From contig MLAK01000677.1 of the NCBI GenBank assembly GCA_001839685.1, positions 1 to 64,000 of the forward strand: 64,000 bases of DNA, given 5' to 3'. The notes beneath the pieces were generated by a model. That model made no database searches, was not told the origin of the DNA, and saw only the letters and a list, made by a program, of their open reading frames with translations. The position numbers and the translations under genes are program-made. Below, one piece after another: positions 1 to 64,000 of this stretch (position 1 is the first letter of the stretch; each line of letters begins with the position of its first letter). Origin of the DNA: Tritrichomonas foetus (Eukaryota > Parabasalia > Tritrichomonadida > Tritrichomonadidae).

Positions 1-471
1 TTTTTTTTTTTTTTTTTTTTTTTCGTTTTATCTATTCTTATCATGCCTTCTAACGAGTAACACCTATTCAATCTTAGGTATATACTTAACCTCTATTATA
101 TATCAGAATATGATGGGGAAAAGTGACCTTTTTTTTACTTTCAGGTACTCTTCCAAGAATTATCAATTTTGCCACAACAAAGGAATGATTTCTAGTGAAT
201 TTTGTCACATCAGACATTTGTTTATTCTTCAATATATTAATATGATGAATTCAAAGATGAAATAGACAACAATTTCAATGATAAGGAAAATTAATCATGA
301 CTTTGATCCTTTCTATTTCCATATTTCTTTTCCCATCTAATTAAATTCTAAATAATTGTTTGAACCCTCCGTGTTTAGAAATTCACATATTCTTCTTTTG
401 TAATGTAGATAGAAAAAATAAACTTTTTCAATGAGCCCGAAAAAAAAATTGTGAATGAAATAAATTTTGAT

Positions 472-495
472 ACATCACAAAAATTTTTGTGATGT
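472..495. repeat. 24-bp perfect palindrome
   Basis: The half-site ACATCACAAAAA is followed directly by its exact reverse complement with no spacer. A related palindrome with the same TTTTTGTGAT core lies at 29475-29494 in front of another gene. It could be a dimer-type protein binding site or a hairpin; neither is shown by the sequence alone. Confidence 0.7.
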
Positions 496-1471
496 GTCTT
501 ATTTTTATCATCACCAATGATCATTCCGAATGTTTTTCATTTTTATCATGAATAAAAATGATCTTTTGAAATTCGCTTTCCGTCTTATTTTTTTCACCTG
601 TTCAAGTCGTTGATTTTCATGAGGAGATTTATTATATGCAGCGACAAACAGATATTTTCGCAGAAAACATTTTTTGTGATTGAAGAAAGAAATTTTTGAG
701 AGAAACGATAAATAATTTTGAATAATAATGAAAATTTTGCCTTATACTTCGAGTTTCTTGACTTCTAGGATTAATAATACTAAAATTTTATGATTTTTAT
801 CTATCATATAAAATATATATCGTGTTTCATAAGGAGAAAAAGACAATTACGGAGATTTTTGATTCATAGAAAATTCAAACACGTCGTTTCGCATAAACAA
901 GGTCAAAAAGATCTATAGGTGATCAGAGCACATGCGACTTGCTAATGGATAAATGAATTACGCCTGAAGAAAAATTGAACCGAAGTTTCCAAAGCATTAT
1001 TGAATTTCCTGAAGAGCGAATAATAAATTAAAAACAACAATCCTATTTAATTGAAAATTCCAACTAATATTGATTTGAATTCCTAACAAATAATTATTCA
1101 CATGGAATATTTTCAATATAAATCTGTTCATACACATTTACAAAAACAAATTTCAGACATCATAATTTTATTTTAATTGAATTTTTCGTTTTTTTTTTAG
1201 ATATTCTGAATCTCTTGGTATATTATAGAAAAAGTGGACTAATTTCTACCAATATACATTTTCTATGATTTATGAAATCATGATTATTGGATTACCATTG
1301 AATTAATTTGTTTGTTTATTTATTTTTCAATTACTTTAAACAAAAAAATCAATGTAATATAAAAATATTCAATACCCCAAATTGAACAATCAACAACAAC
1401 AATTGAATAATTTTAATGTATTTACATAAAATTCTCTCTGAAATTAATTATGGAATTGATACAATATTATA

Positions 1472-1480
1472 GAAAAAGTT
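1472..1480 (+). promoter_or_regulatory. GAAAAAGTT promoter motif
   Basis: This is a GAAAAAGTT copy 52 bases upstream of the Myb ATG and 27 bases upstream of its Inr box. The same word, in either orientation, occurs upstream of the genes starting at 9601/9841, 23143 and 28605, and repeatedly upstream of the transposase gene. Confidence 0.4.
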
Positions 1481-1506
1481 GTTTTGAACAAAAAGTCGAA
1501 ACATTT

Positions 1507-1511
1507 TCATT
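1507..1511 (+). promoter_or_regulatory. Initiator (Inr) TCATT
   Basis: TCATT matches the trichomonad initiator TCA(C/T)(A/T) and lies about 22 bases before the ATG at 1532. It argues for that ATG rather than the upstream in-frame TTG at 1484. Confidence 0.6.
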
Positions 1512-1531
1512 CAAGTTCTCAGATAAACTCA

Positions 1532-2536
1532 ATGTTCCCGAATAATAAGCTCAGGGAATACATTGATCGTGAGCTTATGGAATGTGTCCCGACACTTAAT
1601 CCCGCTACGAGGCTTCAGCTTTCTGATATTTCTGAAGCCTTCATCAACAATCGAGTATCTTTTAATCAAGCCATGAATTTTTTCACAGAATGTGGTTGCC
1701 CGCAGTCCGTAATCACAAAATTCGCCCACTTTAAGGCTGTTGGTGAAGAACCCCTTCCATCTTCTTTCTCAGCTGGTTCAAATCCAACCATATCGCAAAT
1801 TCCAAATTCCGCTCCTCCATCAAAATCGCTTTCCCCTTCATCAATGCTTTTGAATCCAAGCAAAGACGTGCCAAATGCTGACAATAAAAACAACTCCACT
1901 TCCTGTAATCGAAAAAGAGCAGTTGTATGGTCCGAAGAAGAAGACGCCCGTTTGATTGCTGCAATTTCACGATTTGGATTCCACGACTGGAGAATGGTTG
2001 CTGCATTCGTTGGCAGTGGCCGAACATCCTCACAATGCAATCAAAGATGGACGCGCGCCTTAAATCCAGCAATTTCGCATCAGCCGTGGACCCGCGAGGA
2101 AGACTTTCTTTTAATGAAACTCGTTGGCGAAATGGGTGAGTGCGGATGGCGAAAAATCGCCATGAAAATTGAGGGAAGAACAGACCTTCAATGTAGGCAT
2201 AGATACCTCACATTAAAGAAAGCCAAAGAAAGCGACGAAGGCGGGAAATCAACTCCTCCAAACGAAAAACAAAATAATTTCAACGATATTTTATCAGCCA
2301 TAAATAGCGCAAATTCATCCAACGGAAATAACAGTAGTAACAACAGCAGCAATACTGAAAGCGACAGCAGCAGCGCTGGAGCGGGCGAGAAACAGATATT
2401 TTTAAACGAGGAGTTTTTCTCTAAGATCAACCTCCTCTCGAAGCAGGCCGTTCCGGAGTTGATGACGATTGACAAAATGCCATTCCAGCGACTTCCGCCG
2501 TTGATGTTCCCACGACAGGGATCTAATTCTGTTTGA
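1532..2536 (+). CDS. Two-repeat Myb DNA-binding protein
   Basis: This is a probable sequence-specific DNA-binding transcription factor of the large trichomonad Myb family, 334 residues from the ATG at 1532. Two adjacent Myb/SANT repeats lie at about residues 133-225. The first has tryptophans in VVWSEEEDARL, HDWRMVA and QRWTRAL; the second has PWTREEDFLL, CGWRKIA and a final aromatic in HRYLTL. Each ends with the helix pattern typical of base recognition (TSSQCNQRW and TDLQCRHRY). The N-terminal part is Ser/Pro/Asn-rich, and the tail after the repeats is Asn/Ser low complexity. The frame is open upstream to a TTG at 1484, but no ATG precedes 1532 and an Inr box sits just before it. A second Myb gene lies at 47421-48187. 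Target genes cannot be read from the sequence. Confidence 0.9.
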   Translation: MFPNNKLREYIDRELMECVPTLNPATRLQLSDISEAFINNRVSFNQAMNFFTECGCPQSVITKFAHFKAVGEEPLPSSFSAGSNPTISQIPNSAPPSKSLSPSSMLLNPSKDVPNADNKNNSTSCNRKRAVVWSEEEDARLIAAISRFGFHDWRMVAAFVGSGRTSSQCNQRWTRALNPAISHQPWTREEDFLLMKLVGEMGECGWRKIAMKIEGRTDLQCRHRYLTLKKAKESDEGGKSTPPNEKQNNFNDILSAINSANSSNGNNSSNNSSNTESDSSSAGAGEKQIFLNEEFFSKINLLSKQAVPELMTIDKMPFQRLPPLMFPRQGSNSV

Positions 2537-3447
2537 TTTTATAGTTTATTTATTAAATATTTCATTAAATATCCAGATTTTTATTTTCTCCACTCGTTTT
2601 TGGTAAGAACTATCCATATGATTACAGTTTATTTGATTTATTTATGAATCGAATCGTCGAAGGTTTAGAAAAACGCCGTTCTTTCTGAAAGTGTGAAATT
2701 GTGATTGGTATTTTCTTTATATCTTGAGAAATATTTGGTATTTTATCAATATTTTGAATTTAATCATTATTTTATTCTTAATAGAGTATATAAAATATAT
2801 TATTTAGTGGAGTTACTTTTATAATAATTTATTTTGTGAATGCAAATTGATACTATTTCGTGAAAAAACAACCAATTATTGATTTTTGGAATTAATAACA
2901 TGTTTTATATATATATCTATAATAAAAAAGGCAAATTCACTTTCTACTTTAAGATAAAAAGATTTTGAAAGGCTAAAAAACGATATATTGTCAGGAAAAA
3001 TTCTTTCACCAATATCTCAAAAAGTTAATAATTCTGATCTTTCTGAGAAATAAATTCAAAATTATTCAATAAACTCACCAATTCAGAATAAGTGAAAACT
3101 CCGAATGACAAAAAAACAATCAATGCGCATTTTTATAACTATTCGTGAGTGAAATTAAGTGGCATTATATGTTTCGTCTTTCTATAGATGTTTCATAAGT
3201 CGTTTTTCCAATTCTTGTTTTGAATTGAATATTCGATAATGTGAAAATCATTTATGATCTTTATCTCAGATTATCTGAGTCAGGTAATAATACAATACTA
3301 TAATTCCGTTAAACAATTTAACACTTTAAATTTTTGGATATCATGTAAAAAAATGGCGATTTTTTGGGAGATTGAAAATTAAAGAAGAAATGGTTACATT
3401 TTATAGTATCCAACAATTGATAAATTAAATGGTCGGCTAATCTTACG
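2537..3447. other. Intergenic, nothing recognised
   Basis: AT-rich spacer of about 0.9 kb between two co-directional genes. It contains TTAAAT-type sequences shortly after the Myb stop that could serve 3' end formation. No open frame with protein-like composition, tRNA or repeat was seen. Confidence 0.6.
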
Positions 3448-4428
3448 ATGATTTTTCTTTTCGTTATCTATGCATTTTCAGTACCAACAATCCGCGATTA
3501 TCTTGTTGGCGAGTGGGATGTTTTACCAATCGACTCTGATTCTTCCAAAACAGAATTTACCTTCGAAATTCATCCATCAAATATAGAAGCGAATTTATAC
3601 AATGGAACACTCTGGAAGGACAATGACGAGTCACTTCACTCATTCAAACTCGACTTCAACCCACTTTTGGCCAGCTTCCAGATCAATTTCGATTCCGACC
3701 ATACAGGCTCTTTGTCGCGCCTCCCGTCAATGGAGAATCTGGGATCATTTGATTTATCAGAAAACGTCAAAAATAAAATCAATACAGCCAATTTCATCAT
3801 TTCATTCACATTCGAAAATTTCGAGCTCAAAATCAACGTCGAAGACTTAAAAAATTACGGCCATAAAAAATACATTGCTAAACGTACCCCTGTTGTTGCA
3901 GAATCCCGCGGCAAGCCTTATCAATCATATTCGTCGTCGTCATCATCTTCCTCATCCTCTTCATTATCGAGTGAAACATCATTTGGCGAATTTCTAAATA
4001 TTATTCAATCGAATTTGCAAGGCGGTTTTGACTTTGTCATATTTTTGAATCAAATTCTCGATTTTGCATCAGCAAAATCCGGAGTCGAAAAGGAAAAGCT
4101 ATACTATTATAGTGTGCTCGTAATTTTCATGCTGGTGACCCAGCTCATCATTTTCACGATTTACAAAATTTTCGCATGCATTTGCTGCCCGCCGCGCCAA
4201 ACAAAGAAAAAGAGGACAGTCAAAAGAAAAGCACGAACAACAGAAAATGAAGAAGGGGCACCACGAAAACGAACAACAAAGAAAAAGGCAAATGATGATG
4301 AGACAATAGTAAAAAAGGTCAAAAAAGTGAAAAGTGGTCAAAATCATGACAATGAAAATGGTGAAAATGAAAATGAAAATGAAACAAAAAATGCGAACGA
4401 AGAAGAGGAAAAAATTAAGACAGAGTAG
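3448..4428 (+). CDS. Single-pass membrane protein with basic/acidic cytosolic tail
   Basis: I do not recognise a named family. The 326-residue protein starts with a hydrophobic segment (residues 1-13) that looks like a signal peptide. A predicted lumenal or extracellular domain follows (about 14-155), then a run of 11 serines (162-172), an amphipathic stretch, and one clear transmembrane helix (about 219-245) ending in a Cys-rich ICCPP motif. The tail (250-326) is strongly charged: first Lys/Arg-rich, then Glu/Asn repeats. The arrangement suggests a type I membrane protein of the secretory pathway with its charged tail in the cytosol. The ATG at 3448 directly precedes the hydrophobic segment. 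An ER-resident role is possible but is only inference. Confidence 0.75.
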   Translation: MIFLFVIYAFSVPTIRDYLVGEWDVLPIDSDSSKTEFTFEIHPSNIEANLYNGTLWKDNDESLHSFKLDFNPLLASFQINFDSDHTGSLSRLPSMENLGSFDLSENVKNKINTANFIISFTFENFELKINVEDLKNYGHKKYIAKRTPVVAESRGKPYQSYSSSSSSSSSSSLSSETSFGEFLNIIQSNLQGGFDFVIFLNQILDFASAKSGVEKEKLYYYSVLVIFMLVTQLIIFTIYKIFACICCPPRQTKKKRTVKRKARTTENEEGAPRKRTTKKKANDDETIVKKVKKVKSGQNHDNENGENENENETKNANEEEEKIKTE

Positions 4429-4783
4429 TTTATTATTAAATTTTTATACTATATATAAAAGCCAAAATCTGACTTTCGGAAGGGGAGATGAATCTACTCA
4501 TTCGATTAATTTTGATTTTTTTATTTTTATGAAAAAAATCCATAATTCGTGTATATATATATTCAGTGATAAATCTTTCATTAATAAAAATAAATGGGGT
4601 ATATTGAGGATTATTGAAAATAAGAATATTATTATTGTTAGGATTGATTTCTTTTCAATGAATATAGAATTAATGTAGTTATGATTTGTTGTTGTTTTTG
4701 TTATTTATTTCTATTTAATTTTTCATTCCCATTTCAAAAATTGTGTTTTAAATTTTGTATACGTTTAAATATATTTTTCGTGA

Positions 4784-5473
4784 ATGTCAGGATTACCACA
4801 TACGCTCGACAACCTCTGCAAAAAAGAAAAAGACAAAGTTATTGATATGCTCAAGCAGCTCAATGAATTGAAGAAAAGGTGCGCAACTCTTGAAAAAGAC
4901 TTAAGCGAAAAACAATTGGAAAATCAAAGACTCACTGGACAAACAGAAGGCATGTCTCACCAACTAGAAGCAACACAAGCCAAATTAATTGAGTATATTG
5001 AACTCTCAAAAGAATCCCAGGCGCAAATAGAACAATTATCATTAAAATTACAACGCGCTGATGCAGATAAAAAAGTATTAAGTGCAAGATATCGTGACAG
5101 TCAAGCTGAAGTTTCATCATTGAGAGACCAAATCCGTCAAATGAGAATGAAGCATGAAAGGGTTCATGTAAATGCAGGAATTACCTGCAAAATTGTGACA
5201 TGCGATAAAAGTTCAAATACAATCGATACAGCATTAAATCTAAGAGATCAAGCTGTTCAATTTCCAATAGAATCCACTTTTATTGAGGTGCTTCAGCCAT
5301 CCGTTCCAAATCAAATGGCAACCAGTCAAATGTTTCAATCCATGTCTGTGTCAAATAATAGTCCTTATCGTGATTCAAGTCGTTCAATTGAAAACATTCC
5401 GGAGTATTCAAATCTCCAGACTGAAACAGATGATGACTTAACCAAATTAATTTGCATTTTAAATGACTTTTAA
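4784..5473 (+). CDS. Coiled-coil protein
   Basis: This is a 229-residue protein whose first half (about residues 10-130) is a near-continuous heptad-rich coiled coil (LNELKKRCATLEKDL, LRDQIRQMRMKHERV). The second half is Ser/Asn/Gln-rich and acidic, probably disordered. No catalytic or membrane motif is visible. Such proteins in trichomonads are often cytoskeletal or centrosomal, but nothing here assigns a role. It is convergent with the gene at 5870-7039. Confidence 0.75.
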   Translation: MSGLPHTLDNLCKKEKDKVIDMLKQLNELKKRCATLEKDLSEKQLENQRLTGQTEGMSHQLEATQAKLIEYIELSKESQAQIEQLSLKLQRADADKKVLSARYRDSQAEVSSLRDQIRQMRMKHERVHVNAGITCKIVTCDKSSNTIDTALNLRDQAVQFPIESTFIEVLQPSVPNQMATSQMFQSMSVSNNSPYRDSSRSIENIPEYSNLQTETDDDLTKLICILNDF

Positions 5474-5869
5474 TGTTGTGATTATTTAATTTCCAATTTA
5501 TGACTGTTATTATTAAAACCTCTCTTACTATTTTTATTCTTTTTTCTAATCCTTCTTATCTTTTTAATCTTTCATGATCATGATTGTCATTGTAGGAAAA
5601 ATAAATATTTTAAAGCAAAAAAGATTGATCTAGTATCATTTTTATTATTCGAATCACGATTTGATGATGCAAGTGATTAGACAGAACTTGACTGATGTCT
5701 AAAATTGAATATTGAATCTATATTTCATAAGCTATTAATTAACTCTCATAATATATGAAAAACATTCCAGATTTTGCTAAAGTTAATTTAAGAAGAAGAT
5801 AAATTAAAAATTTGTTTTATTTATGGATATATCTCAACAGGCTTTTCCTCATTGTTTAAACATCTTTTC
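5474..5869. other. Convergent intergenic spacer
   Basis: AT-rich spacer between two genes that face each other, so it holds only 3' flanks. No coding frame, RNA gene or notable repeat was seen. Confidence 0.6.
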
Positions 5870-7039
5870 TTAATCATATTCCTGTTGAGATTCAACTATA
5901 ACATATCTCAAATTTGAAAATTCTCTTCGGGGACTCATCTGAGATTGTGAAATTGTAAATGACTTTGTTGGTGAACTTGGAGACAATTGTGAATATGATC
6001 TTAATGGTGAATTTGGAGGAGCATATGGCTTATCCAAAACACTGAAAAATTGTTCATAGCAATTTCCACTACATCCCATAGCAAAAACGATTTCATTAAA
6101 GGAACGCCCCAATTCTTCTGTCTCTAAAACGTCCAAAAATAATTCACTAACAATTCTTGGATTATTTTCACAATTTCCACATCCAAATGGTCCTAAAACT
6201 AAAGCATCAGCATGATAGCTTGTTGCAGTTTCAATAATTGTTCTAATTCGTTTTTTCATCTCATCTTGAATACCTCGATTAGAAATATTGGAATTGGAAT
6301 CACAGATGCGTTTTCGATTGACAGGACAAGCAGAGATTATATCAACTGTACAATAGTCATTTTTCGATAATAATTCACCATGGTCATCTTGCAATACTGG
6401 AACACCTGGAGAATAAATAATTCCATTGTTTTTCAGTGGAATTGTTTGATCCTTGTTTTTTTGGAAAAAGTGATCACAGACTTTAGAATTTAAAGAAGCA
6501 GATAAAGCAGTTTGCCTTAAAAGACAAGATTCTTGTGAATTCCTATTCATCATATCTTTAGGAGGAAGCCCAGATGCAAAGTTGACAACTGTTACTATAT
6601 CATATCGACTTCTGAGGTCCAATGCAGCTGAAATTGTTTTGCATGTCAACACCTTGATATTTAATTCATTTTTTTCGATATGTGTTGGTGGTGGAATTTG
6701 AATCAATTCAGTGTTATCAACACATTCCATCAAATGATGAGAAAAATCTACTTTAAAACCATATCGATCTTTATATACTCCTTGCTCCAAAATCTCTTGT
6801 ATTTTTTTGACATTGGAATTTTTAGGATTTCTGTCTTGCTGAGCGAATGGATTGCCACATCGTTTTAATTTTCGATGTACATTGCATGATTGACGATTAC
6901 CAACTCTATTCATTATTGGAATATCATTGGTGACGTGACTTTCAAAACATATTATTCCTCTCAAAATTCTGATGATATTTAGCCGTGAATTAAAGTGAGA
7001 ATCAGCAAATTGGCACCATGTCAGCGAATTTTTAAACAT
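5870..7039 (-). CDS. Microbial-type PARG (DUF2263 macrodomain) protein, degenerate active loop
   Basis: The 389-residue protein resembles the bacterial-type poly(ADP-ribose) glycohydrolase family (TIGR02452/DUF2263), which removes ADP-ribose chains from proteins. Family landmarks are present: VVNFASG (residues 151-157), the late strand IIYSPGVPVLQDD (207-219), and LVLGPFGCGNCENNP (280-294), which equals the usual LGAWGCG..N.P. The ADP-ribose-binding and catalytic loop is altered. The usual PGGG is absent, and the usual QEE reads QES (169-171), so only one of the two acidic residues remains. Activity may be lost or changed. An Inr-type TCATT on the minus strand (7057-7061) lies just upstream of the ATG at 7039, supporting this start; a second in-frame ATG is at residue 43. 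The tail after residue 340 is Ser/Pro-rich. Confidence 0.75.
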   Translation of the reverse strand: MFKNSLTWCQFADSHFNSRLNIIRILRGIICFESHVTNDIPIMNRVGNRQSCNVHRKLKRCGNPFAQQDRNPKNSNVKKIQEILEQGVYKDRYGFKVDFSHHLMECVDNTELIQIPPPTHIEKNELNIKVLTCKTISAALDLRSRYDIVTVVNFASGLPPKDMMNRNSQESCLLRQTALSASLNSKVCDHFFQKNKDQTIPLKNNGIIYSPGVPVLQDDHGELLSKNDYCTVDIISACPVNRKRICDSNSNISNRGIQDEMKKRIRTIIETATSYHADALVLGPFGCGNCENNPRIVSELFLDVLETEELGRSFNEIVFAMGCSGNCYEQFFSVLDKPYAPPNSPLRSYSQLSPSSPTKSFTISQSQMSPRREFSNLRYVIVESQQEYD

Positions 7040-7056
7040 ATTTAATGCTTAAAGAC

Positions 7057-7061
7057 AATGA
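7057..7061 (-). promoter_or_regulatory. Initiator (Inr) TCATT
   Basis: Minus-strand TCATT about 20 bases before the ATG at 7039. It matches TCA(C/T)(A/T) and supports that start for the PARG-like gene. Confidence 0.5.
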
Positions 7062-7543
7062 TATATAGAAAATCGATATATCCATATCAATGAGGAAATC
7101 AACATGATTATGTGTTCTTTGTAATTATTAGAAATATTTTTTTTTTGTTTTCATATATTGGTTTCATCATTTCATTTCAAGTCAATCACCAGATAGATAT
7201 AGAGTGAAGAAAGTTAAATTTTTCAAATCTATCGAAAAGCGAATTAATTTTTAATGACAAATATAAACAGTTATGAGAAGATTTGTAAACAAAAGTGGAA
7301 AGAGAAGGCAGTTTTCTTTGAGATCCTAAATGGTTCAAAAATGATTTACATATTCTTCTTACGTGTGGATGAGGTTTGACATTTCCAAAATTGGTGCTAT
7401 TTTGAAAGACTTATTGCATATAAAGAAAAAAGTGCTACACGTTGAAGTGTAGAGATATAAAATAACATCAAACAAATTCTTATTATTAAGGTTAACGAAA
7501 TAATTTACAAATATGAATTATGATTACAAACATATTGAAAGAC
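7062..7543. other. Intergenic, nothing recognised
   Basis: AT-rich spacer of about 0.5 kb between the PARG-like gene and the 3' end of the Sfi1-like gene. No gene, repeat or RNA structure was identified. Confidence 0.6.
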
Positions 7544-9601
7544 TTATTTTTCAATTGAAAGAAGTTGAACAATGTTTTCATCTAATGGTGGATTAACTTC
7601 AACCATATTCAATTCATCGTCAAAGTCCGGATCAGAGTTTCTTCTTTCCCACCTTCCAACAACTCTATCTCCGACTTTCATCATGCTCAATTTACTTCTA
7701 GTGTCTTGTCCATATCTATCGTCATTCTTGAGCCTATCATGATAGTCTTCATCAGAATATCTTCTTTGTTTCGTTGGTTTCGGCGTTGAGCATTTCTGAA
7801 CAACGATAGAAAGTCTCATAAGTTCCATCTTCATTGCATGAAGAGCTATTTTCCATGTTGTTGAAACTTCTTCAAGCTTTGCAAGTTCTTCTTCACTTGC
7901 TACAAATTGTTGAGTAACATCACCAAGATTAGCTTCAATTGATGCAATTTTTTCTCTTTCTTTTGCATAGAAACCAGAAAGTAAAGTAGTTCTTTGTTTT
8001 GTGCTTTGTAATTCCCATCTTCGTTTTTCAAGCTCATGAGCAGCTGCAAAACTATGCCTTTCTGCAGCCTTTCTTTGCCATTTACCAAACATTCGTTCAA
8101 GAAGCATTCGATTTGTCCATTGTTTATTTGATTCTGCAAGTTGGTTTCTTATTGCACGCCGAGTCTTCTTTTTCACAGCATAAAGGTTCCAGCTTCTAAA
8201 TACGAAAACTTTTGGATCTTGAATAGTTCGTTTCCAAATCATAATAGATTTCATTTTTAGTTCTCTGTGTCGAACAACAGTATCTCTCCATCCCTTAAAT
8301 CCACGAATCATTAGTTTTGTTCGTGCAAAAATTGATCGTTTCTTTAAAATTCCTTTAATTCGAGCATAATCATGCCATTTTTCAACAATTTTTGAAACAG
8401 CCGACATTCGAGCTGAATGCTGTGCACGAGCAAGAGCTATATAACGCTCCCATTTCTCAGGAGTCTTTAAATAAGCTTTAGTTTTCCTTACACGAGTTAG
8501 CCAGTGTTTCAAACTCCAACTTTGGAGTTTCTTTTTATGAAAAATGAAAGCATTTCTTTCAATAACAGTTTGCCGTAGTGATTTCGAGTGATACTTCGCA
8601 TGCCAAGCAAGAAAGAAGTTGAACATAAAAGATCTCTTTGCTCGCATCGCTACGTAAGCTGCAACTAATTCGATGTAATTTTGCGGAACGGGAATTTTTT
8701 GCACTTCAAGGTCTCTTTTCATCACGGGAATCATTGATTGTCTCCACGCATGTAGCGCTTTGCGAGAACGTGGTCCCATGGCTATATCTCTCCAAGTCTG
8801 CACAATTTGGGAGTTTCGTCGACTGTGGATTTTATTCCATTGTTCAGTTGCACGGGCTTCATTTCTGTTTGTCACAACTGCTTCTCTTTCAGACCACTTC
8901 TGCCAATAACGAAGTGCAACTCGGGAAACTCGAGCAATGCTTCGAAAGTTCAATTGCTGCGCCCGAGAATCTGCATATTCCATTTGGGCCATCCAAGAAT
9001 TGAGTGTCCGGTGAGCTCCTCCCAATTCCCTCAATTTGTATGCTTTTATTGAATCAAGTGCTTTACGATAGAGCCTTCTTTGAAACATCGCCCTCCAAAA
9101 CCGCTGAATAACAGTTGCTGTGTTATCAAGCATGATTTCTTCAGGCGAAACAAAACATTTCTTCAGTGAAAAAAGCTGCTGGTTTAATTCATTGAATTTT
9201 CGTGAGATTTGATTCGGAACGGATGGAGTATCGCCTGCCCATATTGGATACATGGCTGACCGTTCTCTAATTTGCTGGATTCGAAGTTGGAGATCGATAA
9301 AAGCTGTTCCGTAGTTTCGAAAATCGACATATTCATCTTCTTTTTTATCTTCTTTGCGAGGACGAGGAAGGTGCCGATTTGGGTCACCTGGTCTTCCTAA
9401 AATGACTGGGACTTGAACTTTACCTTCATAAGGCAACAAAGGTGGCTCTACATCTGGATCATCATTTCTTTTTAAATAAATCGCTTCAACTGTGGGCTTA
9501 TATCGTTTATCTCGAAGTTGTTGCGCGGTTGGAATTAAGGGACGAAGACTTTCACGAACAAATGGATTATTAAAAGTTGGGAATTCTTTCCCAGAAGACA
9601 T
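7544..9601 (-). CDS. Sfi1-like centrin-binding repeat protein
   Basis: This 685-residue protein is rich in widely spaced tryptophans in long helical repeats of the Sfi1 type (for example RYWQKWSERE, HAWRQSM, LAWHAKY, KWHDYARIK, GWRDTVVRH, SWNLYAVKK, KWQRKAAERH). In Sfi1 these repeats bind centrins along the centrosome or basal-body bridge. A single IQ-like motif (TVIQRFWRAMFQRRLYRKA) precedes the repeat region. A basic N-terminus carries PLIPTAQQLRDKRY, and the C-terminal part is coiled coil followed by a charged tail. A role in basal-body or kinetosome structure is plausible for a flagellate. The frame extends upstream only via a TTG at 9631; the first ATG is at 9601. It is divergent from the RING/WD40 gene, sharing a spacer of about 240 bp. 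Confidence 0.75.
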   Translation of the reverse strand: MSSGKEFPTFNNPFVRESLRPLIPTAQQLRDKRYKPTVEAIYLKRNDDPDVEPPLLPYEGKVQVPVILGRPGDPNRHLPRPRKEDKKEDEYVDFRNYGTAFIDLQLRIQQIRERSAMYPIWAGDTPSVPNQISRKFNELNQQLFSLKKCFVSPEEIMLDNTATVIQRFWRAMFQRRLYRKALDSIKAYKLRELGGAHRTLNSWMAQMEYADSRAQQLNFRSIARVSRVALRYWQKWSEREAVVTNRNEARATEQWNKIHSRRNSQIVQTWRDIAMGPRSRKALHAWRQSMIPVMKRDLEVQKIPVPQNYIELVAAYVAMRAKRSFMFNFFLAWHAKYHSKSLRQTVIERNAFIFHKKKLQSWSLKHWLTRVRKTKAYLKTPEKWERYIALARAQHSARMSAVSKIVEKWHDYARIKGILKKRSIFARTKLMIRGFKGWRDTVVRHRELKMKSIMIWKRTIQDPKVFVFRSWNLYAVKKKTRRAIRNQLAESNKQWTNRMLLERMFGKWQRKAAERHSFAAAHELEKRRWELQSTKQRTTLLSGFYAKEREKIASIEANLGDVTQQFVASEEELAKLEEVSTTWKIALHAMKMELMRLSIVVQKCSTPKPTKQRRYSDEDYHDRLKNDDRYGQDTRSKLSMMKVGDRVVGRWERRNSDPDFDDELNMVEVNPPLDENIVQLLSIEK

Positions 9602-9739
9602 TTTTTCTAAAAACTTTTTTGTTTGATGCAAGTTTCGAAAAACGATTTTTTTTAAAAGAAAACCGACACATTATTTCAGAATGATAGACCAAATATACAT
9701 TTAATATATGAGGAGGTTGTCACTGACCATATTAATACT

Positions 9740-9748
9740 GAAAAAGTT
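9740..9748 (+). promoter_or_regulatory. GAAAAAGTT motif in a divergent promoter
   Basis: A GAAAAAGTT copy in the spacer between the divergent Sfi1-like and RFWD3-like genes, 93 bases before the ATG at 9841 and 139 bases before the ATG at 9601. The same word recurs upstream of other genes in the window. Confidence 0.35.
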
Positions 9749-9826
9749 ATCATGTGTTAACAAGAATTAAGTTAACTAGATTTTTAAATCAGTTTTCATT
9801 CCTTTAGATTACAAGTGATTAAAACT

Positions 9827-9831
9827 TCATT
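9827..9831 (+). promoter_or_regulatory. Initiator (Inr) TCATT
   Basis: TCATT ten bases before the ATG at 9841, giving a very short predicted 5' leader for the RING/WD40 gene. A second TCATT followed by CCTTT lies at 9796-9805. Confidence 0.6.
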
Positions 9832-9840
9832 AAATATAGA

Positions 9841-11181
9841 ATGGAATTTTCATCATCCCAAGTGGATCATGGTAAATGCTTAATTTGTTTAGATCAAATG
9901 TCAAGAAGTGGTGAACATCAAATTTGTTCATTACCATGTGGCCATTTATTTGGATATTGTTGCATTAAACAATGGCTTGATGAAAATCAAAAATGTTGTC
10001 CAACTTGTCAAAAATATGCAAAATCATCAATGCTCAGATTAATTGTGTGGGATGGTTCGATGCCAATGGATAACACTAGAAGTGATTCCATTCATGATGC
10101 AAACAAGAGGGCAATTAAAAACCATCAAGAACTGTTACATAAATTAACTCGTCTCGAAAGAGATTACAACATTTGTCAAGCTGAAATTTCAATGAAAAGA
10201 CGAACAGTTTTTGGTAAAGTTAAACAAAAAACAAATATTATTCATAAACCAGTCTCATTTCCATGCTTGTTAATGGAAAGAAAAATTAACGATGGATTTC
10301 GAATTTGTCTTTCTTCGAAACATCTTATTTATACTTGTAAAAATGGTGATATGAATTATGGATTTGAATACTGTGATAGAGATTCACTTTCATCATTTAA
10401 ATACATTTCACTTCATACTGCACAAATTCATGATTTGACATCATCACCTTTTGATGTACAAGCCGTAGCAACAGTTTCATTAGATAAACGTTTAATTGTA
10501 ACAGCAATGAGATCTGAAATGTCAATTCTTGAGGCAAATTTGCCTGTTCCACTTTGGTCATGCGCTTGGATAAGTCATAGCACGATTGCTGTTGGTGGGA
10601 CAAATGGAAAACTCTTTATTGTGGATGGGAGAGGTGAAATTAGTCATGATTTTGTTTTATCCAATGGTCCTCCTATTTTTTGTATTCAGTCTTTTTCTGA
10701 TGAAGTTTTGCTTGTTTCAACTCCTTTAAAATCTGGGCTTTTTGATATGAGAAAGTTTGAATTTATTAAAAAAGATTTGCCTGGTGCTCACTCTGTAAGT
10801 GTATCTCATTTAAATCATTTGGTTTCAGTTAGCAGACAAAATAATAATAAAACTATTGTAAGTATTGGATCGAAAACAGATTCTAATAATTTGGTGTTTA
10901 ACCGGACTTTGAATTTAGATAAATTTGAAAAAATCGCGAGACCTGCAATAGTATCAACTGATACAAAAGATATTTTTGCTATTCCTGATGAAAATGAAAA
11001 AGGATTTAAACTTCTTACTTCTAATAATTTGGATATAAATTACTGGAGTAAGTGGAAACATAATTTTTCTGATTCTGATTTTAATTCACCGATTTTAGAC
11101 CTTGCTGCAGTTAAAGAGAAAGATTTCCTTCTGGCAACTACATCATCTGATTTGGTTAGAATGTATGCTTTCCCAATTTAA
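9841..11181 (+). CDS. RFWD3: RFWD3-like RING/WD40 E3 ubiquitin ligase
   Basis: The 446-residue protein has an N-terminal RING finger (about residues 13-56) with CLICLDQM, SLPCGHLFGYCCIKQWL and CCPTCQKYAK. CGHLFG..CI..WL...CP.C..KAK is the signature of the RFWD3 family, including its atypical spacing between the histidine and the next zinc ligand. A short coiled coil (about 92-120) and a C-terminal WD40-like beta-propeller (from about 150) follow, as in animal RFWD3. RFWD3 ubiquitinates RPA and RAD51 at stalled forks and crosslinks in animals; the same role here is inference. An Inr box lies just before the ATG. The stop is followed at once by TAAA, a likely poly(A) signal. Confidence 0.75.
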   Translation: MEFSSSQVDHGKCLICLDQMSRSGEHQICSLPCGHLFGYCCIKQWLDENQKCCPTCQKYAKSSMLRLIVWDGSMPMDNTRSDSIHDANKRAIKNHQELLHKLTRLERDYNICQAEISMKRRTVFGKVKQKTNIIHKPVSFPCLLMERKINDGFRICLSSKHLIYTCKNGDMNYGFEYCDRDSLSSFKYISLHTAQIHDLTSSPFDVQAVATVSLDKRLIVTAMRSEMSILEANLPVPLWSCAWISHSTIAVGGTNGKLFIVDGRGEISHDFVLSNGPPIFCIQSFSDEVLLVSTPLKSGLFDMRKFEFIKKDLPGAHSVSVSHLNHLVSVSRQNNNKTIVSIGSKTDSNNLVFNRTLNLDKFEKIARPAIVSTDTKDIFAIPDENEKGFKLLTSNNLDINYWSKWKHNFSDSDFNSPILDLAAVKEKDFLLATTSSDLVRMYAFPI

Positions 11182-11527
11182 TAAATGTTTGAATTATTTT
11201 CATCTTTTTCTATTTTAACACAACTTCTTGAAAATAGTTTTGATTTAATTCATCCAATATTTGAGAAGGTATTTCTAATATCATATGCCCATTAAAGTTA
11301 GTGAATACTATTTATAGTCTATCCATAACATCAATGATACTTTATGTGAAATTAATTCATGAAATATCTAATTACTTTTGGTGAAAATAGTAAACAGTCC
11401 AAATATTATTACTTTATATTAAATTTTCATTTATTAATAATATCTTTGAGTTGAAAAACTTTGATGTTTCCAATGATGAAATCATTTCCTTCCCTTTCAC
11501 CAATGTGTCAAATTTTGAATGGAAAAT
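11182..11527. other. Intergenic, nothing recognised
   Basis: AT-rich spacer between two co-directional genes. It begins with TAAA immediately after the RFWD3-like stop. The open frame entering from a TTG at 11451 belongs to the CSN6 leader and has no ATG of its own. Confidence 0.55.
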
Positions 11528-11532
11528 TCACT
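11528..11532 (+). promoter_or_regulatory. Initiator (Inr) TCACT
   Basis: TCACT about 30 bases before the ATG at 11562. It matches TCA(C/T)(A/T) and places transcription start downstream of the in-frame TTG at 11451. Confidence 0.45.
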
Positions 11533-11561
11533 TTAAATTTCTCAATAAAGTTAATTCGAAA

Positions 11562-12368
11562 ATGAGCGCGATTAACATTTTTGTCCATCCCCAGGCAATG
11601 CTGGTCCTTTCGAACCATTACTCAAGAATGGAAGTCGATAATCAAAACGTTCCACTCAAATATCACGTCGGTTTTCTTCTCGGAAATTATGATGGCCCAA
11701 AAATCGTGGTTACGACAGCCCTTGAAGCCATTGTTAATGAGAGAGATGGCAAATTACGCCTCAATACAAACTTTTCCAGACAAGAACTCGAATTACATAA
11801 TACAGTTTATCCAAATGATATTCCAATCGGCTGGTATGTTCTCGACAAGTGTTCGAACAAAGAATTACTTCAGATTTCAGAAGCTTTGAGCGCATTTGAC
11901 AAGTTCGAAAATCTCTTATTAGGCGAATTTTTCCCTGACGCTGAAAACAAGCCACCGCTGTGCTTATTCGAACCTAAAGGCGATACTTTTATTCCAGTCG
12001 ATTATTCATACGAAACAGAATTAGCCGAGCGAATAGCGATGATATCATTGCAATCAGAAGGAAACGCGGAATCTCAAATACAATTTACAGCTAAAGCCTT
12101 TCAATCACTTGACAACGATTTATCAATAATTGAGACATACTTAGAAAAAGTGAGTAAAGGTGAACTTCCCTTTGACCCAACTTTGATGCGTGCCTGCGCT
12201 AACGTTAGTCAGTGGTGGGACCATTCAATAAAAGGTGTAAATCCTGGTGAAGAAGAAGATGATGAGGAAGAAGATCGTGCAGAAGAACAGGCATCTGTCG
12301 CACTCCTCACCGGATCCATGCTTGAAGTAATCACTTCGCTGTTGGAAAAAATGAAGTCCGCGAAATGA
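11562..12368 (+). CDS. CSN6: COP9 signalosome subunit 6 (MPN- protein)
   Basis: This is a 268-residue MPN-domain protein. The N-terminal INIFVHPQAMLVLSNHYSRM and VGFLLGNYDG match the start of the MPN fold. YPNDIPIGWYVLD corresponds to the position of the JAMM motif, but the metal-binding His-x-His is absent, so it is a non-catalytic MPN- subunit. Downstream, TELAERIAMISLQSEG and LSIIETYLEKVSKGELPFDPTLMRAC match the helical C-terminal region of CSN6 better than Rpn8 or eIF3f. CSN6 pairs with the deneddylase CSN5 in the COP9 signalosome. An acidic linker (EEEDDEEEDRAEE) precedes the final helix, and the C-terminus is shorter than in animals. The frame upstream of 11562 lacks an ATG. Confidence 0.75.
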   Translation: MSAINIFVHPQAMLVLSNHYSRMEVDNQNVPLKYHVGFLLGNYDGPKIVVTTALEAIVNERDGKLRLNTNFSRQELELHNTVYPNDIPIGWYVLDKCSNKELLQISEALSAFDKFENLLLGEFFPDAENKPPLCLFEPKGDTFIPVDYSYETELAERIAMISLQSEGNAESQIQFTAKAFQSLDNDLSIIETYLEKVSKGELPFDPTLMRACANVSQWWDHSIKGVNPGEEEDDEEEDRAEEQASVALLTGSMLEVITSLLEKMKSAK

Positions 12369-13972
12369 AGCCTCTTTTTATTTATATTTTTTTTGATTGA
12401 TAAACTGGATTATTAATAATAAAGTTTTGTGAACTTTTTTTTTAATCTGTTATGAAAAATTATGAATAAAATGATTTGAGAAATTGTTGAAACATTTTTT
12501 CCTTATCCACTAATAAACAGTTGTGAATGGTGGCACATTTTTTATTTTGAACGGCCTTTATGTAGATAAGAATGGGACATGATAACTGGCTTCTAATAGA
12601 ATGGGGAAGATGACATTGGCTATATATGTGCAAAATATTTATTAGGACGTCCTAATAAATACCAACAATAATTTTTCGCTCTTTCATATTTCTTATCCGA
12701 GAAATATTACTTTTTTTAATTCAATCACTAATGATGCTCTGCATCGATGAAACGATATCTAAGCAAAATTTACCCACAACATATTAGAAACCAAAGAATA
12801 ATCAAATAAAATTTACTGGATTCTAGATGCTTTTAGATCTGGCAATATGAATTGTGTAAAACTTGCCTTGAGTAAAATAATACTCTCTTATCCATTAATC
12901 ATAATGAATTAAATCCGTTTAATTTAACATGCTTTTATGAAAATTATATTATTTATAAACTCATTCACGAAACTGTTTCAACAACATCCACAGGTAATCC
13001 CAAAAACAGCAATGACATTACAGTAATTATTTTGCTCACCAAAATAGTTATGATTGATGACTAAATAGCTGAGGAATGCATTTCATTCCAAGATTAAAGA
13101 ATTTTTCCATTAATTCATCTAATAGAGGAAAGTAAATACGAACACTTTCATATTTTGCCGCAAAAGGAGACAATAAGAATATAACTAAGATATAAACTGA
13201 GAAATTACAGCCTTTCATTTAATATTACAACAAATATTCTTTTTATTTTTCATGATAATTTGCATACCAAGTCATCCGTGATGCATCAATTTTTGATTTC
13301 TTCATGAACACAATTTATCATGAAAATACAATTACAAATATGTTTTACTATTACTATGATATAGTTGATTTGTTAAATCTTTTTCAAGTGATATTTTGTA
13401 ATGAATTTGGTCAACTAGCGATGTTTTACTTCATTTTGTTGAGTTTTTGTAGGATTTTTTTTCTTTTGAGATATACTTTTTAGCATAAAAATGTGGAAAT
13501 GTGATGTGATGTTGCTAACTGTGACCATGGCCCATCCAAGTCGAAGTGACTCAAAGAATTAGAAGAGATCATATCACATATATTCATTTCACCTTATGTC
13601 TCAATTGACATTTTTTCAACTTTTGACCTTTATTTGACCTTCTCTAAACCTTTTACATATTCATGAAGTCTCTCTCTCTAAAAACATATTATATATATTA
13701 TTTTAATTTAATTTATCACAATTCTCCGATATTTTATATTACTCACAATTTCAAGCTAGTTTTTCGATATCAATAAGTTGTTCGCGTTTAATTAATTCAA
13801 GTATGTATTTTCAATGTGAATATTTAAAGTCAAATAAAAGGTCAAATTATCGATAAATGCTCACGAAATAACTGGTTGTGAACATTTCATGGTCAAATTG
13901 AGATGCAGAGACCAAATAAGCATAGAAAAACCCAATATATTTTTTTTCGAAATTACTTCTCAAGCAATCTTA
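12369..13972. other. Gene-free spacer of 1.6 kb
   Basis: AT-rich. A less AT-rich patch at about 13505-13570 (around GCCCATCCAAGTCG) stands out from its surroundings but has no open frame, no tRNA-like T-loop and no recognised RNA motif. The last 84 bases form an in-frame extension, with an ATG at 13889, of the next gene. Confidence 0.5.
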
Positions 13973-15568
13973 ATGCTGTCAGTAGAAGAATTTCTAGAAA
14001 CAAGAAAAGAAAGACATGAAATTATTACAGAATTTCAGGATAAATTGAATTGGATTAATTCTGATTCATTTGATGAATGTCGAGAATTCATTGAAAATAA
14101 AAAATCCTTCTTTTTCAATGACAAAGAAAGTGCATACTTATTTGCATCTACTATATCCTGCATTTCTATTTATAACTTTAAAAATGTTGAATATTTATGT
14201 GATTTAGCTTCATATTTCAAGCCACAATTATTTATGTTTTTTAATGAATATGATATATATTCAATATTTTCAGATTTCATGTTAACTTGCTTTCTCTATC
14301 AAAGAAATGTTTTATCAATCGAAACAATTTATGTAATGAGCTATTCTTCTCCAGTATTATTTGCGATGTTTTATCCTGAATTAAAACAATATGACCCAGA
14401 ATTTGTAGAAAAGTGCGAAAATTTCGATATTCCAAAAGATCCTGATTTTGTCACATTTTACCAATTGGAAGAATTTCAGAATTTGCTTTCAAACGCAAAA
14501 AATCACCCTGCACTACATATTGAACATAGAAAAAACTTTTATCATCCATCTGAACTGGCAAAAGCAATTCGAGAAGATGATATTGATACATTTCAAAACA
14601 TTTTATCAGATCAAAATATATCCGTTCATGGTTTCCTTCCTTATTCTTTTTATGAAAGGACAAAAACTATCGATAAATATGTTTCTTATATACAATATGC
14701 TGCAGTTTATGGTTCTTTGAATATATTTAAATTTTTATGGGTGAATGATGCAGAATGTTCCGAAAATTTGAATAGTTATGCTTATTCAGGACGAAATTAT
14801 GACATTATTCATATTTGTGAGACAAGATTTCAAATGAAAAATGCAATGTTATTTGCAATTAATACATTTCAATATGATCTTATTGAATATCTAAAAAATA
14901 ATGGAGAAAAAATAACACTTTATGATTTATTAATGTCAATGCATGCTTTTAATTATAAAGTGATTCGTGAACATTTGAAAACAATTGTTGAAAATTTAGA
15001 TTTTGTTGTTGATAATGTAGGCACATTCTTTAATCACTTTACTGATTTGGATTTAGCAAGATTTTTATTTTTTCATGCTGATGATTCTGTATTTCAGAAG
15101 ATAGGGTTTTCTCATTTAGTATCTAGCACAATTACTAGTGGCATCGTTACTTTTATGACTTTTGTATTATCACACCCTAAAATTTCGCCGTTAAATAACA
15201 ACAAAAAACTATTCTCACGTTTAATTTCTTTTGCTGCAAAATTCTCAATTAATATGCTGTCATGCTTATTCGAATACTCACAATTTAAAGATATTAATCT
15301 TTTAGTTGATATAGATAGTTACATGTACAATCCAATATTCATAAAATTTATTCTCGAAAAAACTCAGATTCCTCCAGGATATTCTCTCATTATTATATTT
15401 ATTTTATATACTACTTTAACATGCAAAAATTTTGATATGATATTTAACCAAAAATTTCTGAATTTAAATCTTGACATTTGCAATGAATTGCTTGTACTAT
15501 TTACGAAAAGTGAACAAACTTATCTGAAACGAAAACTATTGGATTACATCATGAAATATTATTCTTAG
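13973..15568 (+). CDS. DUF3447-type ankyrin-like protein
   Basis: This belongs to the very large trichomonad family of DUF3447/ankyrin-type proteins. From the ATG at 13973 it has 531 residues. The conserved opening LSVEEFLETRKERHEII is followed by the helical region EYLCDLASYFKPQL. The family block HPSELAKAIREDDIDTF, then VSYIQYAAVYGSLNIFKFLWVND, lies at about residues 200-260 and is followed by degenerate ankyrin-like helical pairs. Function in trichomonads is not established; these are thought to be protein-binding scaffolds. An upstream in-frame ATG at 13889 would add 28 residues with no family similarity, so I prefer 13973. Long spacers flank it on the left. Confidence 0.8.
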   Translation: MLSVEEFLETRKERHEIITEFQDKLNWINSDSFDECREFIENKKSFFFNDKESAYLFASTISCISIYNFKNVEYLCDLASYFKPQLFMFFNEYDIYSIFSDFMLTCFLYQRNVLSIETIYVMSYSSPVLFAMFYPELKQYDPEFVEKCENFDIPKDPDFVTFYQLEEFQNLLSNAKNHPALHIEHRKNFYHPSELAKAIREDDIDTFQNILSDQNISVHGFLPYSFYERTKTIDKYVSYIQYAAVYGSLNIFKFLWVNDAECSENLNSYAYSGRNYDIIHICETRFQMKNAMLFAINTFQYDLIEYLKNNGEKITLYDLLMSMHAFNYKVIREHLKTIVENLDFVVDNVGTFFNHFTDLDLARFLFFHADDSVFQKIGFSHLVSSTITSGIVTFMTFVLSHPKISPLNNNKKLFSRLISFAAKFSINMLSCLFEYSQFKDINLLVDIDSYMYNPIFIKFILEKTQIPPGYSLIIIFILYTTLTCKNFDMIFNQKFLNLNLDICNELLVLFTKSEQTYLKRKLLDYIMKYYS

Positions 15569-15773
15569 CAATTTGTGTATTAAATTATTCAATCTATCTC
15601 TCTCTATTTTTTTTTAATTAGTTTGTTTGTTTAATTGAATGAGATTAATTGTTCATTTGTTCGTTGAAGATGATAGTCATAAAGAATAAAATTCATATAG
15701 AAGAGAAAAGAAAAGAGAATAAGTAAAATATGTTAACATGTTTAAATAACAAACAAACAAAATGTAATAGTAA

Positions 15774-17264
15774 TTATCCGAGGTTATGATATAATTTAGT
15801 GATCTTCTCTTTTAATTCATACGGAAAATTTTCTGTCAGAAAGTTATCAACGTAATCAACGACAGCAATAAAAAATGTCGAAGCATGTTGTAAGAATGGG
15901 GAAATGTCAAGACCCGAAAACCTTTTTAAAAGAGCGGCAATCCAGCCGGCGTTTTTTGGTGGATTAAATGTAAATACACATAAAAAGAAAAGGAATAAGT
16001 CGTCGAATTCTAGAAACTTTGTTCCTTTTTGACCAGATTTTGATAATTTACTGACTCGATTTTCTATATCACCTAAAACACTATATACAATATATGAAAT
16101 ATCTACTGGATTTGAATAAAAGCATAAATTTTCGAGTTTTTGAGACATTTCAAGAAAATCATTATCTGATGACATTAATTCATGAATTGTTTGAGTTTCA
16201 TATTGTGAAAAATTTGAACTAGATGATGAAAAGAGGAATCCATCCGTGATGTTAAGATCACCAGGTTGTAATTTTTGAATGATTTGGGAATTGATATCAA
16301 ATTTAGTTGCAGAGCATGAAATGAAATCAAAATTAAATAAATAAGCAGCATCAAAAATTATTCTGATTAATGCTGTCGTTATTACTATGTCTTTCTCTTC
16401 AGAATTTTCAACAGAATCAAATAAATTTAAAACCATTCTTTTTAAATTATGAAATTTGTTATAATTAGGAGTATATCGATCAAGACCAAGTTTTGAACCA
16501 GCTATTGTTGTGTTTCTTTCATTTAATCCGGTGATAGCAAGAGCGGTTTGTTGAATTTCTATCGTTGCATCTGAATTCTGAAGGAAACAAAAAAGAAAAT
16601 CATCAAATTCTGAATAAGGTGAATATTTGGAAATTTTCTCAAATTTTTTGATGCTTTCGCTAAGTGCTAATTTGAGTTGAGATAATTCAATAAATGGATA
16701 TTTTGTTAATTTATCAACTTTTTCTATTTTATTCGTTAGTAAGATATCAATTTTTTTTAATGTTAAAAAAGGAGAAGGTTTTTTGAAATAACGATGGCAG
16801 TATTTTGAAAATTTCTCTTTTTCTAGAAAAACAGGGATTTTTTGGTCAAGGTGAATTTGAAAGAAACAAATTAATACTGAAATCATTGAAGAAACTTCAC
16901 CACACAAATTGTGAAATTCAATTTCTTTTTTAATTTTATATTTTCTTTGTAAAGATTTTAAAAAATTTGACTCAGGTGTTTTATCTAAATAAGTTGTCGC
17001 CTCATAACCAAAAACAGAGAACGACCTAGATTTTCTCATAATATACCTTTTCGGTGTTCCTTTGAATTTAACAGCTGCTTTTTTGTTGCATAGCTCTGAA
17101 TATTTTTGAAATTCTTTGACTAGAAATTCAATGTATTTCATGGTTAAATCCAATTTTACAGTGACATTCTTAGAATTTGGAGAGGAAACTGTTATAAATT
17201 CAGAGCATCCTTCTGGGAGAGGTGTCATTATTTTTTGGGAACTGCTAGAGCATTTGAGCTCCAT
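15774..17264 (-). CDS. Probable VPS9-domain protein (Rab5-type GEF)
   Basis: The 496-residue protein is mostly helical. The C-terminal region (about residues 330-475) resembles a VPS9 domain, the catalytic unit of exchange factors for Rab5-like GTPases. SYIVYSVLGDIENRV is followed by LEFDDLFLFFLCVFTFNPPKNAGWI and then FSGLDISPFLQHASTFFIAVVDYV. This mirrors the VPS9 pattern D(D/E)LLP...I.A.P...N..YI...E..YYLT.L..A..FI. The N-terminal part is basic (RYIMRKSRSFSVFGY) and unfamiliar. The conserved Tyr of the GEF signature is not obvious, so the assignment is moderate. The ATG at 17264 is the first in the frame. It is convergent with the DUF3447 gene (205-bp spacer). Confidence 0.6.
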   Translation of the reverse strand: MELKCSSSSQKIMTPLPEGCSEFITVSSPNSKNVTVKLDLTMKYIEFLVKEFQKYSELCNKKAAVKFKGTPKRYIMRKSRSFSVFGYEATTYLDKTPESNFLKSLQRKYKIKKEIEFHNLCGEVSSMISVLICFFQIHLDQKIPVFLEKEKFSKYCHRYFKKPSPFLTLKKIDILLTNKIEKVDKLTKYPFIELSQLKLALSESIKKFEKISKYSPYSEFDDFLFCFLQNSDATIEIQQTALAITGLNERNTTIAGSKLGLDRYTPNYNKFHNLKRMVLNLFDSVENSEEKDIVITTALIRIIFDAAYLFNFDFISCSATKFDINSQIIQKLQPGDLNITDGFLFSSSSSNFSQYETQTIHELMSSDNDFLEMSQKLENLCFYSNPVDISYIVYSVLGDIENRVSKLSKSGQKGTKFLEFDDLFLFFLCVFTFNPPKNAGWIAALLKRFSGLDISPFLQHASTFFIAVVDYVDNFLTENFPYELKEKITKLYHNLG

Positions 17265-18200
17265 TTATATAAATGCCTTTTTGAATTCACACAAAATTGA
17301 AAAATTTCAAAGAATTCTCTTTAAAAAGTTTCATTTCATGTTTTTTTTTATATCAAAAAGTATTCGATTTTCTCTGTCAATTATGAGGATGAAATAAATA
17401 TCTCAAAAAGTCTGATATTGAAAGTAAAATTTATCGCAAAAATTCTGATATTAAAAGGTCATTTCACTTTTTGATTAATTTTTCTCGGTGAAATGTCATT
17501 TTTATAATTAACTGTATCTATGAAAAGATATATGCGCATACTCTTTTTTCCCTTTCTGATGGTTTACTAATCAATCATTCTCAAATTCTATGTTACAATT
17601 TTTTTTTGTGTTACATCTCCGGAACTAATCGGTTAGGAAATGGTAAAACATCACAAAATTTATGAAATATTTCATAAAAAAATTTCGAAAACAAAAATAC
17701 TTTAAATGGAAATTGACATTTTTATTTCTGATGAAGTACCGGAAATTTAACAGAATTTCTGAAAGACAAAAGCTTTGAATGAAAATTCGTTTTCTATAGT
17801 AGAATAGTGTTTCCTCTGTATTTTCCTGTAAATTAACAGGATCATTACTCATCACAAGTAATGTCCCTGTAGCTGAAATGATGATAATTTAATTTTTATC
17901 ATTTTAACAAATGAAAAACTATCGAATTTTTCCGCTTTTCACAAACTGAAAAATAATTCGATACTGTAAGAATCAATTGCTCCGTATAAACAATATTAAA
18001 TAAAACATTTCTGTCAAGCCATCTAAACAAATTAACAGCTCTTGACCAATCGCCATTCACCTCGAATTCACTACAAAAATTGCGCTATATTCAATTTGTA
18101 CCAAAAAAAGATACTTTTCGTGAAATTTAAATTCTATCTTAATATATCTAATTGTACGTTTCTGTAGAAATTGATTCCAATTTTTCTCGCCATTTGTTTT
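17265..18200. other. Gene-free spacer of 0.9 kb
   Basis: AT-rich. An imperfect inverted repeat pairs GTCATTTCAC near 17458 with GTGAAATGTC near 17489. No coding frame with protein-like composition and no RNA gene was found. Confidence 0.5.
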
Positions 18201-19172
18201 CTAAGCCAAAAGAGATGAAAATGGTTTTCTTATTTGCGAAACAGGCTTGTTTGCTTCTTTTGATTCGAAAATCACAAATTTACACACCATTTGACAACTT
18301 ACTGTCATTACAGCACCATTATTATTATAGTTCCCACAGTAATTTGGTGCAGAAAAAACTGTAACTGCATTTTTTGATGGAGTGAATGGAAAATCAAAAC
18401 CTTTGATGATTGCCTGATGAGCACGCACTAAAAGGTCCAAGCCAAGTTTGTCCAAAATTCGCTGTAGAGGTTGTTGTCCAAAAAAGCAACTTACTCCACG
18501 ATCGCTTTCTGTATAGCATTCACATTCTGTGTCAGGGTCAGACCAAAGTAAATCACAAACTAATCCGGATTCACCAACCGTTGTTGGTCGTTTAATTGAC
18601 CTTAACTGGTTTAAATTTTTCAGTTCAGGTGAAATTCCACCATGGATACATAATATTCGATTGTCAATGATTGCCGAAATTGGCAGCCAGTCAAATGTTT
18701 TGTTAAATTTGTGCCAAAGTGACGCTGGATAAAATTCTTTGACTTCATCATAAAACCCATATTGTTTATTTACAAAAACCGTTTCATGATTTCCTCTTAA
18801 TAAAAAGAAATTTTTTGGATATTTTATCTTATAAAGAAGTAATAGGCAAATCGTATTAACACTATATTTCCCTCTGTCAACATAATCGCCAAGAAAAAGA
18901 TAGTTTGTTTCTGAAGGATCGCCACACTTTTCGAATATCCGTAATAGGTCAAAAAATTGCCCGTGAATATCACCACATATCACCAATGGTGGTACTAATT
19001 CGAGTAAAACAGGTTGATGTGCGATAATCCTTTGTGACCAATCGAGGATAAATGAAATATCATCAGTCGTTAAAATTTTCCTTCTTTCTGGTCGATCGAT
19101 TGCCCCCCAAAGTTTGTTTATTAAAACATCAATTGTACCACCTGATTCTTCACCTGCGTACAATGCGCACAT
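18201..19172 (-). CDS. PP1-type serine/threonine protein phosphatase
   Basis: This is a catalytic subunit of the PPP family closest to PP1, 323 residues. All metal-binding and catalytic motifs are intact: GDIHG (residues 67-71), GDYVDRG (95-101), GNHE (127-130), the histidines in CIHGG (177) and RAHQ (252), plus WSDPD and RGVSCFFG. The C-terminal SAPNYCGNYNNNGAVM matches the PP1 beta12-beta13 loop, which recruits toxins and regulators in the family. It removes phosphate from Ser/Thr in proteins, with specificity set by regulatory subunits. The frame is open upstream to a GTG at 19184; the first ATG is at 19172. The short C-tail after the catalytic core is Lys/Ser-rich and differs from animal PP1. 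Confidence 0.93.
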   Translation of the reverse strand: MCALYAGEESGGTIDVLINKLWGAIDRPERRKILTTDDISFILDWSQRIIAHQPVLLELVPPLVICGDIHGQFFDLLRIFEKCGDPSETNYLFLGDYVDRGKYSVNTICLLLLYKIKYPKNFFLLRGNHETVFVNKQYGFYDEVKEFYPASLWHKFNKTFDWLPISAIIDNRILCIHGGISPELKNLNQLRSIKRPTTVGESGLVCDLLWSDPDTECECYTESDRGVSCFFGQQPLQRILDKLGLDLLVRAHQAIIKGFDFPFTPSKNAVTVFSAPNYCGNYNNNGAVMTVSCQMVCKFVIFESKEANKPVSQIRKPFSSLLA

Positions 19173-19979
19173 TCGAAAACTCACTTTGGTGATATTTTTT
19201 TTACTTTTGTATGCAGTTATTCAAATAGATTTTTCAAATGATGGAGTAATTGAATGTGTGATCAGACAATTTGTGCAAAATTCTGATTACTGTTTATGTG
19301 AAATTGAATCAGGTTTATAACAATGATCTCAATCAAAATAAATAATTTCTCAATTCTCAAAAGTTATTTCACCAAACAACAAATACGGATTTACGAGTAT
19401 GTTATGAAAAAGATTTTTATCAAATAATTTTATAATATTTAGTGATATATTAAATGATATAAATATAGTAAAATCAATAATTTAAGGTGTTCATCTTGAT
19501 ATATTTATAGATTTATATTACAATCCATCTTAAGCAGATCATCAGCCGATATCGATTATTCTATAGAATTCTCTGAAAACTTTGGCCATGAAATTGAATT
19601 ATTTAGTCAATCATCTCGATCGAACGCTGATGAAATTCATTTTTTATCGATTAACTCAATTGATAAAACATCCAAAAGTTATATAAATGCAACGTAATTC
19701 GTTTGTATATTCAATTTTTCACAAAAATTCATCTTCAGCTATCAATGATTTTCCCCGACATTAGAAAATGTTACCATAATATTCACATATTTTCCTTTCG
19801 TATTATGATTATTATCACTCTTTTGTATTGCAAACATTTCAAAATGAAATCAGAGTTTCGCGTATAATGAGATGTATACAAACCAAATAGTCTTAACGTA
19901 CGAAATCACTAAAATGATCCTTATCATCAGTATTACTTAATACCATCAGTCAAAAATCAAAACCCAAATAGCTAAAAGA
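19173..19979. other. Gene-free spacer
   Basis: AT-rich stretch upstream of the PP1 gene. No supported gene, tRNA or repeat was seen. Confidence 0.5.
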
Positions 19980-20587
19980 ATGACGGAAATTTCCCTTATC
20001 GCAAACTTCGCAAATGGCCGAATTCAAAAATATTTCGAAAATGATTCTGAAGAAGCTATTGTTTCAGTTTTCGGGTGAACAGCTTTCAGTCAATTGTTAA
20101 ATCTATTTTTTATAGTTATGAGCCATATTTATTCATAGTTTTGAAATTTTGCAACAATTAAACCGAAAAAAGAGCGATTTTGGAGGAAGCTTAAAAAAAA
20201 ATTGTGAGAAGCTTTTTTTCCAAGAATCACAAAGATTATAATACTGCTTCCCATAATTCTATTTACACTTCTTCTATCGATTTTTAATTAAAAATCGCGA
20301 AAATTTTGATAGTTTTAACTCAGTGATGTTGAATTAATTCAATTTCCATTTGACAAATATGAATGTATTGAAATCTTTTCTGTCATAAAATTTTAGTATA
20401 TGAAGAAAATAGACTGGCAGTCCTCAACAGCACATTCTCAAGCAGGGATACAGATACAACGATTGAAAGACCAAATCAAGAAAAATGGAATCCAATATGT
20501 TTTTTTCCAGACTCGATGCCAAGTGAATTTTCTGATGACTCGCCATTTAGATGGCAAAACATTCGTAATCTTCTCATTGATGCCTAA
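19980..20587 (+). pseudogene. Possible decayed gene (coding-like fragments in several frames)
   Basis: The region holds coding-like pieces broken by stops. It starts with a 32-codon ATG frame at 19980-20078 (MTEISLIANFANG..., ending in TGA). A short fragment YEPYLFIVLKFCNN then ends in a stop near 20155, followed by a basic plus hydrophobic stretch (KERFWRKLKKK, later IIILLPIILFTLLL) in a third context. Finally a 71-codon stretch open at 20372-20584 without an initiator contains RPNQEKWNPICFF and SPFRWQNIRNLLIDA. The composition (Trp, Pro, Cys, Arg) is unlike random AT-rich spacer translation. I do not recognise the family. An unrecognised intron-containing gene is the alternative, but no trichomonad GTAYGT...ACACAG intron signals are present. 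Confidence 0.3.
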
Positions 20588-21781
20588 ATTTTTTTTATTT
20601 ATATCAAAATTATTAATATTTTTTTTATACTTCATTTTTGTATTTTGGAAAACATTATAATTTTCGATGGAGGGTCATATGATAATAAAAAGCACGATTT
20701 ATGATAATAAATAATCAAGATATTAATGCTATAAAATCACTTTTTATCTCAATAATTCTCAGAAATTTCTGTTGGGTTTATTTTTTTCTCACAATTTTTT
20801 TTTGGATTTGGTTTTCTCTGTATCTTGATTTTTAAATTATAATATTTATATATTATTAATAGGATTACAATTAAATAATTTTTAGATGACAATAATATCA
20901 ACAATTATTCATTTAGATCTCTCAATAGTCTTCTACATCTAGATCTAGTTAGTTTGTATACATCTGTATAATGATGGATAAATTGAGACATCGTTGAAAT
21001 CTATTAGAAAAAGTTACCCAACATACAAACTTTTCTTAAGAAAAATTCTGATATTTTCAAAGAAATTGTACTCTGATTTCATCTTGCACAATATATTTTA
21101 GGACAAAAATTCGAAATGAATTGAATGAAAAAATTGGAGGTATAAATAATATTTATTAAATATCCACTTTGAAGAATCGAATTTATCTACAATATGTGAA
21201 ATGATTTTGACAAATATAAAATTTTGAAGATAACAGTAGGCAAACCTAATTTTATAATAGAAATAATTTGCATTTTTAGGTAAAGAATAATGATTAAATA
21301 ATGAATAATTTTTATATTCACATTCAGAATGTATGAAACTCGATATATTTTAATATTGGCATAAATAACTGTATTACATATGAAAACAGTAACAATAATT
21401 AGCTTTATTCAGGAAACCATCAAGATATTTTGAAATAAAAAACAGATAAATTGAATGTGTTTAACATTCAAAGAGTGGATTATTGGAAAACTCGAATATC
21501 TTTTTGCGAAATAACCTTTGATAGTATTTATCTCCAATCATAAAAATAAAATTTGGCAAAAGCTAAGCAAAATTGTACATTCAAAATGATTTTCTAATGA
21601 AAGAGATTGAATGTAATAATCTTACCAAATAAAAAACGAATCTATTTGTTTCATTTTTCATTATTTAAGGTGATTTGGAAATATTCCTTATAAGAAATTC
21701 TTAATAAAAATTCCGGGAATAACTATATCTTAACAATTCCATAAATATTATTGAAAGAATGATCTATATATACATTTTTAT
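20588..21781. other. Gene-free spacer of 1.2 kb
   Basis: Very AT-rich. It carries one GAAAAAGTT word at 21007-21015 with no gene start nearby. No coding frame, RNA gene or tandem repeat was recognised. Confidence 0.55.
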
Positions 21782-23143
21782 TCACATAACATTTCCCGCT
21801 TGGTTTGTAATTTCGTGGATAGTTTGAGCAAATAAACTTCTTAATTCATTTCCTTCAGCCAAATTTTGAACAATATTATACAGAGTCTTGAGATATTCTC
21901 CTAAATCTTCTTTTTTAAGATTCCACATATCAGATTCGCCTGTTCCATACAAACTCAGTGCCTCATCAAGTTGTTTAATTACATCTTTTTTCAACATTTT
22001 CTGAGTTTGATCGAATTCTTTAATAATTTGCTTTAATTTATCAATTTGTGATTTCAAAGCAAGACCTATATTTTGAATTTCCGGATATTCAGTATTAATT
22101 TTTGCTTTATTCATCTTGTTATGAAGTTCCATTTTTTCAATTAAATTTTTTCTGTATTTGAGAATTCGTTTTTCTTGTTTTTTTCGTCTTTTCTCCTTTC
22201 TTCCTTTCAAATCCAAGAAATTGCTTACATAAATTCCAATAAATGAATGAGCAAGAATGAAGCCACCTATCCAGATCCATGACAGAAAGAAAAAGTAAGT
22301 TTTGGTTGTATTTTCTATTTTTGTAATATCATTAAAAATGTCGCGCCATTCATCAAATGTCATAATTTGAAGCATCGTTGACCAAACAGACGAAAATGAA
22401 TGGAAACGGTTCTGGTACTTCAAATCAGCATTCTTTGTCTCAATATAGTCCTTAAACATATATATAGCAAAGATGGAATAAACTGTAATAATTAGCAAAA
22501 TCATGGCAGCAATGTAAATCTTGGCAAAAGGTTCAATAACAATCTTTATTAGGAGTTTCTGCATTGATTTGACACAGAAGAAGAATTTAAATAAGGCGAG
22601 TGATTGTAAAACGTACAAAAATCGCAATTTGGATTTTAAATAATTATAATCAACATTTAATCCACTTGCTAAAAATGGAATTGAAGAGCCTGGAAATGAT
22701 ATCAAAATTGTAACAATAATGTCTAAATAAATCCAGGGCTTTTTGAATGTATCATCGGATTTTTTGAATATTCGCATTGTTAAATAAAACCAAAAAAAAG
22801 CAAGTATGATGGATTCTATGTCCCTTAAAATAATGATAACATTTTGATTGGTTTCTTCATCAAGTGATATTTCAAATGTAATAAGTACAGTAAAAACCAA
22901 AATTAAAAAAATATACAATAGCATAAATTTTTCATAAATAAATTTTGCAATTTCTTTGAAATGTCGGTAAAATCCAGGACGTTTTTCTGATAATAAGGAA
23001 TTATGATGCTCTATTTCCCGTTTTTCATCACTTGTCAGATTTTTATCTTTCAATTTATATAATTCATTAATAACTGGTAAATAACGTTGAGCACGAAATG
23101 AAATTGGCGGATCATCCTTTCCAAAATCAATCCCGTTTCTCAT
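21782..23143 (-). CDS. CatSper-like single-domain voltage-gated cation channel
   Basis: This 453-residue protein has one six-helix channel domain: S1 about 72-90, S2 105-126, S3 136-150, S4 170-200, S5 208-230, a pore loop at about 247-270 and S6 282-306. The pore reads STMLQIMTFDEWRDIF. TFDEW (262-266) fits the T-x-D-x-W selectivity filter of CatSper and related calcium-conducting single-domain channels, which assemble as tetramers. S4 is poor in charge (three or four Lys/Arg scattered in LKSKLRFLYVLQSLALFKFFF), so voltage sensing may be weak. A long basic coiled coil follows S6 (about 313-410) and could drive assembly. Calcium entry for flagellar control is a reasonable guess. CCTTT lies immediately before the ATG, and a GAAAAAGTT motif lies 29 bases upstream. 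Confidence 0.8.
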   Translation of the reverse strand: MRNGIDFGKDDPPISFRAQRYLPVINELYKLKDKNLTSDEKREIEHHNSLLSEKRPGFYRHFKEIAKFIYEKFMLLYIFLILVFTVLITFEISLDEETNQNVIIILRDIESIILAFFWFYLTMRIFKKSDDTFKKPWIYLDIIVTILISFPGSSIPFLASGLNVDYNYLKSKLRFLYVLQSLALFKFFFCVKSMQKLLIKIVIEPFAKIYIAAMILLIITVYSIFAIYMFKDYIETKNADLKYQNRFHSFSSVWSTMLQIMTFDEWRDIFNDITKIENTTKTYFFFLSWIWIGGFILAHSFIGIYVSNFLDLKGRKEKRRKKQEKRILKYRKNLIEKMELHNKMNKAKINTEYPEIQNIGLALKSQIDKLKQIIKEFDQTQKMLKKDVIKQLDEALSLYGTGESDMWNLKKEDLGEYLKTLYNIVQNLAEGNELRSLFAQTIHEITNQAGNVM

Positions 23144-23150
23144 AAAAAGG
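23144..23150 (-). promoter_or_regulatory. CCTTT (M5-like) start-site motif
   Basis: On the minus strand the ATG at 23143 is preceded directly by GCCTTTTT. CCTTT overlapping the transcription start is the M5 element described in Trichomonas vaginalis. The LARP1-type gene at 32298 has the same arrangement. Confidence 0.4.
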
Positions 23151-23171
23151 CAAATCCAAAAATAATTTGTT

Positions 23172-23180
23172 AACTTTTTC
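23172..23180 (-). promoter_or_regulatory. GAAAAAGTT promoter motif
   Basis: The motif reads GAAAAAGTT on the minus strand, 29 bases upstream of the channel gene ATG. It is another copy of the word seen before several genes here. Confidence 0.4.
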
Positions 23181-23399
23181 TATACTTTACATAATAGTCA
23201 CTTTTCTCACATCAATATTTCATTATCGAAGAATGAACAATTTTTCTAGAATAAATATATTTTAAACTATTGAAGTAGTAGATTTGATATTATACATATC
23301 TAAGATTTCCTTTTCATTTGATAGAAAATTGTAAACGTTTATAATTTTGTTACGCCCGTTTACTAATTCCAAACAAATTTCCGAGAAACCAAATTGAAA

Positions 23400-25934
23400 A
23401 TGTCTGATTCCCCTCTTTCAACGCCATTTCATAGCGAATCAAGCAGCGATGATGAGAATCATGTTAGAAACACAAGTTTTAACAATAACCTCGACAGTGA
23501 GCCAGAAGGCGAAGATTTGTTAGATAACCAAGCTCATGATTACCAAGCCATTCCACAACTCGATACATACGAAGTTGAAGGCCTTGATAATGAAGAATAT
23601 GGGGCTATGTCTGCCACTGACCGTTTAAATGCCGAACTTGAAATCCGTCGTCGTAATCGTAACAATATGGCGCCAAATGCATTCGATTGGGACGATGACG
23701 ACACAATGAATTTTGTCAGTCGCCGAATTCGAAGCCACCGTGGCCAAGAAAACGAAATCGATCCACTCAAAGAATTATTTGCCACAGACACCGACAATCC
23801 CGTTGTTCTTCAGGATTTGCAAGGATCACCAACAGAATTTGTGGGCCGCCCAGAAATCAGACGTGAAATTATGAGAAAATTCACAGATTTCCTTATTAAT
23901 TTTAAGAATAAGGACGATGAATCAATTTACCTCAGCAGAATCAAACACATGGCAGCTAACAACAATATATCTTTTGAAGTTTCTTACGTTGACTTATCAG
24001 AAACGAATCCAATTCTTGGTATTTGGCTTGTTGATGCCCCAGCTCCAATTCTTGAAATTTTTGATGATGCTGCATTTGCGCTTGTCACAGCTCCAACTTT
24101 CTTCCCAGATTTCGCTCGAATCTCACCAGAAATTCATGTTCGCATCTCAGCTCTTCCAATTGTCGATAACCTTCGCGATTTACGTCAATCTCATCTCAAT
24201 TCATTAGTCAGAACGGTCGGAGTCGCCACAAAATTATCAACGGTTAGTCCGCAATTCAGAATTATCAAATGGCGCTGCTCACGCTGCAACTCTTTGCTTG
24301 GTCCATTCCCAGTCACGGACGAAAAACCGCAACCGCCAGTATTCTGCCAAGTTTGTAACGCAAAGGGCGGATTCAAAATCGATACAGCCGCTACGATTTA
24401 CCGCAACTATCAAAAAATGACTATCCAAGAGCCGCTTAGCTCTGTTCCGCCAGGCCGCCTTCCGCGAACTAAGGAAGTGATTCTATATGGAGATTTGGCT
24501 GATTGCTGCCGACCAGGTGAAGAAATCGAAGTTACAGGCATTTACAAACATCAGATGGAAGTTCGTCGTCAAGGCTTCCCAGTTTTTTCGACTGTCATTG
24601 AAGCAAATTATATTTATCGGAGCATTGATCAAAGTTCGGTTCTTTCCATCACAGATGAAGAAAAACGTGCTATTATTGAGCTTTCACATGACCCTAATCT
24701 TGATTCTCGTATTTTCCAATCAATTGCACCATCAATTTTCGGTCATGATGATATTAAAGCAGCGCTCGCAATGGCACTCTTTGGTGGACGCCGTAAGAGT
24801 GTTCGTGATCGTCACAACGTTCGTGGTGATATAAACGTGCTACTTCTTGGTGATCCAGGTACAGCTAAGTCACAGTTCCTTAAATATGCCGAAAAAATAT
24901 CGCCGCGTGCTGTTTTCACAAATGGTAAAGGTGCATCAGCTGTTGGTTTAACGGCATCTGTGCATCGTGACTCACAGACAAAAGAATGGACATTGGAAGG
25001 TGGTGCTCTCGTCCTGGCAGATGGAGGCGTCTGTCTTATCGATGAGTTCGATAAAATGTCCGAAAAAGATAGAACATCTATTCACGAAGCAATGGAGCAA
25101 CAATCAATCTCAATTTCAAAGGCTGGTATCAATACAAGTCTTTATGCACGTTGTTCAGTTATTGCTGCATGCAATCCAATTCATGGAAGATATGAGTCTT
25201 CACTTTCATTTGGTCAAAATGCAGGTCTTTCTGAGCCTATATTATCGCGTTTTGATGTTCTTTGTGTCGTGAAAGATGAAGTTGATCCAATTGTTGATGA
25301 ACAACTTGCAAATTATGTTATTTCATCACATATGGGTGGTTCTGAGCTCCCTGGTATTGATCAAGAATTATTGAAGAAGTATATTTCATACGCACGTTCT
25401 GCAGTTCAACCAAGATTGAGCGATGTTGATAATAAGAAAATAGAATCGCTTTATAACGAACTTAGAAGAGAAAGTGAAACAAGTGGTGGAAACAAGATAG
25501 CTGTGAGGCACTTAGAATCTATCATTAGACTTTCTGAAGCCCATGCAAGAATGCATCTCAGATCAAATGTTATTGAACCAGATATTAACTTTGCTATTTC
25601 CGTAGTTCTGAAGTCGTTCGTTTCGACCCAGAAATACGCAAACAAGAGAACATTAGAAAGAACATTCAGCAAATATTTGGTTTTCGGAAAAGATCACAAC
25701 GATCTTTTGTTCAATGTTTTACAGACTATCGTAAGAGAAAGAACATCATTCTACAGATTAAGAAGAAGTGGAATTGAAACCGAAGAACACGGCTTAAATA
25801 TTGTTATTAAAAAGGAAGACTTTGAAAGACGTGCGAGAGAATCAGGCGTTCTTGATTATCATCAGTTTTACGAGAGCAAGAAGTTCCGTAATAACTTCAA
25901 AGCAACAGAAACAGAAATCATGCTTCTTGAGTGA
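23400..25934 (+). CDS. MCM2: MCM2 replicative helicase subunit
   Basis: This is an 844-residue subunit of the hexameric MCM2-7 helicase that unwinds DNA at replication origins and forks. The acidic, Ser-rich N-terminus (about 1-60) is typical of MCM2. A zinc finger has C293/C296 (WRCSRCN) and C316/C319 (VFCQVCN). The AAA+ core shows Walker A GDPGTAKSQF (484-493), Walker B LIDEFDKM (546-553) and the arginine finger in SRFD (616-619). IHGRYESSLSF and the C-terminal winged-helix region are present, and the length fits MCM2. The frame is open upstream only to a TTG at 23394; the ATG is at 23400. Its codon use is less AT-extreme than that of its neighbours, as expected of a conserved gene. It is divergent from the channel gene. 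Confidence 0.96.
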   Translation: MSDSPLSTPFHSESSSDDENHVRNTSFNNNLDSEPEGEDLLDNQAHDYQAIPQLDTYEVEGLDNEEYGAMSATDRLNAELEIRRRNRNNMAPNAFDWDDDDTMNFVSRRIRSHRGQENEIDPLKELFATDTDNPVVLQDLQGSPTEFVGRPEIRREIMRKFTDFLINFKNKDDESIYLSRIKHMAANNNISFEVSYVDLSETNPILGIWLVDAPAPILEIFDDAAFALVTAPTFFPDFARISPEIHVRISALPIVDNLRDLRQSHLNSLVRTVGVATKLSTVSPQFRIIKWRCSRCNSLLGPFPVTDEKPQPPVFCQVCNAKGGFKIDTAATIYRNYQKMTIQEPLSSVPPGRLPRTKEVILYGDLADCCRPGEEIEVTGIYKHQMEVRRQGFPVFSTVIEANYIYRSIDQSSVLSITDEEKRAIIELSHDPNLDSRIFQSIAPSIFGHDDIKAALAMALFGGRRKSVRDRHNVRGDINVLLLGDPGTAKSQFLKYAEKISPRAVFTNGKGASAVGLTASVHRDSQTKEWTLEGGALVLADGGVCLIDEFDKMSEKDRTSIHEAMEQQSISISKAGINTSLYARCSVIAACNPIHGRYESSLSFGQNAGLSEPILSRFDVLCVVKDEVDPIVDEQLANYVISSHMGGSELPGIDQELLKKYISYARSAVQPRLSDVDNKKIESLYNELRRESETSGGNKIAVRHLESIIRLSEAHARMHLRSNVIEPDINFAISVVLKSFVSTQKYANKRTLERTFSKYLVFGKDHNDLLFNVLQTIVRERTSFYRLRRSGIETEEHGLNIVIKKEDFERRARESGVLDYHQFYESKKFRNNFKATETEIMLLE

Positions 25935-26194
25935 AAGGAAAAAAAAAATATATAAATGCATTTATAAACAATTTCTTGTTAATGATATATTTTATTAGAC
26001 TTTATTTTTTAAATAAGCTTTTACATATAATTTTCTATATTTTATAACAATAAATTTTCCCTTTTTTTTATTTTCCCATTATTTCTCTTTTGTTGTAATG
26101 ATTGATAAATTATTTCTGTCAGACTTCATTATTTCGTTTAATCTCTGAATGACTCATTTATAAGGATATATATATATACCAATATGAATAGTTC

Positions 26195-27349
26195 TCAGCA
26201 ATCAATTCTAACATGTAACATCTTCATAATATTATGTGACATATTTTGCAATGAAACATCATTTGATTCAATTGAAAGATTTTCAATCACATCTGCAAAA
26301 TTATTTACATAACGAAGAGATTCATTAGGTAGCCTACGAAAACAAGATTCGATTATAAACAATGAAACCAAAACAATTTCCTTGGAATTTGTGAAAAGAA
26401 GATCACCAATAACATCCAAAATACCTTTCTGAATCAAACTCCCTAAAGATTTATCATTGAGTGAATCAATTAGAGAATTAAGCATTTTTATAATTTGACA
26501 TTTCTTTGTAAAATCATAATTTTCGAGGTTCTCAAACAAATTTTGCATTGTTTCAATTGCTAGAAAGTTGTTTTCGTTATTTTTAATTGACTGTTGAATG
26601 AATTGAAATGCATCATTGAAAAATGAGAAATCAGAAGATTCCAGAAAATGAAAAAGTAATCTTGGAATATCAAATTTAATTAATTCTTCTTGTGTTAAAT
26701 TCAAAAGTGGAATTATTCGAAAAATTCCAGGCCGAATTTCATTGAATAAACCTTCAATGAAGGCTGCTCGATTTTCGGGAAAAATTTTGGAATTCAACAA
26801 AGAAAAAACAGAATTAAAAAAGAATTTTTGTGGAAGTAAATTAATGTAATTCCAGTGGATTTGAGAAGGATGCCTTCTAATGACATTTTGTAAAAGCTCA
26901 GCAAAATAGTCTTCTTTTAAATGATTTAAACATTTGGCTGTAATTGCATCAAAAGTCGAAATATGTTGAAAATGTTTACAAACGAGTGAATTGAAAATTG
27001 AAAACATCGAATCATTTAAAAGAGATTCTTGAAATGGGAAAGAATTCATAAAAAAATCAACAAAATTGTTTTCATCTTCAATAATTATTTGATCATCGTA
27101 ATTTTCAAGAGCTCGCTTTAGTAAATTTAAATTGGCTAAAGGATGAAATAAACAGAATTGTTGAAAGTTTAAACGGCGAGTTTCTTCAAAAAGAGAAAGA
27201 ATTAATTTTTTGCAATCATCTGATGGAGAATTAATTGCGATATCTTGAAAGTTAATATCTTCCTCTTCTTCTTCATTGTTGATCATTTGCAAGTTTTTAA
27301 GAAAGCGAGGCTGTTTGAAATTGGCGTGATCGCGAGATGATAGAGTCAT
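26195..27349 (-). CDS. Armadillo-like helical repeat protein
   Basis: The 384-residue all-helical protein has an acidic N-terminus (NNEEEEEDINF) and repeated paired helices with Leu/Phe/Ile spacing (NLFENLENYDFTKKCQIIKMLNSLIDSL, KGILDVIGDLLFTNSKEIVLVSLFIIES). I read this as armadillo/HEAT-type, the kind of scaffold widely expanded in trichomonads. No catalytic motif is visible and no specific partner can be named. A minus-strand TCACT Inr box (27357-27361) sits seven bases before the ATG, giving a very short leader. Another helical-repeat gene is at 37377-38765, but I see no clear sequence identity between the two. Confidence 0.65.
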   Translation of the reverse strand: MTLSSRDHANFKQPRFLKNLQMINNEEEEEDINFQDIAINSPSDDCKKLILSLFEETRRLNFQQFCLFHPLANLNLLKRALENYDDQIIIEDENNFVDFFMNSFPFQESLLNDSMFSIFNSLVCKHFQHISTFDAITAKCLNHLKEDYFAELLQNVIRRHPSQIHWNYINLLPQKFFFNSVFSLLNSKIFPENRAAFIEGLFNEIRPGIFRIIPLLNLTQEELIKFDIPRLLFHFLESSDFSFFNDAFQFIQQSIKNNENNFLAIETMQNLFENLENYDFTKKCQIIKMLNSLIDSLNDKSLGSLIQKGILDVIGDLLFTNSKEIVLVSLFIIESCFRRLPNESLRYVNNFADVIENLSIESNDVSLQNMSHNIMKMLHVRIDC

Positions 27350-27356
27350 AAAACAA

Positions 27357-27361
27357 AGTGA
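27357..27361 (-). promoter_or_regulatory. Initiator (Inr) TCACT
   Basis: Minus-strand TCACT seven bases upstream of the ATG at 27349. It fixes the start of the helical-repeat gene. Confidence 0.55.
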
Positions 27362-27513
27362 ACTTCACTGGTTTTTGACCAATAAATTGTCAAAAAAAGG
27401 TCAATAAAAATTTTATAAATATTAAAAAAAGTTAGATATAGTTAATAATGTTTAAGTATAATCAAATTTTTATATTCATTTTATGGGCATTTTAATCTTT
27501 CATTCAAAAAAGT

Positions 27514-28605
27514 TTATTTTTTGGTGGAGAGAGTAGTCAATGGCTTTTCAGCGTCACTTTTGTCTTCCTCGTCCTTATCTTTGTGGCAAGTAACAATGAA
27601 AATTCCGATGATTGATACAATGACAAAGAATCCAATTGCAACAAGAGAGAAAATGGCTGGCTGGGAGCCCCAACCATCATTTGCTGTTGGCGATGGTGAT
27701 GGGAAAAGCCTGCATCTGTTTCCAAGATCCTCTTTTTTGGTTCCACCGTCAACGTTAATTGGATTTCCTGAAAATTCTTTGCTTTCAAAATACATCTCAT
27801 TGAATGAAGTCTTCGTGAAATTGAATACACTATCCTTACCATTACTTCGAATTTGATTATTATTTTGATAGCTTTGGTAGTTTTCTGGGTCACTGTAGTA
27901 TATAAAGCAGCAATTATCAACATTAACACTGACATCATTGGCCATGATTGGCTGTGAGTTTTGGAAGAAATTGCAGCTGATGAAATTGAATCTTGTTGAC
28001 ATGCTAGTAGCCGATGCAAGCTCAATTGATGATGTTCCATTGAAGCTGGATTCTTGGAAATTTGTATATTCAATATTTACATTTGAAGCGACGCAAAATA
28101 GATGAAATCCAATATCGGCCATATTTTTAATGAAAATTGAACTCGTGCAATTGAAAGTTCGTGATGAAAAGAAAATAGCACCTCCAATAAGTGCTGAATT
28201 TGACGAAAAGGTTGTATCTATAACATTTGCGTCGATTCCCGATAGAGATACAAAAATTGCCGCACCGTTGAATGATGCTGTGTTGTTGGCGAAAATTGAC
28301 TGTGAACAATTGAAACTAGCTTTAGGCTGGACTTGATTGTTATTTTGATTGGATATTCCGCTGATTGTTATATCTGCCTCCCTAATGCTGATGGCTGAAT
28401 CCAAAAACGATGAAAACTTTGAATTTGAGATTGCTGATGAAATATAGGGCGTGTGGATTGAAAGGAAAGGTGAAAAATGACGAGATAACGATAATCTATC
28501 AAATGAATATGTCGACTTCATTGATAGCGATGCAGGCGAAATGAGTGCGGACGCTGATGATATTGTAGAAAGCTGAAGGAGTAATAAAGTTGTGTTTCTA
28601 AGCAT
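27514..28605 (-). CDS. Pmp-like surface protein with C-terminal membrane anchor
   Basis: The 363-residue protein starts with a signal peptide (MLRNTTLLLLQLSTISSASA). The ectodomain carries motifs of chlamydial polymorphic membrane proteins, GGAI and FxxN (FANNTASFNGAAIF, FSSNSALIGGAIFF), which build a right-handed beta helix. Related Pmp-like proteins are known on the trichomonad surface, where an adhesion role has been proposed. A single transmembrane helix (about 316-339, FSLVAIGFFVIVSIIGIFIV) leads to a short charged cytosolic tail (HKDKDEEDKSD...). The frame extends to an ATG at 28653, but the signal peptide begins at 28605. A GAAAAAGTT motif lies 20 bases upstream of that start. The stop is part of TAAA. 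Confidence 0.8.
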   Translation of the reverse strand: MLRNTTLLLLQLSTISSASALISPASLSMKSTYSFDRLSLSRHFSPFLSIHTPYISSAISNSKFSSFLDSAISIREADITISGISNQNNNQVQPKASFNCSQSIFANNTASFNGAAIFVSLSGIDANVIDTTFSSNSALIGGAIFFSSRTFNCTSSIFIKNMADIGFHLFCVASNVNIEYTNFQESSFNGTSSIELASATSMSTRFNFISCNFFQNSQPIMANDVSVNVDNCCFIYYSDPENYQSYQNNNQIRSNGKDSVFNFTKTSFNEMYFESKEFSGNPINVDGGTKKEDLGNRCRLFPSPSPTANDGWGSQPAIFSLVAIGFFVIVSIIGIFIVTCHKDKDEEDKSDAEKPLTTLSTKK

Positions 28606-28624
28606 TTCTATTTGCGGTTGTTCA

Positions 28625-28633
28625 GAAAAAGTT
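28625..28633 (+). promoter_or_regulatory. GAAAAAGTT motif near the Pmp-like gene start
   Basis: GAAAAAGTT on the plus strand, 20 bases upstream of the minus-strand ATG at 28605, so it reads AACTTTTTC in the direction of the gene. The orientation is opposite to the copy before the Myb gene. Confidence 0.35.
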
Positions 28634-28653
28634 GCAAATTTTATGGAAATCAT

Positions 28654-29474
28654 GAATATTGATGAAACAAAATTGGCACATAGTTTATCTATTTATCTGG
28701 TGGATGAAAATTAGAATAGGATTTAGAAACAGGAACGATGTTGATTCTTTTCCGATCATTGATTGAAAATTGTATACAATATTGAAAATACATATAAAAA
28801 GTTTTACTTTTTCTGATAAACCAAAAATATCACGATTTTTCGTTCTTCAAAGAATAGAAATCAATACATCCTTTGACAGAAAAAATTGGGAAACCTATAA
28901 AATTCCTTCTTATTAACCAATTTTTATGATCAAATATCAAAAATATCATTTATAATAATGATTACAGATTATATCTATGCATTTATTAGTTATTCTTATC
29001 AAGAGCTACTTATAACTAATTAACAAAAATATAAAATATATAAAATTATATATTATCAGTTTTTTTGCTCCATTCATCATCACATTTGCTGTTGGTGAAA
29101 TCAGAAATTTCTCGAGGATCATATCTTTTTCATCTCTAATAATTAATTTTTCCCAATTATTATATTTAGACATGATTACCTTCTATTTCAAAGAATAACC
29201 ATTCAGATTTGGGTTCACTTATTTCCTTGATTAATTTATATTTCAATTTTCGCTTTATTTTCATATCAAAAATTATTGGCTAGAAGAATTTACTTTTTAT
29301 TTGATATTTGATTCTGGATAACTAATTCTTCCTCAAATTTGAATCGTAAAATGGTCATATTCAAAATCTCTCTGGAAATGTCGACATTTTTTTTGGTTTT
29401 ATAGAAACATTCAAAAATATCGTTGAGCAGAATATTTTGATAGAAAATTTTAGATGCCCTTTAAATCTTAACTT
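28654..29474. other. Divergent spacer without a gene
   Basis: AT-rich spacer between the Pmp-like gene and the PROPPIN-like gene. No frame, RNA gene or tandem repeat is supported. A palindrome begins at its right end. Confidence 0.55.
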
Positions 29475-29494
29475 TTTTTGTGATATCACAAAAA
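29475..29494. repeat. 20-bp perfect palindrome upstream of the WD40 gene
   Basis: TTTTTGTGAT is followed by its exact reverse complement, centred on GATATC, 31 bases before the next ATG. It shares the TTTTTGTGAT core with the palindrome at 472-495. It is a candidate operator-like site. Confidence 0.6.
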
Positions 29495-29513
29495 GTTTGA
29501 AAACGATACGTAA

Positions 29514-29518
29514 TCACA
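29514..29518 (+). promoter_or_regulatory. Initiator (Inr) TCACA
   Basis: TCACA seven bases before the ATG at 29525, matching TCA(C/T)(A/T). Confidence 0.5.
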
Positions 29519-29524
29519 ATAACA

Positions 29525-30520
29525 ATGATGAAGAATTCCAAAAAGAAAATTATGGCATGCTCGTATTCTGAGACACAGCAAAAAATGTATGAAGAAATTG
29601 AAGACACATTTTGCGTTGCTTTTACTCGAGGTTTTGCTCTCGCCAACTCCTATAGCGGCGATATAATTTCTTGCACTACACTGCCATACAAAGGAACCTC
29701 TTTTGTCTCCACGATCAATAACTCGAATATCCTCGCTATTATTCCAAACGAAAAAGATTTTGTTCATATTTGGGATTTGAAGAAAAAATGTTTACTTTTT
29801 GGAATCTCGCTAAAAGAACTCGAAGACGTCACCGGATTATTACTTCGACCAGACTGCGTCATTGTTGTTGCCAAAACTTCAGTCAATGTATTCAATTTAT
29901 ACGATCAGAAGAAACTCGGATCTGTGAAAACGGCTTCTAATCCAAACGGAGCTTTTGATATTCCTCCATCATTTTCATCAACCATTTGTGCGGTTTTAGG
30001 TCAAAATACAGGCGAATTCAAATTGCATTCATATATTGATCCAAATCTTGAATTTCCAACAATCAAAGCTTTTTCAAAAGAAATCAATGTTCTTCGGTTT
30101 TCTCCAAACGGCCAGGTTTTAGGCGTCTCTTCTCTCGCCAGCAAAAAAATAAAATTATATCATGTTCCAGAAATTTTCGAGATCGGATCCTTAAAATTGC
30201 CTATTTCTGAAGATGGAGCAGTTGATATTCGTTTTGACCTTTTTGATTCGTACATGTTTGTAATCACACCATCGAAAACTATGTACCTTTATACCCTTGA
30301 TTGTGTCGATTTTGCTGTGAAGCCCGAAAATCCAATAACACTGAAGTATTCGGCAAGCTTTAGCTTGCCTGACCATGGCAGGTTTTTCGCATACTTCACA
30401 TCGAAGTTGAATTTAATTGACGTGATTTCTGAAAAAGGTGTGCACTATGTATTGAGATACAAGAAATCAACAAAGAAATTCCTGTGTGTGCAGGAAACTG
30501 TGATGAATTTGCCAGTTTAA
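29525..30520 (+). CDS. PROPPIN-like (Atg18/WIPI) WD40 protein without FRRG
   Basis: The 331-residue seven-bladed propeller resembles Atg18/WIPI proteins, which bind PI3P and PI(3,5)P2 in autophagy and endosomal traffic. Family-like features are GLLLRPDCVIVVAKTSVNVFNLYDQKKL (about 104-131, the usual LILR...VVVL...I.V.NL), TASNPNG (136-142), and INVLRFSPNGQVLGVSSLASKKIKLYHV (187-214). The phosphoinositide-binding FRRG motif, expected near residue 223, is replaced by LKLP, so lipid binding may be lost or moved. Two ATGs are adjacent at 29525 and 29528. A general WD40 protein is the alternative reading. Confidence 0.65.
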   Translation: MMKNSKKKIMACSYSETQQKMYEEIEDTFCVAFTRGFALANSYSGDIISCTTLPYKGTSFVSTINNSNILAIIPNEKDFVHIWDLKKKCLLFGISLKELEDVTGLLLRPDCVIVVAKTSVNVFNLYDQKKLGSVKTASNPNGAFDIPPSFSSTICAVLGQNTGEFKLHSYIDPNLEFPTIKAFSKEINVLRFSPNGQVLGVSSLASKKIKLYHVPEIFEIGSLKLPISEDGAVDIRFDLFDSYMFVITPSKTMYLYTLDCVDFAVKPENPITLKYSASFSLPDHGRFFAYFTSKLNLIDVISEKGVHYVLRYKKSTKKFLCVQETVMNLPV

Positions 30521-30933
30521 TGAAATGCATTTCAGTAAATGTTTTTAGGTTTGATACATCGTTTTTAGAAATGTCTTTTTAATTATTTTTTCTCCCTTAG
30601 TGATATATATTGTAATTGCCATAACATGAGAAAGTGCAAAATGTGATTCATTGATAAACAAACAATTTAGACACTTTCACCCGTTTTTGAAGATTGATTG
30701 GGAATTAAATTCGAAAGAAAATAATATGCAATAATGTGAAATAAGTGAAAAATAAAAATAGAAAGTTATGGATGTTAATCAGTGTATTATACACAAAATC
30801 TTTATTTATTTTTTTTTATCAAGGAAATTTATTTTTGTGCTTTTTTTTTTTGTATGTTTTTCTTTTTTTGGTTTTCTTTTTTTTTTGTGTAAAATGTTAA
30901 GTATTGAAAAAAGTTTTTGCTTTTTTTTAAGAA
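30521..30933. other. Convergent intergenic spacer with T-rich tracts
   Basis: 3' flanks of two facing genes. Several T-rich runs (about 30800-30930) are present; the open frames through them are low complexity and not supported as genes. Confidence 0.55.
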
Positions 30934-32298
30934 TTATAAATTGTTTCTTCTCATTGGCGAATCAAGGTTTGGTGCAGATGAAGGTTGCATTTTTCCAAAT
31001 GTCCATCCTTGTGGTTCGTCATTTCTAAAGTTGAGATTTCTTGCAGCGTTTTGGCCTCCCCTTCCTCCGCGGTTTTGGTTTCTATTTCTTTGGTTGTTGT
31101 TATTGTTATTCCCACCTCGTGAGCGTCTATTTTGATTATCTCCATCATTATTATTTGCTTGGTTATTATTGTTACGATTTCGTCTTTGTTGTTGTGGTTG
31201 AGTTGGTGATTGGTTGTTGCCTAGCATGAAGTTGTTCTTTGGAATGCTTCTTGATTCAGTAACTGAATACTCTTCATTAAAGTTTCTTCCACGAACTCTA
31301 TTGTTATTTGAGTTATTGCTTGATTGCTTAGGTGATTTCTTATTTGGCGATGACGAAAATTTGAATGATTCAAGTGTTGGAAACTTCTCAAGAGTTGTAT
31401 TCATTTCTGGAGAAACTGGCATTGGAAAATTATACTTATTATGAACAAGGAAACTCTTCACTTTTTCAAGACCATAAGTAGAACCTCTTCTAAAGTCGGC
31501 AAGAGCTTCATCTTGAAATTGTTTGAAAACTTCTTCATCCCACCGTTGTTCTAACCCATATGAGCAAAGTCTGAAGTAGCATTCAATTCCATAGTGTGAT
31601 CCACCAGCAATATCTTGACGAGCTGTCTCCAAAAATTCATCATACATCATTTGGTCGAAATGTTCACGAAGGTAGTAGCACCAAAAGTAGTAGAGGGAAT
31701 TCATTTCTGGTGAATTTCCAATACCAAGTTGTGCTCTTTGGTCACAGGCTGCATCATGGAATTCGATATATCGAGCTTCATCAAATCCTCCTTCAAGTAA
31801 ATCGTGCGGGACTGCCGCATTTGCACTGTCAGAGTCACTCATATCGCGTCGGCGGCCACGATAGTTTGATCCGCGCCTCGATTTGTAAGGTTTCGGATTG
31901 AAAGTATCAACTGGAGCATCGTGAATCTTTCGGTCAGTGTAAGAATGTGACATATCGCGGTAAGGGTTTGATTTCGTCTCTTGTGGTCGAATTACCGATC
32001 GGAATTGCTGTTGTTGTTGTTGTTGATCATCGAAATCGCCGTGGTGTCGGAAGAAGTCGCGCCTTTTGAAGTGGTCGCCAGCCATGCGTGGGTTGAACGA
32101 CTGGGCTTCATTTTTCGGGAAATCATCGCCATATCCGTCAGCTGCATTGTCGTCTTCGATATTGTCGCCGACTCCAAAAGAATCGTTGTCGCCTCCTCCA
32201 TCGGCAAAGAATACACCATCATTCCCCTCGTTTTCAAAGTCCTGCTCATCTTGAGCAGTACCGTTGTCAACGGGGGCGAGTATATCCCAATCCGACAT
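30934..32298 (-). CDS. LARP1-type DM15-repeat RNA-binding protein
   Basis: The 454-residue protein carries the DM15 region of LARP1 (three helical repeats, about residues 170-290). The blocks are YIEFHDAACDQRAQLGIG..PEMNSLYYFWCYYLREHF, MMYDEFLETARQDIAGGSHYGIECYFRLCSYGLE and VFKQFQDEALADFRRGSTYGLEKVKSFL. In animals this region binds the m7G cap and the start of TOP mRNAs and controls ribosomal-protein translation. The paired YG(I/L)E(C/K) tyrosines are kept. No La motif is present. The N-terminus is acidic with an RG-type patch (YRGRRRD) and seven glutamines; the C-terminus is Asn-rich with RGG repeats, typical of RNA binding and condensates. CCTTTTTC runs into the ATG. It is divergent from the CUE/Smr gene (230 bp). 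Confidence 0.85.
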   Translation of the reverse strand: MSDWDILAPVDNGTAQDEQDFENEGNDGVFFADGGGDNDSFGVGDNIEDDNAADGYGDDFPKNEAQSFNPRMAGDHFKRRDFFRHHGDFDDQQQQQQQFRSVIRPQETKSNPYRDMSHSYTDRKIHDAPVDTFNPKPYKSRRGSNYRGRRRDMSDSDSANAAVPHDLLEGGFDEARYIEFHDAACDQRAQLGIGNSPEMNSLYYFWCYYLREHFDQMMYDEFLETARQDIAGGSHYGIECYFRLCSYGLEQRWDEEVFKQFQDEALADFRRGSTYGLEKVKSFLVHNKYNFPMPVSPEMNTTLEKFPTLESFKFSSSPNKKSPKQSSNNSNNNRVRGRNFNEEYSVTESRSIPKNNFMLGNNQSPTQPQQQRRNRNNNNQANNNDGDNQNRRSRGGNNNNNNQRNRNQNRGGRGGQNAARNLNFRNDEPQGWTFGKMQPSSAPNLDSPMRRNNL

Positions 32299-32309
32299 GA
32301 AAAAGGCTT
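32299..32309 (-). promoter_or_regulatory. CCTTT (M5-like) start-site motif
   Basis: The minus strand reads AAGCCTTTTTC directly before the ATG at 32298, like the channel gene at 23143. CCTTT is the M5 start-site element reported in T. vaginalis. Confidence 0.4.
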
Positions 32310-32528
32310 ACGCCGAACGGTTTTTTTGATAATTGGCCTATTAACCAGCCAAATTGGTCAACATTTCTATCAATTCGAGAAATTTTAGTTCATAAATGAG
32401 TCCAATTTTTCATAGTTATCATGGCCATATATGAATTCAATTTATAACAATCACAAGAAAATGTATAGTAAAATTTCAGAATAATTGTATTCATTCAAAA
32501 AATTGAATTGAGTGTGAATGCCATATGA

Positions 32529-33890
32529 ATGAATGTCAGTCTCACTGAAATCTTCGAAAATGCCTCAAAAAAACTATTAGCCAAGTGTTTAAGTGTTTGT
32601 CAAAGTTTGTCAGAAACTGCTTATCTTGCAACAACCCTCACAGAATATCCTGAAGATTCAATTATCGACCACCTCTTTCCAGAAAATCACTTTTTAATGC
32701 AAACTTATGATTGGATTGACGAATATCAAACTTTTGACAATATTAAAAGCACAGGATTAAATAATGATGAATTCGATGATATCGAAATCGACTATAATTC
32801 TAAAGAGTGTGATTTTGATCTAAATACTGACTTAGATTTCGATAATTGTGATTTTGACCTTAATCCCAATGAAAATAATAATGAAAAGAATGAGATAATG
32901 TTATCTGCCAATGGTGAAAAAGTTATCAGAGATCAAAGCAGTGGTAGTAATGATGAAGATCAACAACAGAAGAAAAGTCAAATAGAAAATCATATTTCTG
33001 GTTCATTCAAACATGAAAAGAAACCTTATTTGATATTAAAAACCAAACCACAAAGTTTCTCATTACGATCAGATATGAAACAATTTGATTTAAGTTCGAG
33101 TGCTTCAAGTGAATCCCTTTCTGATTTTAACGAAGATGACATAAATCAAATTGAAAATACTGATGGTTCTAATTTCGATGAATATAGCTCAACAAGTCAT
33201 GATCTTTGTTCATCTCTTGTTGAGCATTTTCAAGAGTATTTCTCTGAGAAAGAAGTAAGAAACATCTTTCAAACTGAAGCCAAAGGAAGTTATGGAGTTG
33301 CTGAACGTTTACTTCGTGAAAGACAATTTTTTGTCTCACAATTCCCAACAGTAACTCCTGAAGAAGTGAAAGAAGCACTCATTCAAGCAAAAAATGATAG
33401 TTATGAAGCATTGCGTATAATTGAAAAGAAAAGAATTGAAGAACCAATTCCTGAAGAAGCTTTGATGGCTTTACGACCAGAAATTTCTTTCCAAACTGCT
33501 CAAAAAATCGTTAGTGCGATTCCTAAGCAAGAGAAAGAAAAAACTATAAATCCATGGAAAGCACTTCAACTTGCAAAAGAATTTATTTCTGTACAAAAGC
33601 ATTTTCCTAAAAAGGAACAAAATCGAAGTAAAATTTTCACACTTGATTTGCACGGAATGACTTTGGATGATGCAACCAAGTATGTAGTTGAGGTTTTGGA
33701 AAACAATCGAAATTCTTCTTTAAGAAAAATTCATTTTATCACTGGAAAAGGAAAACACTCTGTTAAAAAAAGGCCTGTGATTCGACCAATGGTTTTGAAA
33801 GAAGCAGAGAGATTAGGATTCAAAGCAAACTTGCTTTCATATAATGAAGGGGTTGTTGTAGTTGATCTAATGAACTCCCAATCTCATTGA
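32529..33890 (+). CDS. CUE/Smr-domain protein (Cue2/N4BP2-like nuclease)
   Basis: This 453-residue protein has a C-terminal Smr domain (about 365-450) with the signatures LDLHGMT (372-378) and TGKGKHS (405-411). It is the nuclease module of Cue2/NONU-1/N4BP2, which cut mRNA at collided ribosomes. Upstream (about 228-320) are helical CUE-like segments (SSLVEHFQEYFSEKEVRNIF, FPTVTPEEVKEALIQAKNDSYEALRII) expected to bind ubiquitin on stalled ribosomes. The middle is acidic, with repeated DFDLN motifs (about 97-122). The domain order matches the no-go decay nucleases. The ATG at 32529 is preceded by an out-of-frame ATG (32518) in the probable leader. It shares a 230-bp divergent promoter with the LARP1-type gene, and both are linked to translation. 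Confidence 0.85.
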   Translation: MNVSLTEIFENASKKLLAKCLSVCQSLSETAYLATTLTEYPEDSIIDHLFPENHFLMQTYDWIDEYQTFDNIKSTGLNNDEFDDIEIDYNSKECDFDLNTDLDFDNCDFDLNPNENNNEKNEIMLSANGEKVIRDQSSGSNDEDQQQKKSQIENHISGSFKHEKKPYLILKTKPQSFSLRSDMKQFDLSSSASSESLSDFNEDDINQIENTDGSNFDEYSSTSHDLCSSLVEHFQEYFSEKEVRNIFQTEAKGSYGVAERLLRERQFFVSQFPTVTPEEVKEALIQAKNDSYEALRIIEKKRIEEPIPEEALMALRPEISFQTAQKIVSAIPKQEKEKTINPWKALQLAKEFISVQKHFPKKEQNRSKIFTLDLHGMTLDDATKYVVEVLENNRNSSLRKIHFITGKGKHSVKKRPVIRPMVLKEAERLGFKANLLSYNEGVVVVDLMNSQSH

Positions 33891-34462
33891 AAATCTATTC
33901 CTGAATGATAAGAAAGTTTTATAAGGAAAAATATGGAGATATCGCCAAAAAAATATATATAATTTCTATTATTTTCGATCAAATTGCTTCAATTATTGAA
34001 TACATTATTGAAAAATTCGAATTAATTCCATGGTATATATTATAATTTACGATTTTATGTTTTGAATAAATATTATATTATAATTAGAAGATTTTTTTAT
34101 TCTTGGTAAAGTGAAATTCTAATTTTTTGATAAGATATTGGCACAACAGGTTTATGAATGAATTTTCATCGTTTGCTCAAAAGAACAAAAAAATATAAGT
34201 TTTGATCAAATTGACAGGAAAATCATATTATTTATTGAACTGATCTTGATTTTGGAAATATTGATGAACCATAGTCCTACAAAATGTTTCAATTGATTTT
34301 CATTGATGTCATAAAATTAATAAACATATCATTTTATACTGTTAAGTGATTCATAAACTCATAAATTCTCTCGTTCTCATTGTATAAATATTAATTTGTA
34401 AATTTCAAAAGAAATTTGTTTGAATACTAATAAAGTTTTATTAACAAAAATATAAGTTATAA
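33891..34462. other. Convergent intergenic spacer
   Basis: AT-rich 3' flanks between the CUE/Smr gene and the SDR gene. Nothing else was recognised. Confidence 0.6.
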
Positions 34463-35251
34463 TCAAGATTCAACAAGCATTAAAGAATGTCCACAGTCAA
34501 CTACTTGCTCTGTTCCATTTATGTCTACTGCCAAATCTGATGCAAGAAAAAGAATCGAGTTTGCAACGCCTTGGATTGATGTTTTATGTCTGCAAGGTAG
34601 TCTTTTGCCTTGTTTTTCTAACTCTTCTTTTTGTATTAATTGATTATCATAAAAAAGATTATTAAATGAAGTATCCATCATTCCAGGCCCTGTTGAGTTC
34701 ACTCTGACACCTCTTTCGGCGAGATCAAGGGCTGCACATTTCATAAACATGGATAATGCAGCTTTAGAAGAATTAAATGCTGCACCATATGATGAAACAA
34801 CACCACTATTCATTTTAGTTACAAAAATGATTGAACCACCCTTATTCATAATTCTTCCAAGCAAATTAGTGAATCTCACGTTAGATTCAAAGTTGATTGT
34901 CATCACTTTATTAAATTCATTAATATCAAATTTATTGTTATTTCTACCATTTTGAAATGACTTACCAAGACTGCCATGATTGCCAACAAATATATCTAAC
35001 TTGGAATTTGTTTTTTCTTCAACAAAAGCTGCAATACGTTCAACATCATCTTTATTTTCCATTTCACCTGTAATTGTGAAGACATTAGAACCAAATTTCT
35101 TGCATTCATCAGCAACTGCCAATAATCTTTTTTCATTTCGACCAGTTAATATGATTGTATTTGCTTTACTTTTCGCAAATGATATTGCAACTGTTCTTCC
35201 AAGTCCATTTGATGCTCCTGTAATGAAAATTGATTTTCCAGAGAAATCCAT
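34463..35251 (-). CDS. Short-chain dehydrogenase/reductase with altered active site
   Basis: The 262-residue protein has the classical SDR fold. The cofactor motif TGASNGLG (11-18) is followed by VGNHG (89-93, the NAG equivalent), a conserved Asn (120) in the active-site helix, and VNSTGPGMMDT near the C-terminus. The catalytic Y-x-x-x-K reads F159-N-S-S-K163, so the tyrosine hydroxyl is missing, and no Ser sits 13 residues before it (K146). A tyrosine occurs at 155 but with the wrong spacing. It may be a non-catalytic binding protein or use another residue. SDRs normally oxidise or reduce hydroxyl/carbonyl groups with NAD(P). The frame runs upstream only to a TTG (35302); the ATG is at 35251. 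It is divergent from the prenyl synthase gene (100 bp). Confidence 0.85.
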   Translation of the reverse strand: MDFSGKSIFITGASNGLGRTVAISFAKSKANTIILTGRNEKRLLAVADECKKFGSNVFTITGEMENKDDVERIAAFVEEKTNSKLDIFVGNHGSLGKSFQNGRNNNKFDINEFNKVMTINFESNVRFTNLLGRIMNKGGSIIFVTKMNSGVVSSYGAAFNSSKAALSMFMKCAALDLAERGVRVNSTGPGMMDTSFNNLFYDNQLIQKEELEKQGKRLPCRHKTSIQGVANSILFLASDLAVDINGTEQVVDCGHSLMLVES

Positions 35252-35324
35252 TGAAAAATTGGACAAATTGAACCATAAAATGGTCAACGATAACAATAAC
35301 AAAATGTAACCATATGTCTTGAAA

Positions 35325-35329
35325 TCATA
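35325..35329 (+). promoter_or_regulatory. Initiator (Inr) TCATA
   Basis: TCATA about 23 bases before the ATG at 35352, within the 100-bp divergent promoter shared with the SDR gene. Confidence 0.45.
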
Positions 35330-35351
35330 TTTAGAAAAGAAGGTTGACTAG

Positions 35352-36377
35352 ATGACCAAAATTAAAGGACAAGATCAATTCTTTGCCTTCAGATCCGAAC
35401 TCTTTCGCTATGTTCACGATGAGATTTTATTGAAATGGCCAGAAAACGATTTATCGAATCATTTCGACGAATTACTTGATTATACGACCGACGGCGGAAA
35501 ATGCCTTCGTGGTCTTCTCAGCGTCTGCGGATATCTAGAACTTACAGGTGTTGATCCAGATTCCGATGAAGCTAAGCCAGCTTACGCATTAGGCTGGATC
35601 CAAGAAATATTACAGGCGTCATTTTTAGTTGCCGACGATTTAATGGACAATTCCTTGCTCAGAAGAGGAAAGCCCTGTTGGTACGTTAAGGACAACAACA
35701 GCTATTCAGCCGTATCGGATTCATATTTTTTGGAAAATGTGATTTATTTAATAGTCGATCATTATTTTGAAGGCTTTCCAGCTGACACCGTTAGAGACAT
35801 CAAACAACTCCTTCACTACACGACAATAAAAACCGCTTTTGGGCAATTTATTGATATGTATCCAAAAGAGCCCTCACTAGAAAATTGGAACTTGACTGTT
35901 TTAAACAAAACATCATACTATTCAATATGGCAACCGTTTGTATCTGGAATATGTGCTTCACAAAAAGTTCCAAAAGAAGTTTGGAATTCTGATCAATTAC
36001 GTGAATCATTACTGATTGCTGGTAAACTTTTTCAATGTCAGGACGATTGGATTGACTTATACGGATCATCAGCAAAGACAGGAAAAGTTGGAACTGATAT
36101 TCAAGACGGCAAATGCACATGGCTTCTTGGAAAGGCAATGGAAGTGGCCAATGATGAGCAAAAACGATTACTTAAAGAGAATATTGGACACCAAGATAAA
36201 GAAAAAATTGCCTTGGTTCAAAAAATTTACTCTGATTTGAATATTGAAAAATATTGCATCGACCACCAGGATAGTGAGTATGAACGTCTTAAGGAAATGT
36301 TCCAAAAAATAGATCCAAGAATTCCAAGTGCATTAAAAGACTGGCTTCTCTCTTTCCTTGATCATCGGAAATATTAA
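35352..36377 (+). CDS. Farnesyl/geranylgeranyl diphosphate synthase
   Basis: The 341-residue trans-prenyltransferase condenses isopentenyl diphosphate with allylic diphosphates to make C15 or C20 chains. The two Mg-binding motifs are intact: DDLMD (95-99) in EILQASFLVADDLMDNSLLRRG, and DDWID (231-235). GGKCLRG (48-54) and GTDIQDGKCTWL (247-258) are typical of eukaryotic farnesyl diphosphate synthase. The residue five before the first Asp motif is Ser90, where animal farnesyl synthases have Phe. Small residues there are known to lengthen the product, so geranylgeranyl diphosphate is possible. Products would feed protein prenylation or dolichol-type lipids. The stop is within TAAA. Confidence 0.92.
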   Translation: MTKIKGQDQFFAFRSELFRYVHDEILLKWPENDLSNHFDELLDYTTDGGKCLRGLLSVCGYLELTGVDPDSDEAKPAYALGWIQEILQASFLVADDLMDNSLLRRGKPCWYVKDNNSYSAVSDSYFLENVIYLIVDHYFEGFPADTVRDIKQLLHYTTIKTAFGQFIDMYPKEPSLENWNLTVLNKTSYYSIWQPFVSGICASQKVPKEVWNSDQLRESLLIAGKLFQCQDDWIDLYGSSAKTGKVGTDIQDGKCTWLLGKAMEVANDEQKRLLKENIGHQDKEKIALVQKIYSDLNIEKYCIDHQDSEYERLKEMFQKIDPRIPSALKDWLLSFLDHRKY

Positions 36378-36738
36378 ACATGATTTTAATAATAAAAATG
36401 TATCTAAATAGCAGTTTTGCATATTAATTCTCAAAAAATCAATTTTCTAATATTTTATAACAATAAGAAAGCATCCAAAAGAAATCATTTTTTCTGTCAA
36501 AAAGCAGATTTCTTAGGAAGAAAAGACAAGACTAAAAACGCTTCATATTATTGTCTATTCTTTATTCATTCAGAAGAGGTATATATCCAAAATACTTTTT
36601 CTACATTATTATGCAATTTATGAATCGACTTTCTAATCAACAACACCGAGACTGTCAGATCGTGACCGTTTATGTGATAAACTTATGATTCAATCGACCA
36701 AATACAAAAACAAAATTTATCAGAAATCATCTAAACAT
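36378..36738. other. Intergenic, nothing recognised
   Basis: AT-rich spacer between two co-directional genes. The short open frame at 36417-36623 has no family similarity or start signal. The last part includes the optional 18-codon extension of the Got1 gene. Confidence 0.55.
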
Positions 36739-37158
36739 ATGAGTGGAAAGCCAGAAGAGAATTTCAAAGGACTTGGCACATTACTCTCAGTAGTTGGTGC
36801 TCTTTCTTTTATATCAGGAATTTTGTCCGGATTTAACCGAAGAATGATGATCGTATCTAATTTATTGTTAATTGCTGGTGTTTTATTGGTTTTAGGACTC
36901 GAGAAATTCCAGGCTTTTATGACAAACAAAAAAAGGCTCCCCGGCGCAATCATTTATTCTGTTGGATTAATCTTATTATTAGCCAACCGAAACGTTGCCG
37001 GTGGATTTTTGGAGTTAATTGGATTTTTGGCACTTTTTGGTGGATTTTTACCAAAATTCATGAACATGCTTCAAAAACTCCCATATGTTGGCAAATATTT
37101 CCGATTTGCACTTCCAAAGGTTTTCTATCAAAATTCCACCGAAGAGTTGCCTCTTTGA
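36739..37158 (+). CDS. GOT1: Got1-family vesicle transport protein
   Basis: From the ATG at 36739 this is a 139-residue four-helix membrane protein, the usual Got1/GOT1B length. It matches the family in KGLGTLLSVVGALSFISGILSGFNRRMMIVSNLLLIAGVLLVLG, LPGAIIYSVGLILLL and GGFLELIGFLALFGGFLP. Got1 acts in ER-Golgi vesicle traffic. The frame also contains an upstream ATG at 36685 that would add 18 basic residues before the first helix. The shorter form fits the family, but the longer start cannot be excluded. Confidence 0.85.
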   Translation: MSGKPEENFKGLGTLLSVVGALSFISGILSGFNRRMMIVSNLLLIAGVLLVLGLEKFQAFMTNKKRLPGAIIYSVGLILLLANRNVAGGFLELIGFLALFGGFLPKFMNMLQKLPYVGKYFRFALPKVFYQNSTEELPL

Positions 37159-37376
37159 GTAATATTTTCGGTAAGTACATGAAATGAATACATATAATAT
37201 GACAGATTATTAACATTTAATAAATACATGATAAAATATCACATTTCTTATTATAATTTTTTTTATGTAAAATAATTCTTTATTAATATCAACACACACT
37301 ATAAAAAAAGACACATTTTATTTGTAAATTATGTGATTTCACCAATTTAAGTTCAGTAACATATATTCATAGGAAA

Positions 37377-38765
37377 TTATTCAAAATTATCAATATTCTG
37401 AATGAATTCGGAGATTCTCTCAGATTTATATCGAATTTCAAGATCATCTGATGAAACAAGCATTTCTACTGCTTCTTCAATTTCTGGATGAAGTAAAAAT
37501 TCAACCAAATTAGTATTTTCAGTTACTGATATCATATTTATGATTGAATCTAGTGCCAATGCAATTGCATATCCATTACAACAACACATTTCTGTAATAT
37601 TATTTAAAAGAAAATTGAAGAAATTGTGTTGATTGAAAAAATCTATCACAACTAAACAAGTGTAACTAAAAACTTTCAAAATTGATTCAAAAATATTTAT
37701 TTTTAGATCCCATGATCCATCTGTATCATAAATTTGAAATAATATAGAAATAATTCCAATAGAAATACATTTCATAGAAAATCTTTGGTTTGATGAAGCA
37801 TCAGAAATTGCATTTGAGATCAATATTAAACAATTCTCACTTTTCGTAATTTTTAAAAAAGTGAAAAGAAAGTTTGTTAGTCTCTCAAAAAGCTCATCAT
37901 TCATAATATCAGTATGATTTAAAATAGCACCAATTAGATTACACATTGCTTCTAAATAATAATTATTGATTTCACAAAGTGGTGCAATAATATTTAATAA
38001 AGAACTTGATTCAATAAAGTTTTGACATGATTGACGTGATCTTCTAATCAAAATAGCAAGAGAATGAATAGATTCACTTCTTATTTTCCAATCATTTTCT
38101 TCATTTATGGCAATTGAACATAAAATTGGTTCAAGTTTCTTTGTAATATTTGAATACTCTTCTAAATCACAAACACTTCCTGCACATTGAATGAAATCTA
38201 TGAAATTATCATCAAATTGCTCATCTTCATTTTCTTCAAGAACAACATCATCTGGTAAATCATTAGTTTTCACATTATTGTTCCGATTCAAGTTTTGTAA
38301 TAAATTGCCTAAAATTTCAACAAAATTATTTTCTATTAAATATTTGGAACAATTATATGATTCATAGGCACAATAATGCAAAAATGATGCAATATGATAT
38401 TTAGGAAACAAGGGAAGAATAATAGAAATAAATCCAGATTCTATAAACACATGAATTGCTTGGGGATTTTTTTCAAAAAGTGATGCAAGAAACAAAGAAG
38501 TTTGAGATTTTAATGAAGCTGGAACATTTTCAGTAAAAATTGAAATTAGAAAATGTGCTTGATGTGAATTAATACGATCTATTATGTTCAAGTTAACATA
38601 CCTTTGGAGGAAAATGAGTGATTCGATTGGATCTGAAAAAGAAAAAAGTTTTTCCCATAAAATTCGAATGTGATCATTTTGATCAGAGTAACAATCTATA
38701 TTTAGTGTTTCAGATCTGTATTTTTGGTCACTCTCAAATAAAGAACACTCTTGATTCTCAATCAA
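37377..38765 (-). CDS. Armadillo-like helical protein lacking an ATG start
   Basis: The frame of 462 codons is all helical with armadillo-type repeats (GFISIILPLFPKYHIASFLHYCAYES, SESIHSLAILIRRSRQSCQNFIESSSLLNIIAPLCEI, YLEAMCNLIGAIL). Residues about 166-185 form an acidic insertion. No in-frame ATG occurs until roughly residue 268. The open frame begins with TTG at 38765 right after a TGA. On the same strand an Inr (38846-38850) and an ATG (38844) begin a 15-codon frame (MSKDFNEEKLIYEFL) that ends in TAA at 38797, 26 bases before the TGA that precedes the long frame. The true N-terminus may need an unrecognised intron, more than one indel or a non-AUG start, or the gene may be damaged. It is divergent from the BEACH gene. 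Confidence 0.6.
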   Translation of the reverse strand: MIENQECSLFESDQKYRSETLNIDCYSDQNDHIRILWEKLFSFSDPIESLIFLQRYVNLNIIDRINSHQAHFLISIFTENVPASLKSQTSLFLASLFEKNPQAIHVFIESGFISIILPLFPKYHIASFLHYCAYESYNCSKYLIENNFVEILGNLLQNLNRNNNVKTNDLPDDVVLEENEDEQFDDNFIDFIQCAGSVCDLEEYSNITKKLEPILCSIAINEENDWKIRSESIHSLAILIRRSRQSCQNFIESSSLLNIIAPLCEINNYYLEAMCNLIGAILNHTDIMNDELFERLTNFLFTFLKITKSENCLILISNAISDASSNQRFSMKCISIGIISILFQIYDTDGSWDLKINIFESILKVFSYTCLVVIDFFNQHNFFNFLLNNITEMCCCNGYAIALALDSIINMISVTENTNLVEFLLHPEIEEAVEMLVSSDDLEIRYKSERISEFIQNIDNFE

Positions 38766-38845
38766 AATTCACAGAATAAATGGCTAGACCAAATATTTAC
38801 AGAAACTCGTAAATTAACTTTTCTTCGTTAAAATCTTTACTCATT

Positions 38846-38850
38846 AATGA
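38846..38850 (-). promoter_or_regulatory. Initiator (Inr) TCATT, minus strand
   Basis: Minus-strand TCATT ending two bases before the ATG at 38844 of a 15-codon frame. It is back-to-back with the plus-strand Inr at 38863-38867, a compact bidirectional promoter. Confidence 0.4.
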
Positions 38851-38862
38851 GTAAACGGTCGT

Positions 38863-38867
38863 TCATT
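38863..38867 (+). promoter_or_regulatory. Initiator (Inr) TCATT, plus strand
   Basis: TCATT ends one base before the ATG at 38869, predicting a leader of only a few bases for the BEACH gene. Confidence 0.5.
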
Positions 38868-38868
38868 G

Positions 38869-41800
38869 ATGACTGATGAGAAAAGATTTAAGAATTTACA
38901 CTTAAACAATCTCTTAAAACGCGATAATATTCGACAGCTCAAAGAAACAATAGATGAACTTATGATCGAAAAAGGAAGCGATTTTTTTCAAAACTCCTAT
39001 ATTCATCTCCTCACATTATTCGAAAGCTTTATGGTTGAAGAAAGTAATCCAAATATTATAGCCTATTGTTCTACATGGGTTTCAAATGCGATTTTCGATT
39101 TTATTCCATCAATTTGTCAATCTCTTATATGTCTCATTCAAACGCTTCGAATTTTACCAAAAATTGATTCAGTTTCTACAAAAAGTCCACCAGTTTGTAT
39201 TTTCAATTTGTTTTTATCATCAATTGAATTTTCAAGTCAACAAAAGCAAATAATTCAATTATCAACAAATTATTTCACACATTTGTTTCAAAATTTAGAA
39301 TTTGCAACTTCTTTTATTGAAGAAAATGGTTTCCAAATTATTTTGAATGAAATAATATGCAAAGCTGTGATTCCCGATGTTGAAAACTTTGTTGATTTTG
39401 TTTTAGATTTAGTTAAAATTCCAGAATCACAATCAAATAGTACAATTTTTGCTGAATTTGTGTCTTTATTCAATTCCCAAAGAATTCCAAAAGAGAATTC
39501 TTATTTTGCAGCTCGCTTTATTGCCAAAATTTTCAGAAAATTCACTTTTTTGAATTTTGACGCAACTTTACTTTTTGTCAATGATGGTGGATTAAAAGTT
39601 ATTGCACAGATATTCAAATTAATTAATTCACGTCAAGTTGCCCAAATAATCTCATTTTTTTTAACATCACTTGATTTTTCAACAAAAAAAGAACCGAATT
39701 TGGTTTTTTGTCATTGGCTTTCACAAATTTGTTTTCAAATGCCGTTAATTCAAGAAATTGTCTTTCCACTCATCATTCCATACATTTCAAACAATACTAC
39801 ACAACTCAAAGACATTAATAATGAATTCCCTTTCTCTCTTTGGCTCACTGATTTCCGACGACCCTTGAATGAAGTTATTGAAATTGCTTATGCAGTGAAT
39901 CAATATTGCCCTGAAATGACATCAAATTTATTACAATATCTTTTACCAATCACTGATTCCAATTATAATGATATATTTAATATTATAAACGAGCAACTTA
40001 AAACTGGATATATAAATACAAAGAAACTTGCGGAATTTGGATTTCTTGAAACATTTGTTATTAATATTGAAAGCTCTATTCTAACTCAATTATTTTGTGA
40101 TAATGATTTTCCTGAAGTTACAAAACAAGTATTTTTACATTCTTCATTTTGCCAACCACAAGTTTTATTGGCAATCTTACAATCTGATATTCCATTTGAT
40201 GTAGTTTCGAATTTTTTGATTTCTTCACCAACTGTTGAAAACATTAAAGCGATTTTGGCTGATCGTTCAACGCAAACATGTCAATTGTTTTTAATCACTT
40301 TTGATCAACATGTTGAAGTATGCGAAAACTTTATTGCTGCTGGTGGTTTAGAATGGTTAAACGAAATTGATTTTTCATACTTCGTTCCTTTGCTTGGTTC
40401 TCTGGTTGTACAAAAACGATTTCCTGAAGTAGATGATTTTATTTTATCTTTACCATCTTTACACAAATTATTTTCTTTACCAAGTTCTGAAATAGAAAAG
40501 ATTGTATATGGAATGAATAGTACTACACCTAGTCCAATTCGAGTTCCATCGCTGTTTCACTTAATTCCTGCACCAAAATATATAGATCCATACAATGCTT
40601 ACGTTTTAGGTGATAGTTCGTATGTAAATAACGGATATGAATGTCCATTAATCACGCAAATTGGAAATCGATATATCTCACCACAACATATTAATCAATT
40701 ATTATCAAGACCTTATGAAATAGGTCGGTTTTGTGATTTAAAATTTGATCATTTCCCACTTTTCCAATTTTTTAAAGGCTGTGATTCTTTGCAATTTGAT
40801 GAACAATTTAAAGCTGTATCATTTTGGTTCAAATATCACAATCCATGTGATACACCAGTTTTTAGCTCAGGTTCTGTCAAACTCCATTTAAACTTTCACA
40901 CACCGACTAATACACATACTAAATCTCATTCACATGTCCAAACTAATGTACAATCTGATTCGGAATTATATGAAAGTTATTTAGTGTTAAGTGATGATGA
41001 AAATTATGAAAAAGTGAAAATAAATCCAGAAATCTGGAATCATGTAATTTTATATGAAGAAGATTCTTTAAGGAATAATAGAATTTGCTTGAAATTGAAT
41101 GGTGTTAATGAAATTCATATCAATAAAACAAAATCATTAGCATCAACCATTTCATCAACTTTGTCTTCATCTTCAATGATGTTTAAATATGCATCTTTTG
41201 AATTTTTAGGTTCCGGCCTGTTTTTTCTAGGGTCTGCTATTCGATTTTATAAAACTTCTTATTCTGATGTAAATTCATTAATTAGAAATGGACCAGGCTG
41301 GATTAATCAAGAAAAATCAACAGATAAAATCTATACACCCTATGGATTTACGAAAGAAGCTAAAAGTGTACCAAACAATTGTTATGGCGTTCCTTATTTT
41401 GGATTTCCTTTTCATTTTATTTCATCGAAGAGAATGATTAGCCTTTTAACATTCCTTGTGAATTCTCGCTCACAAAGTCAATTCGATTCTATTTTCGAAA
41501 TCCTTTTGTGCATAAACAAAATTATTGCAAATAAGGCTGACACTTTTTGGACTCACATGATTCGTTCAATGAAAGATACATCATTCGTATCAAAAGAAAT
41601 TTTGCATAAAGCTTTAGAATCAATCAGTGGAATTAAAGATAATCGGTCTATTTTGTCATCAATACTATTTGACAATGATATTTGGAAATATGTAAATAAT
41701 GAACTGATTGTTGAAGTTTTATTCGATGAATTCAAAACAACCATATGGTCAAATATTCCAGATTTTGAAGTTTTTATGTCAACAATTGTTCTTCAAAATC

Positions 41801-44800
41801 CAGAAAGTCAAAAAATTGTAGATATTTTACTTCAAAATCATGAAAAAATACCAAATTTAATTACTTGGGTCGTTTCTTTTTTGGGATCAGCACATGTATT
41901 AGATTCGCAAGTTATAACATGGGAATTAATACTTGCTAGATCGGATTCAAATGTTTCTCATACTATTTTGAACAGCTTAATCAAGTTTTTGAATTCACAT
42001 ACAGTGAAAAAAGTAGCAAGATGGATTAATTTTGAAAATTTATGTGGATTAATTGCTGTTTCACCAAAGCCGCTTGCCTCTCACTTCTTTGAGCTCATGT
42101 TTTCGATTGAATCAATTAATCCTGGATATATTGAAATCAATGACATAATTATTTATGCAATTGCACCACTTGCAATGTTTCCTGCTGTTTGGGGCTACAC
42201 TTCTAGTCTTTTAGAAACCCACAATGATAAGTTCTTACCTTTATTGCTATCGCTTGTATGGTCCACATCTTTATTTTTAATTAATTCAGATAATAGAAAT
42301 GATGAAAGAGTTATGAGAATCATAAATAATTATGAATATGGGATAAAAACGTGTATTTATCATATTTCTAGTATCCTTTCATCCAAAAAATGCATGTCAA
42401 TTTTAAATCATTGGTTTCCGCTTATTTTTAATTTCCGAGTTCTGTTTAATATAATTATTGGTAATGAGTCAATGATTGATGATATTCATCTGGAAATATC
42501 CACTTTAAGTGATTATGGTGATACCAAAAGTGAAGGTATGAGTACTAATGTAGCCACTGACACAAACAATAGTTATACACAGCCCTGTTCATGTAAAAAT
42601 AAAGTTCCAGAGCCGTCATCGCCATATCATTTTATGTTTGATTTAATTTTATCTATTTATAGTAGTATTGGATCAGAAATCCCACATAGTAATGAATTTT
42701 TTGATAGAATTTCGTATGATTGGCTCTCAAAATCCACTCTTTTGGAATTCATTGCCAAATTATTCTTGACTGCCAGTTCAAGTCAATTTAATTCGTTACT
42801 TAATTCAATTTTTCTTTCCGATCCATTTTTTCATCATTCTTGTGGATCAATTTTCATTCCAAGTATTACTTCTAAAGTTTTACAACAAAATCCTTCATCA
42901 AATCATTTTCTAAAAGTATTTTTAGAATATTTAATCTATGCAATTGCTGAAAAATGTTTTTTGGATACAGGTGCTTTATTACTGAATGATCTTTTCAGAG
43001 CTTTTCAGAAATCATGCTCATGTATTGATTTATTTATGACTTTATTTTATGGTTTAATTTCCTATTGTAATCCATCTACTCATTGTGATATAATAGAAAT
43101 AATTACAGCCAATATTTCAGATTTTTCTAGTTTTGTGATCAAATCAAATACGTCCAATGCATTTTTATATACTGTGTATCTGTTTTCCAAGAATAATCTA
43201 GCAAATTTTTCAAACTTTATTCAAAAAATGTCTAATTATTTAATAAATCAGCAAAATCATTATATTATTACATTAATTGAAAATAAAGAAATTCAAAATG
43301 ATCACAAAGTATATTACCAACTAAGTAAATCATTTGAAACCTGCCTTTCGAAATTTGAGGACATTAATAAAAGTATCATTAAAAGGATGAAAAATAATCA
43401 TTTTACATCAGAAATTATGAATCTATCTAGAAATGTAACGAAGGCGAAATATAAAAGTAATTGTCACTGGTATGGCGAAGCAAGAGAATATCAAAAGCGG
43501 TGTAAAATTTTAGACTCAACCTTTTTATTGATAGAAGAAAAAATGCAATGGGAGCGTTTTATTTCAGCTATGCATGATGAATCCGCATCTGAATCCTCAT
43601 TTAACCCAAAATGTTTCCATTTGTCACCACGGTGCCTTCCAATGATGCCACCACAGATACTAACACCATCATTATTCGCGCCATTAGTAAATAAAAAGAA
43701 GAAGAAAAGCCATCTTTCATCTTCAATTTCTGCTCCAATTCAATTTTTAGGAAATGGTGGTCAGATAAATAAACGGCGAAAAACTATTGTTTCTAGATTT
43801 AATAAATCTAAAAAAGAAGACGCTCAATTTTCACTTATTGTTCCAAATTCATCACGTCAAATTTCACTTGAAGATACCAAATACTCAGAATCATCTTTTT
43901 CCTCCTTTGATGATGGATCCGATAAGATCGATGAATCAGATAAAAATTTATTATTTAATTCATCTGAAGACAATAGTTTAGCTAGTGATGATTTTATAAG
44001 CCAAGGAAATGATGAAATTGATACTAATGATTCAATAATTGATAAAGATTGTTTTTATTTTGAGGAGAGGCCCAATGCACACACAAATTATCACAATAAG
44101 AATATTTCAAGAAAGAATGTTAACAATTCCAAATTGATTGGAAGTCATTTAAATTGTGCACAGAATATATCAAGCAATTATAGACCATACTCACCAAACA
44201 CTATCGGCAGAAACAATTTTATAAATGGAGATAAAAAAGAAATAAAATCCATTGATGGAGAGGAAGATTACATAAAGATCGATATGGATGATAAATCCCA
44301 TTCAAGATGGTCGGTAAATTTAAAAGGCGCAAGTATTCTTTCACCAGGATCTGTTCCCAAAAGATTAGCATCACCACAAATTCATCATGCACATAAAATG
44401 ATTGATGATATGAATGACACGCCTAATCCTTCATTTTTTGAATTAGGAAGCAACCAAGTTATTCAAAATTCATCAGTAAAAGTGAATTGCCAAAGAGTGA
44501 AAAATATTCCACCAATTCCAATGCCAAGGAAAAGAAGGCCATCAAAAGATACATCACAAAATGCTCTCTATTCCAATGATGATAATTATTTTACTCAAAA
44601 AGATAATGAACATAATAGAGGGAAAAATAGTAGCATATCAGATGAAAAATTAACGGACATGTTTAGTGAATTTGAGAAAACTGATCATCAAGATGATAAT
44701 CAAAACAAAAAAGATGTAGAAAAAAATATCGAAATAGATGATGAAAAATTGATAAATGAGAATGGCAATGCAAATAGCACTGATAATAGTAATAATGACG

Positions 44801-46941
44801 ATGATTTTCCATCAAAGAAATTTAGAAGTGCCCTAATTTGGCAGTATCGCCATCATACGAATTCACTTGCTACAAGTCAGGATTCATCAATCATAAAGCC
44901 AAAAGATTCCTTTTTATCACATTTCAATAATGATCAAAATTGTTTATTCTATACTTCTGGTTTTTTGAGGCGTCATGAACTCAGAATTCCGTCAGTTATT
45001 TTTGTATTTTCAAAGACCCTATTAATTTTAACATATTCATCTTTAACAGAGGAAAATGATATTGAATTACAACCAATCATTGATAACTTATCTCTTCACA
45101 TGTTTCTAGAATCGGTTTTTTTAAGGCATTGGGGAGAAACTCATCTTTTTGCATCTCATATCGTCATCCGAGTTCCTGTTTCTTCTCTCATTTGCATAAA
45201 AAAAATAGCAACTCAACAAAACTCGATTGCTTTTTGGTCGTTCAAAGCTGGTCATTTTCTCCTTGAAATTTCACTGAATAGTTTTATGAAATTTACTGAG
45301 TTTATGGTACAAGCTAGAGATAATGCTTGTTCTTTACTTCCTGAATCATTAATCATAAATGATCCATCAGCAGATAAATTCATCCTTCAGAAGAATTTGG
45401 AAAATGGTCGAACATTTTGTGACTTAAATGCATATCCATTTTATCCTGGCTATCCACCCTATGAAAAACTTTTTCCAAGTGAAATTGAAACTTCACTTAT
45501 GCTTTCCTCTGTTTTACCTTTTTCCTATATCAATTTTCATAATAAATTGAAAACCCGTTTGGAAACACATTTAGATGACAAATCAGATCCATTTGAAACA
45601 AATATGAAAATTGATTCAATTCCTGTAAATTTTGCTTTTACGCCGGAATTTCATGCTCGTGATAATTTTAAGGGTGTATCTCGAAGAATTATGTTTTCAA
45701 ATATTAAATATCCAAAGAAATCATCACAAAGGCGATTCACGACTGATCTTCGCGTACTTGATTCCGGTGATTACGAAAATGGTGTAAAACAAGGTGAAGG
45801 AAATGTGTCAAATGAAATTTCCAAATATATAAATTTCAGAGATGCTTTATATGATAAAGAAAATGTTAGGAAATGGCTTAAATATCACTTTAATGATGAT
45901 AACTACACACCTTATAATATCTCACATATAGGAGACATTGATTTGACTCATTATTGTCAGCAATTGAATATTAAATTAGCGAAAGATACCATTCCTCAGT
46001 TCATTCATAATGAAGGAATATCTTTCTTACCGCAATTATCTTCACGAGTATGTAGTAATAGTTCTATTCATGTTGAAAAAGGAAGTTTAACACTTATTTT
46101 GACACATCTTACGAACAAGAAGACACAGTTTGACCACTATTTCACTTTTGCTTCATCATTAGATGTTTCAAGTAATGGCTTATTTTTATCTATTGACTTT
46201 GAATTTGGACTAACAAGAATTTGGCGGATTATTTATGAAGATAAACATCCGATATCTCTTCGATCACTCAGTGATTTTAATTGGAGTACTAAACCTGCAT
46301 CGAAAATCAGTGGCATGAACTTCATTTGTGCCTCAATGTTTAAAAATGATGTCGTTTTATGGGAGATTATGAACGGTACTGTTCATCGGCGTTTAAAGTT
46401 TAGTACAAAAGTGACTTCCATCGCTATTGATGATGAATTTGGTGCAGTTTGGGTTGCTACAGTTGGCATTTACTATTTCATAACCTTAAATGGGCAACAA
46501 CTAGCATCAATGGAATTTCAAAATGATGTGATTACTGTAATGACACCAATACAACTTACATTTGCCGATCCGAATCGATATGTAATATGTGGAACAGAAA
46601 CTGGAGAAGTATTTATCGCTACACCGAGAATCAAAAATGGTGGAATCGATATTAAGAAATTACCAAGTCAACATGGAAAAGCAATTAAAAGTATCATTAT
46701 TCATCCAAGTCGGAAAAGTTTCTTAACTGTTGATGAAGATGGTTTTGTTTTCAATTGGACAGCAAGTGGGTTACTATCACAACCACTTTGTTTTAACTTT
46801 TATGAATGTGCTCACTGTAAATCATCACCGAAAACATTTTGTCAATCTTGCGGAAGGGTGGTCTGCCACAATTGTATGAAAGAAGCAGATCACCAACGAA
46901 TGTGCATCATGTGTTGTGCACACCATTATTTTGTTATTTAA
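38869..46941 (+). CDS. BEACH-WD40 giant protein with shortened BEACH core
   Basis: This 2,690-residue protein has the layout of Neurobeachin/LYST/ALFY-type vesicle-traffic proteins. A long armadillo-like region is followed by a concanavalin-like domain (about 620-800, LQFDEQFKAVSFWFKYHN), more helices, and a disordered acidic/Asn-rich linker (about 1580-1980). A PH-BEACH domain comes next (about 1985-2160, FLRRHELRIPSVIFVFSKTL), then a BEACH region (about 2170-2400, NGRTFCDLNAYPFYPGYPP, VNFAFTPEFH, FRDALYDKENVRKWLKYHF). WD40 blades (about 2405-2640) and a C-terminal Cys-rich zinc finger (HCKSSPKTFCQSCGRVVCHNC) follow. The central BEACH block around the usual LPPFHYGTHYSS is missing. An Inr overlaps the start and the stop is in TAAA. 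Related proteins control lysosome, granule or autophagic membrane traffic. Confidence 0.85.
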   Translation: MTDEKRFKNLHLNNLLKRDNIRQLKETIDELMIEKGSDFFQNSYIHLLTLFESFMVEESNPNIIAYCSTWVSNAIFDFIPSICQSLICLIQTLRILPKIDSVSTKSPPVCIFNLFLSSIEFSSQQKQIIQLSTNYFTHLFQNLEFATSFIEENGFQIILNEIICKAVIPDVENFVDFVLDLVKIPESQSNSTIFAEFVSLFNSQRIPKENSYFAARFIAKIFRKFTFLNFDATLLFVNDGGLKVIAQIFKLINSRQVAQIISFFLTSLDFSTKKEPNLVFCHWLSQICFQMPLIQEIVFPLIIPYISNNTTQLKDINNEFPFSLWLTDFRRPLNEVIEIAYAVNQYCPEMTSNLLQYLLPITDSNYNDIFNIINEQLKTGYINTKKLAEFGFLETFVINIESSILTQLFCDNDFPEVTKQVFLHSSFCQPQVLLAILQSDIPFDVVSNFLISSPTVENIKAILADRSTQTCQLFLITFDQHVEVCENFIAAGGLEWLNEIDFSYFVPLLGSLVVQKRFPEVDDFILSLPSLHKLFSLPSSEIEKIVYGMNSTTPSPIRVPSLFHLIPAPKYIDPYNAYVLGDSSYVNNGYECPLITQIGNRYISPQHINQLLSRPYEIGRFCDLKFDHFPLFQFFKGCDSLQFDEQFKAVSFWFKYHNPCDTPVFSSGSVKLHLNFHTPTNTHTKSHSHVQTNVQSDSELYESYLVLSDDENYEKVKINPEIWNHVILYEEDSLRNNRICLKLNGVNEIHINKTKSLASTISSTLSSSSMMFKYASFEFLGSGLFFLGSAIRFYKTSYSDVNSLIRNGPGWINQEKSTDKIYTPYGFTKEAKSVPNNCYGVPYFGFPFHFISSKRMISLLTFLVNSRSQSQFDSIFEILLCINKIIANKADTFWTHMIRSMKDTSFVSKEILHKALESISGIKDNRSILSSILFDNDIWKYVNNELIVEVLFDEFKTTIWSNIPDFEVFMSTIVLQNPESQKIVDILLQNHEKIPNLITWVVSFLGSAHVLDSQVITWELILARSDSNVSHTILNSLIKFLNSHTVKKVARWINFENLCGLIAVSPKPLASHFFELMFSIESINPGYIEINDIIIYAIAPLAMFPAVWGYTSSLLETHNDKFLPLLLSLVWSTSLFLINSDNRNDERVMRIINNYEYGIKTCIYHISSILSSKKCMSILNHWFPLIFNFRVLFNIIIGNESMIDDIHLEISTLSDYGDTKSEGMSTNVATDTNNSYTQPCSCKNKVPEPSSPYHFMFDLILSIYSSIGSEIPHSNEFFDRISYDWLSKSTLLEFIAKLFLTASSSQFNSLLNSIFLSDPFFHHSCGSIFIPSITSKVLQQNPSSNHFLKVFLEYLIYAIAEKCFLDTGALLLNDLFRAFQKSCSCIDLFMTLFYGLISYCNPSTHCDIIEIITANISDFSSFVIKSNTSNAFLYTVYLFSKNNLANFSNFIQKMSNYLINQQNHYIITLIENKEIQNDHKVYYQLSKSFETCLSKFEDINKSIIKRMKNNHFTSEIMNLSRNVTKAKYKSNCHWYGEAREYQKRCKILDSTFLLIEEKMQWERFISAMHDESASESSFNPKCFHLSPRCLPMMPPQILTPSLFAPLVNKKKKKSHLSSSISAPIQFLGNGGQINKRRKTIVSRFNKSKKEDAQFSLIVPNSSRQISLEDTKYSESSFSSFDDGSDKIDESDKNLLFNSSEDNSLASDDFISQGNDEIDTNDSIIDKDCFYFEERPNAHTNYHNKNISRKNVNNSKLIGSHLNCAQNISSNYRPYSPNTIGRNNFINGDKKEIKSIDGEEDYIKIDMDDKSHSRWSVNLKGASILSPGSVPKRLASPQIHHAHKMIDDMNDTPNPSFFELGSNQVIQNSSVKVNCQRVKNIPPIPMPRKRRPSKDTSQNALYSNDDNYFTQKDNEHNRGKNSSISDEKLTDMFSEFEKTDHQDDNQNKKDVEKNIEIDDEKLINENGNANSTDNSNNDDDFPSKKFRSALIWQYRHHTNSLATSQDSSIIKPKDSFLSHFNNDQNCLFYTSGFLRRHELRIPSVIFVFSKTLLILTYSSLTEENDIELQPIIDNLSLHMFLESVFLRHWGETHLFASHIVIRVPVSSLICIKKIATQQNSIAFWSFKAGHFLLEISLNSFMKFTEFMVQARDNACSLLPESLIINDPSADKFILQKNLENGRTFCDLNAYPFYPGYPPYEKLFPSEIETSLMLSSVLPFSYINFHNKLKTRLETHLDDKSDPFETNMKIDSIPVNFAFTPEFHARDNFKGVSRRIMFSNIKYPKKSSQRRFTTDLRVLDSGDYENGVKQGEGNVSNEISKYINFRDALYDKENVRKWLKYHFNDDNYTPYNISHIGDIDLTHYCQQLNIKLAKDTIPQFIHNEGISFLPQLSSRVCSNSSIHVEKGSLTLILTHLTNKKTQFDHYFTFASSLDVSSNGLFLSIDFEFGLTRIWRIIYEDKHPISLRSLSDFNWSTKPASKISGMNFICASMFKNDVVLWEIMNGTVHRRLKFSTKVTSIAIDDEFGAVWVATVGIYYFITLNGQQLASMEFQNDVITVMTPIQLTFADPNRYVICGTETGEVFIATPRIKNGGIDIKKLPSQHGKAIKSIIIHPSRKSFLTVDEDGFVFNWTASGLLSQPLCFNFYECAHCKSSPKTFCQSCGRVVCHNCMKEADHQRMCIMCCAHHYFVI

Positions 46942-47109
46942 AATATATATATTTCGAATTTCTTAGTGAATTCCTTTCCTTCTCAATTTCTTTTATTCCG
47001 TACTTTCCTCCTTCATTTATAAGTCTTATCCTGATTTATTTCATTTTTTTCCCCAATGAGCAAATCAAACTTTTTAATGAAATATACTATTCTGAATTTT
47101 CCAGTCTAT
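46942..47109. other. Spacer before the minisatellite
   Basis: Short AT-rich 3' flank of the BEACH gene, beginning with the A that completes TAAA. No separate feature. Confidence 0.5.
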
Positions 47110-47279
47110 CTTAATCTACAAACTCAACTTAATATACAAACTCAACTTAATCTACAAACTCAACTTAATATACAAACTCAACTTAATATACAAACTCATC
47201 TTAATCTACAAACTCATCTTAATATACAAACTCAACTTAATCTACAAACTCAACTTAATCTACAAACTCATCTTAATCA
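47110..47279 (+). repeat. 18-bp minisatellite, nine copies
   Basis: Nine head-to-tail copies of CTTAAT(C/A)TACAAACTCA(A/T) are followed by a partial copy. The copies differ only at two positions, in a patchwork suggesting recent expansion or gene conversion. In one frame (ATG at 47056, stop at 47346) the array would encode LN(L/I)QT(Q/H) hexapeptides followed by a basic tail. It has no other sign of being a gene and lies between two convergent genes. Confidence 0.9.
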
Positions 47280-47396
47280 CAAGGCAAAACCTGGGGAAAA
47301 AAGAATAAAGAAAAAGCAAATATTATACGTATTTGTTTATCCATAAATAATGATTTGACAATATAATTTATCAAGAACAAGAGCTCTTTCTCCCAC

Positions 47397-47415
47397 TTTT
47401 TTTTTTTTTTTTTTT
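47397..47415. repeat. Run of 19 T
   Basis: Homopolymer just downstream of the Myb gene stop (read as A19 on that gene's strand). Its length is prone to polymorphism and sequencing error. Confidence 0.8.
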
Positions 47416-47420
47416 GTTAT

Positions 47421-48187
47421 TCAAATATTGGGCCTTGTTACTTTTCCTGTGTACAACATCATGTTTGGGTAGTTCATTAGTTGGGAAACCTCTTTTGGCG
47501 AAAGCTTCTTCAGCACGGTGTACCATCGATTCTTTACGGAGCTGCTCGTTCTTCCCGGGAGCTGCTCGGCGATGATTGTCCACCTATTCCCGAGTTTCTT
47601 CTGTTGAGCGATAATCAGGCGATCTTCGTTTTGATCGAACGGATCTTTGTTGATATCCGGATTGAGATGAAATTCCCACCGCTCTCTGCATTGTTTCATG
47701 TTTCTTCTTGGCACGTTTTTAGCTACGACTTCCCATTTAATTGGTCCAGTGCGAAACTGCGCGACAGCCTCGCGCAATAGAATATCTTCGGCAGCCGTCC
47801 AACCCCTGATGTTTTTCTGTTGTCCGTTTTCATCTATTGAAAAAGTTGTACTTGATGAAGGACTTGCAAGAGCTGAGCTTCCGTTTTCGCTCATATTCGA
47901 ATAATTTTCATTATTTGGCGAAATTGATCGATCAAAATTTGAACTCACCTGAAGGAATTTTGGCAGAGAGTATATATTGTATTTCTCTTCAAAAGCTGTA
48001 TTAAAACGAAATTGGCTTTGTTGTGATGATTGGTTGTTTTGAATAGATATTTGGTCTAGCAGTTATAAGGATGTTGATGCATTGGCCTCATGAGTTGAGC
48101 GATGGACTCATGAGCCTTGAAGAGGGTATTTATCTCGTCGGGAAGTTGGAATTCGAAAATACTGGGTAGAATTTCTCTTGCTTGCAT
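47421..48187 (-). CDS. Two-repeat Myb DNA-binding protein with a frame break near its start
   Basis: A two-repeat Myb domain (RGWTAAEDILLREAV...KWEVVAKNV..RNMKQCRERWEFHL, then DPFDQNEDRLIIAQQKKLGNRWTIIAEQLPGRTSSSVKNRWYTVL) ends in a short tail, so this is a likely transcription factor. The Myb frame is open from 48062 but has no ATG before 47894 (a GTG is at 47948). A second frame starts at an ATG (48187) with an Inr 20 bases upstream and runs 43 codons (MQAREILPSIFEF...) to a TAG at 48056. The Myb frame's own upstream stop (TAA) ends at 48063, so the two frames meet within a few bases (TAACTGCTAG). A single-base indel or error, or -1 frameshifting, would explain this. If the upstream part is not used, translation starts at 47894 (157 residues). 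Confidence 0.7.
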
Positions 48188-48205
48188 TTTGTAGTTGATG
48201 CAAAA

Positions 48206-48210
48206 AATGA
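48206..48210 (-). promoter_or_regulatory. Initiator (Inr) TCATT
   Basis: Minus-strand TCATT 18 bases before the ATG at 48187. It supports that ATG as the original start of the Myb gene, upstream of the frame break. Confidence 0.5.
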
Positions 48211-49647
48211 ATTTCAAAAAATTATGTTATTTCTTTAGAAATAATTCAATTTTTTCTGAATTGTGAAAATAATTTTGATTTCATTTTTATGAAATAATTG
48301 TTTTCATAAAAAATCTTTTGTGAGTCCTTCAGAAAATTTAAAATGATCGAACAAAAAAATTAAGAAACATTGAAAATCCTTTTTTGTGAAGATTTTTTCG
48401 CCTTTTCAAAATAGGATTCAGATGAAAGGCGAGAATTATTTCCTATAATTTGTCCTTATTGCTTTATGCTTGAAAGAAAAGTTGGTTATTTCTGATACAT
48501 TTGAATGCAAAAAAACATTGAATAATTGAAGTTGGAAAAGTGAATTGATGGGAAACTCAATTAAAAATATATATTCTCTTTTTTTCCATGTATAGACATA
48601 AAAATTAGGAATCCGTGTATTTACTAATATTAACATACATTTTAGGATATTATAATATATTTTGTATAATTTTAAACCGTTGATCAACATAGATAAAATG
48701 CCAATTTAGAATTCATTTATTTCATAGCAATTGGTTACTGAAAATTTTATTGAATATTGTCAAATTTCAATTGGAACTTACCAAATTCTATAATCTACCA
48801 AATATAAATTGTTATATAAAAATCGTGTAAAATTGGGGAAAAGTCATATGTTCGATCTCCAAATATTTCATGAAATAAAAGGAAAAGTGAATAATTTGGA
48901 GAAAGATGAAAATAAAAAATTAACTTCATTATCATTGAAATTTTTCTGATAAAAAAGAAAGTTTATCACAAACTCTTGTGAATTTTTCCGTTAAAATATC
49001 AATTCTATAGTGGGTATTTGAATATTAATAATGAACTTGAAGAATTGATATAAAGCTTTTATATAAAGTCCCTTTTTCTCCTCAAAAACGCATTTTATCA
49101 ATTCTACATTTCTGAATACTATTATATCAGAGAACACTAGATTAGAAATAATAAGAGTAACTTATTTTTGATCGGTTTTGAGATTTCACTCTCATGGGGT
49201 CAATGGATTGTCAAAGCATAGGTGAAATATTGTTAAAAATTTCTGTTGAAAAGTGCTAAAAATTCAATCACATTGGAAATCTTTGTGAAATCCTTTATGA
49301 TTTTTTTTTCCCCGATATCTTTCGTTGAACAACTTGTTTGTTCGATAAAATGAAAAGACAATAGGCATGTTTTTTTCTACTATTTAAACGCCAACTGGAA
49401 CTCGGCATAACTTGTCGTCAAATGCTCATGGTTTTTCGATTTTCGTTTCTTTCCCCAAAACATTGCTTCAAGTATTCTACCTCTGTATATAAATTATAAT
49501 TCATTGAATTCTATTTTCATGAGAAGATTAAACATCCTCTCGTTAATGGGTGGTGCAACACAATTATGAAAGTGATTGTTCCACGATCTATTGAATATCC
49601 TACTTGATGATAAGGATGATTTTTTATCAAATTCGACTGCAACGTTT
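48211..49647. other. Gene-free spacer of 1.4 kb
   Basis: AT-rich. Several short open frames occur but none has protein-like composition or start context. No tRNA or repeat family was recognised. Confidence 0.55.
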
Positions 49648-49668
49648 CAACAACAACAACAACAACAA

Positions 49669-49702
<34 letters not shown>
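49648..49702 (+). repeat. (CAA)8 followed by a 33-A run
   Basis: Eight CAA triplets grade into 33 consecutive A. The open frames through it on both strands (poly-Gln/Lys, poly-Phe) are artefacts of the repeat. It lies in the 3' flank of the LRR-PP2C gene. The structure recalls an A-rich microsatellite; no retroelement body lies 5' of it. Confidence 0.8.
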
Positions 49703-49705
<3 letters not shown>

Positions 49706-49783
49706 CAAACCAAAAAAGAACTCATCAAACAGATAGATCAAAATTAAAAAAAATAATATAATGATAAAGGATAATCTCAAGTT

Positions 49784-52279
49784 TTACTGAACAGCCCTCT
49801 GATATAAAGCGTGAAGGCGTCTCTCTAAGTCTACGACGACGACTGAGATGTTCTCGGTGGAGAATGATGTGAAAGCAATGTTCCTGAGGTCATAAGCAAG
49901 CTCTTGAGCACAGCTTGCGCGTGCAGCCAAATCCGCGATTGTTTCGTCTGATAAGACGTTGTAGAGACCATCGGAACCGATGACGAGCCACCTGTCGTTG
50001 TTTTCGAATTCAACGAATTGAATGTCGGCTGTCTGGGTGACTCCGGAGATTGAAGAGTCACCAAGAGCACGAGAAGCAGGAATGCGGCCCATTGTGAGCT
50101 TGTTTTGGACAAATCCACCACGTTGTTTGATGAGGTCGATTTCTTCCCTGTCGGATGGCTTGTGTTGGTCTGTGACGAGCTTGATTTGTCCTCCCTTCTT
50201 AATGAGCATTGTCTTTGTGCTTCCAATTGTTGTGATGAGTGCTTGTTGTCCTGCGACGAGTGCGAACGAACAGCAAGCGCCGTCGGCGATCTTGTTTTCG
50301 CGGATGGATTGGACGAGTCTGCGAAGGACGCGCTCGAGGCCTGCAATGGAAAGTTCGATATCTTGTGATTCATAAAGCATGGCGATTTGCTTGGATGAGA
50401 AAACGGCAGCCAAAGGACCGTTGTGGCCATCGAAAACACCGAAAAGATCGGCACGGCCACGAACGTTGGTGAATGAAAGGATTGAATCTTCAAGGGTATC
50501 TTTAATTCCGCGTGTTTGGGCATAACCACTGTAGCATCCTGTTGAAACTGTCTTGACGTTGAACCATTTGTTGGGGTTAGAGTTGGCGAGTGTCTCGTTC
50601 ACCTGAGGCTGGTCGAGGAGGGTGATGTTTGTGTTGGAGACATCGAGGAAGGAGAGTTGGTATGGAAGACCGTTGGCAGTGATTGTGGTGGTGATTGGAT
50701 TGTTGTTGAGGCGGAGGGAGCTGAGCTTGGTGGCACGGAAGTGGCGGGAGTTCATGAGATCGTTGTGGCTGACATCAAGATCGAAGAGACGTGGATAGAC
50801 GAACACTTCTGGGAAGGCGCTCAATCCGTTGTATGAAAGATCGATGAATTCAATTGTTTCTGGAAGTTCTGGGAAGTAGAGGAACTTGTTACGTGATGCA
50901 TACAAATAGCGGAGTGACTTGAACTTAGGAAGCCATGAAATGTTGTTTCCTGGAATGCAAAGGACAGAAAGATTTTCGCTGTCACCGAGATTTTCTTGAA
51001 GTTCCCAAAGTCCGCAATATCCAGCAAATAATTGAGTGATTCCGATTGGAAGAGTTGGAATCATTTCAAGTGGGTTGCGGGAAATGTTAAAGACTGAAAG
51101 TGATGTCCATGATTCAATCTCGTATGGAATTTGTGTGATGTGGTTATTGAAGAGATTGAGTGTGGTGATTGGTGTTGCGAAGAGGGTGGTTGGAATCATC
51201 ACAATCTCATTTGAGTGAAGGTTAAGAAGATCAGCAACTGGAGAAAGGGCCTCTGTGTTGATTTCGGAAATGTTATTCTTGGCAAGAATATAAATTTTGA
51301 GCGCCTGGGAGTTGAACTGTGGGATGGATGTGAGGTTGTTTGATGTGAAATTGATGAATTCGAGGGCTGGTGCGCTGAATTCAGAAACCGATGAAATTTG
51401 GTTATTTGATGCATCAATATAGGTGACTGATAATCCAAGTGGAGCAAATTCGGTGAGGTTGTTGTAGGCGATTTGAATCTTCTTAAGATTAGCATATTGG
51501 TTGAGATCTCCTGGCATATTTGAAATCTGGTTGTGATTGAGGTTGATATCTTCGATAGTGTGTGGGAATGTTGGGAATGCGGTCAAATAGTTATCAGAAA
51601 GATCAATTTTTTCAGCACTTGGAAAGATTTGTCCTAAATCTGGAACCTCAGTAAGATTGTTTATGCTTAAAACGATGGTCTTTAAATTGCCCATGCAAAG
51701 CGTTGGTGAGATTGATTTAATGCCGCATTGACCAACAGCAAGGAACTGAAGGCTGGCATAATTGGGGAATGACTCATCAAGTGATTCCAGGGAGTTGTAG
51801 CTGTATCCGAACATTTCCACAGTCGATGGGAATTGTGGTGGTGTGGTAAAGAGGTTGTGACCAAGATCAAGCGCTCTGATGGATGATGAGGTGACATTGA
51901 TTGATGTTAATTTGTTATCGAAAAGTGAAAGGGCATTAAGTTTTGACATGTCATTAATTTCGTTTGGAATTTCCTTCAAAAAGTTTGATGAAAGATCGAG
52001 TTCCTGAAGTTTCTTGCTATTGATAATGCAGTTCCAGATTCCGGGTGGGATAGAACCACCGAATTTATTGTAAGCGAGTTTGAGAATCCTGAGTTTGGCA
52101 TTGGTGTCTGGAAGTGTTGTTAGACGATTGTGGGATAATAAAAAGACCTTAAATGTGTTCTTGGAGGCAACTTTCTCTGGGAGTTCAGTTAAATTGCATC
52201 CTGTTAAGTCAAGGATTCTCTTTGGCTTCAATAACTTTTGCGGCTTTTGCTCGGCTTGAGCTTGTTGGGTTGTAGTCAT
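49784..52279 (-). CDS. Leucine-rich repeat PP2C phosphatase (PHLPP-like)
   Basis: This 831-residue protein has about 20 leucine-rich repeats (residues about 25-560; for example LQELDLSSNFLKEIPNEI, LEFINFTSNNLTSIPQF) and a C-terminal PP2C domain (577-831). The order matches PHLPP and fungal adenylate-cyclase N-terminal modules, without a PH or cyclase domain. PP2C motifs are LED (E597, D598), FDGHNG (D617), SRALGD and GSDGLYNVLS (D770). The usual GDSR reads GST (686-688), and the last metal ligand DN reads EN (809-810), so activity is probable but not certain. An Inr (TCACT, 52285-52289) sits just before the ATG. The in-frame TTG at 52429 is therefore upstream of transcription. Codon use is less AT-biased than in neighbours, suggesting strong expression. 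The stop is within TAAA. Confidence 0.88.
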   Translation of the reverse strand: MTTTQQAQAEQKPQKLLKPKRILDLTGCNLTELPEKVASKNTFKVFLLSHNRLTTLPDTNAKLRILKLAYNKFGGSIPPGIWNCIINSKKLQELDLSSNFLKEIPNEINDMSKLNALSLFDNKLTSINVTSSSIRALDLGHNLFTTPPQFPSTVEMFGYSYNSLESLDESFPNYASLQFLAVGQCGIKSISPTLCMGNLKTIVLSINNLTEVPDLGQIFPSAEKIDLSDNYLTAFPTFPHTIEDINLNHNQISNMPGDLNQYANLKKIQIAYNNLTEFAPLGLSVTYIDASNNQISSVSEFSAPALEFINFTSNNLTSIPQFNSQALKIYILAKNNISEINTEALSPVADLLNLHSNEIVMIPTTLFATPITTLNLFNNHITQIPYEIESWTSLSVFNISRNPLEMIPTLPIGITQLFAGYCGLWELQENLGDSENLSVLCIPGNNISWLPKFKSLRYLYASRNKFLYFPELPETIEFIDLSYNGLSAFPEVFVYPRLFDLDVSHNDLMNSRHFRATKLSSLRLNNNPITTTITANGLPYQLSFLDVSNTNITLLDQPQVNETLANSNPNKWFNVKTVSTGCYSGYAQTRGIKDTLEDSILSFTNVRGRADLFGVFDGHNGPLAAVFSSKQIAMLYESQDIELSIAGLERVLRRLVQSIRENKIADGACCSFALVAGQQALITTIGSTKTMLIKKGGQIKLVTDQHKPSDREEIDLIKQRGGFVQNKLTMGRIPASRALGDSSISGVTQTADIQFVEFENNDRWLVIGSDGLYNVLSDETIADLAARASCAQELAYDLRNIAFTSFSTENISVVVVDLERRLHALYQRAVQ

Positions 52280-52284
52280 TTTCA

Positions 52285-52289
52285 AGTGA
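52285..52289 (-). promoter_or_regulatory. Initiator (Inr) TCACT
   Basis: Minus-strand TCACT five bases before the ATG at 52279. It decides the start of the LRR-PP2C gene. Confidence 0.6.
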
Positions 52290-52994
52290 TATTGTCTTTT
52301 TAATGCCGATAGAAAAATGGTGAAGTAAAATTCTGAAGATAAACAATAAAAATAGAAATTATCAAAAGAATATTTCAATTCAAATCTCAATAAATGAGAC
52401 CTATCTGCATATACCAATCCATTAGACAATTATGCGGAAGACAATGAAAAAGTATCATTTTTTTTCAATGAAACTTTCAATGAATAGTTTACATTCATGA
52501 AAAATTCAAAACCTTGAGGAATTTATGTATTGAAACAGTCATCGACACATTATTACTTTTTCATTTTATTTAGATCGTAAAGAAATGAATTGAATTAGAA
52601 AAAAAAGTCAAAGGTTTCTTAAGAATGAACTTTTTTACAAAAGTTATTTTGAGAACCACATAATGAAGAATTGTTATATTCCACAATATGACAAGTACTA
52701 ATCAAAGATCACAATATATATTGTACACTGTGCCAAAAAATATGGGTATTACTTTCACTAAGATACAAATGATAATTTGCTTATTTGAAAGATGCTTTCA
52801 TTGACATGAGATATGTCTTCTAGAGATCAATATGATAGATAAAGAAAGTTTCAATTTATATTCATGATCGATTTATTATTCTTTTTTGATTCAGAAAGTT
52901 TTTTTTTCTCTTCGGAATAATTTTTCTCGATAACATGTCAGAAAAGAATAATCACCCCTTTTCATTTCACATATCTGTTATTTCATATAACAAG
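52290..52994. other. Divergent spacer
   Basis: AT-rich spacer between the LRR-PP2C and ERV46-like genes. It includes a 24-codon in-frame extension (ATG at 52935) of the latter that I consider untranslated. Nothing else was recognised. Confidence 0.5.
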
Positions 52995-52999
52995 TCATA
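52995..52999 (+). promoter_or_regulatory. Initiator (Inr) TCATA
   Basis: TCATA seven bases before the ATG pair at 53007/53010 and downstream of the ATG at 52935, favouring the shorter protein. Confidence 0.5.
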
Positions 53000-53006
53000 C
53001 AACCAA

Positions 53007-54095
53007 ATGATGGGGTTCAATTCTTTAGATATTCTCCCCAAACTCGACAAAGACTACAGAATCGGAACAGTAGTCGGTGGAGTTTTATCGATACTTTCGC
53101 TAATTTCAACAGTTTGTCTTTTTTATCTTGAATTTAAAGATTTTCTCAATCCGCCAACACGCCAGCGTCTCTTTGTCCAAGCAGAAAGGCCAACTGGTTC
53201 TGATGGAGTTACCATTTCTGTAGAAGACCAATCGCGCTTGAATATTGAATTCGATATTACGTTTCCCTGTATTTCATGCTACCTCATCCATTTTGATGCC
53301 CTGGAAAGCTTCACTCAGCTTCCGATTCCAATGAGCGATAAATCATTCAATTTCACACGCCTCGATAAGAACGGAAATTTCAAAGCCGATTTCAACAAGA
53401 AATTTTTAAATACTGAGCCGGTGGAAGGTTGTGGATCTTGCTATAAAGCAAACTCGACAAAATGCTGCAATACCTGCAAAGAAGTCTATAAGGCATATCG
53501 ATATGATGGATTTGCTCCACCCGAATTGAATACTATTAAACAATGCGATAGTGTTACGAAGCTTATTTCGACGATGGATGATGAAGGATGCCAAATTAAG
53601 GCTTCATTTAAGGCCATCAAACTTGCAAGTGAATTCCATATTTCACCTGGCATGTCATGGTATAGTGAAGGATGGCATGTTCATGACCTTCGACCATTTG
53701 GAAAGAGCTTTTCATCATTGAATCTTACACATAAAATAAATTCAATGAAGTTTTCAGATACTAACGAATCCATGCCTTTAGATAATTATCTTAATGTTCA
53801 AAAAGGTTCAAATAAAACTTGGAGAGTTGTATATACAATAGATGTTCTAGCCAATGATTTTTCGGCATCACATTATGAAATTTACGATTCGAAAAAGTTT
53901 TCACCTGGAATTATTTTCAAATATGACGTTTCACCCCTTTCTGCAATAGAATATAAAGAAAGAGAGTCATTTATTTCACTCTTCACCACCTTTATTATCA
54001 TTGCAGGCGGAATACTATGTTTGTTTAGGATGCTCGACACAATCATGTTCATGAGGGATCCTCTGAATCCAAAAATGGAGAAAATTATTCAATGA
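53007..54095 (+). CDS. ERV46: ERV46/ERGIC3-family cargo receptor
   Basis: This is a 362-residue membrane protein of the ERV41/ERV46 family that cycles between ER and Golgi as a cargo receptor. Family features are LDILPKLDKDYRIGTVVGG at the N-terminus, a first transmembrane helix (about 21-43), and the lumenal Cys-rich motif CGSCYKANSTKCCNTCKEVY. DEGCQIKASFKAIKLASEFHISPG, VHDLRPFG and LTHKINSMKFS follow, then a second transmembrane helix near the C-terminus (ISLFTTFIIIAGGILCLF). The two termini should face the cytosol. A KKxx retrieval signal is not present (ends in KIIQ). The ATG at 52935 would add 24 residues absent from the family; an Inr between the two starts supports 53007. Confidence 0.9.
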   Translation: MMGFNSLDILPKLDKDYRIGTVVGGVLSILSLISTVCLFYLEFKDFLNPPTRQRLFVQAERPTGSDGVTISVEDQSRLNIEFDITFPCISCYLIHFDALESFTQLPIPMSDKSFNFTRLDKNGNFKADFNKKFLNTEPVEGCGSCYKANSTKCCNTCKEVYKAYRYDGFAPPELNTIKQCDSVTKLISTMDDEGCQIKASFKAIKLASEFHISPGMSWYSEGWHVHDLRPFGKSFSSLNLTHKINSMKFSDTNESMPLDNYLNVQKGSNKTWRVVYTIDVLANDFSASHYEIYDSKKFSPGIIFKYDVSPLSAIEYKERESFISLFTTFIIIAGGILCLFRMLDTIMFMRDPLNPKMEKIIQ

Positions 54096-54160
54096 TTGCA
54101 TTTTATCCGATTTCATTTTGTTAAATAGTAAATATCTGTCTTTGTATACATTTTTCTCTT

Positions 54161-54233
54161 TTATAATCTTTAATAATCTTTTTTAATCTTTAATGATCTT
54201 TTTTAATCTTTAATGATCTTTTTTAATCTTTAA
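54161..54233. repeat. 20-bp tandem repeat, left of the transposon
   Basis: About 3.6 copies of TTTTAATCTTTAATGATCTT. The array continues at 57689 after the transposon, so the element split it. Each unit contains TTAA, the insertion target. Confidence 0.85.
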
Positions 54234-54247
54234 GGGGCAACTGACAT
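54234..54247 (+). repeat. Left terminal inverted repeat
   Basis: GGGGCAACTGACAT is identical to the reverse complement of 57675-57688. After these 14 bases the two ends diverge. Confidence 0.9.
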
Positions 54248-54681
54248 ATGAAGTGACCGAATGAAAAAAATGAAGTGATTGTTTCTATGTGATCTCTCAA
54301 TCGTGATTTGACAGGATTTATCAGAAAAGAATTGAATGCATAAAAAATAGTTCTTTCAATTTTTTTTCTGTGTGCATTCAAATGATCATATTAATCGAAA
54401 AAAATTCTCTTTATCAGAAGATTAGTAATGCTTTCTTTTATTCTTTAATTGGTATGCAATAATATATATATATCGAATAATGAAGACTTTTGCGCAAGAA
54501 AAAATGGTGCAATTTCATATGATTTTGTGATCAAGTTTTGGCGATACAGTTTTAGATAAACATGCATATAGCGTGGGAATTTTAACTTATTTTAAAAGTA
54601 ATAAAATCGATAAAATATTTATATATTATAAAAAAATAGTTACTTAATTGTTTATTTTTCCCCTCCTGTTTTTATAATCTC

Positions 54682-57450
54682 TTACAGATCCTGCATAATT
54701 TGCTCATATAATAAAATTTCTGGCCGTGATTTTTTGTCAATCTCAAAAGGACTTTTTATTTGATTGATAAATGAATCTGAAATCAAGAACCACTTATTAT
54801 TTTGGCGTACTACATCGAAATAATGCCCAGAATCTGGTAAATCTCGGAAATAAACTATCGATTTCATTGAATATAATTTTTGATTTATATGAAGTGTTTC
54901 TTTGATGTGAAAAATTTGTTCATAATTCGAATCAGTTAAATGAATAATTAAGAGAATGTTGATGGACACAATTTGAGTCATCATTAAAGGAGTATTTCTA
55001 CAGAACTGACAAATACTATCATTTATAGGTTCATTTTTACAACAATCTTCAATATTTTGTAATTCAGAGCATGAAATTGAGTAAAGTAGGTTATTTTCCA
55101 ACACTTCATTTCGAGCGCCACATTGTGAGCATAAAATGGATTTAGCAATAAATCCAGTCATATTTGCTATCATATTATATTTTTCTTCTAAGTCGTTCAA
55201 TAAAAATAGTAAAAACGCAGAGGTATCTCCTTTTTCATTGTACTTGATTGTTTGTGTAGAATTATTAATATAATAATTTATTATATAATCAATATCTCTT
55301 TTGTTAACGATGTCTTTTGTACATTTTTTCAAAAATAATAACAAATCGTCTTCTTTATTGAATAATAATAGCTTAGTTCGAAAATGCTCTGAACTCATTA
55401 ATAATTGAATTCCACTGTTTATGTAACAATTATTAGCTATATTATATAAACGAAAAATATTTCCTAGTAATGCTTGATCAAGAAATAGTTTCCCAAAGTT
55501 AAACAAATCGAAAATGGTCATAGAAAACCAATCATCTGCATTGATGTCCTTAAAAAAAGAATCTTCTTCAGGTGAATTGAAGTTGGTTTCACGAAAATCT
55601 AAATCGTTTGTTTCTTCTTCTTCTTTGAAATCTGAATGAAGGACATCAGTTTCCCGAAATTCTATATTTATTGGAGTGAAAACTTTCTTTAATTTGTAAT
55701 CACCTTCTTTCCTCCCTGATTGTCTCCTAAGATTTCTAGTTTTGTTTTTTTGTTGTATATATTTTTCTGTTTGTTGCTTTTCTTTGTTTAGGGTTTTTCG
55801 CAGTATATATTTATCGATAATTTGTTTATTATGATCATTTAATTCTGCGATATTAAAATTGTTCATGAGCTGGTAATAAAACTTGTGCCCCTCATTCCAA
55901 AGTAAAACCGTAATTTTCATTCTGGTTGAAAAAGTCATTTTCCAAGATTTATTTTTGGGAGCCAGTTTGATTTTGAGTGAATGTAAACTTTCATTACATT
56001 GAGTATTCTTATGGGGTTCTGTTTTTTCAAAGATAATAACATTATCATCAAGAAACGTATCAAGTCTATTTTTTAAATTAATATTTTTCGCAAAAGCTGG
56101 AATTTTAAAATCAATTAAATTCTCATGCAAACATTTCTGATGGTTATTCGAAAAATGTTCTGTAATATTAAAAAATTGTTCTTTTTTTGTTATCAGAGGT
56201 AAATCTCTGTCAAGCATCAGGACTTTAACGAATTTTAAAAAAGACTTGATTATATCTGAAAATATATTTTTATTGTCGAAATTAAATTTAAGAAAACGGT
56301 TTTTAAATTGCTTATATGCGTGATTTACATCTATAAATTGAATAATTTTCCAGTTCAACTTAGTAAATATTCCACCTACATTGTTATCGTTATCCATTGT
56401 GATACTATCTATTTTTGATAATGAACACCATTTAGAACTTAATTTATTTAAAATTTCTGATTCAAGTGACTGGGGAAATCCTTCGCAATTTCCAATAGAC
56501 CAATGGCTTTTTAATGACACTACATAATAGTCAATTATCTTTTGTGTTGCTAAATCTATGAAAGCACCAAAGCATTCATGTGCATTTCTTGGGTGAGACC
56601 AAGCAGAATCAAATGAAATGCTTGACTTTTCATTCATCATAGAGCGAGCATTTCTCAATGATTCATTTGTTAAATCATTTAATATCTCATCCACTTTTTT
56701 AGTTAAACGTAAATAATGCTTTTCTGAGATTGTGGCTATATTTAATTTAGCCAGAAATCGTTCAGCTTGACTAAATGATAAACCTTCTGTCAGGCAACTG
56801 AGCGTAAATTGAAGAGGATCAACTTTTTCATTACATATTTTATGTAAAAGATTTTTTTTTNTTTTTTTTTCGGATTTGGCTTTTATTTCACTGAATTTAT
56901 TAGATAATTCGCAAAAAGAACTATTTAATTCGGTTATTTTTTGTTTTAACTGAGTGTTTTCATATGTCAATGACGAGATCTTTTGTTTCAAACGGTTATG
57001 TTCCTTTTTTAATAACTCATTTTCAATTCTGCATTGAAATTGATCAAAATTTGGGTTGCTTTGGAGCAAACTGATAATTTCCGTTTTATTCATTGAATCA
57101 ATATAGTTTTGAACATCTATATATTCACTAATTGCCGGTACATTAATTATCTCTGTATGAGAAAACGACAATAAGTGAAATTTATTATTGCATTCATGAA
57201 AAGTTTGTTTCTCCGGGAAATTTGGAGCTTTTGAATCTACATAATTCTTTGTTTGAATCAGATGACAGTTTTTGTGAAAAAACAAGCGCATTTGATTGAT
57301 ATTATAGGTTGTAATAGGAATATTGCAGATTTTCAAAGCCTGCTCAATTGCAGTTCTTCGCATTTTGCTTCCCTGTAGTGAATGGTGATAGCAAAATATA
57401 TAGGGATAGAAAAAAGTTAGTTTATTCGCTGGAACAAACACTTTATCCAT
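54682..57450 (-). CDS. DDE transposase fused to a USP deubiquitinase domain
   Basis: The 922-residue single protein of the transposon begins with an N-terminal region and a coiled coil (about 143-195). The DDE-type core (about 275-530) has SFDSAWSHPRNA (D281), IDLATQKIIDYYVV, GNCEGFPQSLES, TMDNDN (D353 or D355), FIDVNHAYKQFKNRF and QCNESLH (E487). The pattern is Mutator/Kolobok-like. A charged linker precedes a ubiquitin-specific protease (C19) domain (about 665-905). There the Cys box is NIANNCYINSGIQLL (C675), followed by DTSAFLLFLLNDL, zinc pairs CSQC (774-777) and CQFC (814-817), the His box SGHYFDVV (H876) and D892, so the catalytic triad looks complete. One undetermined base (N, 56861) sits in a homopolymer and makes residue 197 unknown. 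The ATG at 57450 is the first in frame. How the protease serves transposition is unknown. Confidence 0.85.
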   Translation of the reverse strand: MDKVFVPANKLTFFYPYIFCYHHSLQGSKMRRTAIEQALKICNIPITTYNINQMRLFFHKNCHLIQTKNYVDSKAPNFPEKQTFHECNNKFHLLSFSHTEIINVPAISEYIDVQNYIDSMNKTEIISLLQSNPNFDQFQCRIENELLKKEHNRLKQKISSLTYENTQLKQKITELNSSFCELSNKFSEIKAKSEKKXKKNLLHKICNEKVDPLQFTLSCLTEGLSFSQAERFLAKLNIATISEKHYLRLTKKVDEILNDLTNESLRNARSMMNEKSSISFDSAWSHPRNAHECFGAFIDLATQKIIDYYVVSLKSHWSIGNCEGFPQSLESEILNKLSSKWCSLSKIDSITMDNDNNVGGIFTKLNWKIIQFIDVNHAYKQFKNRFLKFNFDNKNIFSDIIKSFLKFVKVLMLDRDLPLITKKEQFFNITEHFSNNHQKCLHENLIDFKIPAFAKNINLKNRLDTFLDDNVIIFEKTEPHKNTQCNESLHSLKIKLAPKNKSWKMTFSTRMKITVLLWNEGHKFYYQLMNNFNIAELNDHNKQIIDKYILRKTLNKEKQQTEKYIQQKNKTRNLRRQSGRKEGDYKLKKVFTPINIEFRETDVLHSDFKEEEETNDLDFRETNFNSPEEDSFFKDINADDWFSMTIFDLFNFGKLFLDQALLGNIFRLYNIANNCYINSGIQLLMSSEHFRTKLLLFNKEDDLLLFLKKCTKDIVNKRDIDYIINYYINNSTQTIKYNEKGDTSAFLLFLLNDLEEKYNMIANMTGFIAKSILCSQCGARNEVLENNLLYSISCSELQNIEDCCKNEPINDSICQFCRNTPLMMTQIVSINILLIIHLTDSNYEQIFHIKETLHINQKLYSMKSIVYFRDLPDSGHYFDVVRQNNKWFLISDSFINQIKSPFEIDKKSRPEILLYEQIMQDL

Positions 57451-57521
57451 TTTGAAAATGGCGGATTTTTAGTAAAAAAATTGAATAATATAATTTCAGG
57501 GATTATTGAAAATATTTCAAT

Positions 57522-57530
57522 GAAAAAGTT
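57522..57530 (+). promoter_or_regulatory. GAAAAAGTT motif in the transposase promoter
   Basis: GAAAAAGTT about 70 bases upstream of the transposase ATG, in opposite orientation to the copies inside the direct repeats at 57548-57626. Confidence 0.4.
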
Positions 57531-57547
57531 GATAAAATTGTGAAAGA

Positions 57548-57626
57548 AACTTTTTCAATAATTCTAGTAACATAACTTTTTAAGTGACGAATAACTTTTT
57601 CAATAATTCTAGTAACATAACTTTTT
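57548..57626. repeat. Pair of 34-bp direct repeats at the promoter end of the transposon
   Basis: Two identical 34-bp copies (57548-57581 and 57593-57626) are separated by 11 bases. Each begins and ends with AACTTTTT around a CAATAATTCTAGTAACAT core. They lie between the right terminal repeat and the transposase start, where subterminal transposase-binding sites or promoter elements are expected. Confidence 0.9.
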
Positions 57627-57674
57627 CTAAATCATTCATAGAGCTGCTTCAAAATTTTGATATAGCTCGATGTG

Positions 57675-57688
57675 ATGTCAGTTGCCCC
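57675..57688 (-). repeat. Right terminal inverted repeat
   Basis: ATGTCAGTTGCCCC, the inverted partner of 54234-54247, is followed directly by the TTAA duplication at 57689-57692. Confidence 0.9.
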
Positions 57689-57721
57689 TTAATAATCTTT
57701 TTTAATCTTTAATAATCTTTT
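57689..57721. repeat. 20-bp tandem repeat, right of the transposon
   Basis: About 1.6 further copies of the AT-rich 20-bp unit interrupted by the transposon, with small differences from the left copies. Confidence 0.75.
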
Positions 57722-57976
57722 ATACGATGATATACAAAAATAAATAACATGAAGGAATTTGTTCTTTACCATCGTCTTCAAAAGGTTTTCATACTTGATC
57801 ACTTGTAAACTAATAGTAACTTTTTCGAGTAATATGACAAGTTAATTCATGATCAATGATTTGTTTCGATTAGATACTTATTTTCTGAGATAATAAAAAA
57901 TAATTTTAAGATTTTCGATTAGACAAATATTTATTATTTAAAAAGAATTGGAAATAAAAAATAATTATTGGTTTCA

Positions 57977-59944
57977 TTATTGATTTTGTTGTTCACATTC
58001 TTTGGCTGAGCGTCGAACAGATGTAACAAACAAAGCTTTAGATTTTTGTGTATCTTCATCATCTTCAAAGGCGTCATTTGACGCAAACAATACATCAACA
58101 GCATGTTGAGCAAATGTCATGAGAAGCATCTTAGACTCTTCTTGCTGATCTTCTTCTTGATCTTCAAATTCATCAAAAACATCATTAAGCTCATTCCAGA
58201 TACTTAAGTAAGCTGGAATTCCACAACAATGATCAATAGACAAAAGGAATGGAAGAGCCTCACCTTGAATATCCATAACAATAACTCTGTTATCACTTTC
58301 ATCTTCATCTTGACATAAATTCATTGGTGTAATTACATCAATTCCTTTGTAAATATCAACACCACCTTCAAGAGGTGAAAGTGCTGTCAGCATCTTCTTT
58401 TGGTCTTCGCAAGTAACAACAAAGTTAGCGTTGCTCAGAGCGAATTGAACATATTCAATATTGAAGCTTGCTGGAACAGATTCTGAAAATGGCGGTGCTG
58501 GAGGAACTTCAACATCAGCATATTCAAAGTTATCAATAAAGAAGAATAACTTTGTATATCCAATTGCATTCGCAAAAGCAGAAGGAAACATATAAGTTGA
58601 TGTCATCCATTGTGTCATTGCATCTTCATCATTCCAAAGATCAGAGAAATTATTCACGATTTTTTGAAGCGTCGTTGCTAATTGTGTGTTTTCTTGATAG
58701 AATGTTGAACTAACTTGGAATCTTGGTGGTGCTTTGGTCGAGGTAACCATATAAAATGTTTTCCTGATCAGTGGGATGAATTTCGATAAAGTTGGTTTCT
58801 GCCAAGCAGCAGCTTGAAGAGTCAGATCAATAATATTCCTATAAAGAAGTTCTGGATTGGCAATAAATGTGTTAATGATTCTGAAATTAAGAAACATGAA
58901 GAATGTATGCTTCCAATTACCAGTTACTGCATAATCAAGAAGGATTTCATCAGAAAATACTGAAAGAAGTTGGGTTTTACCACTTTCTCTTGGTCCAGTG
59001 ATGGCAATCCTCACATTATAATCATTTATTCGTGTAGTAAAGAATCTATGTCTAGAAATTGTGTTTTTGACCAATTCCTGGATTTTAGAAAATCCTGTCA
59101 TGTTTGTATCTGGCGAAGGAATTCCTTGTTGGTCACGAATAGCATGAGTGAATAAGAACCACCTTTCCAACTGCTCTTTTTCTAAGTTAATTGATGGTCC
59201 AAGTAATCTTTGCATCCAATCCAATAATTGAAGGAATCCTGGTTCAATTTTATTGTTGAGCTTATCGGTACCGATAAGTTCCTCAAATAAGTTTATTAAG
59301 TCGAGACATGGGCTTGGTCTGTTACTTCGTGCTGATCTTTGGCTAATTTGATCAAAAGTATTTGAATAGTACTTCTGGCTACTTTTTGTGAGGCCACTTG
59401 ATGCATCACTCAAGAGGTCTTCTTCTTCATTGTGATTCGAGAGTCCCATATCGGATTCAGTTTGCTTCTTTGGGATTGGAACCGTGCTATGGCTGCTCAA
59501 TGAGTATGCATCGATATCGACAATTTCTGAGTGAATACTGTGCTGGCTTTCAACGTCGGCAATATTAATTGTGGTATTTGGTTTATAATAGCGATCAAAA
59601 TACTCGACATCGTAATCCTTATACTTCCCTTGACGATCCATTTCGGAAATCTGCGACCAAATTCCAATATTTTGGCTTTCTTTGATTCCATCTGGATCAA
59701 GACTGGAAACGTAGATTGTTGAACCAGGCAAAACTTCTTCAATTGTTGTAACAAGTTTGCCTTCAGAATTAAACAAAGAACGAACGACGCCAATTGATTT
59801 AAATAAACGATTGCATATTTTCATGAGTGTTTCGAAAGAGTTTGGGAAATGAGCCTTCTTTGTTGGGATAAGGCGATGTGATCTGGCTTTCAGGTATATA
59901 TACGGGATTGAAACAGTCCCCCCACGCGGAGCTGCTGAAGACAT
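57977..59944 (-). CDS. Doublecortin-domain P-loop ATPase-like protein
   Basis: The 655-residue protein has an N-terminal doublecortin-like ubiquitin fold (about 10-86; SIPYIYLKARSHRLIPTKKA, FETLMKICNRLF, GVVRSLFNSEGKLVTTIEEVLPGSTIYVSS), a domain that binds microtubules. After a Ser-rich, probably disordered linker (about 130-210), the second half is a P-loop NTPase. Its Walker A is GPRESGKT (317-324) and its Walker B is LFFFID (466-471). The C-terminus is acidic (EFEDQEEDQQEE, FEDDEDTQK). The fusion suggests a nucleotide-dependent cytoskeletal or signalling switch, perhaps at the axoneme or pelta-axostyle; this is inference. The frame extends upstream to a TTG at 59998; the first ATG is at 59944. 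Confidence 0.8.
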   Translation of the reverse strand: MSSAAPRGGTVSIPYIYLKARSHRLIPTKKAHFPNSFETLMKICNRLFKSIGVVRSLFNSEGKLVTTIEEVLPGSTIYVSSLDPDGIKESQNIGIWSQISEMDRQGKYKDYDVEYFDRYYKPNTTINIADVESQHSIHSEIVDIDAYSLSSHSTVPIPKKQTESDMGLSNHNEEEDLLSDASSGLTKSSQKYYSNTFDQISQRSARSNRPSPCLDLINLFEELIGTDKLNNKIEPGFLQLLDWMQRLLGPSINLEKEQLERWFLFTHAIRDQQGIPSPDTNMTGFSKIQELVKNTISRHRFFTTRINDYNVRIAITGPRESGKTQLLSVFSDEILLDYAVTGNWKHTFFMFLNFRIINTFIANPELLYRNIIDLTLQAAAWQKPTLSKFIPLIRKTFYMVTSTKAPPRFQVSSTFYQENTQLATTLQKIVNNFSDLWNDEDAMTQWMTSTYMFPSAFANAIGYTKLFFFIDNFEYADVEVPPAPPFSESVPASFNIEYVQFALSNANFVVTCEDQKKMLTALSPLEGGVDIYKGIDVITPMNLCQDEDESDNRVIVMDIQGEALPFLLSIDHCCGIPAYLSIWNELNDVFDEFEDQEEDQQEESKMLLMTFAQHAVDVLFASNDAFEDDEDTQKSKALFVTSVRRSAKECEQQNQ

Positions 59945-60930
59945 TTGAGAATAATACGATTGAGAGAGACTTTTCAAAAAATTGAGATGTGTATTCAAAC
60001 CAATATATACACAAAAAGTTGGTGATAGAGCGAAGAATAATAGAAAAAATCTTCATTTTTGATTTTTTTGATAGATTTTTGAATTTTTGAGGTTCATGTA
60101 AAAATACCAGAGTGAAAATTATCTTAATATTTATATAACATAGTATTTATTTTATTCTGTTTTTATCAAAGCTATATTATATAATAAATAATAAATGCTA
60201 TTGATACTTGTTTTGCTTCATATTTTCTGGTCAACTGGAGCCGTTTAAATAAATTTCATCGAAATAATCAAATAAACGTAAGAATATCTTTCAAAATTTA
60301 AATCTAAACAGACCAATAAAGTAAAACAGTCAAGGATTTTGGTGTTCAATTGCTCTTTTTTTGGAGACCTTTTGTTTTTGTATTTCCGATCATCAGAAAT
60401 ACGATATTGAGCTCAACATGTTAAACATCTGATATATCCCAAATTTTGCTCTTTTTTTTAATTTTACATTTTCCGTAAAAACGTACGTTTATCTTTTTTT
60501 TAATTTTTTGAACATAAAAAATTAAAATTCATTCTTCGAAATCATCTTCCAAGAGTATTTTTCGAATTTATCTGTTCAATGGTACAATTTTTTGGAAAAA
60601 GATAGTTTTCAACTTGACAATGATATATAACCAAATCCCAATTAATTAGAACGGTATTAACTTTATATGGCAGAAACAGTTATTATAACATCTTCGAAAG
60701 GAAAACAAATATGATCATTCATGTCTGAATGATTCATTCATTCACTCATAACAAAGTGACATGAAAAACAACCAATTCACAAGAACGATAAAAAATTCAC
60801 CCGAACGATATGGATATCATGATGCGATGATCGTGACGATAGAAATTGTTGTTTATAGTGAATTCACATTAGCCTTACAGCTATCGTCTTGGCCTCAATT
60901 CTGAAAATCTTGAGTTGCCAAAAGAAAAAC
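59945..60930. other. Divergent spacer of 1 kb
   Basis: AT-rich. It includes a TCACA word at 60864-60868 about 60 bases before the next ATG and a 14-codon ATG-less extension of that frame. No gene, RNA or repeat was recognised. Confidence 0.55.
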
Positions 60931-63048
60931 ATGAGCAAGCTTACCGACCAACAAATCGTTCAACTGAAACCAATCATTCGTAAATTTACCGAATTACTCG
61001 ATAATATCGAAAAAGGAGATCCAAAACGTATTCCAAGACTGATGAAAGATTTCGAAAAAACAAAATTCCCGAAATTTTCACCCCCCTTCTTAAAAACAGC
61101 AAACGCCTTCCTCGCCAACAGAAATGGTGAAACAGAAAAAGCCATTGTTCTTGCGCGCGAAGTTGCAGATACAAAGACGACAGAAGGCAATATTTGCAAC
61201 ACTTTGATTCACATTTTCAAGACATTTAATGAGTCCAAATATTTGACAGACGTTTACCAAAGAATCATTGATGCCAATCCAAACGAGCCGGACCCACTTC
61301 TTTGGAATCTTCCTTTCCAGCTTTCGATATCCAATTTTGTCAAGGCCCAGGAACTCGCTATGAAGTATGTCCAACTCTCCAAAAATCATATCAAAGATAA
61401 AGAAGTCTCTATTATTTTTGCAGCGGTCTGTTCCTATTTCCGAGCCAAATTTGATAAGCCAATGTATTATAAATTTGCTGTCAAATTTATTGACTCCGTC
61501 ACCTACCGTAATCCTGATCTTGCTGAAATCAAAGTCAACTCCCTTTTAAATGAAGATCCAAATAATCGCCAAAATTTCGAAACCGCCTTATCCTATCTTC
61601 AAACAAAAGAAATAGCAGATATGTTTTCATATAACCCACTCCAGTACCTCAGAATGCTAATCAAGATACATAAAGCTCTAGGAAATAATGATAAGATCGG
61701 CCAATTAGCCTCTCAAATTTTGAGAGAAGTGAATGCTGATTCTCTTGATGAATGGAAACTTGTTGTTGAACACTGTCAAGACGCTGAAAATATAATCAAC
61801 GAACTTGCATCAAAGAATGAAAAGTTACGTGGTCCTCAACTTGCCAGAATTGAACTTGCTCTCCATCAGAAAAAAGATGCTTTACCATTCATTATTGAAT
61901 ACGCAAACAAATATTCAGAGAAGCCATATCTTCTCGGTGACATCAAACCATACCTTACAAACGATGTATTACCTAAACTTGCAGACGTGAAAGATAGCGC
62001 AATTCAATGTTTAGTTAAAAACAGTTTCACTGGCGAAGTCGATGGTGAAAGAACAGCCAATATGAGAGCTCAAGACCTTCTTCGTAAAAATGATAGAAAT
62101 TCATTCATCGAAGCAGCAAATGTTCTTTCTCCTTATAAAGACCAATCAACATCACGTGTCTTTTTAATGAGAATAGCTGGACTCCTTGGTGCCACTACAG
62201 CACAGAACAAGCTTTGGACAGAACAGAAACTCGAAGGAATCCAATATTTAAGCCTTCTTTCACTTTACTTCGGAAATGCATTAAGAAGCTGGGATTTAGA
62301 GACACTCAGAACAATGGCAAAGCACACAATTTCATTCTGTGAAAAAGGAACTGGCCAATCAACAAGTCATATCAATGCTGCTATAAATAATTATAACTTC
62401 CTTGTTGTTGATATGGCAACAGCTTTCCTGAGACAGATCACAAACAATATCTCACTTTATGGAATGAAAGTAATCAATGATTGGCTTCATATTATTGAAG
62501 ATCCTGCAAATATTACCCCATTTAAATTTGAAAAATATGTTCCACTTGAGAAAGTTGAACAACTTGAAGAAAGAACTGATGAATCAGTTTTCCCACTTTT
62601 CTTCAATGATGAAACGCTTCATTCACTTGTTTTCCCATCAGCTCGTAATGAAATTAAACTTATCAGTGCAACAACAAGAATTCTTTTTGCAATGAAACTC
62701 GCACCCAGTAATGTAAAAGAATATGTCACAGAACTTGCTTCAATCACTACGGGTGATGCAGCAGAATGGAAGGTATTCGCTGATTTTGTGCAAAGTGAAT
62801 GCAAGACACTCAATCTCGAATCATGCAATAATGTATTCGTTTTGGGATCTCTCGCACTTGCTGCAAAACTTGCAAATTCGTCTGCTGATATCAAAGAGAA
62901 AATTTCTTCTACTGTTGCTGCAGCAAGCGAGAATTTGATTGGATCATTGAAACTCGATGAATTGCCAGAAGTTTATAAAACTGAAAATGAAGGACAAACC
63001 AAAGCTATCAACAGTGCAAAAGAATTAATTATGAAAATACTGAAATAA
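60931..63048 (+). CDS. NAA25: NatB auxiliary subunit (NAA25/Mdm20-like)
   Basis: The 705-residue protein is built of TPR-like helical pairs. The N-terminal region LLDNIEKGDPKRIPRLMKDFEKTKFPKFSPPFLKTANAFLANRNGETEKAIVLAREV follows the NAA25 plan (position along repeats, LK..AL.R.G...EA). The later AGLLGATTAQNKLWTEQKLEGIQYLSLLSLYF matches the NAA25 signature around its conserved Leu-Gly. NAA25 anchors the NatB acetyltransferase (catalytic NAA20) to ribosomes for N-terminal acetylation of Met-Asp/Glu/Asn proteins such as actin. The protein is shorter than animal and yeast homologues. The ATG at 60931 is the first in a frame that otherwise begins at a TTG. The stop is within TAAA. Confidence 0.75.
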   Translation: MSKLTDQQIVQLKPIIRKFTELLDNIEKGDPKRIPRLMKDFEKTKFPKFSPPFLKTANAFLANRNGETEKAIVLAREVADTKTTEGNICNTLIHIFKTFNESKYLTDVYQRIIDANPNEPDPLLWNLPFQLSISNFVKAQELAMKYVQLSKNHIKDKEVSIIFAAVCSYFRAKFDKPMYYKFAVKFIDSVTYRNPDLAEIKVNSLLNEDPNNRQNFETALSYLQTKEIADMFSYNPLQYLRMLIKIHKALGNNDKIGQLASQILREVNADSLDEWKLVVEHCQDAENIINELASKNEKLRGPQLARIELALHQKKDALPFIIEYANKYSEKPYLLGDIKPYLTNDVLPKLADVKDSAIQCLVKNSFTGEVDGERTANMRAQDLLRKNDRNSFIEAANVLSPYKDQSTSRVFLMRIAGLLGATTAQNKLWTEQKLEGIQYLSLLSLYFGNALRSWDLETLRTMAKHTISFCEKGTGQSTSHINAAINNYNFLVVDMATAFLRQITNNISLYGMKVINDWLHIIEDPANITPFKFEKYVPLEKVEQLEERTDESVFPLFFNDETLHSLVFPSARNEIKLISATTRILFAMKLAPSNVKEYVTELASITTGDAAEWKVFADFVQSECKTLNLESCNNVFVLGSLALAAKLANSSADIKEKISSTVAAASENLIGSLKLDELPEVYKTENEGQTKAINSAKELIMKILK

Positions 63049-63291
63049 ATAGATAATATTACCTAAATATGAATTTTGTGTTTTCAACATTCGTTCATTA
63101 TAGAACGCTTCTTTTCGTCACTTCAGAAAGAAAATTCAGATTGTTTTTCGATTCAAAAATATCAAAAATTCTGTCAATGTCTCAATATTTCTAAAAAAGA
63201 ATGATGAAATTTAATATAAAAGAAAGAAAATACTCAACCAGACTTATTTTTATTGAAAGAACTGTTGTTTTTCAAAAACAAGAGAAGAATT

Positions 63292-64000
63292 TTAAGATTG
63301 TTGTTCATCGAATGTGATGTTCTTGATTTTATCTCGATATTGGTCGATGTTCTTTGTTGTCAAGATCACGAGTTCTCTTTTAGTTTTTATGTGTGCCCTT
63401 GTGTAAGGATTATCCAATTTTCCTTTGATGATGCTTAACCAAGTGTTATAGTCGAGAACGTAACCATCTGGTGACATTGCAGGCACTTTAATTTCTTCTT
63501 TTGTTATGTTATCAATCACATTTTTGAATGGATTTTTCTTCGCTTTTCGTTCATATAAAGAAAGTGGCTTTTCGCCCTTTTCCTTTTTAGGCATATATTT
63601 TGAATTATTCCTTGGCTCGCCTGATATTTTTCGATGCCTTAAAACACCCTCCTCATCTACATAATAGGCAGGATCTTCAATTTCTTTATCCATTACAAGT
63701 TTTCTATAATAGTTAGCACATTGGTAGCCAACTCGTCCAGGAATGGCCTGAGAAAAAATCCCCCATTGCGATTTTGTATTGCCATGCTCCCTCATTTCTT
63801 CGAGACGGTTTAAAAACAACTTTTTCTCTTCTTTCGACCAGGCTCCATTCTTTTGCTTTTCGCCTGGCGGAAGGTTACGATAGAAGTAAGTGTTTGGATT
63901 GTTCATTCCGGCAAGATACGAAGCTTGGTGAATCGTGCTCCATTTTCTCCAATCTTTCGGATCGATTCCCTTCGGAACAGGCAAATCGATTTTCTTTGAA
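63292..64000 (-). CDS. SANT/Myb-like protein, 5' end outside the window
   Basis: This is the C-terminal 236 or so residues of a protein whose frame runs off the window at 64000, so the start is not seen. It contains a long-spaced SANT/Myb repeat (GAWSKEEKKLFLNRLEEMREHGNTKSQWGIFSQAIPGRVGYQCANYYRKLV) preceded by a DWRKWSTIHQASYLAGM motif. A basic segment follows (MPKKEKGEKPLSLYERKAKKNPFKNV). Such SANT proteins are common in trichomonads; whether this one binds DNA or histones is not clear. It is convergent with the NAA25 gene (243 bp). Confidence 0.75.
   Translation of the reverse strand, partial: SKKIDLPVPKGIDPKDWRKWSTIHQASYLAGMNNPNTYFYRNLPPGEKQKNGAWSKEEKKLFLNRLEEMREHGNTKSQWGIFSQAIPGRVGYQCANYYRKLVMDKEIEDPAYYVDEEGVLRHRKISGEPRNNSKYMPKKEKGEKPLSLYERKAKKNPFKNVIDNITKEEIKVPAMSPDGYVLDYNTWLSIIKGKLDNPYTRAHIKTKRELVILTTKNIDQYRDKIKNITFDEQQS

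Follow-up and report, generated by a model that had tools for sequence, protein, structure and literature searches.

A Kolobok-type DNA transposon of Tritrichomonas foetus with a predicted deubiquitinase domain joined to its transposase

Tritrichomonas foetus appears to harbor a recently mobile Kolobok-type DNA transposon, here called family A, in which a USP (peptidase C19) domain is tethered C-terminally to the DDE transposase; on balance we think it probable that this domain removes ubiquitin such that the transposase complex escapes the proteasome. The copy described here lies within a window of 64,000 nucleotides (contig MLAK01000677.1, positions 1 to 64,000), to which all coordinates without a contig handle refer, and the whole element occupies 54234-57688 on the minus strand, a length of 3455 bp including its inverted repeats. 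The first-pass annotation, made from the letters of the window, had described a TTAA-class element whose transposase continues in one frame from a DDE core into a catalytically intact USP, with Cys, His and Asp boxes and two CxxC pairs. It had raised the prospect of several copies with matching 14-bp ends, and had suggested that the USP might protect the transposase, act at chromatin or counter silencing. This observation is confirmed, and the interpretation placed upon it is partly supported.

The element is bounded by 14-bp terminal inverted repeats identified in an inverted-repeat search, GGGGCAACTGACAT at 54234-54247 (plus strand) and its second end at 57675-57688 (minus strand), and is flanked by TTAA target-site duplications at 54230-54233 and 57689-57692. 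There are 41 exact matches to the 14-bp end in the genome, all with GG...CC termini, compared with none for the reversed pattern used as a control. TTAA flanks both ends in all 11 copies in which both can be seen (this copy included), and is present at the visible end of all nine one-ended copies. The 11 two-ended copies are at different sites, each with its own flanks, and 20 further family A places that were compared are 97.6-100% identical over the aligned stretches. The abundance of exact ends relative to the control, the constant TTAA, the differing flanks and the near-identity of the sequences together indicate that family A is apparently a recently mobile cut-and-paste TTAA transposon family. 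Apart from the near-identical copies, there is a diverged relic on C373.

The transposase core corresponds to residues 214-441 of the predicted protein (56128-56811, minus strand, as are all the protein features below) and matches PF20700 (Mutator) with a Pfam E value of 3e-12; a second search returned the same coordinates. The first catalytic aspartate, D281 (56608-56610), is present in all five sequences that reach this column, and the second, D353 and D355 in a D-x-D arrangement (56386-56394), is invariant in six of six aligned DDE sequences, as is the catalytic E487 (55990-55992). A DxxH signature at residues 374-377 (56320-56331) has both its D and its H invariant in the same six, and between it and the catalytic glutamate is an H/C motif, HFSNNHQKCLHE, at residues 432-443 (56122-56157). 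The last histidine of this motif is invariant in the alignment, and its Cys is absent in family E (see below), whose stretch contains Ns.

Kolobok elements share the DxxH signature with four other superfamilies, have a zinc finger between DxxH and E, and have 5'-RR...YY-3' termini, unlike piggyBac (available text of PMC9587614). Family A combines TTAA target sites, purine 5' ends (GG...CC, conforming to RR...YY), a DDE core with DxxH, and a zinc-finger-like H/C motif, and by its target site, termini and DDE signatures it appears to be of Kolobok type. Membership of the piggyBac superfamily was considered and rejected, as the ends begin with GG and the Pfam match is to PF20700, with no piggyBac model among the matches. 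Trichomonad members of the Kolobok superfamily reportedly include tvBac of Meng et al. 2011.

Behind the DDE core, residues 667-915 (54706-55452) constitute the USP domain, which matches UCH (PF00443) with an E value of 2.5e-13 over model positions 2-254 of 254. The catalytic C675 in the Cys box NNCYINS (55426-55428) and H876 in SGHYFDV (54823-54825) are present in 11 of 11 aligned USPs, and the oxyanion N670 (55441-55443) and the catalytic acid D892 in LISDSF (54775-54777) each in 10 of 11; the two CxxC pairs are at residues 774-777 (55120-55131) and 814-817 (55000-55011). All 262 queried USP residues are 100% identical, without a stop, in 15 of 16 near-identical USP-bearing copies. The catalytic residues are thus apparently intact and the domain is a predicted deubiquitinase, with 16-23% identity to the ten USPs aligned with it.

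The 922-residue open reading frame (54682-57450) spans a one-base assembly gap, an N at 56861 with nine T residues on either side, which in the coding direction reads A9-N-A9 (56852-56870). It is preceded by 5' leader repeats at 57548-57627 (TRF period 26, 3.3 copies), and a 45-bp piece of this repeat region is missing in C148, C201 and C545. The N-terminal part, residues 1-197 (56860-57450), has a K/E-rich end that looks coiled-coil-like by eye, and has no Pfam match above cut-off. Five copies that are sequenced through the tract (C148, C201, C436, C507 and C585) contain A9 only, and C727 reads CCG-A9-TC immediately after an N. In the five A9 copies residues 1-197 and ~196-922 are in different frames, offset by -1, and the N-terminal part forms an ORF1 of 216 aa that is interrupted by a stop in C436. 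Because of the assembly gap and the A9 tract of these copies the continuity of the N-terminal frame is in doubt, such that the single frame proposed at the outset is solid from the DDE core into the USP, and extends to the N-terminal 197 residues only across the gap. If the N-terminal part does join DDE-USP in A9 copies, this would involve a frame change at the tract through ribosomal or transcriptional slippage; alternatively, full-length protein would be made only from copies whose true tract differs from A9. Frameshifting stimulated by RNA structure was considered and rejected as an established mechanism, the downstream structure being weak (z of -1.95 and -1.10).

The entire DDE-USP part is in one open frame in 10 of the 16 near-identical USP-bearing copies. 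A stretch of 140 bp that includes the Cys box is missing from C436, and the frame of C507 is broken; as each of these defects falls at an N, it reflects either a deletion or an assembly gap. A chance or single-copy join of the two domains, with which the architecture would have been peculiar to this one place, is ruled out by the multiple joined copies.

Two diverged families in the same genome also have a USP behind the DDE. In family B (C755, C539 and C322) the UCH domain (E 6e-9) and the DDE share a frame, although in C755 this contains one in-frame TAA inside the DDE core, followed by 642 open codons, and in family C (C802 and C437) DDE and UCH (E 4.5e-5) share one frame. UCH scores are 50.6 bits for family A, 36.3 for B and 23.6 for C, the last just below the cut-off of 23.9, and the DDE-USP parts of B and C are 24% and 22% identical to that of family A. 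As families so diverged from A have the same layout, the DDE-USP fusion appears to be old. All three families nonetheless retain the Cys and His of the USP; in family B a Q replaces the oxyanion Asn and the acidic D is one column earlier. The DDE parts of family C and of the element at L051 are unrecognised by Pfam and are linked to family A by sequence comparison only. Families D and E are Kolobok-type elements of this genome with a DDE alone, and a USP is therefore apparently not essential for such elements. In a DDE tree the USP-bearing family C groups with the DDE-only families D and E (81%), and B with L051 (98%); in a USP tree the nodes containing transposon USPs have 35-53% support. The trees would fit either one old fusion with later losses or more than one gain. 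Protein searches for relatives, conducted in part among the best 7999-8000 candidates by shared words, matched only a 571-aa protein of the same genome; 234 pattern matches in viral contigs yielded none confirmed as a relative, and phage records gave none.

A further set of elements, family F, has a USP at the N-terminus of a Tc1/mariner-IS630-type transposase (DDE_3). There are nine copies at 100%, with places at L064 (257-2434), C21 and eight others, and the copies are identical at the protein level. Like family A this is a multicopy fusion of USP and DDE; it differs in its transposase class and in the end at which the USP is attached, and the two USPs are not close (26% identity over 42 aa, E 0.002; 18% over 237 columns). 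Family F is thus apparently a second USP-transposase fusion, independent of the Kolobok-type one. Comparison of its USP with a diverged relative gives a dN of 0.34 and a dS of 2.10, the latter near saturation, pointing to probable purifying selection on the domain. Four transposon USPs, among which just 6 of 208 aligned columns are invariant, all retain the catalytic Cys and His. Families B and F showed no clear inverted repeat within the stretches examined.

Proteases for ubiquitin-like modifiers are also carried by other DDE transposons, among them Kaonashi MULEs and Ginger elements, the latter with OTU or Ulp1, although these are of the SUMO or OTU class and belong to other superfamilies. 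MULEs with Ulp1 have been described (PMC2836005), and the available text of the same source, Bao et al. 2010, reports a Trichomonas vaginalis protein, XP_001314237.1, composed of transposase_11 (PF01609) and Peptidase C19, for which it credits Gladyshev and Arkhipova 2009. As in family A this is a USP-class domain on a DDE transposase of a parabasalid, but of a different superfamily. Elements of the transposase_11 type were sought in the T. foetus genome with PF01609, giving no matches. Helitrons and Helentrons carry VTD or OTU deubiquitinase domains, which have been suggested to shield the proteins of transposition from proteasomal degradation (available text of PMC9741609); the deubiquitinase is in the main protein here also, although of another class and on a rolling-circle RepHel. 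The Kolobok accessory proteins described in the available text of PMC9587614 are KolX, a PD-D/ExK nuclease, a RecQ helicase, a His-Me nuclease and a DnaQ exonuclease, none of which is a deubiquitinase such as family A carries. Our literature searches listed no Kolobok- or mariner-type USP fusion; the novelty of the architecture was overstated in the first-pass annotation, given the C19 fusion of PMC2836005 and the other deubiquitinase classes in transposons of PMC9741609. The novelty of the family A fusion therefore appears to be partial, with a USP on a T. vaginalis transposase_11 protein already in print.

What does the USP do? We infer that local deubiquitination protecting the transposase is its likeliest role. 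The DDE half would bind the 14-bp ends and move the element, and the tethered USP would strip ubiquitin from the transposase or from proteins at the transposon ends, such that the complex escapes the proteasome and lasts long enough for transposition. A role in cis of this type would fit the physical attachment of USPs to transposases of two unrelated kinds, C-terminally in one and N-terminally in the other, and the presence of two unrelated USP-carrying transposons suggests that such elements may gain by acting on the ubiquitin system.

At the donor or target site the USP could instead act in trans on host ubiquitin involved in chromatin or repair, be it on histone H2A/H2B, on PCNA or on a silencing factor, with chromatin opened, repair steered or silencing countered rather than the transposase protected. 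A DNA-binding transposase would deliver its tethered USP to chromatin, the 143 UCH matches in the genome suggest that ubiquitin signalling is rich, and a repair function for such domains was proposed by Bao et al. 2010 (PMC2836005, available text). We nonetheless regard this as the less likely course, if a serious one, as no targeting domain or substrate is evident and self-protection requires fewer assumptions.

The substrate is a separate matter. A profile of families A-C matches the solved structures of USP18, USP46 and USP12 with E values of 1.3e-11 to 1e-8, USP18 being the best; USP18 is an ISG15-specific enzyme. Because of this best match, the divergence of the domain, the active-site departures in family B and the score of family C, the family A USP may not cleave ubiquitin itself. 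Specificity for a ubiquitin-like modifier other than ubiquitin, as the top score of USP18 chains and the high divergence from the aligned USPs of this genome could indicate, is nonetheless improbable, as USP46, USP12 and other USPs are close behind and the order of scores is weak evidence at such distance.

The USP might also be a captured host domain that travels as a passenger and contributes nothing to transposition, as might be expected where USP genes are abundant and DDE-only relatives are present, as they are here. We consider this a little more improbable still, as the Cys and His have been retained despite the divergence of the four transposon USPs, dN/dS is low in family F, and the fusion occurs in four families, three of Kolobok type and one of mariner type. 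An assembler artefact behind the DDE-USP join or the copy number, conceivable given the gap at 56861 and copies alike enough for reads to be shared, is very improbable, as the gap precedes the DDE core, separating it from the N-terminal part, and does not fall between DDE and USP, 10 of 16 copies are whole and open over the DDE-USP part, two diverged families share the layout, and each copy has its own flanks.

Protection of the transposase by its tethered USP may be part of a broader pattern. We tentatively propose, at somewhat less than even confidence, that tethered USPs are recurrent in this protist lineage, unrelated transposases (of Kolobok type, of Tc1/mariner type and, following Bao et al. 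2010, of the transposase_11 type) having each acquired one, with the active site maintained by selection and used to prevent clearance of the transposase through ubiquitin; the A-tract would then also set the amount of full-length transposase. Deubiquitinase and SUMO-protease domains have been reported across several transposon classes, with roles that are mostly putative, and T. foetus offers a natural comparison: the USP is C-terminal in one superfamily and N-terminal in the other, and families with a DDE alone can serve as controls. Should the USP protect or license the transposase, the turnover of transposases by way of ubiquitin would become a candidate defence of the host against DNA transposons, and if the recurrence of USPs is as we propose, ubiquitin-proteasome attack on transposases would be a real one.

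We located the residues that the first-pass annotation had proposed for a transposase fused to a USP deubiquitinase (D281, D353/D355, E487 and C675) in the window protein, where they are correct, and the USP histidine and acid are H876 and D892. The 922-aa ORF (54682–57450, minus strand) occupies the interior of a 3455 bp element (54234–57688; family A) with perfect 14 bp inverted repeats, each flanked by TTAA, and the element is inserted into a short period-10 tandem repeat present on either side. Pfam matches the Mutator transposase model PF20700 at residues 214–441 (E = 3e-12) and the UCH domain PF00443 at residues 667–915 (E = 2.5e-13, model positions 2–254 of 254). According to PMC9587614, Kolobok elements are defined by TTAA duplications, 5′-RR...YY-3′ ends and DDD/E with C/DxxH, and nearly all lineages have a zinc finger between C/DxxH and E; judged by sequence, family A has these features (TTAA, RR...YY, DDD/E with C/DxxH and a zinc-finger-like motif) and would be a Kolobok by that definition. 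A piggyBac identity was rejected. Elsewhere in the window, an 881-aa frame (49784–52429, minus strand) has leucine-rich repeats followed by what by eye is an apparent PP2C-type phosphatase domain, and 5873–7039 (minus strand) encodes a PARG catalytic domain of microbial type (PF10021, E = 2.2e-16) among eukaryotic neighbours that include an MCM2-like and an ERGIC-type protein.

Matching 14 bp ends occur 41 times exactly and six times with one mismatch in the 63.7 Mb assembly, and the reversed end pattern, used as a control, gives 0 occurrences. The window copy was compared with 20 further places, and 10 more contigs with an exact end lie beyond these 21. Eleven copies, the window included, have both ends, with TTAA at both sides in every one; nine are one-ended, each with TTAA at the visible end (5′ in four, 3′ in five), and one (contig C727) shows neither end. 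The printed 14-base flanks vary between copies, and we count at least 16 insertion sites, as one-ended copies on separate contigs may be two halves of one insertion. Identity over aligned stretches is 97.6–100%, possibly overstated because the assembler may have shared reads among near-alike copies, and the differences are chiefly gaps, Ns and a 45 bp leader stretch.

A near-identical USP is present at 16 places, 15 of which match all 262 queried residues at 100% and are stop-free; that on C436 is without the first 29. The join of DDE and USP is shared by many copies, and residues ~196–922 are complete and open in 10 of these 16 (C287, C545, C148, C201, C585, C413, C87, C375, C414 and C727), with four others open and beginning within the gene (C130, C435, C815 and C552). 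C436, in which 140 bp including the Cys box are missing, and C507, which has a frame break, are interrupted, and these may be assembly gaps since each coincides with an N. C455 is an internally deleted 1.1 kb copy that retains both ends, and C373 holds a decayed relative with USP pieces 83–88% identical.

The single continuous frame originally described holds from the DDE through the USP but is not shown for the N-terminal part, which lies in a different frame in the five copies read across a tract of nine A residues. In the coding sense, an N at 56861 is flanked by nine A on each side, and this A9-N-A9 state is seen in two copies, the window and C545. The tract is readable straight across in five of 21 copies (C148, C201, C436, C507 and C585), all A9, and C727 has CCG-A9-TC immediately following an N; otherwise there is a longer N gap (three copies), the copy stops there (seven) or the tract is not reached (three). 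In the five copies, the N-terminal frame (ORF1) is 216 aa from its ATG, with a stop in C436, and terminates about 20 codons past the tract, and the DDE-USP frame (ORF2) is −1 relative to it with an 85-nt overlap. ORF2 is 731 codons long in C148, C201 and C585, its first Met being 79 codons in, about 10 residues ahead of D281. Because the two are offset by −1 at A9, there is either a frame change on the A tract, of the kind that many bacterial insertion sequences use, or a tract length that differs among copies and breaks the assembly. RNA folding downstream is weak (z = −1.95 and −1.10). The offset leaves DDE and USP joined.

The fusion predates family A. A protein search of the genome detected diverged DDE frames, including family B (C755, C539 and C322; stretch L052), which has a UCH domain (E = 6e-9) in frame with its DDE; in C755 the core of the DDE is interrupted by a single in-frame TAA, after which 642 codons are open. 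In family C (C802 and C437; L053 and L054), DDE and UCH are likewise in one frame, which upstream reaches a contig end or gap, and the UCH match (E = 4.5e-5) scores 23.6 bits, just short of the 23.9 cut-off; the flanks of family C part precisely at TTAA, then GGATAAACTCC, at the sole end visible. The DDE-USP part is 24% identical to that of family A in B and 22% in C. L051 (C592) has a DDE ORF adjoined by a USP relic in a different frame. Families D (C327/C339; L060 and L061; end TTAA then GGGTGAGCTCC) and E (C500; L062; end TTAA then GGGGGTTGTCT) are DDE-only, and an HMM of the USP alignment gave no significant match in the stretches examined. PF20700 matches A, B, D and E and is not recognised by Pfam in family C or L051, whose tie to A is by sequence comparison only.

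The ends of D and E start GGG, and these families are a natural comparison for the USP-bearing ones. In L051, the DDE protein matches DUF3447 (ankyrin-like) over residues 241–302 (E = 4.9e-4, under the curated cut-off); the upstream frame of L052 (C755; also C539 and C322) has no Pfam match there and resembles it only by eye. C425, C627, C108 and C576 carry the family B 3′ tail at 89–91% (one short C108 piece at 93%) and are perhaps non-autonomous or decayed relatives. Further dead DDE-USP families are suggested by pieces on C169 (86193–86387 and 86710–86982), C124, C263, C586 and C700 that resemble the DDE, the USP or both of families A–C, most of which contain stops.

A second fusion, family F, came to light because six UCH scores in the genome-wide list were identical. 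Its 725-aa protein (L064:257–2434; genome assembly G000:C21:19956–22130) has an N-terminal USP with intact catalytic boxes (UCH, residues 6–284, E = 6.1e-24) and a DDE_3 domain of Tc1/mariner-IS630 type (residues 551–677, E = 5.9e-23). Nine places match at 100% (C21, C71, C169, C202, C281, C340, C627, C849 and C826), eight at full length; element ends and a target duplication were looked for in the stretches examined and not found. Against a diverged relative on C373, amino acid identity is 55% over 300 codons (dN 0.346, dS 1.99; NG86), and the first 285 codons give dN 0.343 and dS 2.10 (NG86); these values point to selection on the USP, with caution as dS approaches saturation. Between A and F the USPs are distant (26% over 42 aa; 18% over 237 columns), the transposases differ and the USP lies at the opposite end, which suggests separate acquisition, a point that the USP tree does not resolve.

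Eight other USPs of the genome were fetched and seven aligned with those of A, B, C and F, L072 being excluded because its frame contains a stop. Cys675, Gln682, Asp742 and His876 are invariant in all 11; Asp892 and the oxyanion Asn are each present in 10, family B having Asp one column earlier and Gln, respectively. The four transposon USPs have 208 columns in common, six of them invariant, including Cys and His. The USP active site is conserved. An A–C profile matches solved USP18, USP46 and USP12 (E = 1.3e-11 to 1e-8), and profile-profile comparison with five of the seven other genome USPs gives a probability of 98.9. With 142 of the 205 candidates scored, the assembly contains at least 143 UCH matches above cut-off, a very large USP set; many lie in open frames of roughly 2,200–2,600 codons.

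In T. vaginalis, whose Kolobok families are listed in PMC7845603, XP_001314237.1 combines transposase_11 and Peptidase C19 according to Bao et al. 2010 (PMC2836005), who cite Gladyshev and Arkhipova 2009 for this, and Helitrons bear VTD and OTU deubiquitinases (PMC9741609). By term counts, 'ubiquitin', 'protease' and 'peptidase' are absent from the main texts of two trichomonad-transposon papers (PMC2725143 and PMC10045372). Among the titles and abstract openings screened, none concerned a USP joined to a transposase of Kolobok or mariner type; this does not prove absence, as subscription papers lay mostly outside the screen.

Family A is a multicopy TTAA element with DDE and USP in one frame and conserved catalytic residues, and USPs are present on two unrelated transposases. 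In rival readings, the USP may act on chromatin or repair ubiquitin, or on another ubiquitin-like protein, or could be a passenger domain. In the mechanism that we consider most likely, the transposase would bind the ends, excise the element and reinsert it at TTAA, and the attached USP would deubiquitinate either the transposase or partner proteins and so delay proteasomal clearance.
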